From: Ianthella basta
Lineage: Eukaryota > Porifera > Demospongiae > Verongiida > Ianthellidae
Reading direction: 5' to 3'
Assembly (NCBI GenBank): GCA_964019415.1
Contig: OZ025870.1
Coordinates: forward strand, 4,924,415 to 4,988,414
DNA length: 64,000 nt
A program made the translations under genes and the position numbers. Numbering within the stretch: the stretch's first letter is position 1; the number at the start of each line of letters is the position of its first letter. Under the pieces are notes generated by a model. That model saw nothing but the letters and a program-made list of their open reading frames with translations, was not told the DNA's origin and ran no database searches. Shown piece by piece: positions 1 to 64,000 of the stretch.

Positions 1-79
1 TGACCTTGGGCTTCATCTTCAGAGTGGGTGTCAGTGTGTTGGTGAAGGGGCTGAGGTCTTCGGGGAGGATTGCAAATTT
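1..79 (-). pseudogene. ACSBG-like C-terminal exon, cut by the window edge
   Basis: On the minus strand this reads [20 protein letters not shown] and onward, the last coding exon of a bubblegum-type acyl-CoA synthetase. The acceptor AG lies just right of position 79. The same exon recurs at 5896, 26579, 37920, 58777 and 61919. Only its 5' part is inside the window. The matching unit (to exon 1 at 3360-3420) lacks most middle exons, so the copy is probably decayed. Confidence 0.6.
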
Positions 80-163
80 CTAGGGAGTGGAAAGGGAGGG
101 GAGTCACTTATGTTATGACAGTAGTCAAGTTAACCATGTAGTGTGGGCCATGTTATGTGCATA

Positions 164-491
164 CCGTATAGCGGGAAAATTTCGCGAGGTTTAATGTTCG
201 CGATTTTCGCGATTTGACCAAATTCGCGAAATTTTCCTTCGCGAATTTTCTCCACACATCACTATAATTATATGCAAACGTCATAATAAGATGGCCGCCG
301 CGTAGCGCTGAAGTGGATTTAGGCATTTTAGTGCTATCTTACTGTTTCGTGCTCAAAAATTCCGTTCAACTAAGTAGTTTTCCTGCCAAGGAGTTGTTTT
401 GAGGTCGGAAATCGCAAAATTAAAACCGCGAAATGTTTGGTTTTGAACAAAATCGCGAAATTTTCTTCCGCAAAATTTTCCCGCTATATGG
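164..491. mobile_element. MITE with CCRTATAGCGGGAAAATTT termini, TA target duplication
   Basis: The 328-bp element starts CCGTATAGCGGGAAAATTTC and its right end is the inverted near-copy, with TA on both sides. It is full of CGCGAAATTTT-type motifs and has no ORF. Paralogous units at 24740 and 58990 lack it. A TA duplication with terminal inverted repeats fits a non-autonomous Tc1/mariner-like element, but the superfamily is inferred. Confidence 0.75.
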
Positions 492-835
492 TAGAAGAAA
501 TGTTGATGAATGGAATGTGGTCTGTGTGTGATCCTTGTTGTGTGGCAAACTGTTTATATTGCGTGCAACTAATATTGAAATTCATTGCTTTATAATGATA
601 GTCATTGTTGCAACTTATATTCATAGCTAACCAAGACATGAATGTATTTAAGTGTAAGTGGTATGTTTGTTCAGTTCAGCTGACCTTGCACCTTTAAGGG
701 ACTTTCAGATTAATTATATTCAGTGGTGAATACGTGTGTGTGTGTGTGTGTGCGTGTGTGTGTGCATCTGGAATTTGTGAAGCGATATTCTCTAGTCAGG
801 TATGAGCATCCATCATATAACTAGAGTGCATTGCC

Positions 836-1042
836 ATGGGAGTGATGTGTCTGCATGACAGACTGCATGTGAACTTGCATGACTCTGAAGGCAAGACTGC
901 TCTACATAAGGCCTGTTTGCATGGACACTCGAAGTTGGCTAAGGAGCTGGTAGACCACGGAGCATTGGCAGATGCGCAGACTTCAGCCAAACTCTTTACT
1001 CCTCTGCATTTATCTTGTATCTACAACCACAGCAGTGGATAG
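836..1042 (+). pseudogene. Ankyrin-repeat exon fragment, copy 1
   Basis: The 68-codon frame contains GKTALHKACLHGHSKLAKEL and a following TPLHLSC, which is the ankyrin consensus (G-TALH-A---GH---A--L). About one and a half repeats are present, with no visible parent gene. An identical peptide is encoded in inverse orientation at 15082-15288. Paralogous units at 25040 and 59160 lack the segment: there the flanks AGAGTGCA and CAGCAGTGG are close together. It looks like a captured or remnant exon. Confidence 0.55.
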
Positions 1043-1380
1043 CTAGTGCATTAATATTACTGTGAAGCATACTGTGAAAGCTTCTTGTAATTGCTGTGTC
1101 GTAGCTAACATTGGGGCTGGGTGGTGATGGTGGTGGTAGCTATGTGGGATGAGGCAATTTATGTGTAGATTCTCACATGTCCACATGCACAGATGTGGGT
1201 AGAGAGAACGAGTGTAATGTTCTTGATAGCAATGTGTCATAAACAGACACATACTGTAATTATGAGACACAACTGTCCGATGAGCAAGGGCACATCCCAT
1301 GCATCAGTTCAGAACTGGTCATAAATACACATGCACATACAATATCCCCCAATGATATTCCTCCCCACCACACTCATTGG

Positions 1381-1383
<3 letters not shown>

Positions 1384-1452
<69 letters not shown>

Positions 1453-1456
1453 ACAA
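1384..1456. repeat. (CA)n microsatellite
   Basis: Near-pure CA dinucleotides following ATTGGGTA. The same flank precedes the CA tract at 25419. HTHTHT frames through it are artefacts. Confidence 0.95.
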
Positions 1457-1552
1457 CAACCCACTCACACAACCCACTCTGGTGACTGGTATTTAGGACA
1501 CTATATCATAACCCAAACTCCTTCCCTGTCCTCCCTTCATCTTGTGATCCTT

Positions 1553-1640
1553 ACTTCACCCTTGAGACTAATGAGCATGGTAAGGTACTTCATGTGGTCA
1601 CAAAATGAGCACACTACTATAATGGTATGTATAGTACAAA
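1553..1640 (-). pseudogene. ACSBG-like exon relic (KYLTMLISLKGE)
   Basis: The minus strand reads DHMKYLTMLISLKGE followed by GTAAGG. This corresponds to the exon reading DDRKYLTMLVSLKCE at 8054-8146 in the fuller copy. The upstream part of the exon is not preserved. A near-identical relic lies at 54780-54860. It is diverged from the intact type and the neighbouring exons are missing. Confidence 0.5.
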
Positions 1641-2169
1641 GGTAAGCAATAGGGCACACACGGCACACATCACCATCATATCTCTGGTCATGTTTCATTG
1701 GTAACCTCATAGCCCTCTGGGAAATCCCCACTTTGTGCTTTATACCTCAATGAATCTAGTTAACCTTGTGTGGTGCACTGTGTAGACCAGTCAAGGAGAG
1801 GCTATATTCAAACCATTAGTGTTAGTACTGATGAAAACTAAGTGTACCAAATACCACCCACCCACCAAGCAATCACAGAAGGGTTAATACAAAACACACT
1901 GTTGACTCACTTATCTGGTTTGTCAATCTTCTATTCTGCCCCACACATCAGTCTTTCACAACATACGGGATGATGACACCTGAGATGAGAATGGGTGGGT
2001 CATGTGGATGGTATAGTGGTGTGTATAATGTACATATGTGGACATACAAGATATGACAACACTTTTATGATGTAACATTTCACTGCTACTGATCACAAAC
2101 GACTCTGCAATGGAATGACTGCTTCCATTCTTTATGGACTGAAGAGCAGGTTGAAGATGGAACGGCACT

Positions 2170-3310
<1,141 letters not shown>

Positions 3311-3359
3311 AGTGAGGATAGTATGATACAAATTAGAGAAAGAAAGTGTTCTACCTCAC

Positions 3360-3420
3360 CTGTTACATCGATTCTAACGTCAAACTCGCCGGGAATGTCT
3401 TTTTCAGGCCAGTGAGCCAT
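3360..3420 (-). CDS. ACSBG-like first coding exon (MAHWPEKDIPGEF...), unit 1
   Basis: A minus-strand ATG at 3418-3420 opens MAHWPEKDIPGEFDVRIDVT and ends in phase 1 at a good donor (CAG|GTGAGG). The same 61-nt exon occurs at 17143-17203, with diverged versions at 25656, 51467 and about 57380. It always lies upstream of and divergent from a plus-strand CARD-like gene. Assigning it to ACSBG rests on its position 5' of the ACSBG exons on the same strand, not on a family motif. It could be the first exon of another gene. Confidence 0.5.
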
Positions 3421-3594
3421 TTTAGTTGACTCACGTGACTTCCAGCTTGCTGGATGCAGGTCAGCTGACAGGAAAACGTCTTTTTACCGGTAGTGGACTA
3501 AACTGACTGCTGGCGAGCCTGACAGAAAGGTTGTCAGTGTGCAGCTATAAGCTTCCCCTTTGCCTTAGTAGCAACGTACGCAACAACTCTGCAC
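3421..3594. promoter_or_regulatory. Shared divergent promoter between ACSBG exon 1 and CARD-like gene
   Basis: 174 bp separate the two opposing start codons. The stretch holds a CACGTG E-box in GACTCACGTGAC near 3430, a TCAGCTGA motif, and TATAAGC about 45 bp before the CARD start. The E-box block and TATAAGC are conserved in the paralogous spacer at 17204-17384. Promoter function is inferred from position and conservation. Confidence 0.45.
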
Positions 3595-4037
3595 ATGGAA
3601 GGCATCACCGCTGCAGTGCGACAAAATCCAAGAGTACGGACCACTACAAGTGCAGAGACATGTAGGATGTCACAAGACATCGCTCAGAATACGGTGCGTG
3701 CGCTGTTCTCAGAGATCGAATGGAACGGCAGCGCTAAGACTCTGAGCGGTAAGCTGTTCCAGTGTTTGGTGATTGACTATGAGTGCTTACAGAAGATCCG
3801 AAGAGCTGACTGCGACACAGAAGCGAATGCCGTGTTGGCGGAACATCTCTACGAGACTAGCACGGAGAAGACGCTGCAGGAGTTTGCTCGCATTCTGAAA
3901 GAGAGCGGCCTGCCAGAGCAGAAGGTCTTGGTGAGCAGATCGAGGCTGTGCTGACACGTACAACAGCAGCTACTGCTAACTCTAGATCTTCTGAATCGGA
4001 CGAGGAGATGGAGACGGACACCGGCCTCGAGGCGTGA
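3595..4037 (+). pseudogene. CARD-like protein gene, frameshifted copy
   Basis: The frame opens MEGITAAVRQNPRVRTTTSA and runs through a helical domain with CARD spacing (LSGKLFQCLVIDYECLQKIR, then LYETSTEKTLQEFARILKES). Near 3928 it has CAGAAGGTCTTGG where intact copies have CAGAAGGTTCTTGG. The missing T shifts the frame to an early stop after SRSRLC. The normal tail (SDEEMETDTGLEA) continues in the other frame to 4037. Compare the intact paralogue at 17385-17828. Confidence 0.75.
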
Positions 4038-4297
4038 CTTGGCTGTAAGCTGATGAGCAACAAACGACGACATGTATAAGAGTGATAATTATCATTCAAT
4101 TTTCTGCATGCACGTAATTTTACGCAGTTTGTACTTGTCAAATACTCTGTAATATACTCTTCACTTACGTACTCATGAAATACATGCACCTTATATATGA
4201 TACCATTATATTCAACATGCAAATACAACGTCATGATAATCAGTAAGTTTGCTGCTACATGTACCTTATGCTTATGCACCTTAGGCTAACCAGTTAG

Positions 4298-4819
4298 TTA
4301 ATGAATAACTACAACAGAGTCCACAATATGAGAGCAATCTGAATGCTTAAGTGTACGTAGCACACACATGATACTGTAGCGGGCCACATCTTGGCCATGG
4401 AGAATTTCGAAGTCCCTCTTCTGCTGTCCATGGTCAGATCCACTCTCAGCTGAAGGTATAGGCGATGGAGCTCGAGCTTGCACACTCTCGTCACTGGAGA
4501 CAGTCAAAGCTACCGCAGTATCCGTTGTTGTTAGCGCGGCCTCGATCTGCTCACCAAGCTCCTTCTGCTTCGGCAAGCCGCTTTCTTTCAAGATGGTATA
4601 AAATTCCTGCAGCGTCATCTCCGTGCTACTCTGGTAGAGATGTTCTGCCAACACGGCATTCGCGTCTGTGTCGCAGTCAGCTCTTCGGATCTTCTGCAAG
4701 CAGTCATAGTTGATCACTTTATACTGGAACAACTTCCCACTCAAAGCCTTAGCGCTGGCGCTACTTTCAATGAGTGTGAACAGAGCGCGTACGGCACCCT
4801 GTGCTTTGTCTTGTGACAT
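4298..4819 (-). CDS. CARD-like protein, second type, copy 1 (173 aa)
   Basis: A single-exon frame starting MSQDKAQGAVRALFTLIESS. Residues about 5-95 match the CARD-like domain of the plus-strand family (KALSGKLFQYKVINYDCLQK, LQEFYTILKESGLPKQKELG) but with type-specific changes, and the tail differs (SPIPSAESGSDHGQQKRD). It converges tail-to-tail on the pseudogene at 3595-4037. Its paralogue at 19085-19606 reads a different C-terminus because of a short insertion, so the C-terminus may not be under constraint. The CARD assignment is by pattern only. Confidence 0.6.
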   Translation of the reverse strand: MSQDKAQGAVRALFTLIESSASAKALSGKLFQYKVINYDCLQKIRRADCDTDANAVLAEHLYQSSTEMTLQEFYTILKESGLPKQKELGEQIEAALTTTDTAVALTVSSDESVQARAPSPIPSAESGSDHGQQKRDFEILHGQDVARYSIMCVLRTLKHSDCSHIVDSVVVIH

Positions 4820-4959
4820 TGCGCCGATCCCAGCTAGGGGCGGTAGTCCGGCCGATGAAAAACTTCTCCCAGCTAGTCGCAGTAGCCGTATGCAAAAAAC
4901 TGTCGCCTAAAATCCGGAGGAATCCGGTACTGTTACCCCAAATATGGGGTAAATGGCCA

Positions 4960-5040
4960 TTTAGTTGTCACGCGGTGCGACGAACAAGCCCGCAAAGTTT
5001 CTACGCGTGTAGGTGGGTTCGTCACACCGCGGGCTGCGGT
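4960..5040. repeat. Imperfect inverted repeat in a GC-rich insert
   Basis: CACGCGGTGCGACGAAC is followed about 35 bp later by TTCGTCACACCGCGG, an inverted near-match able to form a stem. It lies in unit-atypical sequence between two CARD-like copies. I cannot assign it to an element family. Confidence 0.4.
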
Positions 5041-5196
5041 TTGAAACGTAGCAGGGTATTGCAACGGCTTCATGCTGTATGCATTCCACACGCAATACAC
5101 ACAGCGCAGGTGTTATCTCGCCATCTAGGGTGGGATCGTGTTTACTTGAGCGAATGATAGCCGCGAAGTCACCATTGTGTCTTGCGAATGTTTGCA

Positions 5197-5471
5197 GAAT
5201 GTTACAAGAGTACGCTCAAGAGACTGTGCGTGCGCTCTTCTCGGAGATCGAATGTAACGGCAGCGCTAAGACTCTGAGTGGTAAGCTGTTTCAGGGTTTG
5301 GTGATTGACTATGAGTGCTTACAGAAGATCCGAAAAGCTGACTGCGACACAGAAGCGAATGCCTTGATGGTGGAACATCACAATTAAACTACCAATCCAT
5401 CGCGTACATCTTCATCACTAGAAGGTGATGAGTCGGACGAAGAGATGGAGATGGACGCCCTCGATCGCTGA
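5197..5471 (+). pseudogene. CARD-like gene, internally deleted copy
   Basis: The frame reads MLQEYAQETVRALFSEIECN and the LSGKLFQGLVIDYECLQKIR helices, then stops after VEHHN at 5387. The second half of the domain is missing. Sequence for the acidic tail (DESDEEMEMDALDR) follows directly to a stop at 5471. CAATAAAAG near 5552 could be a leftover polyadenylation signal. Confidence 0.7.
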
Positions 5472-6310
5472 TCAGATCAGCAGCAGAACAAGAGCTTACA
5501 AGAGTGAACAAATAATTATATAGATAAATGCATTAAATTCACTTTCTGCATCAATAAAAGTTTGTACATATATGCATGTCATAATCACATATAAATTTTA
5601 TATTAATATTAATTTTGTAACTATACGTACGCATACAAATTATGTACACTTGAAATACCTACACTTCAATTCATTATGCATTATTGTTGACATGCATCTA
5701 CCATCAATCACGTTATGATGATTATTCATACAGTAATTTGCTTTACTTTGCATGATCATGTGTAATATGATATGACCACTTTAAGCTAGAGATGGTCTAC
5801 AGTGATGGTCATAAAGTTGTGTCATACCCTGCACATGTTGCACATCATGCAAGATCCACAAATAACATACCATTAATTAGTATTGTCTCTTTAGTTTACA
5901 GTTTGGCGGCTTCCTCGTACATTGTCTCAATGCACTCTGCATACTTCTGAGAAATGACCTTGCGCTTCATCTTCAGAGTGGGTGTCAGTGTGTTGGTGAA
6001 GGGGCTGAGGTCTTCAGGGAGGATTGCAAATTTCTATGAGTGGAAAAAGGAGGGCAGGGAGGGAGTACAGAGTCACTATTTACTATGACACAACTGTCAA
6101 GCTATTGTAAAATATTACAATTTGCTATGTTGTGATACACATGTCAAATTGTACATACAGTGCGGGCCATGTCATGTTAATGCAATAGGTTAGGCTCTGG
6201 ATTGACCATATGGCAAAGAGAGACATCCAACAAGTACTTGTGATTAGAGTTAGCTCTCCAAGTGAAAGACTTGATTCAACCAAATTCTGTTTCAGAATGT
6301 ACTCTTATAT

Positions 6311-6454
<144 letters not shown>

Positions 6455-6499
6455 CAGTATGCTGCATGGATCCTAGGAATGAATCCAGCTTCCTACTGG

Positions 6500-7700
6500 C
6501 CATTATAATAGTATTCATTGTGCAAGTAACTAAATTCATAGGTAAGCATACATATATTCATTAGCAGTTCAAAGCACAGGAGCAAAAGGAGCAAAATTAA
6601 TGCACCATGGGTTATCAGATTAGCATTGAGAAAATACCCTACAAGTTAGCACTTAATTAAGAGGGTTGTGGCCAAATGGTGAAGATGAAGAGTGAACTGT
6701 TCTATACTGGACAATTCACCATCCTTCTTGTTCCTATCCCAGCATCTCTACATAGATTCGTGCTTATACGTAGGCTTCCAGCAGGCAAGGTGGTACTTTC
6801 TGAGTGATTAGTTAAACTCCCCCACACGCCAACAATAAAGAGTGCCCTGCTTAACAATGTCACGAAGGAATACTAAACCTGCTTTTTGTGTTAGTTCAAA
6901 CCTCAAAACACGAGGTCTAAAGTGGTCATAATGTGCGCAAGCAATTTAACCCATTACATGCAGAATATATAACTTGTGTACTGCACTGAGTTGTGAAATC
7001 AAAATGGCAGCACAGTGAAAAGGATATTTTTGGCGATACATTTTGTCAACTATCGACCACTTCCGTAGCTGAATGGCGAAGACAAGGAGTGCACTGTAAT
7101 ACCTTGACATCAAGGATGGTTCACAGTACTTCTTGAGCCTTCTCCGTATACTGCACACAGCTTATGCCTACCAGCAAGCAAGACGGTAGGTGACAAAAGG
7201 TAAGGTTTGTATACAGTAAGCCCTCTTCTTGGAGCCAAATGGACAGAGAAAGGAACGAATTGCCTGGCTAAAATACAAGACTGACCAACTGTACTGTGTC
7301 TTCTAAGGCCTCTGTGAGTGGTTTTGGGCTACGGGAGAAAGACGGTGCGTAACTTTGTGCAAGTTTTGACAGATGTTTGCACGCCTCGGGCACAGACAGG
7401 AGACCAGAAAAAGTTGCCAACAGAGGGCACCGTCACTGCTCAAGGTGTTCTGAAGTCTACGTTTCCACTGAAGTCTTGTAGCTTGAGAAATGTGCCTGTA
7501 AATAACGTCGAGTGTCCATGACGCATAAAGTGGTCATCCGCAGTTACCTGCTAATTTCCCATGACCACTTTTTGTGTCTTCCGTGACTAAAGGGTTAACA
7601 ATCACTTGCAGTGTCATTGATATAGTAAAGGTCAAATTTTAGTAGTCATTGGGGCAGTCCTGTGCTAACTTTCAATAAGACAGAGAAATTGACACGGACT
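6500..7700. other. Conserved last-intron sequence of the ACSBG unit
   Basis: No exon seen. The stretch is closely repeated at 27100-27850, 48710-49900 and 62430-63640 in the same order, so it is part of the duplicated unit rather than a separate element. Confidence 0.6.
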
Positions 7701-8415
7701 GATGATGACTAGATTAGAACAAACTGACTCACCTGAACTTTCTGAGCTCTGGACAAGGCCCTCTCATTAGCACAGGTCATTCCTTGGAGGATATGCTGCT
7801 TGACCAGTGGATCTTCACGGGCTTCCGACACTGTGGTTGATTTGGATCCAATGGAGGTCATCACCGACATAGCTATCTTATCCAAGCGGTCACTAGGGAG
7901 GTTGGAGTCGTCCATCTACATGAAAGAGTAGGTGTTGTGTGAGAGAGAGACAATTGTGCAGATCAATATCACCACAATCATGTCACCACAATCTGTATTA
8001 CAGTACTTGCCAAACCTCTCCCCTCTCCCCTGTCTATGTCCTGCAATCCTTACCTCACACTTAAGGCTGACGAGCATGGTGAGGTACTTCCTGTCATCAC
8101 CGATGACAACACAGTGACTCAACAAGGGCAGCTCTTTCTTCATTTCCTGAAGGTGAAGAGGCAGACAAGGTATAGACTGTCCTGTGTATGGGTGTCACTG
8201 TGTGCACTCTCAGCTGTTCAAGTTCACTATTATACTACAAAATTTAATGTACATCATTCTCACCTCTTCAATCAGAACGGGGGCCACATTCTCTCCACCC
8301 TTGGTTATAATAAGCTCCTTCAGGCGACCAGTAATCTTCAGGTAATCTGCAACGGTAAAACGGGCAGAACAAAGAGTTACAAACTAATACAGCGAAACCA
8401 GTGAAACCTGAAATA

Positions 8416-8580
8416 CAGTGAACCCTGTCTAAGACAGCCACCTGTGGGTAGGTCATAATTGACCTTTACAGAGAGGTGGCTGCTCTTCAGAGATAGACTG
8501 CAATATATTTCAGTGCTGTTTGAAGCCAGGGAAGCTGGGTGTTTTGGAAATGTGGCTGCCTTATACAGTGACCATCACAC
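8416..8580 (-). mobile_element. MITE copy in an ACSBG intron (CAGTGRAACCTGTCTAAGACAG family)
   Basis: Starts CAGTGAACCCTGTCTAAGAC after TA and runs, in reverse relative to the copies at 16099 and 55549, to ACAGTGACCATC, where its far end looks truncated. Non-coding. Confidence 0.55.
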
Positions 8581-9598
8581 TAATCATGCCTTGGTATACA
8601 AGTAACACACACAAATACAGTGCTCTTATGAAATGATGAGGTTGAGCCACAATAATGGCTGTACAACCAATTAACAGAACATAGCACCAGCATAGTGTCT
8701 GTCACATAGAGTGGAATTACTGTTCCATGGCTGCACAAATCATTCCCAATTGCTATGCCTTGCATTACAGATTCACATCTGTCCTCCAGATTCCTGCATA
8801 ATGTTGTCACAAACTATTCAGGAGCTATTGTATAACTTCATGTTCATCTTCAGCCTATTCCACGTTCCTTAGAATAGAAAGGACATTTCCGTCTACAATC
8901 ATTTTGTAAAAACAAAATGTTTTTGCGCTATATTGAGACAAGCTAGTACGTACTGCAGTCCTCCCCTTCCTATTGACTCACTCTCCTCATCCAGCTGTCC
9001 AATGTCCCCTGAGTGCAGCCAACCATCTTCGTCAATTGCCTCCATTGTCTTCTCCTCGTTGTAGAGGTAACCCATGAAAACATGGTGGCCACGGAAGCAG
9101 ATCTCTCCCTCACCAAACCTACACACAACACCAGCAAACCACTAGACACAGGCACTTGGCATGCAAGTTATAAGTAACACATACACACAAAGCAGCAAGT
9201 TTGAAATGTAAAAAGGTCATTCAAAAGAAGATTTCAAACAAGTTCCCAGTTACAGTAGCATGTAGCTCATTTGAAAATTTGAATCAATACAAATTAATAT
9301 TATAACTGCAATTTAGTGCCAAGTAATAATTGCAAAGGGTTACTGCACAGCAGATGGTACACTCACTCGTCTGGTTTGTCAATCTTCAATTATTAGTCTT
9401 CCACAAGATCCAGGACGATGATGACCTGAGACCATAGGGGAGGATGCTGCAGTGAATGTATGCATTTGTGGTGTGTATTTGTGATTAGAGCCAGTTCTCC
9501 AAGTGAAGGACTTGATTCAGCCAAATTCTGTTTCAGAATGTACTCTTATCGGGTGTGTGTATGCATGCGTATGCATGCATGTGTGTGCATGTGTATGT

Positions 9599-9604
<6 letters not shown>

Positions 9605-9692
<88 letters not shown>
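9605..9692. repeat. (TG)n microsatellite
   Basis: Pure TG, preceded by mixed TGCATGCGTATGCATG, in the intron between the 9760 and 9367 ACSBG exons. The flank TTGATTCAGCCAAATTCTG resembles that of the last-intron TG tract, so the block was copied within the gene. Confidence 0.95.
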
Positions 9693-9696
<4 letters not shown>

Positions 9697-10014
9697 TGTG
9701 TGCATATGTACACATTGGCACACAACATGCCCACACACGCGCTTCTTCTTTAAACTCACCATCACGGGACACTGTCTGAGGTCCACTTGACTCTGACATC
9801 CCATAAATCTCATATATTGGAATATCAAAATCCAAGAAGAACTCCAAGATGTTCTTAGCAATGGGTGCAGCTCCCACCACTTGCACATGACAGCGGTCCA
9901 GTCCAGCCGCCTCCCGGACACGAGAAAAACACATCCTACAAGTGACAACAAATCAGAATCATCCACACTGCCAACAAGTCAGGTGAGAATGGGTGTCAAC
10001 CTGACAATTATATT

Positions 10015-10210
10015 CACTAGTGTACAAAAATTCCTTTAGGATTAAAAGGGATTTAGCAATGGCCAGTAGAAAAAGCATAGAAACAAGCAACAGTACCTCA
10101 ACACCATGATAAACCACATTACCGTGAAGTTCACTCTGCATTCCTAATTTCCTTGCAGCTACATGGGACTAATTAGCTAGACATTTGGGTCCATGCATCC
10201 ACAAGGAAAT
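10015..10210 (-). repeat. Single-arm copy of the fold-back element
   Basis: Begins CTAGTGTACAAAAATTCC and runs to ACAAGGAAATAAGG, matching the left half of the fold-back repeat at 14324-14657. Non-coding; it lies in the intron between the 11149 and 9760 exons. Confidence 0.6.
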
Positions 10211-10800
10211 AAGGTGTGGTTACTCAATGCTTTGGTCCAAGGGAGGCAGGCTGTTATGATTACAGCAACTTCAAATGTACTGAATGCCTTATAAGTGGTT
10301 AACTATACACGTAGGTGAGCCTATACATTTCTATCGTGAATCTTATAAAAACTTACTAGAACTTATATACTTTTCAATTCTGAATTTCAAAATTTAGGAG
10401 GAACTACACTCATTTTTGTTTGAGTCTTGTGAAATTACAGCCCGTTTGCGAAATAGAAGGCGCTCTCTGATGCCATTTTCTGGAAGCTCCGTGAGTAAAA
10501 TGGCCGCCATTGGAGCTTTCTTGTCACCATGCCGTGCATTATTCGCACAAATCATATCTACGTACAAGATGGTTTGGAGCCACAATATTGCAGAGGATTT
10601 TGTATGGGTTGGCGAGGAAATGAACTTCCAGAACAGGAAAGCTATAGCTGTCATCTGTGCTACTCGTAGTGACTAGCTAGTAGCTGATCTCAATGCATTG
10701 GACATCTCCGCAGGCAGCACTGCTTCATTAGGTGGATTTACTGTTGTTAGGCACCATTTTTCAAAGTGTATCATGCAGTACCTTGGCAACCATTGGCAAC

Positions 10801-11143
<343 letters not shown>

Positions 11144-11345
11144 TTCACTTGTCCGCCAGCCAGTAGCCCCATGGTTTGTCCTGGGATCCCTGCATCTTGG
11201 CCGCACTCCTCCTTCGCCCTACTCCACGTGAGAGAGACACCACCTTCTCCTTGAACCCAGTGAGGCGCTCAAACTCATGCTGGATGCTGTCTTTGACCTT
11301 TTCCCACACACGAGGCACTCCCATGAAGATAGTAGGCCGTACTTC

Positions 11346-11470
11346 CTGAGGGGGGAGGAGGAAGAGGGAGGGGACATAGGGGAGAGGAGGGGAAGTGGAG
11401 TGGGGAAGGGAAGGAGTAGGTAGGGTGGGGTAGGGAGGAAGGGGTGGAAAGGGAAGCAGTGAGGGATGGA
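11346..11470 (-). repeat. Polypyrimidine expansion upstream of an ACSBG splice acceptor
   Basis: On the gene's sense strand this is almost pure C/T, running directly into CTCAG|GAAGTACGG of exon 11149-11345. It is far longer than a normal polypyrimidine tract. Similar tracts precede exons 11870-12010 and 12455-12537. Confidence 0.7.
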
Positions 11471-12010
11471 ACACATTGAGGAAACATTGAGGCGTGAGAG
11501 TAGAAGGGTTTCAGGGAATGGAGGAGGGATACAAGGATGAAAAGACAGAAAGGGCTGAGAAGCAAGTTGGGCAAAATGGAAGAGAAACCTTGATGTGTAA
11601 TGTGGAGTACAATAGAACAAATCAAATGGACAGAGGAGCAAGTGAAGTGTGGTTGTATCCTAGGGATATGAATGTGATCAGTTCAATAATAAAAATACAT
11701 AGCTTTTGATTCCTCCCACCTTACGTTCAGTGTAAACATACAAACAATTGAGCTTCAGCCGCCACATAGGACACATCCACTAAGCACACAGCCTGAAATA
11801 CACACACTTTGTTACAGAATTGTCTCCATATATTAACCCATTTACTATCAATAACATCCACATACGTACCTTGAGTGTCTGAACCAAGCTGCCCTTCAGA
11901 GCATCAGGCTGGGCGAACCAGATGGTGATACCCTTCTCAAGGGGAGCATGTATGTCCAACATCTGAGCAGCGACGTGGCTGAGGGGGAGGTAGCTGACCT
12001 CGTGTTCATC

Positions 12011-12065
12011 CTGGGGCAAGGGTGGGGAGGGGAGGGGAGGGGAGAGGAGGGGAGGGGAGAGGGTG
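12011..12065 (-). repeat. Short CCCCT-rich tract upstream of an ACSBG acceptor
   Basis: Sense strand CTCCCCTCCCC repeats end in CCCCAG|GATGAACACG of exon 11870-12010. Same composition as the large tract at 12541-12890. Confidence 0.6.
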
Positions 12066-12154
12066 GACGAGGGCTGAACTTGGTCTGTGACCAATTCTAA
12101 AGTAAGTGTATTTGCAAACAACTGTGACAAACCTGTGCTAGCTCTGTGCAACTT

Positions 12155-12251
12155 GTGTGTGTGTGTGTGTGTGTGCGTGTGTGTGTGTGTGTGCGTGTGT
12201 GTGTGTGTGTGTGTGCGTGCGTGTGTGTGTGTGTGCGTGTGTGTGTGCGTG
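12155..12251. repeat. (TG)n microsatellite with GCG interruptions
   Basis: TG repeats with TGCGTG variants. It ends within 10 bp of the donor (GAA|GTGAGT) of the adenylate-binding exon 12260-12351. Confidence 0.93.
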
Positions 12252-12540
12252 TTACTCACTTCTCCAAGATTGAAAAGAGCACTGCACACTTTTGCAGTCC
12301 AACTGATGTTGTCATGGCTCAACATGACACCCTTGGGGGGACCAGTGGTGCCTACAACAAACAACAACAAACAAGCAATTATGCATACAAAACATATAGT
12401 CATTCTCTCCTATCCCAGCCACTTCCCCTCCCATAAATTCCCTCTCTCCCTCACCTCCAATATCTTCTTAATTTGCATTTTGTTCTCACAGAAGATGGCT
12501 TGAGCTTTGCAGTCAATCATAACGTGATAGCATGCCTCTG

Positions 12541-12890
12541 AGGAGTGGAGGGAAGGGGAGGGGAGGGGAGGGGAGGGGAGGGGAGGGGAGGGGAGAAGAG
12601 TAGAGGGGAGGGGAGGGGAGGGGAGGGGAGGGGAGGGGAGGGGAGGGGAGGGAAGGGGAGGGGAGGAGAGGGGGGGAGGGGAGTGGAGGGGAGTGGAGTG
12701 GAGGGGAGTGGAGTGGAGTGGAGAGGAGGAAAGGGGAAGGGAGGGGAGGGGAGGGCAAGGGAGGGGAGGGGAGAGGAGGAAAGGGGAAGGGAGGGGAGGG
12801 GAGGGGGAGGGAGGGAAGGGGAGGGGAGGAAAGGAGCAGGGAGGGGAGGGGAGGAGAGGGGTGGGGAGGGGAGTGGAGAGGAGGGATAAA
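12541..12890. repeat. (GGGGA)n minisatellite / long polypurine tract
   Basis: About 350 bp of G/A on the plus strand, mostly GGGGA units with GGAGT and AAGG variants. On the ACSBG sense strand it is (CCCCT)n and abuts the acceptor CTCAG|AGGCATGC at 12537. Such tracts can form triplex or G-quadruplex structures (general knowledge); that is not shown here. Confidence 0.92.
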
Positions 12891-13344
12891 AACAGGAGGA
12901 GAAATTTAGTGAAACAACCATTAACATCAGTTCAACGTGTACAATTGTAATGTACGTAAAACCATTGTATCCATAGCAACCATACACCACTGGTGGTAGA
13001 CAACTCATTCCAATACCAGAAGACTCCAAATAAGAAAGACAACAATCATTCATATCGGTCATATATAAATACAGCATTTGACTTGTACTGGTGATGGCCA
13101 ACCAACTCATAACTCATCTACTGGACTAACTCGCATTACATAGTGAGGTACACAGCAGCTGCAGTAATCATCAACCGCTTCATCGTCAATATCAGGCAAG
13201 CACTACCTCTTTGATGGCATATATATACATACACCACACACAGTGCAAAAACTGACAACACATCCTATAACACAGCGCACACATCAGCCACACCAACCTG
13301 CATTGTTTGTGGCGTAAATGCCAGTTGCCAGGGCACCACTCTGT

Positions 13345-14320
13345 AAGGAGAGAAGAGGGAGACCAGCGTGATATTAACCCTTCAGTTTACTAAACAACTG
13401 TAGAAGAGGGAGTGAACAGTTCTAATGTACAGACCATAGAATGGGCAACAGATAAACAGTAGTCAGTACATAAAAACAGTAGTTCCCGATTGGTTTGCGA
13501 TGTCAGTATACAATAAAATGGAGGGTGAAGCACATCTGCTTGCAGTACATGCCGACTGAAGGAAGACTCGTGGAAGCCTAAGGACTACTTATTGCTAATG
13601 TTGCACAGGTCAAAGCTCACATCACCTACTAGACCTTGGCTCTTAGGTGAAGTGAGATTGCTCAACCCATGGCTATCATTTTGGGGGGGGGGATTATGAT
13701 CCAACCCGCTACACAAAGGCGTGAACGCTCCGAAGCTGTAGCCGTTAATGCACCGAAGCTGTGATCAGTTACTGTATATGAGTCACATGGAGCAATAATA
13801 AGCACAGGGAGGCAATACAAAGCACTCTCACTTACAACTATTGTGGTTGTACAATCTACTACATTTAAACACATTACATTCACTGATAAACATATATAAA
13901 CACTAGACAGAAGCATGCTAGAGATTCACACTTGGGAAGCTCGCTGAAGGCAGGCTTTAATTTTAATGCTTCAAAACTGCCTTTGCAAAAGTGTACTAAT
14001 CAGTGAATAAGACATGGGCACTTGGGCGTTACGGCGTATAAATGCCAAATTCTGAGGGGTGAGTGCATTTTATAAGGCATAATGCCCGATTGCACATGTC
14101 TTAGCCAGTGTGGTAACCATTGCTCTAGAAATACACATACTATGCTGTTAAGCTACAGTATATAAAATATCCTCTGTGTAGAGTTTAGGCAGGAAAATTT
14201 TGCCAATCGGCATGATGGAGAAGGAAAACGCTTCCCCAAGTTCGTGACCAAAGCTCAGTAGTATCACTCAGCTCAAGTACTAATCTGATGTAGCCATAGT
14301 CTGTTGGATATGCAAAACTG
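13345..14320. other. No gene recognised; 5' of the ACSBG middle exons
   Basis: AT-rich sequence with a G9 run near 13682. I looked for the missing N-terminal ACSBG exons here and saw none I could support. Confidence 0.4.
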
Positions 14321-14323
14321 TAC

Positions 14324-14657
14324 AAACTAGTGTACAAAAATTTCTTCAGAATTAAAAGAAATTTAGGAATGGCCAGCAGAAAAAGCATAGAAACAAGCAA
14401 CAGTACCTCAACACCATGATAAACCACATTTTTGTGAAGTTCACTCTGCATTCCTGATTACCTTGCAGCTACATGGGACTAACTAGCTAGACATTTGGGT
14501 CCATGTATCTACAAGGAAATTAGGAATGCAGAGTGACCTTCACAGAAAATGTGGTTTATCATGGTTCTGAGGTGCTGTTGCTTGTTTCTCTGCTTTTTCT
14601 GCTGGCCATTCCTAAATCTCTTTTAATTCTAAAGGAATCTTTGTACACTAGTTGTAT
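14324..14657. mobile_element. Fold-back (inverted-repeat) element, about 330 bp
   Basis: The left arm starts ACTAGTGTACAAAAATTT and the right arm ends TTTGTACACTAG. The arms (about 130 bp) run inward through TTAATTCT, CTGCTGGCCATTCCTAAAT and CTCTGCATTCC to a loop with CTAGACATTTGGGTCCATG. A single arm lies at 10015-10210. The frames it opens (LLLVSMLFLLAIP) are probably not genes. Confidence 0.65.
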
Positions 14658-14752
14658 AATCAGTGGGTTGTACAGTAACTCCTGTGTATTGGCTATAATG
14701 AAACTGTACACTGTACAGTACACGCATTACAAGTACCTGTATGTGAAGAATA

Positions 14753-15535
14753 ATGAGAGGGACGCATGAAGGGATGGGAAGGAATACTAAAGGCACATTT
14801 GTGACCAGTTCTAAACCAATGGGATGTCAGCCCTTGCTCATGCATTGGTCAGTTGTGTCTCAGATTATGCATCTGTTTATGACACATTGCTCTGTCAAGC
14901 ACTTCACACTCGTTCTCACTACACACACATCTTTGTATGTGAACATGTGAGAATCTACACATAAATTGCCTCATCCCACAGCTACCTCCACCACCATCAC
15001 CACCCAGCCCCAATGTTAGCTACGACTCAGCGATTACAAGAAGCTTTCACAGTATGCTTCACAGTAATATTAATGCACTAGCTATCCACTGCTGTGGTTG
15101 TAGATACAAGATAAATGCAGAGGAGTAAAGAGTTTGGCTGAAGTCTGCGCATCTGCCAATGCTCCGTGGTCTACCAGCTCCTTAGCCAACTTCGAGTGTC
15201 CATGCAAACAGGCCTTATGTAGAGCAGTCTTGCCTTCAGAGTCATGCAAGTTCACATGCAGTCTGTCATGCAGACACATCACTCCCATGGCAATGCACTC
15301 TAGTTATATGATGGATGCTCATACCTGACTAGAGAATATCGCTTCAAAATAGCAGTTACTGTATGCACACACACATATTCCGTTGTTCATTATTATATTT
15401 TATGCACACTACATAGTTAGCTTGACAACTGTCCTAACATAGTGAATGGTGACTCTGTGCTCCCTCACTCCCTTCCCTTTCCACTCCTCCCTGAAGACCT
15501 CAGCCCCTTCACCAACACATTGACACCCACACTGT
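14753..15535 (-). repeat. Inverted copy of the left-edge segment
   Basis: Reverse complement of about 20-1330 (without the MITE and with gaps): the AACATTGGGGCTGGG-side sequence, the ankyrin fragment, then an ACSBG C-terminal exon piece (GACCTCAGCCCCTTCACC, here plus strand). Sequence after 15540 returns to the direct orientation seen after about 1790. Confidence 0.7.
15082..15288 (-). pseudogene. Ankyrin-repeat exon fragment, copy 2
   Basis: Same 68-codon peptide as 836-1042 on the opposite strand (TALHKACLHGHSKLAKELVD). Identity at the protein level suggests recent duplication or gene conversion. No flanking ankyrin exons found. Confidence 0.55.
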
Positions 15536-16098
15536 GAGGCTGTATTAACACTAGCTATTACAACCATTAGTGATAATTACTAAAGGAAACTAAGTATACC
15601 AAATACCACCCACCCTTACACGCAATCACTGAAGGGATAATACAAGACACACTGTTGACTCACTTATCTGGTTTGTCAATCTTCTGTTCTGCTCCATGCA
15701 CACATCAGTCTTTCACAAGATCCAGGATGATGACACCTGAGATGAGAATGGGTGGGTCATGTGGATGGTATAGTGGTGTGTATAATGTACATACGTGGAC
15801 ACACAAGATATGACAATACTTTTACGATGTTAACATTTCACTGTTACTGATCATAAACAATTGTGCAATGGAATGACTGTTTCCATTCTATTTGGACTGA
15901 AGAACAGGTTGAAGATGGAACGGCACTGAGCATGTAACTGTTACTGACCAGCTTTGTGACTGGAGGTGTTTTCTGCCATCAACTAGTGCATAAAGTGCCA
16001 GCTGATTTCAGAATGGCTGTCAAAAAGGTTGATGAATGGCATGATGTCGTAGCAAATGGCAACACTGGACAGCAGTTGTGATGCAATGGCAAGCAGTA

Positions 16099-16274
16099 AA
16101 GTGGAACCTGTCTAATAAGGTCACTGTGTTAGGCAGCCACCTCTCTGAAACAGCCAGCCCCCGTGGCCCCAAATAGCACTGAAACATTGCAGTCTACCTC
16201 TGTAGAGCAGCCACCTCTCTATAAAGGTCTGTTAGAGCTGGCCCACAAGTGGCTGTCTTAGACAGGCTCTACTG
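16099..16274. mobile_element. Complete MITE, TA target duplication
   Basis: Left end AAGTGGAACCTGTCTAA and right end CTTAGACAGGCTCTACTG are inverted near-matches, with TA on both sides. Contains two inner GCAGCCACCTCTCT blocks. Other copies: 55549-55724, 8416-8580 (inverse) and a fragment at about 2333-2460. Non-coding. Confidence 0.65.
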
Positions 16275-17013
16275 TATAACTAATAGTGACATCATGCGAT
16301 TTGGCCGTCATGCCACTTGCCATTTTGGCCAACCATTCTGAAATCAACCACACCACACTAGCATACAAGGTGTCCAACACCTCCTGCAACTTGCACTGCT
16401 GTAGTTTTCTGCCACAAACGAGTTGGTATGTACATAATGCAACTTACACTGCATGAGATGGTGGTTGAGTAGGCGTTTGGTGCAGTTATTACGAAGTATG
16501 TATATATAGCTGTCCACAAAAGATAGCTACCCTCACCTCTGTCCCTATAGCTAGGATAACAAGCGGGTGTGCCCATTGGGGCTAGTTGCCAACGTCCTGC
16601 TGTCATATCCACACTTGTACACCACACTTAACTTTCATATTCAGTGTCACTATCAACCTGTGACAAGGTATCCCACAGGATATGTGTGAATGATAGACCT
16701 TATAGACCCCACCCACCCCATCACACACCCTCAGGGCACCTCATTCAAACTTCCTACAGGCACACACACCCGACCTGCTGCCCACGCAGAGAGACTTGAG
16801 CTATTTCAGAACAACATTGATAAAACGAGCACACACATACGAGTGCAGCTGTCGAAGGTGTGATCATTCACTATCTGCAATACCCACTGTGCATACATGA
16901 TAGAACTGTACTAGGTGGAAGCAGGACATTGTGGGCGAGCCTGAGCAAATGTGCCATGCATGTGTAGTGAGACTGTGTCTGACAAGTAGGAACATGTGTG
17001 AACACACACACAG

Positions 17014-17014
<1 letters not shown>

Positions 17015-17065
<51 letters not shown>

Positions 17066-17088
17066 CACACACACACACACACACACAC
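17015..17088. repeat. (CA)n microsatellite
   Basis: CA tract with one AACA interruption, paralogous to the tracts at 3121, 25419 and 56979. Confidence 0.95.
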
Positions 17089-17142
17089 AATCCAGTGAGG
17101 ATAGTATGATACAAATTAGAGAAAGAAAGTGTTCTACCTCAC

Positions 17143-17203
17143 CTGTTACATCGATTCTAACGTCAAACTCGCCGGGAATGTCTTTTTCAGGCCAGTGAGC
17201 CAT
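17143..17203 (-). CDS. ACSBG-like first coding exon, unit 2
   Basis: ATG at 17201-17203 opens MAHWPEKDIPGEFDVRIDVT, with donor CAG|GTGAGG in phase 1, as at 3360-3420. It is the best candidate for the 5' end of the 5896-13340 gene. The N-terminal exons needed to join them are not visible. Confidence 0.5.
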
Positions 17204-17384
17204 TTTAGTTGACTCACGTGACTTCCAGCTTGCTGGATGCAGGTCAGCTGACAGGAAAACCAATGACGTCTTTTACCGGTAGTGGACTACTGCTCGCGCG
17301 CCTGCATGACCGAAAGGTTGTTGTCAGTGTGCAGCTATAAGCTTCCCCCTTGCCTTAGTAGCAAAGTACGCAACAACTCTGCAC

Positions 17385-17828
17385 ATGGAAGACATCCCCG
17401 CTGCAGTGCGACAAAATCCAATAGTACGGACCACTACAAGTGCAGAGCCGTGTAGGATGTCACAAGACATCGCTCAGAAGACAGTGCGTGCGCTGTTCTC
17501 AGAGATCGAATGTAACGGCAGCGCTAAGACTCTGAGCGGTAAGCTGTTCCAGTGTTTGGTGATTGACTATGAGTGCTTACAGAAGATCCGAAGAGCTGAC
17601 TGCGACACAGAAGCGAATGCCGTGTTGGCGGAACATCTCTACGAGACTAGCACGGAGAAGACGCTGCAGGAGTTTGCTCGCATTCTGAAAGAGAGCGGCC
17701 TGCCAGAGCAGAAGGTTCTTGGTGAGCAGATGGAGGCTGTGCTGACACGTACAACAGCAGCTACTGCTAACTCTAGATCTTCTGAATCGGACGAGGAGAT
17801 GGAGACGGACACCGGCCTCGAGGCGTGA
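17385..17828 (+). CDS. CARD-like protein (147 aa), intact
   Basis: Single exon starting MEDIPAAVRQNPIVRTTTSA. Residues about 30-118 show the six-helix leucine/isoleucine spacing of a CARD (VRALFSEIE, LSGKLFQCLVIDYECLQKIR, ANAVLAEHLYE, LQEFARILKESGLPEQKVLG). Caspase-9-type CARDs share the pattern ID---I-RA ... F---L--SG. A short acidic tail follows (SESDEEMETDTGLEA). CARDs mediate homotypic assembly in death and immune signalling; here there is no partner domain, so an adaptor or decoy role is inference. TATAAGC lies about 50 bp upstream. Confidence 0.7.
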   Translation: MEDIPAAVRQNPIVRTTTSAEPCRMSQDIAQKTVRALFSEIECNGSAKTLSGKLFQCLVIDYECLQKIRRADCDTEANAVLAEHLYETSTEKTLQEFARILKESGLPEQKVLGEQMEAVLTRTTAATANSRSSESDEEMETDTGLEA

Positions 17829-18002
17829 CTTGGCTGTAAGCTGATGAGCAACAAACGACGACATGTATAAGAGTGATAATTATCATTCAATTTTCATATC
17901 ATTTCAATTTTCTGCATGCACGTAATTTTACGCAGTTGTACTTGTCAAATACTCTGTAATATACTCTTCACTTACGTACTCATGAAATACATGCACCTTA
18001 TA

Positions 18003-18972
18003 GGGTAGTTACGCCATTTCCGGGACAGCGCCAATACCCGGACACTCCGCAAAAGTGTACGTCGTACGAAACAGACAGGCTAAACTTCGAGCTAACGCCA
18101 CGCTCGGTTGATACTTGCACTAGAAGGGTTTAAGAATCCGCAGTCAAAACGGGACGAGCACCCTTCGTTCGGCGGCTGGACACCGATTCCTTCTACCCTA
18201 TCTCTTCCGAAGAATCAAGAATTGGCAGGAAGTAGGAGGAGCTAAGAATTGCACCATATTCAATTGCGCGCCAAATTCGAACGGTTGGCCGGATCTGCTT
18301 GCGGAAAGATACATTGAACTCGTTGGTGATCGAACTGCATGCGCTACAATAGACACTAACTTCTGTACTTGAGAGAAGTTAGTAAAACTCAATGCCTATT
18401 AGTTACTGCAGTTGCCAATTGTCGGACAGCAGGAAAACATTCACACTTTGGTTGCTGATTTAAATTCACAGATGATAACCAAGCAAAGTAAAGGCAGACA
18501 TACATGTGCAGATTGATACTGGGGAGGTGGATGAAGGATTTTGCGCCACCTGTTGAACTGATGAAAAGGGCACACGGATTTGCTGTGACAGTTGTTCCAA
18601 ATGGCATCATCTTTGTTGTGTAGGGCTATCTGACTCTAGCAACCTTCTCCAATCCTTTTGGAAGTGCGCTGAATGTTGATCCATGGTTCTAAAACCAATA
18701 TTATCCACTTAAACTTAGTTTAAACAAAAGCACCACAATTCCTAATGCCTGTCCCACTTTAGGAAAAAATGTCCGGGAGTAGGGAAAATGGCGGGTGCGA
18801 CTGAGGGATGGTCTCGCTAGGCGATTTCGATGAAACGGCTCGTTTTCTCGCCACTTCTAGAGGAACAGATGTTTTTCCAGTAAATATAAGCGGTTGTTCT
18901 GCTGAAGTACATCCTTTCCTGACTTTTCTCGCTGGTTTATTGTTAACTGTCCGGGAAATGGCGTAATCACCC
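18003..18972. mobile_element. 970-bp DNA transposon, non-autonomous, TA target duplication
   Basis: Left end GGGTAGTTACGCCATTTCC; right end is the inverted GGGTGATTACGCCATTTCCC; both flanked by TA. The empty site is visible at about 4190 (CACCTTATATATGATACC). Interior frames are short and unrecognised. Confidence 0.8.
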
Positions 18973-19084
18973 TATATGATACCATTATATTCAATATGCA
19001 AATACAACGTCATGATCAGTAAGTTTGCTGCTACATGTACCTTATGCTTATGCACCTTAGGCTAACCAGTTAGTTAATGAATAA

Positions 19085-19606
19085 CTACAACAGAGTCCAC
19101 AATATGAGAGCAATCTGAATGCTTAAGTGTACGTAGCACACACATGATACTGTAGCGGGCCACATCTTGGCCATGGGTTGGCCATGGAGAATTTCAATGT
19201 CCCTCTTCTGCTGCTCATGGTCAGATCCACTCTCTGCTGAAGGTCTAGGCGATGGAGCTCGAGCGTGGGCACTCTCGTCACTGGAGACAGTCAAAGCTAC
19301 CTCAGTATCCGTAGCTGTTAGCGCGGCCTCGATCTGCTCACCAAGCTCCTTCTGCTTCGGCAAGCCGCTTTCTTTCAAGATGGTATAAAATTCCTGCAGC
19401 GTCTTCTCCGTGCTACTCTGGTAGAGATGTTCCGTCAACACGGCATTCGCGTCTGTGTCGCAGTCAGCTCTTCGGATCTTCTGTACACAGTCATAGTCGA
19501 TCACTTTATTCTGGAACAACTTCCCACTCAAAGCCTTAGCGCTTGCGCTACTTTCAATGAGTGTGAACAGAGCGCGTACGGCACCCTGTGCTTTGTCTTG
19601 TGACAT
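19085..19606 (-). CDS. CARD-like protein, second type, copy 2 (173 aa)
   Basis: Starts MSQDKAQGAVRALFTLIESS. The frame stays open upstream to 19837 without a better start. The domain closely matches 4298-4819. After about residue 140 a tandem repeat of TTGGCCATGG shifts the frame, giving a hydrophobic end (CYVHLSIQIALILWTLL) unlike copy 1. It converges on the plus-strand copy at 17385-17828, with the 970-bp transposon between. Confidence 0.6.
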   Translation of the reverse strand: MSQDKAQGAVRALFTLIESSASAKALSGKLFQNKVIDYDCVQKIRRADCDTDANAVLTEHLYQSSTEKTLQEFYTILKESGLPKQKELGEQIEAALTATDTEVALTVSSDESAHARAPSPRPSAESGSDHEQQKRDIEILHGQPMAKMWPATVSCVCYVHLSIQIALILWTLL

Positions 19607-20157
19607 TGCGCCGATCCCAGGTAGTGGCGGTAGTCCGGTCGATGAAAAACTTCTCTCAGCTATTCCCAGTAGCCGTATGCGCATTACTAAAACTGTCCAC
19701 GGATCGCCGTAGGTTATGTGACAGTCACATGAACCAATCGGTAGGCAGAGGAATGCGATGACGTAACTAACTCCCCCAAAAATGGCTTCCAACGATTCAT
19801 AGACGAACGCCCCTGCCAGGACACTTGAAGACTCCACAGATTACAATGAAAATTTCGTAGAGTACCCCAAGTACAGAGTGATGGTGCGTTGCAACTTCAC
19901 TGACTATCTGTCGTGCTACAAATTTTAACTCCTGCAAACCCGAACAGTAGCTATAGGCCTTCGAATCAGTGTCGCCTTTCCTTACGTAAGTCTATCACTC
20001 CTTCTTGGAGGTAACGGAAGGACTGCGAGAGAGCCCTAGGCTATGCTTCCCGATGTTCCCGAGGAAGCTGCCTGTCTGTGCTGGCCACAAGTCTGCAGTG
20101 CAACCTATTTATGACGTCACTGCATAAGACTAATAGTACTACGCAGTATGTTGCACA

Positions 20158-21836
20158 ATGGCTGCAAGTGAACTGGAAAGGAGTAAGTTGGCAGTTTGTT
20201 ATGTGTCATCCCTGAAGAAGGGGTGACCAGCTTTGCACACCTTCCCCCCGTGCTTCCTGCTATGTTCACTTTTATGTGAAGAAGCTCCCTTCTTCTCTGC
20301 CGTCTATCTCCTCAGTGACATAAAGGTATAAGATGGGTAGAATTGTTTTTTAATTCAGCTTAAGCAGCGCTTTCGATTGTGTGCAATGTGTGTGGATACC
20401 TTCAACCTGGAGCGAGAAGAGAGGGTCACCCTACAGTACAGAATATTACAGTGTGTATGTGTATAAATTCAGAAATTTCAGTTTGTATTAATTACATCTC
20501 TATGTAGCTAGGACAGGAGACACTGTCCCTGTATTACAATATGTGCCATTGTCATGTCATGTGATCAATCAATTAAAACTTCGCTCCTTCCCCATTCCTC
20601 TGAACCACACTGGTGTGTGGGAGAAGGTGTCATTTTCCTTTGCTCAGCACAGTAGCTGAATGCAGCAGAACCTCTAGACACAGGATATAATGCATGCAAG
20701 CCTATGTCATTTGATTAGTGGTACCTTTCAAGGAGGGTACATTGTCATGTTTATAGCCTCAAAGATGGTTCTCTTTGGAGCAAGAAAGGTTCTTTACCCT
20801 TCGCTAACAGCCTAGACAGAACATTGCTTTGGTATAATGCATACATACGTACTTACCTTAAAAGTATAAACTTACTTTATAATGTATGCACACTTACCTT
20901 AAGATGTGGTGGGCAACTTATGAGTGTTAACACTTTCATTTTCTTAACTCTGGTGCATCTTGTAATGATGAATCACACTGTGTGCATTCATGTGTGCATA
21001 CGTAGTGCATTATGTGAGCAATTACGTAATAATGTAGTTATGGTTGTTAGTTGTATGGTTTTGCTGAGCTTGCAGATTGGTGCTCCTTATAGTACACCTT
21101 AACATGTAGGGTAGGGTGTACAGTGACCAAGAGGTCAGTTGGTAAATAGCGTACATGAAATACTTAGCACATTGTCATGTACAGCGGAACCCTGCTAAAC
21201 GACCACCTCTATAAAACGACCACCTTAGAAATAAGACCGCTTTGGTTTAGTCCTAAATCTAAAGTATACATGAATTATAGTTCTCAGAATTAAGACCACC
21301 TCGAAAATAAGACCACTTTTCATGGCCCGGATGGTGGTCTGATTTCTGAGGTTCCACTGTATGTACAGTATACAATTATTTAATATGTATGTATATGTTA
21401 TTAATATAAATACATGTTTTGTGTGCATAGTCCTAGGTGTAATGTATCAGACAATAAGTTAGTAACACAATGTTTTGGTTGCAAAGGCCTTCATCAGATG
21501 CTATTGCCTTTCACATGTATAGCAGCTGATGAAGGCCCTTGTGAGCACAAAGTGTCCTGTTCAGAGTTTAATGTCTTGTTGCATTGCTACAGTGCAGTCT
21601 CTTTCAAAAACCATTTAATGAGCACTTTTGATTTTCTTCTGGTATGAATGCTGTTGATTGTGTGATGTGTCTCACTTTTCCTCTTTCTTCATTGCTTTGT
21701 TGATCAGATGCCCGAGGCAATGCCGTGAATGGCACTGACAGCTCATACAGTGTGTCCTTAGCATACCCTCCCACTGCTGACCCAGTGGAGTATGTGACGC
21801 TACCAAAGGATATGACACTGGAGCAAGTGTGCATTA

Positions 21837-21895
<59 letters not shown>

Positions 21896-21938
21896 CACGC
21901 GTGTGTGTGTGTGTGTGTGTGTGTATGCACGCGTGCAT

Positions 21939-21987
<49 letters not shown>

Positions 21988-22520
21988 TCACAAGACAGGG
22001 GCAATTCGGCTGAAGGAGGTGGGAAGCACATGCACTGAACAGGCTGTAGTGGTTGTAGTAGTTTTGACTGCTAAACATTTACACATTTTCAGCCAATCAG
22101 CCTTCTTTTAATGTCAGAAACTTGTGGGTAATTTCATACAAGTCTATTCATCCGCTATATCTGTCTCAGCGTTCTATTCATCTTCTATTCTCATATTCAA
22201 GGTATTAGTTTTGAAGGGGCACATCCTACCTCACAAATCTGATCAACCTGTACGTAGAAGTTCCATCTTAGGTTAAACCCTTCTGCACAATTACGGTTAT
22301 TGTACATTGACTGAAATTTTACAATGAAGTTATTTGTAATTGGCCTCTGGACATTGTGTATATGCATTTCCTACTCCTACTGGATGTTGTGTACATTTCC
22401 TGCAAGGCTGTCAGTTACAATCACCCATTCCATGTATGCTTCCCTTTCACTTTCTGTCTACCGCAGTACTGGAAGCCAGATGAAATTTTGGATATGTACT
22501 TCTCCACTACCAACAGCTGA
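20158..22520 (+). CDS. Four-exon gene for a 98-aa protein of unknown function
   Basis: Exons 20158-20182, 20368-20454, 21708-21838 and 22467-22520 join in consistent phases at AGGA|GTAAGT, GCAG|CGC, GTGT|GTATGT, TCAG|ATGCC, AAG|GTGTG and CGCAG|TAC. The protein starts MAASELERT, contains [13 protein letters not shown] (a CxxC that could be half a zinc site), then [20 protein letters not shown] and [13 protein letters not shown], and ends [18 protein letters not shown] do not recognise the family. The match of all four phases is the main support; exon 2 is the least certain, since all three of its frames are open. Confidence 0.5.
21182..21359. mobile_element. 178-bp MITE, TA target duplication
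   Basis: Ends CAGCGGAACCCTGCTAAACG and inverted CAGTGGAACCTCAGAAATCA, flanked by TA, with repeated GACCACC / AATAAGACCAC blocks inside. Lies in intron 2 of the 98-aa gene. Confidence 0.7.
21839..21986. repeat. (TG)n microsatellite with TGCACGCG interruptions
   Basis: TG tract starting at the exon 3 donor of the 98-aa gene (AAG|GTGTGTG). The repeat itself supplies the splice donor. Confidence 0.95.
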
Positions 22521-23440
22521 TGGGCCTTACTTCGTTGACACATTTCAGTCAGTCATTTTGTCACACATTTTATCATGTTTTCATTTAGTGCAATACATTA
22601 CCTCATTAATTAAATATTGCATTGCTGAAGTGTTTAGGAACACTCATATGCAAACATACTGGGTCCACATTCATTTCAACAATTTGTTAAAGCTGCATAT
22701 AATTATGTGATCACAACAATAATTATTACAGTATAATTGCATGATGTAGTATAACATATTGTATGGCCAGTATGTTATTGGTGGGCCGGGCTTGGGGAAA
22801 TAAAACAATTAATAATTATTAATATCTGCTTCACTACCTTCTTATCTTCCCTCTTAATTGTCTTCTTCTCTTTGCTGCTTCTCTTAAGCTTACTCTTTCC
22901 TATATAGTAAATCTATATGGAATTGTTGAATTCTATGCAAACAAAGTTTAAGGTCACTTCACATTTTGATCCATAGATAATTTCAAGACATGACTAATTG
23001 GCATTGAGTACATGTATGTACATATTACAATAAAGATTTGACTGTGACAAATGTCGTGCTGCTGCAGATACCATTTTACTATGCTATCATGCGCATCTCT
23101 AGCTGATTGAAATGAATCAAATCCATACATAAGTCTTCACAAGTTGTATTATTAAAGACTCTGCTTGTCACTATTATTATTTACTCTGTTTTTATGCCTT
23201 TGCATGAAGTTATGTACGTTATGTATTAATAAGTATTATATCTAATACTTCGTCCAATACAAATGTAAAGATCAAATCCACACTACTCCAGGGTCACACA
23301 TAGCTATACTATTACTCAGTCATCTTGAGTATTTGAATCTTTATTGTTATTGTACGTATATGTACTCATTGTCACCAGTTAGTGATATCTAGTAAGAGTA
23401 AATTATTCTTACGACGTCGTATGTGGTACTAATAATAGTA
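22521..23440. other. AT-rich intergenic sequence, nothing recognised
   Basis: Non-coding, not visibly shared with other units. A GCCGGGC-containing patch near 22780 is unassigned. Confidence 0.4.
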
Positions 23441-23444
23441 TGAT

Positions 23445-23481
23445 GTAGTCACGTGATAATTAGAGATTATCACGTGACTAC
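23445..23481. promoter_or_regulatory. Perfect 16-bp inverted repeat with two CACGTG E-boxes
   Basis: GTAGTCACGTGATAAT, spacer TAGAG, then the exact inverse. It lies 135 bp before the CARD-like start at 23616. Each arm holds a CACGTG core, the type bound by bHLH-zip factors. Function is inferred. Confidence 0.5.
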
Positions 23482-23615
23482 GAAAATTCGAACACTTAGT
23501 GAACGAAATAGGGAGCAGAATAGTACTCACTAAAGCTGGATCTAGGGCGTCTCCTAGTCCTACTGTTGCTGCCGAAACATCACTGTGTATAGTTAGGTAG
23601 CTTGCCAAAGGAGCA

Positions 23616-24155
23616 ATGACTCAGCTACTAGACAACCACATAGAAGGCATCACCGGTGCTGTGCGACAAAATCCAAGAGTACGGACGACTACAAGTGCAG
23701 ATCGAGAGCCGTGTATGATGCCACAGGACATCGCTCAGAAGACGGTGCGTGCGCTGTTCTCAGAGATTGAATGTACCGGCAGCGCTAAGACTCTGAGCGG
23801 CAAGCTGTTCCAGGGTTTGGTGATTGTCTATGAGTGTTTGCAGAAGATCAGGAGAGCTGAGTGCGACACAGAAGCGAACGCCGTGTTGGCGGAACATCTC
23901 TACGAGACTAGCACGGAGAAGACGCTGCAGGAGTTTGCTCGGAATCTGAAAGTGAGCGGCCTGCCGAAGCAGAAAGTTCTTGGTGAGCAGATCGAGGCCG
24001 TGCTGACACGTACAGCGGCAGCAGCTAATGCTAACTCTAGATCCACCTCTAGATCTTCTGAGGCATTTTCTGCTACCAGTCCATCGCGTGCATCTACATC
24101 AGTAGAAGATGAATCAGACGAAGAGATGGAGACGGACGCCGGCCTTGAGGCGTGA
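23616..24155 (+). CDS. CARD-like protein (179 aa), intact, long-tail form
   Basis: Starts MTQLLDNHIEGITGAVRQNP; the common start (MEG) is IEG here, so the frame uses an upstream ATG. Domain residues about 45-135 follow the family (KTLSGKLFQGLVIVYECLQK, LYETSTEKTLQEFARNLKVS). The tail is a Ser-rich linker (NANSRSTSRSSEAFSATSPS) and DESDEEMETDAGLEA. No ACSBG exon 1 is seen just upstream; instead there is an E-box palindrome. Confidence 0.7.
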   Translation: MTQLLDNHIEGITGAVRQNPRVRTTTSADREPCMMPQDIAQKTVRALFSEIECTGSAKTLSGKLFQGLVIVYECLQKIRRAECDTEANAVLAEHLYETSTEKTLQEFARNLKVSGLPKQKVLGEQIEAVLTRTAAAANANSRSTSRSSEAFSATSPSRASTSVEDESDEEMETDAGLEA

Positions 24156-24534
24156 CTTTAATTGCTTAAAGCAGATCTGCAGCAAAACGAGTGCATCATG
24201 ATCATTCATGTGCGCGTACGTGTACAAATGACTACATCCATGAAGTTTTACTCAGTTCGTACTTACCACATCTTCCCTTAATTGCTTATGAACTCATGAA
24301 ATAGGTGCACCTAGGTCTTGTACAACGATGCACGGTCATTGTATTCAACATGTCAATAATTATGTTGTTACATGTACTTCATGCATCATCATGAGTGACT
24401 ACATAGTTATGATCAATAATCATAAAGTTATAGAACTGATGGTCTAAAGTGGCAGTTATAAAGTTGGCATATCTTGCACATCAAGATGCACAAATAATAT
24501 ACCATTAATTGTATTATGTCATTAGTTTATACAC

Positions 24535-24680
24535 AGCATTTGGCATGCAGCTTCCTTGTACATTGTCTCAAATGAATGTACTTGACATACTTCTGACAAA
24601 TGACATTGCGTTTCATCCTCAGAGTGGGTGTCAGTGTGTTGGTGAAGGGGCTGAGGTCTTCAGGGAGGAGTGGAAAGGGA
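24535..24680 (-). pseudogene. ACSBG-like C-terminal exon relic
   Basis: Matches the C-terminal exon over ACCTCAGCCCCTTCACCAAC on the minus strand, but the end encoding YEEAAKL has indels. Twin relic at 52665-52790. Confidence 0.55.
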
Positions 24681-24772
24681 GGGGAGCACAGAGTCACCAT
24701 TCATTATGTTAGGACAGTTGTCAAGCGAACCATGCAGTGTGCATAAAATATAATAATGAACAATGGAATGTG

Positions 24773-24974
<202 letters not shown>

Positions 24975-25417
24975 TACATAGCTGCAATTCTAAAGCTGTA
25001 TTTACTAGTCAGGTATGAGCGTCCATCATATAACCAGAGTGCACATAGTGCACATACCCCATACAGGAGTGGACAGTGCATTACTGTGAAGCAGACTGTG
25101 AAAGCTTCGTGTAATTGCTGAGTCGTAGCTAACATTGGGGCTGGGTGGTGATGGTGGTGGTAGCTATGTGGGACGAGGTAATTTATGTGTAGATTCTCAC
25201 ATGTCCACATGCACAGATGTGTGTGTAGTGAGAACAATCTGTAATGTGCTTGACAGAGCAATGTGTCATAAACAGACACATAATTATGAGACACAACTAT
25301 CCAATGAGCAAGGGCTCACATCCCATGCATCAGTTCAGAACTGGTCACAAATACACATGCACATGCCATTTCCCCCAAATTCCCAATAATATTCCTCCCC
25401 CCCCAGACACACATTGG

Positions 25418-25606
<189 letters not shown>

Positions 25607-25655
25607 AGTGACGATAGTATGATACAAATTAGAGAAAGAAAGTATTCTACCTCAC

Positions 25656-25715
25656 CTGTTACATCGATTCTAACGTCAAACTCGCCGGGAATGTCTTTTC
25701 AGGTCAGTGAGCCAT
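25656..25715 (-). pseudogene. ACSBG-like first exon, broken copy
   Basis: Same exon as 3360-3420 but one T shorter (60 nt), and the fourth codon is TGA instead of TGG. It cannot give the MAHWPEK start. Confidence 0.6.
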
Positions 25716-25805
25716 TTTTAGTTGACTCACGTGACTTCCTGCTTGCTAGATTCAGTCCTAGTACGTATACAGGTTTGTAAGATCATACAGGACAAGGCTC
25801 AAGAG

Positions 25806-26132
25806 ATGGCGCGTGCGCTGTTCTCAGAGATGAATGGTAAAGGCAGCGCTAAGACTCTGAGCGGTGAGCTGTTCCAATGTTTGGTTGACTGTGAGCGCTT
25901 ATTGAAGAAAGCGAATGCCGTGTTGGCGGACCATCTCTATGTGACTAGCACGGAGAAGATACTGCATGAGTTTGCTCGCATTCTGAAAGAGTGCTTTCGG
26001 CTTGGTGAGCAGATCAAGGCCGCGCTGACAGGCGTAGCAGCAGCTAATGTTAACTCCTCGTCAGGTGCAGTAGACGGTGATGAATCAGACGAGGAGATGG
26101 AGACAGATACCACGATCGCGAGGTGCACCTGA
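25806..26132 (+). CDS. CARD-like protein, shortened divergent copy
   Basis: The frame is open from 25722, but the first ATG in it is MARALFSEMNGKGSAKTLSG at 25806. Compared with the family it has in-frame losses (DYECLQKIRRADCDTE reduced to DCERLLKK; SGLPKQKVLG reduced to CFRLG). The acidic tail is kept (GDESDEEMETDTTIARCT). It may be a diverging functional copy or a decaying one. Confidence 0.5.
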   Translation: MARALFSEMNGKGSAKTLSGELFQCLVDCERLLKKANAVLADHLYVTSTEKILHEFARILKECFRLGEQIKAALTGVAAANVNSSSGAVDGDESDEEMETDTTIARCT

Positions 26133-26578
26133 CTTGCAATTGGCTACAGTAAGCAGGTCAGCAGCAGAACAAGAACATTCAAGAATAAACAAATAATTAT
26201 CATTTTACACAATGTCATGACATGTATTCAATTAATTCACTTTCTGCATCCGTAACAGTTTATACATGTCATAATCTCATAATTATTCATTTGTCTGTAA
26301 CTTTATACAATAGATCTAAACGTGCATGAAATACCTATAATCTTTGCTTCAGGCATAATTATGCATTATAGTTGACATGCATCTACCATCAATCACGTTA
26401 TGATGATTATTCATACAGTAATTTGCTTCACTTTGCATGATCATGTGTAATATGATAAGATCACTTTAAGCTAGAGATGGTCTACAGTGATGGCCATAAA
26501 GTTGTGTCATACCCTGCACATGTTGCACATCATGCAAGATCCAAAATTAATACCATTAATTAGTATTGTCTCTTTAGT

Positions 26579-26716
26579 TTACAGTTTGGCGGCTTCCTCG
26601 TACATTGTCTCAATGCACTCTGCATACTTCTGAGAAATGACCTTGCGTTTCATCTTCAGAGTGGGCGTCAGTGTGTTGGTGAAGGGGCTGAGGTCTTCAG
26701 AGAGGATTGCAAATTT
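26579..26716 (-). pseudogene. ACSBG-like C-terminal exon, isolated
   Basis: Full 138-nt exon reading [20 protein letters not shown] to EEAAKL and stop, with the acceptor intact. Unit homology upstream stops at about 27855 and no further ACSBG exon follows, so the gene is truncated. Confidence 0.65.
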
Positions 26717-26990
26717 CTAAGAAAAAGGAAGGGCAGGGAGGGAGTACAGAGTCACTACGTACTATGGCACAACTGTCAAGCTATTGTAAAATATTACAAT
26801 TTGCTATGTTGTGATACACATGTCAAATTGTACATACAGTGCGGGCCATGTCATGTTAATGCAATAGGTTAGGCTCTGGATTGACCATATGGCAAAGAGA
26901 GACATCCAACAAGTACTTGTGATTAGAGTTAGCTCTCCCAGTGAAAGACTTGATTCAATCAAATTCTGTTTCAGAATGTACTCTTATATG

Positions 26991-26991
<1 letters not shown>

Positions 26992-27046
<55 letters not shown>

Positions 27047-27076
27047 GTGTGTGCGTGTGTGTGTGTGTGTGTGTGT
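26992..27076. repeat. (TG)n microsatellite in the ACSBG last intron
   Basis: TG with two TGCG variants, flanked as at 6312. Confidence 0.95.
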
Positions 27077-28295
27077 ATGCATGTATGCTGCATGGATCCT
27101 AGGAATGAATCCAGCTTCCTACTGGCCACTATAATAGTATTCATTGTGCAAGTAACTAAATTCATAGGTAAGCATACATATATTCATTAGCAGTTCAAAG
27201 CACAGGAGCAAAAGAAGCAAAATTAATGCACCATGGGTTATCAGATTAGCATTGAGAAGATACCCTACAAGTTAGCACATAATTAAGAGGGTTGTGGCCA
27301 AATGGTGAAGATGAAGAGGGAACTGTTCTATACTGGACAATTCACCATCCATCTTGTTCCTATCCCAGCATCTCTACATGGATTCGTGCTTATACGTAGG
27401 CTTCCAGCAGGCAAGGTGGTACTTTCTGAGTGATTAATTAAACTTGCCCACACCTTAACAATAAAGAGTGCCCTGCTTAACAATGTCACGAAATCATACT
27501 AAACTTGTTTTGTGTCAGTTCAAACCTCAAAACACGAGGTCTAAAGTGGTCATAATGTGCACAAGCAATTTAACCCATTACATGCAGAATATATAACTTG
27601 TGCACTGCACTGAGTTGTGAAATCAAAATGGCAGCACAGTGAAAGCTAGGGATATTTTTGGCGACACATTTTGTAAACTATCGACCACTTTCATAGCTGA
27701 ATGATGAAGACAAGGAGTGCACTGTAATACCTTGACATCAAGGATTGTTCACAGTCCCTCTTGAGCCTTAATTCTCTGCATACTGCACACAGCTTATGCC
27801 CACCAGCAAGAAAGACGGTGACAAAAGGTATAAGGTTTGTATACTGTAAGGCCTCTTGGATTAAGTGTATTCTTTAGAAGTCATCGCTGACTGAGCTGCG
27901 TATGTCATCTAGAATTTTGTCAAATGTTACACCTTGAGCTAACTTGCCTGCTATTTTACCCTATCTTCTTCACTTAACCTAATGTGGCCTAGCCTGGTTT
28001 CATGTGCATAGTGTGTGTGGCACACTTCTGCTTTCACTGACTGAATGGTGTGATTCACTGTCAGTGTGATTGCAGCTGTGTAGTGGCTGTTAATGTTGGA
28101 GGAGCCCTGGCTTTTGAGCCTTCTCTGCCCTGTCCCCTTTGGGCGGAACAGACCCGATCTATTGCACTGGTAGTAAGAAGTGGTGCACTCATCTGTTGTT
28201 TTGTCACCAATGGCCTTCATGAGCATTACATCATGTTCTGCCTCATCCACTCAGCAAACTCTGTAAGTAAGTCAGTGCAATGTTCGCAATGTGCT

Positions 28296-28703
28296 TTAAT
28301 TATCATGTGCTTTGGTTGTTTCTTCTTTTGCATGCAGGTGCACACTCATGCACCCGAGGACAACACATTTAAGAGTACAGGCAGTGTGTGTACTGTAATC
28401 CTGATTTACGCAGCTGCTATTATGATGTGACAGACCTTCTTCACTTCTGAAATTCTTCAGTTCAGTGTCCATCTTGATGGAGTGTTCCTTAGACAGATGG
28501 CTTCTCAGTTGTTTCACATAGCGGCAAGAAAAGTCGCAATTTTCTTCTTGACATGTCACTCCTCCTTCACTCTCTACTCCATGTTCCTTTTTCTGGTGTC
28601 GAAGAAGACCCCAGCGTGAGGAGAACTGCTTTGAACAGGTGGAGCAGGAATACAGCTGGTCTGCCATACTAGTGCACAGCTTTCCCGCCACATTAGAGGT
28701 CAA
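28296..28703 (-). CDS. C2H2 zinc-finger-like ORF, possibly one exon
   Basis: Reads MADQLYSCSTCSKQFSSRWG then LLRHQKKEH: a classic C-x2-C-x12-H-x4-H finger (starting at residue 17 of the long frame). A second finger follows (VTCQEENCDFSCRYVKQLRS then HLSKEH). A donor-like GAAG|GTCTGT follows FRSEEG near 28440, so the real exon may end there. Fingers this close bind DNA or protein; the target is unknown. Confidence 0.5.
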   Translation of the reverse strand: MTSNVAGKLCTSMADQLYSCSTCSKQFSSRWGLLRHQKKEHGVESEGGVTCQEENCDFSCRYVKQLRSHLSKEHSIKMDTELKNFRSEEGLSHHNSSCVNQDYSTHTACTLKCVVLGCMSVHLHAKEETTKAHDN

Positions 28704-28868
28704 CCTTACAGCTGCTGTTCACGTTCCCTTTCACCTCGATGACTTGCCATTTAATCTTATCCTGTACTGTGCATGTTCTTTGCCTACAGTCACCTTAAAT
28801 TTTATGTGTGAAATATTATATTCATAATCTGTTATGCATATCATTGCTTTGTGTCTATTTTAACAATA

Positions 28869-28905
28869 CTAGAAGAGAAGGGCGCCTTCGGCACCCTCCT
28901 CTGCT
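28869..28905 (-). mobile_element. Helitron-like 3' terminus
   Basis: Read on the minus strand: hairpin GGGTGCC-GAA-GGCGCCC, 7 nt, then CTAG followed by T, the Helitron 3' signature. The hairpin core GCCGAAGGC matches the Helitron at 36978-37530, suggesting the same family. I could not locate the 5' TC end to the right. Confidence 0.5.
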
Positions 28906-29635
28906 CTGGCACCCAATGCAGGTGCTTCCAATGCCAGTGCTTCTGATGCAAAGCACTTCAAAACCTGACTACTGAGTGATAGCTATAGACGCTGCAGTTG
29001 CAGTTAGCTATAGAGCGCATGCAGCTGCCTCCTCGCAACGAATCACCTTCTGCAAGCTCAAGCGTCTTGTATCGCCTTCCAAATTAAACAGAACTGACTC
29101 ATGATGGCCCCTTTTGCGCTGATTCCTGGTTGTCATGAGTTGATTTCTGGTTGGCCCTTTGAGCTGACTCCCCTCAAGCTGGCTCCTGTTATTTCCTTGG
29201 TGCTGAATCCTGTGAGTGAAGGTTGAGTGATGGTCTTGGAGTTCTGACAGTTGTCGTCGGTCCCTAAGAGCTCTCATCATCCCTGAATGTCTTGACTTCT
29301 TGGTTAGTCCGGTGCTGCCCTTAATGTTCGGCATATGCGCACTGCAACTGTTGCAAATTGCATTGTTTGTAGGAAACGTATTACGATGACGTCATGAAAT
29401 TATTGCGCAAGCCTAAAACCCGCATAACCTGTGCCCATCCTTTCGCCATCGAGCCGCTTTCACTCGCGTAAGACGGCGCTTTCCGCTATATAGCTTATGT
29501 CACCCACAGCCTTCTACATTGTGCTAAAACGGCAGCAAAAAAGCCGTCGCACCATCTCCCCAGGAGGAGATTTGTAACAAAGGAATTAGCTGCGAATTCC
29601 GTAATCTACTTCGCTTTCCTCCGTAAAACAATCTT
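28906..29635. other. Repeat-derived sequence, no gene supported
   Basis: Contains degenerate short repeats (GAGCTGACTCCCCTCAAGC, GAACTGACTC, GCTGATTCCTGG) that open a 108-codon minus frame rich in Q, R and S. I take it as interior of the Helitron-like element or of another repeat. Confidence 0.4.
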
Positions 29636-30090
29636 ATCAGACAGCACGGTAGTGCTGTCTATGTAGGGATGGTGGTGGTTGTTTGTATGATGTAATACAA
29701 ACGGAAAGTCGCGCTACTCCTGAACAGTAGTGAGAACCGACACAAGAAACCGCCTACAAGGAAGGGAGGCTGTACAGTATACAGAGGTAACCTTACTTCC
29801 ACGCGCGCGCGCGCCGTTGTGTAGAAAGCGTCGACACCTTTTCCCGTGTTTCGTCTTCTTATCAGACAGCACGGTAGTGCTGTCTATGTAGGGATGGTGG
29901 TGGTTGTTTGTATGCTGTAATACAAACGAAAAGTCGCGCTACTCCTGAACAGAAGTAAGAGCCGGCGAAAGAAACCGTCTATAAAGAAGAGAGGCTGTAC
30001 AGTATTCAGAGCTAACCTTATTTCCAAGCGCAAGCGCGCCGTCGAGTAGAAATCGTCGTCATCAATTTCCGTGTTTCGTCATCTTCTTCT
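29636..30090. repeat. Tandem duplication, period about 225 bp
   Basis: ATCAGACAGCACGGTAGTGC starts at 29636 and again at 29861. The two copies share TGTAGGGATGGTGGTGGTTG and AAGTCGCGCTACTCCTGAAC. CG-rich; function unknown. Confidence 0.8.
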
Positions 30091-32280
30091 TCTTTTTCTT
30101 CTTCTCCGTCAGCTGTAGCTCACGAAGGACAAAGAGTAAGACAACAATTCATTCGCAGTTCTTCTCACCCCCTTCCTGGCTAGTGCCTTTTGTAGGTTAA
30201 GGAATGCTGCGACCTAGTATGGCATATGGCGATTCTCCGGACTAAGGAGCCCATAGATACGGGTCGCCATTTTTCATGACGTAATTGGCAACCGGTTGCA
30301 ACCGCCCTGCATTCATTGTTTCTCCGGCCGCCTAATCCTTTCAGTTGCGTTGCAATCATTTTTAGTTCCACAACGCGGTAAGATGTTCCAGGGTGCATAC
30401 GGTACATGCTTCGACCGCCATTCGCCCGCGTACCATTTCGAAGGTTCTCCGCAGTCGTGCCATTTGGAAGCCATTTTCACTTATTACGCGATTGCTTCCG
30501 GCCACCATTTCCGCGTTCATTTGGCGGTGCAGAGCTAGCTGTCACTTCCGGATTCACTCCGCAAGCATCCTGCATTCAAGGATGTAGGTATAGTGCAGCT
30601 CTTTTGTATGCATAAAGGGGCCACCTGTGGTGTGGGTATATACGTAGTCAGAGTGGCAGGGAAATATGATTGGGATTGTGGGTGTTACTCCATGACCAAG
30701 CCAGTCTTGCCTATCACCACGATTTCCTGAAGCAAGTAATTTTTGGGGGCTACAGCCCCCCAGCTCCCCCCCCCCCCCCCCTGTTCTGCCGTCCTAGCCT
30801 TACCACAGCTAACTCTGCAACATGATAGCCTATCAAAACAGAAGTAATACATCTTGCACTCATGATCACCCACAACAGCTTACCCTAGGTTGCCCACCCA
30901 GCCACATCCCACAATGTGCTACACACCCTAGGCCTGCCATGCATTCAGGGCACATTGATTCCTTTGTTGCCACTGTTGTTTGGAAGTCTTTCAAGTAGAC
31001 CAGCCGTTGCCATCTGAAATTTGCATTCCATAAAAAGTCAAGAAACAAGGGTGTGTAAAAATGTTTCCTCCAAAAACAAGGGCAGATGTAGGGATGGTGC
31101 AGTGTGTCGCTGAAGGGCATGGCAAACCACCTGGCAGAAAAACCGTAGGAACAAGGAGGAGGGCCGGTCCATGCAAAGAGGAGGGCCAGCCTGTCCATGC
31201 AAAACCCAGATCATTAACATTCGCTGACTTTGAATACATTCAGTACACTATCCCTACATCTGGCAACATTTTGCGGTGCTTGCGGTCTTGCTACCATCCT
31301 CTTTTTCTCCACCTGCATATTGTTATGCAATTATGAGTGTGCAATAACAAGCTAAAGGGCTACTACACATGACAAAAATTGTACGTCAATTCCAGCTATG
31401 CATCTCCCCATGTACACATCACCAAGCTGCATGCATACACCCAAGCATGTACATGAATAAAGCGATGATGAGAAAAGGCTGTACAGATATATAGCAATTG
31501 CAGAATCTGGTACACAGTGACACATACATACGTACAAGTGTGTATACTGTAAGACACTTGCTATCTGGATATATGTATTATGAACGTTGAACTTTACAAA
31601 CGTTGGGAGTGAAGTGTACAATGTTTGTGCTGGCCTAGAGCTAAACAGTGTGGGCATGAAAGTGGGTGTGGTGGTTTGCAGACAGCGATGTATAGTGAAC
31701 AGCTATGGTAAGCATTGACACTGCAGTTGATCTTAGTGGTTTGCTGGGTCTCATGGCAGAGCAAGATGACTACATAAGAGACGAATTAATCCAAAGAATA
31801 TGGAGCCTGCAACTGATACTTAATGGAAACACATAAAGAATTGGAAGAGAAGGAGGTCCTAGATTCTGGAGCATAGCAAAGTAGATTGAGTAGCAAGCAA
31901 TTCACAGGGACCACCTGGTGGAAAGAGAAGATAGTGCACAGCAAAGTAGAGAGATGAGCAAATTGTAAGGCTGTACCTGTAGGCGTAAAGGGGAAGCTGA
32001 ATAGTCGGAATGGTTACGCAGTAACTAGCTACTATATGTAGGAGGTGCGGCAAAATGTTGCCAGATGTAGGGATGGTGCACTGAATGTATTCAAAGTCAG
32101 CGAATGTTAATGATCTGGGTTTTGCATGGACAGGCTGGCCCTCCTCTTTGCATGGACCAGCCCTCCTCCTTGTTCCTACGGTTTTTCTGCCAGGTGGTTT
32201 GCCATGCCCTTCAGCGACACACTGCACCATCCCTACATCTGCCCTTGTTTTTGGAGGAAACATTTTACACACCCTTTATT
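30085..32280. repeat. 2.2-kb direct repeat, copy a, with an internal inverted repeat
   Basis: Copy b is 32282-34345. Landmarks in order: TTCTTCTCCGTCAGCTGTAG; an ATTTTC-rich CG-containing part; GATTGGGATTGTGGG; a C-run with CTACAGCCCCC; TTGCCCACCCAGCCACATCC; then inverted arms of about 225 bp (31045-31280 and 32048-32276, ending AAGGGTGTGTAAAA). Short frames across it are shared by both arms and are not convincing genes. Confidence 0.7.
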
Positions 32281-32281
32281 A

Positions 32282-34345
32282 TTATTATTCTTCGTATTCT
32301 TCTCCGTCAGCTGTAACTCACGAACGATAATGAGTAAGGGACTAATTTATCCACAATTCTACAGCGATTTCGACGGGTAAGTGCCTTTTGCAAGTTTGAT
32401 GACTCCGCGAGCAAGTCCACAAATGGAGGTTACTAAACCTCGGCGAGACGTTCCTGGGAGAAAGATGCCATTTTACGTTGACGTAACTACACGTTCGGAC
32501 ACACTTGATCGCCTAATCCTATTTCAGTTGCGATTCAATAGATCCACAACGCGGCAAGATGACTGTTCTAGGGCGCATACAGGAGATGCTTCGACCGACA
32601 TTCGCCCGCGCACAGTTTCGGTGGTTATCCACGGCCGCACCAATTTGGCAGCCATTTTCCCTTACTGCACGGTTGCTTCCGGCCAACATTTCCGCTTTCG
32701 CTTGGCGATGAGAGCTAGCTGTCACTTCTGGTTCCTCTCCACAGTCATCCTGCATTCAATGGTGTAGGTGTGGTGCAGCTATTTTGTGTACATGTAGGGG
32801 CCGTACCTCTAGACCGCCTGTGGTGTGGGTAGATATGTAGCTATAGCCAATATCCATCCAGACAGTGAGTCAGAGTGGCAGCAAAATATGATTGGGATTG
32901 TGGGAGTTACTCTGTGAACAAGCCAGTCTTGCCTACCATCATGACTTCCTGGATAAGTAATTTGGGGGGGGGGGGGCTACAGCCCCCTAGCCCTCTTGTT
33001 CTGCCATCCTAGCCTAGAGCACAGCTAACTCCGCGAAATGATAGGCTAGTCAAACAGAAGTAATACATCTTGCACCAATCCACCACAGACTACTCTAGGT
33101 TGCCCACCCAGCCACATCCCACAATGTGCTACACACCCTGCCATGCATTTGGAGCACATTCCTTTGTTGCCACTGTTGTTTGGAAGCCTTTCGAGTAGAT
33201 CAGCTGTTGCCCATGTGCAATTTGCATTCCATAAAAAGTCGAGAAACAAGGGTGCGTAAAAATGTTTCCTTCAAAAACAAGGGCAGATGTAGGGATGGTG
33301 CAGTGTGTCTCTGAAGGGCATGGCAAACCACCTGCCGGAAAAACCATAGGAACAAGGAGGAGGGCCGGTCCATGCAAAGAGGGGGACCAGCCTGTCCCTG
33401 CAAAACCCATGCAGATCATTAACACTCACTGACTTGAATACATTTGCACCATCCCTACATCTGGCAACATTTTGCTGCGCTTGTGGTCTTGCTACCATCC
33501 CTTAATTCTCCACCTGCATGTTGTTATGCAATTGTGAGTGTGCAATAACAAGCTAAAGGGCTGCTACATGCATGCGATTAAGATTGCATGTCTATTCCAG
33601 CTGTGCATCTTCCCATGTACACATCACCAAGCTGCATGCATACACCCATGTACATGACTAAAGCGCTGATGAGTAACGGCTGTACAGCTATACTGTATAG
33701 CAATTACAGAGTCTGGTACTCCGTGATGCATGCATATGTATGGATGTGTTCTGATATACTGTAAGACACTAGCTACCTGGATATACATGTATGGAGGTTG
33801 AAAAACTTCACAAACATTGGCAGTGAAGTGTGCAATGTTTGTGCTGGCCTAGAGCTACACAGTGTGGGCATGAAAGTGGGTGTGGTGGTTTGCAGGCAGC
33901 GATGTAATGAGCAGCCATGTTAAGTATTGACACTGCATTTGAGCTTAGCACAGCAAAGTAGATTGCGGTTTAATTTGCAGGGATAAACCTTCTAGAAAGG
34001 GAAGATGGAGCACAGCAAAACAGAGAGATAGGTAAATGGTAAGGCTGTACTTGTAGGTGCAAAAGGGAAGCTGAATAGCCGGAATGGTTGTGTAGTAGTA
34101 GGAGGCGCGTCAAAATGTTGCCAGATGTAGGGATGGTGCAAATGTATTCAAGTCAGTGAGTGTTAATGATCTGCATGGGTTTTGCAGGGACAGGCTGGTC
34201 CCCCTCTTTGCATGGACCGGCCCTCCTCCTTGTTCCTATGGTTTTTCCGGCAGGTGGTTTGCCATGCCCTTCAGAGACACACTGCACCATCCCTACATCT
34301 GCCCTTGTTTTTGAAGGAAACATTTTTACGCACCCTTTATAATGG
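32282..34345. repeat. 2.1-kb direct repeat, copy b, with an internal inverted repeat
   Basis: Same landmarks as copy a; inverted arms at 33251-33478 and 34108-34338 with ends AAGGGTGCGTAAAAATG. Arms within a copy share variants (GTGTGTAA in copy a, GTGCGTAA in copy b), suggesting arm-to-arm correction within each copy. Confidence 0.7.
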
Positions 34346-34556
34346 AGCTAGCGTTCTGCGAACAAAACGAACAAAAATGGCGTCCCATAGTAACGTATGG
34401 CGAGTTAGCGCAAAACTTTCATTTCGCAAGCTTTCGCAGGAAAAACCCAGCCGAAGACACCCTCCGGATAGCGCTTCGACATTCGGACCGCGTTTGCTGC
34501 GAACCCTCCGCACGGTTCCCGAGATCAGTGCGGACAAAAAACGGCCTATATAGCTC
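34341..34556. mobile_element. Short MITE-like element, TTATAATGGAGCTA ends
   Basis: Left TTATAATGGAGCTAG and right CTATATAGCTCCATTATAA are inverted repeats. The interior is CG-rich (GCTTCGACATTCGGACCGCG). Part of the interior recurs at 34793-34846. Flanks could include a TTATAA-type target, but I cannot fix the boundary. Confidence 0.5.
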
Positions 34557-34990
34557 CATTATAATAAGATTCATTGCATTATAATGATATTCATAGGCAG
34601 TGGTGTTCCTGTCTCTAGTCGCGCGCGTTTCGTGCCGCCTTAGCACATTCCCATTCCAAACTTAAAGTTCCAAATCATGTGATGGAATACCCGTGGATGC
34701 CGGTCGATCAGCTAGTCGATCAGCTGTCCACTTGTAGTGTCAGCTGGTAGTGACGTCATGTTCACGGACTGACTACTGGCTATATTATATATAGCGCTTC
34801 GACATTCGGACCGCGTTTGCTGCGAACCCTCCGCACGGTTCCCGAGTTTATAATAAGATCATTGCATTATAATGATATTCATAGGCGGTGATGTCCTGTC
34901 TCTATTCTAGTCGCGCGCGTTTCGTGTCACGTACAACAGCAGCTACTGCGATCAGCTAGTCGATCAGCTGGTAGTGACGTCAGAAGCATG

Positions 34991-35654
34991 CATCCTACAT
35001 CGCTCTGCACTTGTAGTCGGCCGCACTCTTGGATTTTGTCGCACTGCACCGGTGTTGCCTTCCATGCGCAGAGTTGTTACGTACGTTGCTACTAAGCCAA
35101 GGGGTAAGCTTATAATATGCACTTGTAGTGCCAGCTGGTAGTGACGTCATGTTCACGGACTGACTGACTACCCGTGGATGCCGGTCGATCAGCTAGTCGA
35201 TCAGCTGGTAGTGATGTCATGCACGGACTGAATACTGGCTATATTCGATCAGCTAGTCGATCAGCTGGTAGTGATGTCATGCACGGACTGAACACTCAGT
35301 CTGGCTATATTCGATCAGCTAGTCGATTAGCTGGTAGTGATGTCATGCACGGACTGAACACTCAGTCTGGCTAAATTCGATATCAGCTAGTCGATTAGCT
35401 GGTAGTGATGTCATGGACGGATGCATGACGTCACTACCAGCTGATCGACTAGCTGATCGACCGGCATCCACGGGTAGTCAGTCAGTCCGTGAACATGACG
35501 TCACTACCAGCTGGCACTACAAGTGCATATTATAAGCTTACCCCTTGGCTTAGTAGCAACGTACGTAACAACTCTGCGCATGGAAGGCAACACCGGTGCA
35601 GTGCGACAAAATCCAAGAGTGCGGCCGACTACAAGTGCAGAGCGATGTAGGATG
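34991..35654. repeat. Large palindrome with 233-bp arms duplicating a CARD gene start
   Basis: Arms 34991-35223 and 35422-35654 are near-exact inverted copies around a 198-bp spacer. The right arm contains the TATAAGC promoter and the first about 24 codons of the CARD-like gene at 35580; the left arm contains the same piece on the minus strand. Confidence 0.85.
35174..35414 (+). repeat. About 66-bp tandem array (CGATCAGCTAGTCGATCAGC)
   Basis: Units contain CGATCAGCTAGTCGATCAGC, TGGTAGTGATGTCATGCACG and ACTGAACACTCAGTCTGGC. The last three carry CGATTAGC or ATATCAG variants. Each unit has its own small palindrome. The array fills the spacer of the large palindrome. Confidence 0.8.
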
Positions 35655-36101
35655 TCGCCAGACATCGCTCAGAAGACAGTGCGTGCGCTGTTCTCAGAGA
35701 TCGAATGTAACGGGAGCGCTAAGATTCAGAGCGGTAAGCTGTTCCAGTGTTTGGTGATCGACTATGAGCACTTACAGAAGATCCGAAGAGCTGAGTGCAA
35801 CACAGAAGCGAATGCCGTGTTGGCGGAACATCTCTATGAGACTAGCACGGAGAAGACACTGCAGGAGTTTGCTCGCATTCTGAAAGAGAGCGGCCTGCCG
35901 AAGCAGAAGGTTCTTGGTGAGCAGATGGAGGCCGTGCTGACACGTACAACAGCAGATACTGCTAACTCTACATCTTCTGAGGCAGTTTCGACTGATTCTC
36001 GAGACGAGCCTCCTCAAGCGACCAACCCATCGCGTACATCTTCATCAGTAGAATATGAATCGGACGAGGATATGGAGACGGACACCGGCCTCGAGGCGTG
36101 A
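35580..36101 (+). CDS. CARD-like protein (173 aa), intact
   Basis: ATG at 35580 (MEGNTGAVRQNPRVRPTTSA) matches the family start; an open frame continues upstream without ATG. Domain as in 17385, with substitutions (AKIQSGKLFQ, YEHLQK). The linker is longer (SSEAVSTDSRDEPPQATNPS) and the tail is YESDEDMETDTGLEA. AATAAA occurs about 20 bp past the stop (GAGCAATAAACC). The promoter lies inside the large palindrome. Confidence 0.7.
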   Translation: MEGNTGAVRQNPRVRPTTSAERCRMSPDIAQKTVRALFSEIECNGSAKIQSGKLFQCLVIDYEHLQKIRRAECNTEANAVLAEHLYETSTEKTLQEFARILKESGLPKQKVLGEQMEAVLTRTTADTANSTSSEAVSTDSRDEPPQATNPSRTSSSVEYESDEDMETDTGLEA

Positions 36102-36260
36102 CTTGGCTGTAAGCAGATGAGCAATAAACCATAACATTTATAAAAGTGATAATCATTCAATTTTCTGCATGCATGTAATTTTACACAGTTTGTACTTGTC
36201 ACATACTATAATTATAATGAAATACATGCACCTTATGATACACATTATATTCAACCAGCT

Positions 36261-36317
36261 AAATTACTGATTATCATGATGTTGTATTAAATACAACATC
36301 ATGATAATCAGTAATTT
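36261..36317. repeat. Perfect 27-bp inverted repeat with 3-nt spacer
   Basis: AAATTACTGATTATCATGAT... inverts around TAA. It lies 160 bp past the CARD stop. A one-mismatch copy is at 60846-60902. Other units have only one arm (near 4215). Could form a long hairpin in RNA. Confidence 0.8.
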
Positions 36318-36780
36318 TGCTGTTACATGTATTTCATGCATAATCATGAGTAACTACATTATGATCAATAATCATAAAGTTATAGATGGTCTAAAGTGAT
36401 GGTTGTAAAGTGGTCATATCTTGCACATCAATTATGATGCACAAAACTATACAACCGCCTGCAGCCTTCTTTCGTTTCACTGGGCACCAATTGCAACCGT
36501 ATGCTTGAAGTATGTGAACAAAATGACCGGTCTCCAGGAATGCTTTATATATCGTGTAATTGACCATTCCTGCCATTATTCCTGCATCCATTTTCATATG
36601 CTGATGTCATCAGACAGACAGACAGATTGAAGGTGGAGCAATAACTACATTCATTGTATTCATTGCATGGACAGTAAGTATATTCATTGGTAATAGTTTG
36701 GTCACTGAATATGTATGTGCACTGTCCCCACAAGTATAGCAGGTCACACAGTCACTGGCTTTGATGGTAGGATAGTTTTA
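36318..36780. other. 3' flank of CARD unit, shared with 60905-61370; no gene seen
   Basis: Closely repeated at 60905-61370 and partly at 53430-53690 (TTTCGTTTCACTGG, GGTCTCCAGGAAT, repeated CAGACAGA). Non-coding. Confidence 0.55.
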
Positions 36781-36794
36781 GGCAGTTTCAACCA

Positions 36795-36916
36795 ACTCTA
36801 GAGACGAGCATCCACAATTAAACTTTCAGTCCATCGCGTACATCTTCATCAGTAGAAGGTGATGAGTCGGACAAAGAGATGGAGACAGACGCCCTCGATC
36901 GCGATTGCAAGGTGTG
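36795..36916 (+). pseudogene. CARD-like tail relic
   Basis: Only the linker and acidic tail remain (SSVEGDESDKEMETDALDRD frame) before a stop. The domain is absent. A similar relic lies at 61380-61472. Confidence 0.55.
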
Positions 36917-36977
36917 ACTTGCAATTGATTATAGTGAGCAGCAGCAGAACAAGAGCTTACAAGAGTGAACGAGCAAA

Positions 36978-37530
36978 TCTATATATATAAAGAAGGAGTG
37001 AGCAGAACGGTTGTTCGCGAACTCCTCCCGCGAGCAACGGCGCATGGACACCAAACTTTCCCAGATTACGGACGCCACACCCGGTCTCGATCTAAGGGGG
37101 GCGACGTGCGCGAAGAAGCCCCTGCCGAGGAGTGCGCGGCGAAAAACCTCCAAACGACCGGCCGCCATCTTGGATTTACGGAGAAAATATACGGTTTTCC
37201 GCGCACGCTCCTATGCTGCCAATACAAAAGAAAACCCCAACCGTTGTTCGCGAACTCCTCCCGCGAACGTCGACGAAAAGCGCCCAAACGTTCCCAGCCG
37301 TCGTACGCTGTACCTCACATCAGTATAAGGGGGTAGACGTGCTAAAATAAGCTGATGCCGAGGAGCGCGCGGCTAAAGCCCAGGATGAACCGACCGTCGG
37401 CCATCTTGGATCTGCGATAAACGTACAGGACCCCTCTTCAGGACGCACTAGACCCCCTACAGGTAGCACTCGACCACTTTACAGTTTACCCTCCTACAGG
37501 GCCTGCCGAAGGCGGGGGCCTTGCAGCTAG
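36978..37530 (+). mobile_element. Non-autonomous Helitron, 553 bp
   Basis: Begins TCTATATATATAAAG and ends with hairpin CCTGCC-GAA-GGCGGG, 10 nt, then CTAG. It lies between A and T: GAGCAAA|TC...CTAG|TAATTATATA. Sister units at about 5508 and 61530 show the empty site (CAAATAATTATATA). The interior is CG-rich and contains GGTTGTTCGCGAACTCCTCC twice, about 231 bp apart. No coding capacity. Confidence 0.85.
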
Positions 37531-37919
37531 TAATTATATATAATTATAAATGCACTCAATTCACTTTCTGCATCAATAGAAGTATGACTATTGTACAACT
37601 GTTATAATCACATATTAATTTGTCTGCATCAATTTTGTAACTAGGTATACGTACGTATACCATTTATATGTACACTTGAAATACCTACACTTCAATTCAT
37701 TATGTATTATTGTTGACATGCATCTACCATCATTCACGTTATGATGATTATTCATACAGTAATTTGCTTTACTTTGCATGATCATGTGTAATATGATATG
37801 ATCACTTTAAGCTAGAGATGGTCTACAGTGATGGCCATAAAGTTGCGTCATATCCTGCACATGTTGCACATCATGCAAGATCCAAAAATAATACCATTAA
37901 TTAGTATTGTCTCTTTAGT

Positions 37920-38057
37920 TTACAGTTTGGCGGCTTCCTCGTACATTGTCTCAATGCACTCTGCATACTTCTGAGAAATGACCTTGCGTTTCATCTTCAG
38001 AGTGGGCGTCAGTGTGTTGGTGAAGGGGCTGAGGTCTTCAGGGAGGATTGCAAATTT
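37920..38057 (-). pseudogene. ACSBG-like C-terminal exon of the transposon-interrupted unit
   Basis: Full exon ([10 protein letters not shown] to EEAAKL stop). Its upstream partner exons are at 49952-50134, 50270-50362 and 50480-50562, more than 11 kb away because two transposons sit in this intron. Confidence 0.65.
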
Positions 38058-38279
38058 CTAAGGAAAAAGGAGGGCAGGGAGGGAGTACAGAGTCACTATT
38101 TACTATGACACAACTGTCAAGCTATTGTAAAATATTACAATTTGCTATGTTGTGACACATGTCAAATTGTACATACAGTGCGGGCCATGTCATGTTAATG
38201 CAATAGGTTAGGCTCTGGATTGACTATATGGCAAAGAGAGACATCCAACAAGTACTTGTGATTAGAGTTAGCTCTCCCG

Positions 38280-38288
38280 GTGAAAGAC
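38280..38288. repeat. 9-bp target-site duplication, left copy
   Basis: GTGAAAGAC, repeated at 44806-44814. The uninterrupted site reads GTGAAAGACTTGATTCAA at 6260-6277 and 26941. Confidence 0.85.
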
Positions 38289-38416
38289 TAGTCTCGTCCC
38301 CAGCCCCACTTCCGCAAAAATGGCTGCCGCCCGTGAAAAGTGGGTCTGGCACATTTCGCCGCATTTCTTGGTCTTGCTGACTCAGCAATACCAGGATCCT
38401 GGAGAGCCAATCAGAT
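38289..38416 (+). repeat. Left terminal inverted repeat (128 bp)
   Basis: Starts TAGTCTCGTCCCCAGCCCC and ends GAGAGCCAATCAGAT. Holds CTTGCTGACTCAGCAA, a small palindrome that could be a protein-binding subsite. Confidence 0.9.
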
Positions 38417-38659
38417 TACAGGCTGGATTATATTGTAGTCTGCTCGAGGTATGAAATGCAATGGGAACGATAATATTGTAGCTCTCGCGCATATTATGGT
38501 ATACGCTTAAAACCTTAGCTAGCGCTCTTCGGATTGCAGCTGTCGTCGAATTACGTATCGATACCTTTCCGAATACGTATTGGGCACCTCCCGTTCCCTA
38601 TAATTTTCGGATCCGGATCCATAAGGATGTTTTGGCGCGCTTAGGTACCACGTGTGGCT

Positions 38660-41600
38660 ATGCAAGTGTTGTGTTGCATATGTAAGAATGCGCTGCAGGG
38701 TCCCTCCTGTAGGAGGATAATCAGCCCGGTAAATGCCAGTAACAGCAAAGTCAGGGGATTCTTTCTAAGAAACATTTGCGCCCCTAGTTATCGCTTCAGC
38801 GAGGATTCGCAGTACTATGTTTGCCGGTTAACATGCTTCAGGAGCCTTGAGAAAGCTGCAAAGCTGCAGGATGATCTCGACTCTCTTGTAGCCGAACTTC
38901 GCATGCACTGGGAAAACTCTTCTGAGAGAGAAGAGCCAAAGGAGGTGCGACAGCAATGATAAATATACTTGCTATACGTAATGTACATTAAAATGTTATT
39001 GGCAGCAGGGATTATATGTTATGCATAATTTATACTTCCCCAGGAATTGATGGCCTTGGCCATGGATGCTAATGCTGTATGCCCAATTTCAAGCCCCAAC
39101 ACAGATCAACCCAGCCCAGCTATAAATTTAACACCTTGTAAGCGCTCTTGTGCAAGTGATGACCAACCCATCTGTAGTCAAGCTGCATCAATTCATCCAC
39201 AGACATGTGGTACAACTGCACCCAAGAAACGCAAAACCACTCCAACTCGCATATCTACACCCTCCAGTGTACTTCGGGTTTGTACTCTGCATTGCCAACT
39301 ACAATTCAACTGCTTGTTACATGCAGTTTATCATTGTGATTCCATGCATGTTATGCCTTGAATACATGTAGGTTTCTCATGTGCGAGGACGAAAGCTCAT
39401 CAGACGTTATCAAGTTCATTCACCTTACAAAAGAGTGGTTAAGACTATGCGATACAACAAAGCGAGTTACACTGCACGTAAACTTCTTGCATCAGCCACA
39501 CTCTGTGATGCAACCATCACTGAAATTGCACACACAGTCAAACGTGAGTGTATACAGCTCTGCAAAACAGTGCCTTCACCATCTAACTTCTGTGTGAAAA
39601 CTACAAGTGACCTATTGAAATTCGACTGGGAACCATTGCTGCAAGAGCTTGAAACATCAGTACCAGTACTCACATCCATTTTGAAAGCAGCTGCAGAAGG
39701 ATCAGGTCACAGAAAACTGGACCCTGCAGGCTTAGTTATGGCGGCATCTATTCTCCTAAAGAGTCGCTGCCAGCGTATGTGCAAAGTACAGATGGTGGTG
39801 TCATCTCTACTTTATGCTGGTCATGCCTCTAAGAAGGTCGGTGCTAATAATTTATACCATGTATGCACTATAATAGCTTAATATCATGGTAGACTAAGTC
39901 CATAAACTGTTACTGTTACAGTATAGTTCTCTTATTTTTTAAATTTATACTTGCACACTGACATGACGTTTGAGAGCTTTATTTGATTTTGTATTACTTG
40001 ATGCAGGTGTATAAAAGGTTGCAAAAGCTGGGGGTCAGCTTGTCACATACTGCCACACTCCTTACTGTAAAGCGAATGGGTATCAATCATGATAAGTTGG
40101 TGCTAGATTGGAAGCAGCACTTAAGTGGCAGTACTAGTGCAGCCAACCCTGGTGCAAATGTGATGGAGGGGACAGGGGGAGACAGTAACGATGATCCAGA
40201 AAAGGAGGATCACAGTGATGATGATTCAGAAGTAGTTCCTGAAGCTAGTAAGGAATGTGAACTCCCAACTGATAGGACTGTAAGTCTTATTGGTGACAAC
40301 CTTGACAAAGGAATTAAACCCAGGGATATGACGATCAGCAATCAGGTGCAATCACTGCATCTATTCCATTCCTGTGCTGCTGTCAGCCGAGTAAAAACAC
40401 TGCATCTGGATGATGCAACACCTGCAGGAGATCTAGAAGATGTCCCAATCTCAGCTTTTTTGCCTTCAATCACAGATTGTGCAGCCATTCGAGACAATTA
40501 CGTAGTTCTTGCAGCTAGAGTCATTGTGAAACATTTAACTTGTTTTTCGTCTCTTCACACCTGTGTACCAGAGCACATACAACACGAATACAGTGCTGCT
40601 ATGAAGGAAAAGAGTGTAGTGGTATGTGGTAATATATACATGAATATACCTGCATGCATGCATGTTTGCATGTAATGTATATATGCATGCCTATGATGGT
40701 GTATGTATATTTGTCTCTATAATTAATATAGATCCCATTGGGAGTTACTCCCAAAAATGAGAATGTTAGGGAAGAAATGATTGAAATCATGGAAGAGCAT
40801 CAGAAGTATGTGCCCACATCACAAGGTATGTCATGACATGTATATTGTCATGCATAATATTGGTACAATCATGTATAATTGCAAACTAATAATACATAAG
40901 TATGTATTCTGATGCACAATCAGATGGTCACAGATTCAAGAGTTTGATGTTGTTTGGGGACCAGCTCACTGTAGAAAGAGCGAGAGCAGGCAAAAAGGCA
41001 AGAATAGCCTCAGATACTGCAGAGGAGGCTCTTGACGGCCTTCAACCAGCTGCTTCTGACTGGCATGCAGAGGCCAATTTCTTGCAGGTAAGCATGCACA
41101 TGGAATAGGGGAAATAAACATTCTTTTACTCTAGTCTATACAGTTATGTACAGATTTTATAGTTGTGATGTTGTATAAAACACTTTTAATCATGCTTGCA
41201 TGCAGACTATCTTTTCAAGACTATACAAGGTCGGATCGAGTTGTCAGGAGGGTACACTTTTACAATTGAGAAATCTCATAAACCGCCGCAATGTACGTGG
41301 AGATACCTCAGGAAGGTTCAATGAGACAATTGACTTTTTTCAACTTGTAGTTGAATGCCACATCCTGGCAGCAGCCATGCACTTCTTCTCAATGCAAAGT
41401 CTGGATGATGTCCCATCCACCAATGCGTTGCCTGACATGGACAGAAAGAAATCTGATGAGAAGTGGGCAATTCTTAAAGAACGCATAACCGAGCTGGTCA
41501 ATCGGTATGTGTTGGTGGATAAAGTTGCAAACATAAATAGCCTGAGTAAGAGTGGTGATCAAACGCCTGCCCATGCTGCACATCATCAGCAGTTAAATCC

Positions 41601-42434
41601 ACATGCTACAAGGATAGCCGCTGAACACTGCTATACATTGTCACACCATGTTGATGCTGGATCAAGCAGTACTAATGCAGAGAAACCAAAACGTCAATTT
41701 CCATCTTCATTCCGCAAAATTGCTGATGAAGAAGTTACACCATACGAAGTTCAGAAATATTCACCTGATGGTGTCTTCAATTATGCCAGTGCAGTCTTAA
41801 ATGATGGACTGCTTCTCCTAGAGCTTCGTGACGCTATCCACGAAGGGGACGGTCCAAGGATCATCCGTTGCTGGAAGTTCATGCTATTGCATTGGCGGCA
41901 TGCAGGTCATACAAAGTATGCACATGTGGTAATACAGCTTGTTTCTGCAATACAGGCAACTGCCCCACCGCGAATTGCTCATGAACTTGTGTGGTGCCGG
42001 ATAGTTAACACTCGTGGTGGTGCTGGAAACAATATTCCAGCTGACCTGTATTTTGAGCATTTGAACAGAACTCTCAAGGACTACCTAAATGGAATAGGAC
42101 CTAACATTTCAAGCAATGCCATTGTACAAACAAGCAAGTCCCTGAGATGCCTTCTTGATGTGACTGCAAACTTTGACAGGATTTGCAACATTGGGCAAAC
42201 ATCCATACACCACACTATAGCCCTTCATCAAAGGAGGACAGAGACAAGATCATCACTCAACTCACTACTGAATCTAGAGTGTTTGACTATATTCCCGGCC
42301 GCTTCCACCACACATTCAAGGGAATCAAGCCTCACGTTTCATCACACATAGACGTAGAAAAGCTGACACAGTGGATTCAAACGACAAAAGAAAGCATTGC
42401 TAAGCACTATAAATTGAAACAAGTATTACAATAA
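38660..42434 (+). CDS. DUF6589-type transposase, seven exons, one frameshift
   Basis: Exons 38660-38944, 39044-39277, 39372-39836, 40007-40621, 40732-40825, 40924-41087 and 41206-42434 splice in phase at GT-AG sites, for about 1025 residues. Exon 1 has a cysteine-rich N-terminal domain (VLCCICKNAL ... YYVCRLTCFRSLEKA). Exon 3 holds RYNKASYTARKLLASATLCD; exon 4 an acidic stretch then SLIGDNLDKGIKPRDM. Exon 6 has LMLFGDQLTVERARAGKKAR and exon 7 DWHAE...LQLRNLINRRNV, FFQLVVECHILAAAM and PADLYFEHLNRTLKDYLNG. The D of GDNLD, the D of GDQLT and the E of YFEHLN are candidate catalytic acids (inference). In exon 7 the reading frame changes between about 42183 and 42215; PGRFHHTF and the end are in the second frame, so this copy may be inactive, or there may be an assembly error. 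Confidence 0.8.
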
Positions 42435-42576
42435 TGCCAGTAATTGCTTTAATTGACTTAATTTTCATACATGCATGCACATATAACAATTACTATAATC
42501 ATGCAATGTATTATATATATACATGATGGCATTGCTGTATAAATGTTAATTTATCCAAGTCTTTATAAAATCAGTT

Positions 42577-44609
42577 TCATGTATGTTTTCTGTTATACGT
42601 AGTAGAAAACTCTGAGACAATCTTGAAAACAACAGTTGCATATTCTGGAGACGTAATACCAAAGCTTTGCACATCTTCAACAGTCTTGATCATCAAACAG
42701 TTCTTGACAATCAGTTTAATAGTTTTGTTTGTCAGACCAGACAAAATACCAGCACCAACAAGAGCACAGGAAGGATCTGTACTAAGAAGATCTGCTCTCA
42801 ATTTGAAAAGTTTTTCCTGAAGTTGTTGACGTTGATCAATGGACAGAACATTGGGGCACTCTGTGTTGCTTTCAGCATCGCTAAGGTGTTCAAAGATCTC
42901 AATTTCCTTCTTTGAAAGGGGGGCATCTACATCACACGATTCACATGTACATTGCTCAGCACATACATCACAACACATGTGCATATAGACAGGAGTGGCC
43001 ACACTGCCAGATTCATTAAACTGTGCCATAAGCTGTTGACGTCTACATCGCATGGTCATACAATAGCTGCGCATGCTCTCCTGCATGTGTCTGTCTTGAA
43101 CATTTTCTGTTTTGTTGCAATATAATACTGCAGTTGTAGCTTTTCCATCTCTTCCTCCCCGGCCAGTTTCTTGTACATAACACTCAATGTCACTTGGAGC
43201 CCCCCAGTGTATAACTGTGTGAATGTTTGGAACATCTATTCCCATTGCAAATGCAACAGTAGAAATGACAATTCGTACAGCTCCATCAGGCTTCGTAAAT
43301 GACTCCACTATTCTCTTCTTGACACTTTCAGATGTGCACGCATCAAACTTTTCACAGGTGCGTATTTTAGAGCCGTACAACTCTACTTCTGGATGAGTAC
43401 TCATAGGAAACAAGGACTTCTTCTGTGCTAGCTCCAGTGCCACCATTTCGTAAATCTGGCATGTATCATTGTACGTTCTGCAAAAGCAGAGGCACTTTTT
43501 GCAGCTTCTGCTACTCACTAGGTCACTTATGAAAGGACTAAATATGGCAATTGGGTTAGGTGGCTTTGGAAGTACAGCATAGAAGATGTTTAACTGATTT
43601 GGATCCCTACTGAGTATATGACAGGCTCTCATCTCCAGACTGGACAAAACCACTTCACGAGTACTCACATTGGCAGTTGCTGTCAAAGCCATCACATTAG
43701 TGTTCCTTGGCAACAATGAACGAATCTCACCAATAGAGGCAAAGTCAGTTCGGAATTGCTTTCCCCTGCAAAATGCATATATACACAATAAATCAATGGT
43801 TCTTACATGACATGCATGCATTTAAATGCAGTCACTGCACGTTTTAGTCTTATGTTACATCATCAGTCAAGGAGAAAGCTCTGGCACTTGGCTTCATTCT
43901 GTTCCTAACATTCTCAGAGGAGTATAGCTACATGTATTCACACCTCATGCAGAATTAGTGCTACCATGGAACAGACTAGCTAGCCATACAAGATAAGCGT
44001 CAGACCCTTCTCCCAACCTGATGATGTCTTAGTGCAAAAGTCTACAAACTACATGAGCATGAAATACATTACATACCATTTCTCCACCAGGTGAGCCTCA
44101 TCTACAGCCAAACAGACCATGTTTTCTTTGTAGCATGAAGATTTCAACATTTCTCTCCAACATGGGACAGTTAAAGGAGACTCTGGGCTGAAATACACTA
44201 GCTGCATATCACCATTCAACACACTGTCATAAACTGCACGCTCTTCCTGCCCACTGCCAACAAAGGCTGCCTTCATTCCCTTTGATGTAAACTTGGTGAC
44301 TTGATCCAGCATCAGGGCGTTGAGTGGTGAAACAACTATACAGATTGAATGGTGGCCTGTGCCTTTAACCTCGCGAAGTTTGTCGAACACTAAAGGAGTA
44401 CAAGCAAAACAAAGGCTCTTGCCACTTCCAGTAGGTAGCGAAATGAAGGTATCTCGCCCACTGACGAATTGGAGAACTGCTTCCACTTGACCAGGCCTAG
44501 GCCTGTCGTACCCAAGCTCCCGTACGCTCTCGAAAACTGCCTGCTGGATAAAAGACACGTCCACCGTGATTCCCAGACGAGGAACTAAAACAGCGCCAAT
44601 GCCATCCAT
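42577..44609 (-). CDS. RecQ-like superfamily 2 helicase, two exons, 573 aa
   Basis: Exons 44609-44077 and 43765-42577 join at TG|GTATGT and GCAG|GGGAAAG, making the Trp of DEAHLVEKWGKQFRTDF. Helicase motifs in order: RPGQVEAV (motif 0), LPTGSGKSLCF (I), DEAH (II), VMALTATA (III), CLCFCRTY (IV), VISTVAFAMGIDVPNIHTVI (V), QETGRGGRDG (VI). A cysteine cluster after motif VI (CCDVCAEQCTCESC) fits the RecQ zinc-binding part. No HRDC or winged-helix domain is obvious. ATP-driven 3'-5' unwinding is the family activity. Lying inside the transposon, it is probably an element gene acting in excision or repair. The frame is intact. Confidence 0.85.
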
Positions 44610-44677
44610 TTTACGCGGGTGTTCACATTACAATTATCATTATTATAGCGATATTATTTTTAATATATTTTCTAGCT

Positions 44678-44805
44678 ATCTGATTGGCTCTCCAGGATCC
44701 TGGTATTGCTGAGTCAGCAAGACCAAGAAATGCGGCGAAATGTGCCAGACCCACTTTTCGCGGGCGGCAGCCATTTTTGCGGAAGTGGGGCTGGGGACGA
44801 GACTA
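44678..44805 (-). repeat. Right terminal inverted repeat (128 bp)
   Basis: Inverse of 38289-38416 with one difference; followed by the second GTGAAAGAC at 44806-44814. Confidence 0.9.
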
Positions 44806-44814
44806 GTGAAAGAC
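44806..44814. repeat. 9-bp target-site duplication, right copy
   Basis: GTGAAAGAC followed by TTGATTCAACC, continuing the host intron interrupted at 38288. Confidence 0.85.
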
Positions 44815-44850
44815 TTGATTCAACCAAATTCTGTTTCAGAATGTGCTGTG

Positions 44851-44854
44851 TGTG

Positions 44855-44907
<53 letters not shown>
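44851..44907. repeat. (TG)n tract, left part, split by the LINE
   Basis: Follows CAGAATGTGCTGTGTGTGC. It is the left remainder of the last-intron microsatellite; the right part is 48587-48674. Confidence 0.9.
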
Positions 44908-44908
<1 letters not shown>

Positions 44909-47900
44909 CGTCACGAACATGGCGGACTCGAACAGTCCAGTCGCAAGAAGATCCCTCAGAAGGTAGTCAGTTTCGCTCGAAAGAGGTTCATCCTGGGACT
45001 GCGAGCCTGGTATGGTACGTGGGTACCACTGGTAACCGAGTTCGGAAGATCTCAGAAGCGAGTCGAGTGAAATGGAAGACCGACGGAGGTGTGAACAGCA
45101 GTCGGCAAACAGAGCGAGCCGAAGGGGAGGCGCGTCCCCATCGACCATCGCAAGAGGCAACCAACGCACTACACCGGTCCGCCAGGCTACCTCAAGCCCT
45201 GGCTCGGTTCTGGCGGGACACCGACAGGCGGAAGAGGGACGCGTCTCCCCAACGGCTGACGGGCGGAAGAGGGAATCATCCCCAACGGCCTCCCGCTACC
45301 TCCTGAGAGCCACTCAGGCCCGGACTTGCCGACGGGTGACACGGGCAGGGCCTGGCGTGAGGTTAGCCACCTCACCCGCGAAGGCAGAGGCTTACAATAC
45401 GAGAGCTAGGCTCGGGGCTTCGCGCAGAAGCAGAAACGGGGACAAGGAAGGTAACGGAAGAAGATCGACGCGTACCATGAAATCTACAATGGACCAACAG
45501 GGAGAAGAGAGACGACCACCACCCGCACATCGACCTAAGCGCATTGCAGTCTCGGGTAGACTGTTGAGTACGCGAAAGACAGACAGATTTGGCACTTGGA
45601 ACGTACGCACACTTCGTGGTGTAGGAAAGATGGAGCAGCTGGCAATGGAGATGGAACGATACGGGATAGCTGTACTTGCTGTGACAGAGACGCAACTAAC
45701 AGGTGAAGGTGAGATGGTGTTAGATGAAGGTAGGGGATACAAGATGCTGTTTGCTGGGAGAAAAGATGGAAGGGCTATAGAAGGAGTGGGGCTTGCGCTG
45801 ACTCCACAGGCGCGGGCATCATTGAGACACTACCAACCAGTATCCTCACGAATTCTAGTAGCGGAACTCCTCACTAAAATGGGTCCATTGTCTATAGTAG
45901 TTGTGTATGCTCCTACTAATCAGAGCAGTGTAGAGGACAAGGAGCAGTTTTACTCCGACCTGGACACTGTAATGACCAGAACTGGTGGGCTTACCATAGT
46001 GATGGGGGACTTTAATGCAACCCTTGGGGAGAGTGTACTGGGAGTGATAGGGAACCATGGCTTAAGCAGGCAGACAAGTGACAATGGAGAGAGGCTCATG
46101 TCATTTGCTAGTGGGAATGGACTTTGCATTGTCAATACACTCTTCCCCCATAAGCAGATTCACCAGGCAACGTGGTACCCCCCAGATGCCAGAGCACAAC
46201 CAAGCATGAAAGACTTTGTGTTAGTGAAACAGAGACTACGTCCATCAGTGCTTGACACGCGTGTCTACAGAGGAGCAGATCTTGATAGTGATCACCGCTT
46301 GGTAGTAGTGTCACTACGTCCCAAGTTGGTCAAGAAGGCAAAACAACAGCAGAGAAAAGGGATTGATACGGAACTACTCCAACAAAGAGAGAAGCGGGCA
46401 GAGTACCTGCAGTCCATCAGAAGCAGTTTCAATCACAGAAAAAGACATGGAAACGTGGAGGAGAGATGGAATGAGATGAAACTGGCCATCGTCCAGTCAG
46501 CTGAGCAGCACCTACACAGGAAGAAAAAAGCGCAGAAAGCCTGGATCACAGAGAAGACGCTGAACCTAGTGGAGGAGAAGAGGAGGGCATTCGCAAGATG
46601 GCAGGAACAACGAACGGACCCAGAGAAACGGAAAGAGTATGTGGACTTGTGCAAGAAAGTGAGAAGGGCAGTGAAAGGGGACAAAGAGAAATGGCTGGAT
46701 GGAATGATGGGAGACATGGAAGAGGACATGAGGCACAACAGGCAGGGGAGATTCTACAAAAAAATGAAGTGGCTGATGGGTAGCAGGGTGGCACCATTGG
46801 ACAGAATCCTAGATGAAGCTGGCCAACCAGTGCAACAGGCAGAGGAAAAACTATCCCGTTGGAGAAGGCATTTCCAGAAAGTACTGAATGTGGATAGTAC
46901 TGTGAAGGAGGAAGCACTGGCAAACTTGGAGGACCACTCTCATGTGGAGACACCAGAAGTGAACAGGGAAGAAGTTGAGCGAGCAGTAAAGAGACTACAG
47001 AACAAGAAGGCAGCAGGTGAGGACAGAATTGTAGCTGAGCTAGTGAAGAATGGTGGTGAAGCAATGATTGACTGGCTGATGGAGTTGTTGCAAGAAGTGT
47101 GGAAGACAAGACAAGTGCCACAGGAGTGGAAGAATGCCACTCTGGTTCCACTCCACAAGAAGAAAGATAGACGAATATGTGACAACTACCGAGGAGTATC
47201 TCTGCTGAGCGTACCAGGGAAAGTACTGACACTGATCCTTCTGGAGAGACTACAAGACATCATTGAGCCCCAACTGATGGAAGCCCAATGTGGCTTCAGG
47301 GAGGGGCGTGGCACAATCGATCAGATCTGGGTAGCAAGACAGGTGGTGGAGAGAGCTGCGGAATACCGCACTCCTGTGATGATGTGCTTTGTGGACCTCA
47401 CAAAGGCATATGATTCAGTGGATCGCAGTGCCCTGATGGCTGTGCTGAAGTCACATGGTGTGCCCTGGCAACTTGTGGACATCATTCAGGGGCTCTACTC
47501 TGGGACTTGGTGTCAGGTCAGAACAACGGATGGCATGTCGGAGGCCTTTGAAGTGAGATCTGGAGTCAGACAAGGCTGTGTCCTGTCTCCCCTACTATTT
47601 AACTGTTTTATGGACAGGATCCTGAGGGAGATGACAGAGACACTCGGCGGGGGACTGCACATTGACTATGCCATCGGGGGAGGTCTGTTCCTCTCGTATC
47701 GTGACAAGACATCAGCCTCCAGCTGCGTCCAAGATTTGTTGTATGCTGATGATGTGACGTTGATTGCTGAGACTAGGAGGGAGCTACAACACATGATTAC
47801 CACCCTGGACAAGGCCTGTGACCGATGGGGCATGCGTATCAATGGAGAGAAGACCAAAATTCTCACATTGGGAACGACAGAAGATCAGTCACCACTCAGA

Positions 47901-48583
47901 CTCAGAGGCCAGATGCTAGAGGAAGTGGAGTCCTTCTCCTACCTTGGGAGTGAAGTGGGTCAAACAACTAAGGTGGAGAGAGAGGTGACAGTGAGATTAA
48001 AGAAGGCCGGCACAGTATACCAGATGTGGAGATGGAAGGTATTTCGAAGCCGCAATCTCAGCAAAACCACCAAGCTCCGTGCATTCCGCACCCTGGTTAT
48101 GTCAATTCTCCTGTATGGGGCAGAGACATGGCCAGCCACACAACAGGATATCAGGAAGCTGAAGACCTTCCACATGAGATGTCTCCGGGATATCCTGGGT
48201 ATCACTTTGTGGGACAGGCGACGGAACACAGATATCCTAGAGGAGACTGGAGAATTGCCAATTGAGGAGCAGTTAAGACAGAAACGATTACAATGGTTTG
48301 GCCATGTACAGAGAATGTCTGATGAGCGTCCCCAGAAACAACTTATGAAATGTCGACCTCGAGGGAAGAAGAGACCACCGGGTGGAGCCCCACTGAGATG
48401 GGTTGATGTTGTCAGCAAAGATTTGACAAAACTGACCAACTGGCAAGAAGTGGTGAAGGACAGAGCTGCATGGCGAGCCTTCATCCACCGCCCCTAATCT
48501 GCAAACGTGCTGTAGTATCTTGAGCCTAGATCCCGCCCAACATCCTTGATGGATAAGGAGTACAGAGGAGGAGGAGGAGGAGG

Positions 48584-48586
<3 letters not shown>
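44908..48586 (+). mobile_element. Non-LTR retrotransposon (LINE, RTE-like) inserted in a (TG)n microsatellite
   Basis: Sequence between the two halves of the TG tract: a short leader with ACGTCACGAACATGGCGGAC, one large ORF (45072-48497), an 89-bp 3' end and a terminal (AGG)n run, with no poly(A). TG on both sides means the target duplication is hidden in the repeat. The clade is inferred from the single endonuclease-RT ORF and simple-repeat tail; other APE-type clades are possible. Confidence 0.8.
45072..48497 (+). CDS. LINE polyprotein: AP endonuclease and reverse transcriptase, 1141 aa, intact
   Basis: ATG at 45072. Residues 1-165 are Arg/Ser-rich without a clear domain. An APE-type endonuclease follows from about 173 (FGTWNVRTL), with VVYAPTN, GDFNA (Asp near 313) and SDHR near 407. 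The RT domain has VPLHKKKDRRICDNYRGVSL, GFREGRGTIDQI, FVDLTKAYDSVDR near 773, SGVRQGCVLSPLLFN and the YADD active site near 891. The C-terminus has LQWFGHVQRM and PRGKKRPPGG. It nicks target DNA and primes reverse transcription there. No internal stop or frameshift is seen, so the copy could be young. Confidence 0.9.
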   Translation: MEDRRRCEQQSANRASRRGGASPSTIARGNQRTTPVRQATSSPGSVLAGHRQAEEGRVSPTADGRKRESSPTASRYLLRATQARTCRRVTRAGPGVRLATSPAKAEAYNTRARLGASRRSRNGDKEGNGRRSTRTMKSTMDQQGEERRPPPAHRPKRIAVSGRLLSTRKTDRFGTWNVRTLRGVGKMEQLAMEMERYGIAVLAVTETQLTGEGEMVLDEGRGYKMLFAGRKDGRAIEGVGLALTPQARASLRHYQPVSSRILVAELLTKMGPLSIVVVYAPTNQSSVEDKEQFYSDLDTVMTRTGGLTIVMGDFNATLGESVLGVIGNHGLSRQTSDNGERLMSFASGNGLCIVNTLFPHKQIHQATWYPPDARAQPSMKDFVLVKQRLRPSVLDTRVYRGADLDSDHRLVVVSLRPKLVKKAKQQQRKGIDTELLQQREKRAEYLQSIRSSFNHRKRHGNVEERWNEMKLAIVQSAEQHLHRKKKAQKAWITEKTLNLVEEKRRAFARWQEQRTDPEKRKEYVDLCKKVRRAVKGDKEKWLDGMMGDMEEDMRHNRQGRFYKKMKWLMGSRVAPLDRILDEAGQPVQQAEEKLSRWRRHFQKVLNVDSTVKEEALANLEDHSHVETPEVNREEVERAVKRLQNKKAAGEDRIVAELVKNGGEAMIDWLMELLQEVWKTRQVPQEWKNATLVPLHKKKDRRICDNYRGVSLLSVPGKVLTLILLERLQDIIEPQLMEAQCGFREGRGTIDQIWVARQVVERAAEYRTPVMMCFVDLTKAYDSVDRSALMAVLKSHGVPWQLVDIIQGLYSGTWCQVRTTDGMSEAFEVRSGVRQGCVLSPLLFNCFMDRILREMTETLGGGLHIDYAIGGGLFLSYRDKTSASSCVQDLLYADDVTLIAETRRELQHMITTLDKACDRWGMRINGEKTKILTLGTTEDQSPLRLRGQMLEEVESFSYLGSEVGQTTKVEREVTVRLKKAGTVYQMWRWKVFRSRNLSKTTKLRAFRTLVMSILLYGAETWPATQQDIRKLKTFHMRCLRDILGITLWDRRRNTDILEETGELPIEEQLRQKRLQWFGHVQRMSDERPQKQLMKCRPRGKKRPPGGAPLRWVDVVSKDLTKLTNWQEVVKDRAAWRAFIHRP

Positions 48587-48674
<88 letters not shown>
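48587..48674. repeat. (TG)n tract, right part, split by the LINE
   Basis: Directly follows the (AGG)n LINE end; continues to CACTTATGCTGCATGGATCC as in sister units. Confidence 0.9.
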
Positions 48675-48675
<1 letters not shown>

Positions 48676-48829
48676 ACTTATGCTGCATGGATCCTAGGAA
48701 TGAAACCAGCTTCCCACTGGCCACTATAATAGTATTCATTGTGCAAGTAACTAAATTCATAGGTAAGCATACATATATTCATTAGCAGTTCAAAGCACAG
48801 GAGCAAAAGGAGCAAAATAAATGCACCAT

Positions 48830-48832
<3 letters not shown>

Positions 48833-48861
<29 letters not shown>
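48833..48861. repeat. Short (TG)n inside a local duplication
   Basis: The block TGCTGCATGGATCCTAGG... to CACCATGGG occurs twice (48685-48832 and 48869-49015), with this TG tract between copies: an array-unit subduplication of about 180 bp. Confidence 0.8.
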
Positions 48862-48863
<2 letters not shown>

Positions 48864-49951
48864 ACGTATGCTACATGGATCCTAGGAATGAATCCAGCTT
48901 CCTACTGGCCACTATAGTAGTATTCATTGTGCAAGTAACTAAATACATAGGTGGGCATATATTCATTAGCAGTTCAAAGCACAGAGCAAAAGAAGCAAAA
49001 TTAATGCACCATGGGTTATTAGATTAGCATTGAGAAGATACCCTACAAGAGTTAGAACTTAATTAAGAGGATTGTGGCCAAATGGTGAAGATGAAGAGTG
49101 AACTGTTCTACATCGGTCAATTCACCATCCTTCTTGTTCCTATCCCAGCATCTCTACATGGATGTGTGCTTATATGTAGGCTTCCAGCAGGCAAGGTGGT
49201 ACTTTCTGAGTGATTAGTTAAACTCACCAACACACCAACAATAAAGAGTGCACTGCTTAACAATGTCATGAAATCATACTAAACTTGTTTTGTGTCAGTT
49301 CAAGCCTCAAAACACGAGGTCTAAAGTGGTCATAATGTGCACAAGCAATTTAACCCATTACATGCGAATATATAACTTGTGCACTGCATTGAGTTGTGAA
49401 ATCAAAATGGCAGCACAGTGAAAGGGATATTTTTGGCGATACATTTTGTCAACTATCGACCACTTCCGTAGCTGAATGGCGAAGACAAGGAGTGCACTGT
49501 AATACCTTGACATCAAGGATGGTTCACAGTCCCTCTTGAGACTTCCCGTATACTGCACACAGCTTATGCCTACCGTCAAGCAAGACGGTAGGTGACAAAA
49601 GGTAAGGTTTGTATACAGTATGCCCTCTTCTTGGAGCCAAATGGCCAGAGAAAGGAAAGAATTGCCTAGCTAAAATACAAGACTGAGCAACCGTACTGTG
49701 CCTTCTGAGGCCTCTGTGAGCGGTTTTGGGCTCAAGTTACGGGACAAAGACTGTGCGTAACATTGCGCGAGTTTTGACAGATGTTTTCACGCCTCGGGCA
49801 CAGACAGGAGACCAGAAAAAGTTGCCAACAGAGGGCACTGTGACTGCTCAAGGTGTTCTGAAGTCTACGTTTCCACTGAAGTCTGAACTTTCAGTATGAC
49901 AGAGAAATTGACACGGACTGATGATGAGTAGATTTGAACAAACTGACGCAC

Positions 49952-50562
49952 CTAAACTTTCTGAGCTCTGGACTAGGCCCTCTCATTAGCACGGGTCATT
50001 CCTTGGAGGATATGCTGCTTGACCAGTGGATCTTCACGGGCTTCCGACACTGTGGTTGATTTGGATCCAATGGAGGTCATCACTGACATAGCTATCTTAT
50101 CCAAGCGGTCACTAGGGAGGTTGGAGTCGTCCATCTACATGAAAGAGTAGATGTTGTGTGTGTGAGAGAGACAGTTGTGCAGATCAATATCAAAATGTCA
50201 CCACAATCTGTAATACACTACTTGCCAAACCCTCTCCCCTCTCCCCTGTCTAAGTCCTGTGATCCTTACCTCACACTTAAGGCTGACGAGCATGGTGAGG
50301 TACTTCCTGTCATCGCTGTTGACAACACAGTTACTCAACAAGGGCAGCTCTTTCTTCATTTCCTGCATGTGAAGAGGCAGACAAGGTATAGGCTATCCTG
50401 TGCATGGGAGCCACTGTGTGCACTCTCAGCTGTTCGAGTTTACTATTATACTACAAAATTTAATGAACATCATTCTCACCTCTTCAATCAGAACGGGGGC
50501 CACATTCTCTTCACCCTTGTTTATAATGAGCTCCTTCAGGCGACCAGTAATCTTCAGGTAAT
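49952..50562 (-). pseudogene. ACSBG-like exons of the interrupted unit, with stops
   Basis: Exons 50480-50562 (ITGRLKELIINKGEENVAPV), 50270-50362 (YLTMLVSLKCE) and 49952-50134 (MDDSNLPSDRLDKIAMSVMT) match the fuller copy. In the last, TTG of ERALSRAQ is TAG, and the final Gln codon before the donor is also TAG. Earlier middle exons are absent before exon 1 at 51467-51533. So this copy was dead or dying irrespective of the transposons. Confidence 0.75.
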
Positions 50563-50662
50563 CTGCAACGGTATAAAATGGGCATAGCAAATTGAATTAC
50601 AATAGAATTGCAAAACCACTGAGTATGAAGATAGCACACCGACGATGAACAGTCCAACACTG

Positions 50663-50694
<32 letters not shown>
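50663..50694. repeat. Short (CA)n
   Basis: About 32 bp of CA after ACACTGCCA. Confidence 0.9.
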
Positions 50695-50696
<2 letters not shown>

Positions 50697-51466
50697 CTTC
50701 GCAAAAAATGAGCACTTTGATTACTTGTCGGCACATTTAACTGTTGACCAAACAGGAGGTGGCAAAGAAGAAAATTAGACATTGTAGCATTAATTTAGCC
50801 ATTGAGGTATACTGCAATGATAGTCATATTTCTGCAAACTTGAATGATGGCTGAATCTCATTTCTCCTCACGTTGGGGTGGGCGGGTGTGAACTGTACAA
50901 GTGTGAACGTGTCACAACATTTACTCCATTAATATAAACATACCTTATAGACCCCACCCTCCCCATCACACACCCTTAGGGCACCTCATTCAAACTTCCT
51001 ACAGGCACACACACCTGACCTGCTGCCCACGCAGAGAGACTTGAGGTATTTCAGACCAAAATGATAAAACGAGCACACACATACGAGTGCAGCTGTCCAA
51101 GGTGTGATCATTCACTATCTCCAATACCCACTGTGCATACATGATAGTACTGTACTAGGTGGAAGCAGGACATTGTGGGAGAGCCTGAGCAAATGTGCCA
51201 TGTATGTGTAGTGCGACTGTGTCTGACAAGTAGGAACATGTGTGAACAGGCACGCACACGCGCGCTCGCACACACACCACATACAATGCAAGACCGACTT
51301 TCCCGCACGCACCAGAGAAGTGGCCAAAAGCGACTGAATGAGTCCTATCATAGGAAGTCGATGTCCACGGAGGGTAGCCGTTAGGGCTACGACTCGTGAA
51401 AGCTCTTGATACAATGCAGTGAGGATAGTATGTTACAAACGAGAGAAAGAAAGCAATCTACCTCAC

Positions 51467-51533
51467 CTGTTCCGCCGATCATAAAGTCAAAATCGCCGGG
51501 ATGGTTGCATTTGTCTTCAGGGCAGTGAGCCAT
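51467..51533 (-). CDS. ACSBG-like first exon, divergent form
   Basis: Opens MAHCPEDKCNHPGDFDFMIG; two codons longer than the 61-nt form, with phase and donor kept (ACAG|GTGAGG). Retained phase despite divergence suggests past selection on this exon. Confidence 0.5.
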
Positions 51534-51766
51534 TTTTTATGAATCAGCTGACTAGAATGATTATAATTATATCACTTATACCACGGCGCTTCGGTGTATA
51601 ACTAATACATATACCATACGTCGGTAAGTTGGAATACCCTGTACGTCGGAGTAGCTAGACCCCACTGAAAACTGAACACTGAAAAAGCCATCAGTATCTG
51701 TGCGCGTCTGTTCACAGCCATCAGTGTTCTCAATCTATGCCGATACTGCTAATACTGAACAACCAC
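51534..51766. promoter_or_regulatory. Divergent spacer between ACSBG exon 1 and CARD gene
   Basis: 233 bp, different in sequence from the 3421 and 17204 spacers (no CACGTG; has TACACCGAAGCGCCG-type inverse CG motifs near 51580). Promoter role inferred from head-to-head layout. Confidence 0.35.
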
Positions 51767-52261
51767 ATGGAAGGCATCACCGCTGCAGTGCGACAAAATC
51801 CAAGAGTACGGACCACTACAAGTGCAGAGACATGTAGGATGCCACAAGACATCGCTCAGAAGACAGTGCGTGCACTGTTCTCAGATATCGAATGTAACGG
51901 CAGCGCTAAGACACTGAGCGGTAAGCTGTTCCAAGGTTTGGTGATTGACTATGAGTGTTTACAGAAGATCCGAAGAGCTGACTGCGACACAGAAGCGAAT
52001 GCCGTGTTGGCGGAATATCTCTACGAGACTAGCACGGAGAAGACACTGCAGGAGTTTGCTCGCATTCTGAAAGAGAGCGGCCTGCCGAAGCAGAAGGCTC
52101 CTGGTGAGCAGATGGAGGCCATGCTGACACGTACAGCAGCAGGTACCGCTAACTCTACATCTTCGGAGGCAGTTTCTACTAACAGTCCATCGCGTACATC
52201 TTCATCAGTAGAAGGTGAATCGGACGAGGAGATGGAGACGGACGCCGGCCTCGAGGCGTGA
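51767..52261 (+). CDS. CARD-like protein (164-174 aa), intact
   Basis: Family start MEGITAAVRQNPRVRTTTSA at 51767; an upstream in-frame ATG at 51737 would add ten residues (MPILLILNNH). The domain is intact with a few changes (AEYLYE, KQKAPGEQ). Tail EGESDEEMETDAGLEA. Confidence 0.7.
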   Translation: MEGITAAVRQNPRVRTTTSAETCRMPQDIAQKTVRALFSDIECNGSAKTLSGKLFQGLVIDYECLQKIRRADCDTEANAVLAEYLYETSTEKTLQEFARILKESGLPKQKAPGEQMEAMLTRTAAGTANSTSSEAVSTNSPSRTSSSVEGESDEEMETDAGLEA

Positions 52262-52664
52262 CTTGCAATTGCTGCGAGCAGATCGGCAGCAAAACGAGTG
52301 CATCATGATCATTCATGTAGGCGTACGTGTACAAATGACTACATCCATGAAGTTTTACATACACAGTTTGTACTTGCATGCCACATCTTCGAATTCTCTT
52401 TTAATTGCTTACGAACTCATGCAATACGTGCACCTACGTCTTGTATAGTGATAAACATTATATTCAACATGAATATATATCATCATGTCAGTAATTTGCT
52501 GTTACATGTACTTCATGCATAATCATGAGTGACTACATAGTTATGATCAATAATCAAACCGTTATGGATGGTCTAAAGTGGCAGTTATAAAGTTGTCATA
52601 TCTTGCACATCAAGATGCACAAATAATATACCATAAAATGTATTGTGCCATTAGTTTATATACA

Positions 52665-52790
52665 GCTTGGCAGCTTCCTCTTACATTGTCTCAATGTACT
52701 TGACGTACTTCTGACAAATGACATTGCATTTCATCTTCAGAGTGGGTGTCAGTGTGTTGGTGAAGGGGCTGAGGTCTTCAGGGAGGAGTG
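52665..52790 (-). pseudogene. ACSBG-like C-terminal exon relic
   Basis: Degenerate version like 24535-24680 (minus strand ACCTCAGCCCCTTCACCAAC retained; the YEEAAKL end altered). Confidence 0.55.
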
Positions 52791-52878
52791 AGGGAGCACA
52801 GAGTCACCATTCATTAAGTTAGGACAGTTGTCAAGCTAACCATGTAGTGTGCATAAAATATAATATTGAAACAATGGA

Positions 52879-53001
<123 letters not shown>

Positions 53002-53107
53002 TGTACATGTATACATCCATGAAGTTTTACACAGTTTGTACTTACCACCCCTCTATTAACTACTTACAAACTCATGAAATAAATGCACCCCTAGGCCTTG
53101 TACAACA

Positions 53108-53168
53108 TGCACACACACACATCCACACACACATCCACACACATCCCCACACACACACACACACACAC
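53108..53168. repeat. (CA)n with ATCC interruptions
   Basis: CACACACATCC repeats leading to ACTGGTGACTGGCA. Confidence 0.85.
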
Positions 53169-53169
53169 T

Positions 53170-53728
53170 GGTGACTGGCACTTAGGACCATTATTGAGAA
53201 TGTATTGGGCTATGTATGTATGCATGGCCAGTTCTGAATGGAGTGGAGGTGATCCACTGGCATCTGAGGAGGCTGCTTTTAATCAGCTGAGTCAGGAGAT
53301 GGGAACACGAAGATTTTCTCACAGAAAAGCAAGAAATATATCTGGAGACAAGCAATGAATGTTTCAGCAAAAGGACCAACCACTCAGCAAATGGACGGAA
53401 AACACTTAGGGTATTCATTGCTACCAGCTGCCTGCAACCATGTTTCGTTTCACTGGTATGGAAACGAAATGGAGGTCTCCAGGAATACCATTGAATCGTG
53501 CAGTTAACCATAGTTCCTGCCCCCATTTTCATATGCTGACGTCATCGGACAGATAGACAGACAGACAGACTGAAGCAATCGCTTAACCCCCTGTGCTTTA
53601 TATCTGAGGTGGGGCAATAACTATTCATTGTATTCATTGGATGGTATAGGCAGTAAGTATATTCATTGGTAATATTTTGGTCAGGGAATATGTATGTGCA
53701 CTGTTCACCACAAGTAGCAGGCTACACA
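53170..53728. other. Unit-flank sequence, no gene seen
   Basis: Partly matches 36440-36720 and 61040-61310 (GTTTCGTTTCACTGG, GGTCTCCAGGAAT, CAGACAGACAGAC). Non-coding. Confidence 0.45.
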
Positions 53729-53906
<178 letters not shown>

Positions 53907-54492
53907 CACAGTGTGAAAGTGGATGAAGACCAGCAAAAATGGAGCCAACAAAGCACAACTATTACATAAAAGTACTACAGTCATCGTGTTGTGAAGATAT
54001 CCATGGCAACACAACCACATGACTGTACACAACACACAACACAAATCTATGTAGGAACTACTCCACTGTTCACAATGAAACTGGAAATGAAATAAAACAC
54101 AAAGGTGACATATGCCTGAGTGAGTGGGTGAGTTAGTGGGTACACTTCCTGGACATTTCATGTACAGCTTGGCAGTTGCTGTGAATTATAGGCATGACCA
54201 GGAGACCAGGTGAGGGGATGCAGAATGAAGGTTCTGCCACTGCTACAGATCATCTAAAAATTGTCTCTGTTGGAGACTTGTAGCTGATGTAAATAAAGTG
54301 TAGTAAGTGTCTTTGTTTACAATGTCTAAAGTGGTCATCTGTGCGTACATGAAAGTGGTTTAATGATCACTTTAGATGACATCGGCAGAAAAGGATATTC
54401 CACTCCATTCAACATTTGCTAACAATAGTACTCAATAAGACAGAAATACTGGCTCAGAGTGAAGAAGTTCAGATTAGAGCAAAATTACTCAC

Positions 54493-54675
54493 TTGAACTT
54501 TCTGAGCTCTGGACAAGCCTCCAACATTAGCACGTGTCATTCCTTGGAGGATATACTGCTTGACCAGTGGATCTTCACAGACATCTGACACAGTGGTTGG
54601 ATTTGATCCAATGGAGGTCATCACTGGCAGAGCGATCTTATCCAGGCAGTCACTAGGGAGGTTGGAGTTGTCCAT
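54493..54675 (-). pseudogene. ACSBG-like exon, diverged (MDNSNLPSDCLDKIAL...)
   Basis: Corresponds to 7733-7915: STTVSEAREDPLVKQHILQG there is PTTVSDVCEDPLVKQYILQG here. The frame is open, with donor AG|GTGAGT. A second relic (KYLTML... exon) lies at about 54780-54860. The unit's C-terminal exon (52665) is degenerate, so the gene is probably dead. Confidence 0.65.
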
Positions 54676-55548
54676 CTGTATGCATGAATGGATGCTGTGT
54701 GAAAGAGAATGTTATGTGGAACAACCTAACAATATCATAACCCAAACCCCTTCCCTGTCCTCCCTTCATCTTGCGACCCTTACTTCACCCTTGAGACTAA
54801 TGAGCATGGTAAGGCACTTCATGTGGTCACAAAATGAGCACACTACACATGTTAGTGCTCTGTTAGGCAATATATAGGTCAGACATGGCACTCATCATCA
54901 TACTGGTGTTGTAGATTTGGGAAGTGGATACAGCCATGTTTACTTGGCAACCTTATAATCTGCAGGTTTGCACTGGGAAATCCCCTTTGCATTGCATACC
55001 TCAATGAATCTAGTTAACCATGTGTGGTGCACTGTGTAAACATAGATCTCTATGGTGTAAACTGGTCAAGGTGAGGATTCTACATAAATCAGTCCAACCA
55101 TTAGGTATTGTGTAAATACCAAAGAAAACTAAGTATACCAAATACCACCCACCCTTACACGCAATCACTGAAGGGATAATACAAGATACACCTTTTACTC
55201 ACTTATCTGGTTTGTCAATCTTCTATTCTGCTCCATGCACACATCAGTCTTCCACAAGATCCGGGATGATGACACCTGAGATGAGAATGGGTGGGTGATG
55301 TGGATGGTATAGTGGTGTGTATAATGCACATACATGGACATACGAGATATGACAATACTTGTATGATGTCAACATTTCACTGTTACTGATCATAAACAAT
55401 TGTGCAATGAAATGAATGGAACCATCAACTAGTGCCTAAAGTTACAGCTGAATTCAGAATGGTTGTCAAAAAGGTCAATTACTGTGGCAAATGGCATGAC
55501 ATCATATCAAAAGGCAACGTAACAGGTGTGATGCAATGGCAAGCAGTA

Positions 55549-55724
55549 AAGTGGAACCTGTCTAAGATGGTCACTGTGTTAGGCAGCCACCTCTCTAAAA
55601 CAGCCAGCCTTGCTGGCTCCAAATAGCCCTAAAGCATTGCAATCTAACTCTGTAGAGCAGCCACCTCTCTATAAAGGTCTGTTAGAGCTGGCCCACAAGT
55701 GGCTGTCTTAGACAGGTCCCACTG
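55549..55724. mobile_element. Complete MITE, same family as 16099
   Basis: AAGTGGAACCTGTCTAAGAT ... GTCTTAGACAGGTCCCACTG with TA flanks. At the same unit position as 16099, so it was present before unit duplication. Confidence 0.65.
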
Positions 55725-56059
55725 TATAACTAATAGTGACATCATGCAATTTGGCCATCATACCATTGCCATTTTGGCCAACCATTCTGAAATCAACCGC
55801 ACCACACTAGCATACAAGGTGTCCAACACCTCCTGCAAAGTGCACTGCTGTAGTTTTCTGCCACAAACGAGTTGGTATGTACGTATTGCAACTTACACTG
55901 CATGAGATGGTGGTTGAGTAGGCGTTTGGTGCAGTTATTATGAAGCATGTATATATAGCTGTCCACAAAAGATAGCTGCCCTCACCTCTGTTCCTATAGC
56001 TAGGATAACAAGCAGGGTGTGAGCATTGGGGCTAGTTGCAAACGTCCTGCTGTCATATC

Positions 56060-56830
56060 CATACTTGTACACAACACTTAACTTTCGCATTCAGTGTCAC
56101 TATCAACCTGTGACAAGGTATCCCACAGGATATGTGTGAATGATAATCAGAGATGCTGGGGGAGCCCCTAACTGGTACAAATCCAAACAGTGCTGTCGCA
56201 CCCATAGGTCTTCTAGGAGGTGGGGGAGGGGCTGGCATGCCAGACCATTCTGGGTGGAGACGGCAGCCATTTTCTTCTTAAGTGATTTGGTTGCCAAAAC
56301 TGATCTGGGGGCAGGGCAGCCTGGCTAGCTATAGAATGTTCCAATAAGTGCCAAAATTGCCCTGGGTGTAATTGGGATGGTCTAGCTAGCCAGACTAGGG
56401 GTAGCCCCAGACCACTTGGCAAAGAATGAGCACTTTGACAAGTTGTCTGCACATTGAACTGTTGACCAGAAAGAAGACAACAAATTAAGCAAGAAAATTG
56501 GACTTTTAGCATTGAATAAGCCAATGAGGTGTGCTGCAATGATGGTCGCAATTTAGCTAACTTGAATGATGGCTGCATCTCATTTCTCCTCACGTTGGGG
56601 TGGGCGGGTGTGGACTGTACAAGTGTGAACGTGCCACAGCACTTAGCCCATAAATATAAACAGACCTTATAGACCCCACCCACCCATCACACACCCTCAG
56701 GGCACCTCATTCAAACTTCCTACAGGCACACACACCCGACCTGCTGCCCACACAGAGACTTGAGGTATTTCAGACCAACATTGATAAAACGAGCACACAC
56801 ATACGAGTGCAGCTCTCCAAGGTGTGATCA
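56060..56830. other. Unit 5' region with unit-specific insert, no gene seen
   Basis: After GTGTGAATGATA this unit has about 550 bp (CTGGGGGAGCC... to TTATAGACCCC) missing at 16690. Part of it (GGTCTAGCTAGCCAGACTAG) occurs also at 2514. Function unknown. Confidence 0.4.
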
Positions 56831-56977
56831 TTCACTACCTGGAATACCCACTGTGCATACATGATAGAACTGCACTAGGTGGAAGCAGGACATTGTGGGT
56901 GAGCCTGAGCAAATGTGCCATGCATGTATAGTGTGACTGTGTCTGACAAGTAGGAACATGCGTGAACATGCATACAG

Positions 56978-56978
<1 letters not shown>

Positions 56979-57017
<39 letters not shown>

Positions 57018-57118
57018 CACACACACGCGCGCACACACACACACACGCAACACACACAACACACGCAACACACACGCACACACAACACACACAGCACACA
57101 CAACACACACGCACACAC

Positions 57119-57203
<85 letters not shown>
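56979..57203. repeat. (CA)n microsatellite with AACACACG variants, about 225 bp
   Basis: CA repeats with many AACAC and GCGCGC interruptions in the middle and a pure right part. Confidence 0.95.
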
Positions 57204-57205
<2 letters not shown>

Positions 57206-57379
57206 GCGTGACTCACCTATCCAAATGCAAGACCGACTTTCCCGCGCCAGAGAAGCGGCCAAAAGCGACTGAATGAGTCCCATCATATGAAGTTTATACG
57301 GCTAAGACTAGTGAAAGCTCTTGATACAATCCAGTGAGGATAGCATGTTACTAAAAAGAGAACGAACGTATCAGACCTC

Positions 57380-57452
57380 ACCCTGCTGCTCCGCCGATTA
57401 TAACGTCAATTCGCCGGGAAGGTTGTCTTCAGGTATTTAAAGTGACCCATTT
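57380..57452 (-). pseudogene. ACSBG-like first exon, degenerate
   Basis: Starts MGHFKYLKTTFPAN on the minus strand, then TGA. Recognisable by CCCGGCGAATTGACGTTATA against the intact form. Confidence 0.45.
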
Positions 57453-57541
57453 TTCAGCTGACGGTCTACCGCGTCACGATCACGTGGACGTACGGATGAC
57501 GTAAGAATTTCCTCCTACTATGCAGGGCAGAGCTTTGTAGC

Positions 57542-57997
57542 ATGTCACAGAACATCGCTCAGAAGACAGTGCGTGCGCTGTTCTATGAGATTGAATGTAA
57601 CGGCAGCGCTAAGACTCTGAGCGGTAAGCTGTTCCAGTGTTTGGCGATTGACTATGAGTGTTTACAGAAGATCCGAAGAGCTGACTGCGACACAGAAGCG
57701 AATGCCGTGTTGGCGGAACATCTCTACGAGACTAGCACGGAGAAGACACTACAGGAGTTTGCTCGCATTCTGAAAGAGAGCGGCCTGCCGAAGCAGAAGG
57801 TTCTTGGTGAGCAGATGGAGGCCGTGCTGACACGTACAACAGCAGCTAATGCTAACTCTACATCTTCTGAGGCAGTTTCGACTGACTCTATAGACGAGCA
57901 TCCGCAAACTACCAATTCATCGCATACTTCTTCATCAGTAGAAGATGAATCGGACGAGGAGATGGAGACGGACGCCGTCATCGATCGCGAGGCATGA
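57542..57997 (+). CDS. CARD-like protein (151 aa), intact, short N-terminus
   Basis: Begins MSQNIAQKTVRALFYEIECN, lacking the MEGITAAVRQ extension of most copies. Domain complete; linker SSEAVSTDSIDEHPQTTNSS; tail DESDEEMETDAVIDREA. A CACGTG E-box lies near 57482. Confidence 0.7.
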   Translation: MSQNIAQKTVRALFYEIECNGSAKTLSGKLFQCLAIDYECLQKIRRADCDTEANAVLAEHLYETSTEKTLQEFARILKESGLPKQKVLGEQMEAVLTRTTAANANSTSSEAVSTDSIDEHPQTTNSSHTSSSVEDESDEEMETDAVIDREA

Positions 57998-58319
57998 CTT
58001 GGCTGCAGGCAGATCAACAACAAGAGGGAGAACATTTATAAGAGTGATAATTATCATCCAATTTTCTGCATGCATATGTAATTTTACACATGCAGTTAAT
58101 TTGTACTTGTCACATACTATACCTACTCTATACTTACGTACGTACTCATGAAATACATGCACCTTATGATACATATTCAACATGCAAATTAAATACACTC
58201 ATTGACAAGATAATCGGTTACATGTACCTTATGCATAATCATGAGTAGCTACATAGTTATGATCAATAATCATAGAAGTATAGATGGTCTAAAGTGGTAG
58301 TTATAAAGTTGTCATATCT

Positions 58320-58391
58320 TATGCCTTCATCAGTAGAAGATGAATCAGACGAGGAGATGGAGACAGATGTCGGCCTCGAGGCGTGCATATG
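58320..58391 (+). pseudogene. CARD-like tail relic
   Basis: Encodes PSSVEDESDEEMETDVGLEA then stop; no domain upstream. It shows that a unit's 3' end was duplicated alone. Confidence 0.55.
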
Positions 58392-58776
58392 ACTTGGTTG
58401 TAAGCAGATTAGCAACAAACAAGCATTAGTGTGATAATTATCATTCAATTTTCAGCATCCATTATGTAATTTTATGCAGTTTGTTCTTGTCACACACACT
58501 ATATCATTATACTCTTCACTTACGTACTCATGAAATACATGCACCTTGTGATACACATTTTATTCAACATGCAAATACAAACATCATGATACATAATCAG
58601 TGGTTTTGCTGTTACATGTACTTCATGCATAATCATGAGTAACTACATAGTTATGATCAATAATCAAACTATTAACTTAAGCTATAGATGGTCTAAAGTG
58701 GTAGTTATAAAGTTATCTGATCTTGCACACCAAGATGCACACACTATATACCATTAATTAGTATTGTCTCTTTAGT

Positions 58777-58914
58777 TTACAATTTGGCGGCTTCCTCGTA
58801 CATTGTCTCAATGCACTCTGCATACTTCTGAGAAATAATCTTGCACTTCATCTTCAGAGTGGGTGTCAGTGTGTTGGTGAAGGGGCTGAGGTCTTCAGGG
58901 AGGATTGCAAATCT
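58777..58914 (-). pseudogene. ACSBG-like C-terminal exon
   Basis: Full-length frame with changes ([10 protein letters not shown] start region; SKIISQKY where others have RKVISQKY). No partner exons between here and the diverged exon-1-like stretch at about 59785-59870. Confidence 0.55.
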
Positions 58915-59030
58915 CTAGGGTTGGAAAGGGACGGGGAGTCACTTATGTTATGACAGTTGTCAAGCTAACCATGTAGTGTGGTCCATGTTATGTGTGCATA
59001 AAATCAATAAATGTTGAACAATGGAATACG

Positions 59031-59077
<47 letters not shown>

Positions 59078-59101
59078 ACGTGTGTGTGTGTGTGTGTGTG
59101 T
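59031..59101. repeat. (TG)n microsatellite
   Basis: TG with one TGCACG interruption. Confidence 0.93.
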
Positions 59102-59429
59102 ACCTGGAATTTGTGAAGCAATATTCACTGGTCAGGTATGAGCATCCATCGTATAACCAGAGTGCACACATGTACACCACACAGCAGTGGATAGCTAGTG
59201 CATTAATTACTGTGAAGCATACTGTGAAAGCTTTTTGAAATTGCTGAGTCATAGCTAACATTTGGGCTGGGTTGTGATGGTGGTGGTAGCTATGTGTGAT
59301 GAGGCAATTTATGTGCATATTCTCACATGTCCACATGCACAGATGTGTGTAGAGAGAACAATCTGTAATGTGCTTCACAGAGCAATGTGTCATAAACAGA
59401 CGCATAATTATTACTAGTGAATGCAAAAC

Positions 59430-59920
59430 ATAGTCGAGCGAGCCTGAGGAAGCGCCATGCAGTGTTCCTTATGCTTCTCCCTATCAGTGTGTAATCTGAC
59501 TGCAGTTGCGTTTAACACTTTCTGTATGTCCAGTAGCATGCACATTGCAGTCGGGCCTCTCTCTCATCTGCGGTTTCGCTAGCCACTCTGTCTCGTTGGT
59601 AAGCGCGCCTCTACTGCAGTTCAGCCTATCTCTCATCACTGCAGTCTACTTTCCACAGAATTACCTGCTCATGGTGTGATCCATAGATGTACGTAGCATG
59701 CCATGCCTAATGACCATAGGTACTACCTACGCTACCTATTAGGTAAGGTCGAGTGCTACGCTAAGGATTGTATATAGGACATTGTTCTACCTCAACTGTT
59801 ACGTCCATTATAACGTCAAACTAGCCGACGGAAGGACTTCAGGATATTGAGTTATTTTCACTGGACTCATGTGAATTCCTGACCTTGCTCTGAATGATCT
59901 TGGCTACCTCCGTCACCATT
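59430..59920. other. Unit-specific sequence with a diverged exon-1-like stretch
   Basis: Mostly unrecognised (CTCTCTCATC / GCAGTTCAGCC repeats). At 59785-59870, CTACCTCAACTGTTACGTCC and TAACGTCAAAC match the exon-1 donor side of other units but without an open MAHWPEK frame. Confidence 0.4.
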
Positions 59921-59958
59921 TAGTCTCGTTCCCAGCCCACTTCTGGCAGCCATTTTAT
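59921..59958 (+). mobile_element. Solo terminus resembling the Academ-like inverted repeat
   Basis: TAGTCTCGTTCCCAGCCCAC, then CTTCTGGCAGCCATTTT. The first 18 bases match the 38289 terminus at 17. No partner end found within a few kb, so it is a relic or the end of a related short element. Confidence 0.45.
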
Positions 59959-60163
59959 ACATGGCCCGTTACCATTGGTTACCTAATATCCCTTTGTGGG
60001 GGTGCACGTGACTTTTGTTGCAAAGATTGCACAATCTCCTGTACCATAAACGGTTATATATCCAGTGGGCGCGGACTATGAACAGATGATGCTCATACGG
60101 ACCACAACAATTGCAGAGCTTCTCCCCCTTGCCTTAGAAGCAACGTACGTAACAACTCTGCAC

Positions 60164-60691
60164 ATGGAAGGCAACACCGCCGCAGTGCGACAAAATCCAA
60201 TAGTACGGACCACTACAAGTGCAGAGACATGTAGGATGTCACAGGGCATCGCTCAGAAGACGGTGCGTGCACTGTTCTCAGAGATCGAATGGAACGGCAG
60301 CGCTAAGACTCTGAGCGGTAAGCTGTTCCAGGGTTTGGTGATTGACTATGAGTGCTTACAGAAGATCCGAAAAGCTGACTGCGACACAGAAGCGAATGCC
60401 GTGTTGGCGGAATATCTCTACGAAACTAGCACGGTGAAGACACTGCAGGAGTTTGCTCGCATTCTGAAAGAGAGCGGCCTGCCGAAGCAGAAGGTTCTTG
60501 GTGAGCAGATGGAGGCCGTGCTGACACGTACAACAGCAGCTACTGCTAACTCTACATCTTCTGAGGCAGTTTCGACTGATTCTCGAGACGAGCCTCCTCA
60601 AGCGACCAGTCCATCGCGTACATATTCATCAGTAGAAGATGAATCGGACGAGGATATGGAGACGGACACCGGCCTCGATCGCGAGGCGTGA
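60164..60691 (+). CDS. CARD-like protein (175 aa), intact
   Basis: Family start MEGNTAAVRQNPIVRTTTSA at 60164; an upstream in-frame ATG at 60065 would add 33 residues. Domain intact (IEWNGSAKTLSGKLFQGLVI, AEYLYETSTVKTLQEF). Closest to the 35580 copy in linker (SRDEPPQATSPSRT) and 3' flank, including the 27-bp inverted repeat. AATAAA lies 20 bp past the stop. Confidence 0.7.
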   Translation: MEGNTAAVRQNPIVRTTTSAETCRMSQGIAQKTVRALFSEIEWNGSAKTLSGKLFQGLVIDYECLQKIRKADCDTEANAVLAEYLYETSTVKTLQEFARILKESGLPKQKVLGEQMEAVLTRTTAATANSTSSEAVSTDSRDEPPQATSPSRTYSSVEDESDEDMETDTGLDREA

Positions 60692-60845
60692 CTTGGCTGT
60701 AAGCAGATGAGCAATAAACGATAACATTTATAAAAGTGATAATCATTCAATTTTCTGCATGCATGTAATTTACACAGTTTGTACTTGTCACATACTATGT
60801 AATGAAATACATGCACCTTATGATACACATTATATTCAACCAGCT

Positions 60846-60902
60846 AAATTACTGATTATCATGATGTTGTATTAAATACAACATCATGATAGTCAGTAAT
60901 TT
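60846..60902. repeat. 27-bp inverted repeat, second copy (one mismatch)
   Basis: As at 36261-36317 but with GATAGTCAG in the right arm. Confidence 0.75.
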
Positions 60903-61379
60903 TGCTGTTACATGTATTTCATGCATAATCATGAGTGACCACATTATGATCAATAATCATAAAAGTTATAGATGGTCTAAAGCAATGGTTGTAAAGTGGT
61001 CATATCTTGCACATCAAGACTATACTGCTGACAGCCACCTGCAGCCTTCTTTCGTTTCACTGGGCACCAATTGCAATCGTATGCTTGAAGTATGCGAACG
61101 AAATGACCGGTCTCCAGGAATGCCTTATATATTGTGTAATTGACCATTCCTGCCATTATTCCTGCATCCATTTTCATATGCTGATGTCATCAGACAGACA
61201 GACAGACTGAAGGTGGAGCAATAACTACATTCATTGTATTCATTGCATGGACAGTAAGTATATTCATTGGTAATAGTTCGGTCACTGAATATGTATGTGC
61301 ACTGTTCCCCACAAGTATAGCAGGTTACACAGTCACTGGCTTTGATGGTAGGATAGTTTCAGGCAGTTCAACTAACTCT

Positions 61380-61472
61380 AGAGACGAGCATCCACAATTA
61401 AACTTCTAGTCCATTGCATACATCTTCATCAGTAGAAGGAGACAGACGCCCTCGATCACGATCACGAGGCGT
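61380..61472 (+). pseudogene. CARD-like tail relic, shortened
   Basis: Matches the relic at 36795 but lacks the GATGAGTCGGACAAAGAG acidic stretch; ends ACGAGGCGTGA. Confidence 0.45.
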
Positions 61473-61918
61473 GACTTGCACTTGGCTATAGTGAGCAGAT
61501 CAGCAGCAGAACAAGAGCTTGCAAGAGTGAACAAGCAAATAATTATATATATATAAATGCATTCAATTCACGTTCTGCATCAATAAAAGTTTGTACAAAT
61601 GTCATGTATAATCACATTGTAATTTGTCTGTATTAATTTTGTAACTACGTACGTATACCATTTATATGTTCACTTGAAATACCTACACTTCAATTCATTA
61701 TTCATTATTGTTAACATGCATCTACCATCAATCACGTTATGATGATTATTCATACAGTAATTTGCTTTACTTTGCATGATCATGTGTAATATGATATGAT
61801 CACTTTAAGCTAGAGATGGTCTACAGTGATGGTCATAAAGTTGTGTCATACCCTGCACATGTTGCACATCATGCAAGATCCAAAAATAATACCATTAATT
61901 AGTATTGTCTCCTTTAGT

Positions 61919-62056
61919 TTACAGTTTGGCGGCTTCCTCGTACATTGTCTCAATGCACTCTGCATACTTCTGAGAAATGACCTTGCGCTTCATCTTCAGA
62001 GTGGGTGTCAGTGTGTTGGCGAAGGGGCTGAGGTCTTCGGGGAGGATTGCAAATTT
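61919..62056 (-). CDS. ACSBG: ACSBG-like C-terminal exon, right-most unit
   Basis: Intact exon [20 protein letters not shown] to EEAAKL stop (one T-to-A change against other copies). It joins in phase to exon 63664-63846. This unit continues past the window and shows no lesion in view. Confidence 0.7.
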   Translation of the reverse strand, partial: KFAILPEDLSPFANTLTPTLKMKRKVISQKYAECIETMYEEAAKL

Positions 62057-62334
62057 CTAAGGAAAAAGGAGGGCAGGGAGGGAGTACAGAGTCACTATTT
62101 ACTATGACACAACTGTCAAGCTATTGTAAAATATTACAATTTGCTATGTTGTGATACACATGTCAAATTGTACATACAGTGTGGGCCATGTCATGTTAAT
62201 GCAATAGGTTAGGCTCTGGGTCGACTATATGGCAAAGAGAGACATCCAACAAGTACTTGTGATTAGAGTTAGCTCTCCCAGTGAAAAACTTGATTCAACC
62301 AAATTCTGTTTCAGAATGTACTCTTATATGGTAT

Positions 62335-62335
62335 G

Positions 62336-62383
<48 letters not shown>

Positions 62384-62389
62384 TGTGTA
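62335..62389. repeat. (TG)n microsatellite in the ACSBG last intron
   Basis: TG with a TGCG and a TATG variant; shortest paralogue of the 6312 tract. Confidence 0.93.
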
Positions 62390-63663
62390 TGCACGTACGC
62401 TGCATGGATCCTAAGGATGAATCCAGCTTCCTACTGGCCACTATAATAGTATTCATTGTGCAAGTAACTAAATTCATAGGTAAGCATACATATATTCATT
62501 AGCAGTTCAAAGCACAGGAGCAAAAAGAAGCAAAATTAATGCACCATGGGTTATCAGATTAGCACTGAGAGGATACCCTACAAGTTAGCACTTAATTAAG
62601 AGGATTGTGGCCAAATGGTGAAGATGAAGAGTGAACTGTTCTATACTGGATAATTCACCATCCTTCTTGTTCCTATCCCAGCATCTCTACATAGATTCGT
62701 GCTTATACGTAGGCTTCCAGCAGGCAAGGTGGTACTTTCTGAGTGATAAATTAAACTCACCTACACACCAACAATAAAGAGTGCCCTGCTTAACAACGTC
62801 ACGAAGGAATACTAAACCTGCTTTCTGTGTCAGTTCAAGCCTCAAAACACGAGGTCTAAAGTGGTCATAATGTGCGCAAGCAATTTAACCCATTACATGC
62901 GAATATATAACTTGTGCACTGCACTGAGTTGTGAAATCAAAATGGCAGCACAGTGAAAGGGAAATTTTTGGCAATACATTTTGTCCACTATCGACCACTT
63001 CTGTAGCTGAATGGCAAAGACAAGGAGTGCACTGTAATACCTTGACATCAAGGATGGTTCACAGTACTTCTTGACCCTTCTCCGTATACTGCACACAGCT
63101 ATGCCTACCGTCAAGCAAGACGGTAGGTGACAAAGGTAAGGTTTGTATACAGTAAGCCCTCTTCTTGGAGCCAAATGGCCAGAGAAAGGAACGAATTGCC
63201 TGGCTAAAATACAAGACTGACCAACTGTATTGTGCCTTCTGAGGTCTTGTGAGCAGTTTTGGGCTACGGGAGAAAGACGGTGTGTAACTTTGCTCGGGTT
63301 TTGACAGATGTTGCACGCCTCGGGCAGAGACAGGAGACCAGAAAAAGTAGCCAACAGAGGGCACTGTCACTGCTCAAGGTGTTCTGAAGTCTATGTTTCC
63401 ACTGAAGTCTTGTAACTTGAGAAATGTACCTGTAAATAACGCCGAGTGTCCATGACGCATAAAGTGGTCATCCGCGGTTAAATGCTAATTTAATATGATC
63501 ACTTCATGTGTCATTTGTGACTAAAGGGTTAACGATCCCTTGCGGTGTCATTGATATAGAAAGGGTCAAATTTTAGTAATCATAGGGGCAGTCCTGTGCG
63601 AACTTTCAAATTGACAGAGAAATTGACACAGACTGATGACTAGACTTGAACAAACTGACTCAC

Positions 63664-63846
63664 CTGAACTTTCTGAGCTCTGGACAAGGCCCTCTCATTA
63701 GCACGGGTCATTCCTTGGAGGATATGCTGCTTGACCAGTGGATCTTCACGGGCTTCCGACACTGTGGTTGATTTAGATCCAATGGAGGTCATCACCGACA
63801 TAGCTATCTTATCCAAGCGGTCACTAGGGAGGTTGGAGTCATCCAT
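63664..63846 (-). CDS. ACSBG: ACSBG-like penultimate exon, right-most unit
   Basis: 183 nt, MDDSNLPSDRLDKIAMSVMT to ANERALSRAQKVQ, donor CAG|GTGAGT and acceptor GTAG. Frame intact. STTVSE and the AQKVQ-KFAIL junction are family features. Confidence 0.75.
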
Positions 63847-63976
63847 CTACATGAAAGAGTAGATGTGTGTGAGAGAGAGACAATTGTGCAGATCAATATC
63901 AAATGTCACTACAATCTGTAACACACTACTTGCCAAACCTCTCCCCTCTCCCCTGTCTAAGTTTTGCAATCCTTAC

Positions 63977-64000
63977 CTCACACTTAAGGCTGACGAGCAT
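63977..64000 (-). CDS. ACSBG: ACSBG-like exon cut by the right edge (MLVSLKCE)
   Basis: The minus strand reads MLVSLKCE and then donor GTAAGG, the 3' part of the exon seen whole at 8054-8146. Confidence 0.65.

Follow-up and report, generated by a model that had tools for sequence, protein, structure and literature searches.

Helitrons carry a helicase, and they have ends without inverted repeats and leave no target duplication. Elements of the Kolobok superfamily have TTAA as their target, and AcademH elements, a group reportedly named by Kojima in 2020, have inverted repeats at their ends. The RecQ helicase of Academ was on record by 2013, in a paper that cites Kapitonov et al. (PMC3627910). 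Target duplications are 9 or 10 bp long in AcademH and 3 or 4 bp long in AcademX, and the author of AcademH proposed that this difference is perhaps tied to the presence of a helicase in the former and of a nuclease in the latter (PMC10045372). RecQ helicases are also described for KolobokH from fungi and for the rhodophyte element Kolobok-1_CCri, the helicase of which is encoded on the complementary strand (PMC9587614).

Here, we analysed a 64-kb stretch of contig OZ025870.1 of Ianthella basta, which we refer to as the window and in which an element of 6517 bp occupies positions 38289–44805 (Table 1). This element is very probably an AcademH-type DNA transposon with a DUF6589 transposase, in which a RecQ-like helicase is the co-inherited second part of the machine. 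Its terminal inverted repeats, which start with TAGTCTCGTCCCC, measure 128 bp each and differ by one mismatch, and an exact 9-bp target duplication, GTGAAAGAC, flanks them on both sides.

Table 1. Positions of the element's parts and of unoccupied copies of its target site within the window
Feature	Position	Strand	Remarks
Target duplication, left copy	38280..38288	.	GTGAAAGAC, 9 bp
Terminal inverted repeat, left	38289..38416	+	128 bp, begins TAGTCTCGTCCCC
Transposase exon 1	38660..38944	+	exon borders checked
Transposase exon 2	39044..39277	+	exon borders checked
Transposase exon 3	39372..39836	+	exon borders checked
Transposase exon 4	40007..40621	+	exon borders checked
Transposase exon 5	40732..40825	+	exon borders checked
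Transposase exon 6	40924..41087	+	contains GDQLT (DUF6589)
Transposase exon 7	41206..42434	+	remainder of DUF6589 and C-terminal tail; own frame stops at 42351
Helicase exon 2 and stop	42577..43765	-	Helicase_C, GRGGRDG, Cys-rich stretch
Helicase exon 1	44077..44609	-	GSGKS, DEAH
Terminal inverted repeat, right	44678..44805	-	128 bp
Target duplication, right copy	44806..44814	.	9 bp
Unoccupied target paralogue	6141..6300	+	98.1% vs joined flanks; 9-mer once
Unoccupied target paralogue	26820..26979	+	98.1% vs joined flanks; 9-mer once
Unoccupied target paralogue	62160..62319	+	96.9% vs joined flanks; 9-mer once, with one change

The DNA around the element is a local repeat. A search with the two flanks joined into a query of 151 bases gave 15 matches, every one on contig C3, of which ten span at least query bases 1–143 with 95–97% identity; the other five comprise one match over bases 1–146 (86%), two partial matches (55 and 70 bases) and the two flanks of the element itself. 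Three of the ten unoccupied target paralogues fall within the window, and each contains a single copy of the 9-mer, which in the third has one change. Such empty target copies are direct evidence that the element arose by insertion with a 9-bp duplication, and because of them both the length of the duplication and the ends of the element are fixed. The exact ends, the 128-bp repeats with one difference and the 9-bp duplication that had been read from the sequence at the outset are confirmed by this analysis, to which the empty sites and a sister copy (L009) add. Unoccupied copies were likewise found for the joined flanks of the element at locus L012, where 40 of 40 scored places matched over at least bases 8–118 of 120, and of the short element L056, with a best match of 96% over bases 17–99 of 101.

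The transposase gene runs from 38660 to 42434 on the plus strand, and the seven exons proposed for it have GT-AG borders. Positions 12–410 of the 410 in Pfam DUF6589 (PF20231) match transposase residues 479–955 with an E value of 4.2e-55, in agreement with the expected DUF6589 gene. The description of the transposon as ‘complete’ had to be given up: two bases at 42216–42217 of the window copy, absent from both of its sister copies (L009 and L043), shift the transposase frame. The shift coincides with the point where the DUF6589 match ends, and the C-terminal stretch kept by other families is lost after it; the window copy may therefore be unable to move itself. For a related DUF6589 domain (alignment A1 with 17 rows, query L033:1264–2544), the AlphaFold model is helical and without strands, at low confidence (mean pLDDT 63.5, pTM 0.62), and a search of PDB structures with this low-confidence model from a 17-row alignment returned no match at E ≤ 0.001; the model thus gave no sign of an RNase H-like fold. 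Our literature search found no paper on DUF6589, an absence that does not prove the link to be unreported, and the combination of Academ, XPG and transposase gave no paper either.

The helicase gene lies inside the terminal repeats on the minus strand, convergent with the transposase gene, and its two exons encode an open frame of 573 aa with the motifs GSGKS, DEAH, TATA and GRGGRDG and a Cys-rich stretch. DEAD and Helicase_C domains were matched, the score against TIGR00614 (the NCBI RecQ family) is 247.2 bits vs a cut-off of 219.8, and the closest solved structures are RecQ, BLM and WRN chains. The original prediction of an intact RecQ-like helicase is borne out by the open frame and by the TIGR00614 score. 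Across the two gene-model proteins, the domains found are DUF6589, DEAD, Helicase_C and a sub-threshold ResIII (E ≤ 0.01), and no nuclease domain was matched at E ≤ 0.01.

Contig C6 carries a sister copy, L009, which matches the window copy with 99.3% and 98.9% identity over two aligned pieces, has the same termini and is flanked by its own 9-bp duplication, CTCCTGCCG (on the matching strand). Its helicase intron is longer than that of the window copy by about 340 bp, and exon 4 of its transposase is interrupted by a premature stop; a third copy of the family, L043, is truncated. The transposase is damaged in both full-length copies, and the helicase frame is open in the window copy. Between the window copy and L009, 15 codon differences that alter the amino acid (including the L009 stop) and five silent ones separate the transposases, and one of each kind the helicases. 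The base differences, 20 in the transposase vs two in the helicase (Fisher p 0.006), come from a single copy pair, and no selection is claimed from them. The window copy is probably a fairly recent insertion, now with a damaged transposase. Other families of this genome have long open frames across the DUF6589 domain, and they might provide transposase for the window copy.

Among the loci that were fetched, a subset of all matched loci, both ends were read for 19 elements, and exact 9-bp duplications were present in 15 of these: the window element, L009, L012, the outer and inner elements of L045, L046, L047, M44 (L044 and L049 joined), L060 and L048 (likewise joined), a 415-bp element of L044, and L054–L058. 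The duplication of L061 is either exact over 8 bp or 9 bp long with one end base shared, L005 and L006, which are apparently copies of one duplicated segment, agree at eight of nine duplication bases, and L059 has no duplication. The 19 do not include L003, L004, L007, L010 and L011, of which one end was read, the truncated L043, or L001, L002 and L008, which represent ends of the window copy and of the C6 copy. The termini of the window element, L045, L046, L047, M44 and L048 have an outer TAGTCTCG, CCCAG and an inner GGTCTGG in common, and the transposases of these six families mostly differ at 48–65% of positions (34% for L046 vs L048). In L045, the second element is nested in the terminal repeat of the first at GGTCTGGCG, which is the inner GGTCTGG motif. 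Short derivatives of 619–645 bp share these termini and are flanked by exact 9-bp duplications (five of the six fetched by place). They are too short for the helicase, which is therefore not required in cis, and their existence suggests that action in trans is possible for both proteins.

Genome searches with transposase exon 7 and helicase exon 2 gave 55 and 75 matches, respectively, corresponding to 39 DUF6589 loci after merging over 3 kb (degenerate loci and copies of the same family included) and 64 helicase loci. A RecQ-like match lies at most 6 kb away at 30 of the 39 DUF6589 loci, with about 0.16 expected by chance, and nine have no helicase match within that distance. It had been suggested that annotated DUF6589 and RecQ-like genes may often be transposon pairs, and at these 30 loci this is true in the present genome. 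The two genes are convergent in 24 pairs, in tandem with the helicase downstream in three, in tandem with the helicase upstream in another three, and divergent in none. One of the helicase-upstream cases (C2:5124358) consists of weak fragments that lie 4.9 kb apart.

Of the 64 helicase loci, 34 were not assigned as nearest partner to any DUF6589 exon-7 locus at a distance of up to 6 kb. Helicase copies at single-copy syntenic loci that lack flanking inverted repeats had been named as a finding that would refute the original prediction. Five of the 34 unpaired loci were read, and at the one where terminal repeats were looked for (C19) they are present. This locus (L061), the best-scoring of the five, is part of an element whose terminal repeats measure 85 bp and whose transposase lacks its last part. 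The other four are only 25–34% identical and probably represent cellular RecQ genes or remotely related helicases.

Across 11 families, with L009, L037 and L029 left aside as near copies, the divergence of the two proteins runs in parallel. Transposases differ at 34–68% of the compared positions and helicases at 37–71%, and the pairwise distances of the two correlate with r 0.58, a value reached in three of 5000 label permutations. Three sister pairs (L045 and M44, L046 and L048, L026 and L033) occur in both protein trees with support of at least 0.957. L039 and L040 are sisters by transposase (0.996), and by helicase they group with L022 (0.988), in no resolved order within the group. The placement of L022 differs between the trees, with the window family by transposase (0.915) and with L039 by helicase (support 0.12); the L022 helicase is a fragment of 232 aa. 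The layout of the genes is convergent in L045 and L046, tandem with the helicase first in M44, and tandem with the helicase last in L048. This is most simply read as an inversion of one gene within the element in each of two lineages, both of which retained the two partners. The balance tips slightly towards an obligate machine of two proteins whose genes are freely rearranged, with the order turned at least twice, over repeated captures of a helicase. The order switches with an unchanged partner are one modestly fresh point. A single capture of the helicase did not emerge from the tree with L050–L053, candidate cellular RecQ genes, as outgroup, in which these fragments were not separated from the helicases of the elements: three of the four join beside the window helicase on a very long branch, and the fourth is placed elsewhere with support of 0.08.

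The element resembles AcademH in its RecQ-type helicase (PMC3627910) and in a 9-bp duplication that falls within the published 9–10-bp range (PMC10045372). No difference was found in helicase type, duplication length or nuclease domain, and the gene order here varies between convergent and tandem. The assignment rests on the helicase, the 9-bp duplication and the absent nuclease domain, and on these features the element fits as a further example of the already described AcademH lineage. The original prediction had named the helicase-bearing Academ lineage as the closest known type, and for the same three features this stands; the helicase by itself is less telling, as KolobokH and Kolobok-1_CCri also bear one of the RecQ type (PMC9587614). 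A different home among these known groups, be it KolobokH, Helitrons or AcademX, is exceedingly improbable. Helitrons do carry a helicase, but the window element has long inverted repeats and a 9-bp duplication instead of repeat-free ends without duplication, and Kolobok elements, of another transposase superfamily, have a TTAA target that disagrees with this duplication. KolobokH and Kolobok-1_CCri, which are DDD/E transposons, have a RecQ helicase in common with it (PMC9587614). AcademX belongs to the same superfamily as AcademH, but is described with 3–4-bp duplications and a nuclease (PMC10045372), whereas the element described here has a helicase and a duplication set at 9 bp by empty sites. 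It is also unlikely, though less remote, that DUF6589 elements form a separate superfamily that acquired its RecQ helicase independently and merely resembles AcademH. The recurrence of RecQ helicases outside Academ, in KolobokH and the rhodophyte Kolobok (PMC9587614), would agree with such an origin, but in the published record the pairing of a 9-bp duplication with a RecQ helicase is that of AcademH (PMC10045372, PMC3627910).

If the element does belong with AcademH, its DUF6589 protein would act as the transposase and recognise the long terminal inverted repeats with their outer TAGTCTCG, CCCAG and inner GGTCTGG. By a chemistry that we presume for DUF6589, it would excise the element and join it to target DNA that has been cut at a stagger of 9 bases, as the 9-bp duplication indicates, and repair of the staggered target would then yield this duplication. 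We infer a cut-and-paste route rather than a copying one. The helicase would most likely unwind nicked transposon ends or single-stranded gaps in donor and target, which may allow cleavage, joining or repair to finish. Retained over deep divergence, it probably acts on ends or gaps made by the transposase. The suggestion by the AcademH author on helicase, nuclease and duplication length (PMC10045372) fits such a role. That the helicase is instead a chance passenger gene without any part in transposition seems improbable to us. The derivatives of 619–645 bp, which have exact 9-bp duplications and no room for a helicase, could be taken in its favour, but supply in trans accounts for them, the pair is kept at 30 of the 39 DUF6589 loci, and a passenger would more likely have been lost than have diverged in parallel with the transposase over 11 families.

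In this genome, DUF6589, a Pfam family of unknown function, is tied to mobile elements in which it has a RecQ-like helicase as partner, and the link to a lineage of the AcademH kind may help annotators. Before a gene with a DUF6589 or RecQ-like annotation in such a genome is taken for a host gene, a search for transposon ends around it is advisable. With a retained gene pair, several families, short non-autonomous derivatives and exact ends, these elements form a natural set for the role of a helicase in eukaryotic DNA transposition.

Further elements were recovered at other loci of the same genome (L012, L044 and L045; table). The L012 element gave no transposase match over its 7.9 kb and holds only a 35-aa remnant of the helicase, and the short element in L044 lies near a full-length element of tandem gene order. 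In the window, a 24-base stretch (59921-59943) resembles the terminal repeat's outer end at 91.7% and is perhaps a remnant of another element.

Features in the window and at further loci
Feature	Location	Strand	Remarks
7.9-kb element	L012:803-8728		ends of window family; exact 9-bp duplication
415-bp short element	L044:2180-2594		AcademH-like ends; duplication CCCCCTGCA
AcademH element inside terminal repeat of another AcademH element	L045:975-8482		duplication GGTCTGGCG
LINE-like 1153-aa open frame	window 45036-48497	+	Exo_endo_phos and RVT_1 domains
Small ORF, one of six alike	window 4298-4906	-	
Same	window 19085-19840	-	
Same	window 23601-24155	+	
Same	window 35499-36101	+	
Same	window 51683-52261	+	
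Same	window 60050-60691	+	

The 1153-aa frame marks a LINE-like retrotransposon; it directly adjoins the element at 38289-44805, and the local repeat unit picks up again beyond it at ~48590. Within a local multi-copy segment, the six similar ORFs (184-251 aa each), none with a Pfam match above the cut-off, look by eye like a small gene family, possibly death-fold-like.

The duplication at the L045 nesting is the conserved inner motif of the terminal repeat, and insertion there may reflect either self-targeting or chance.
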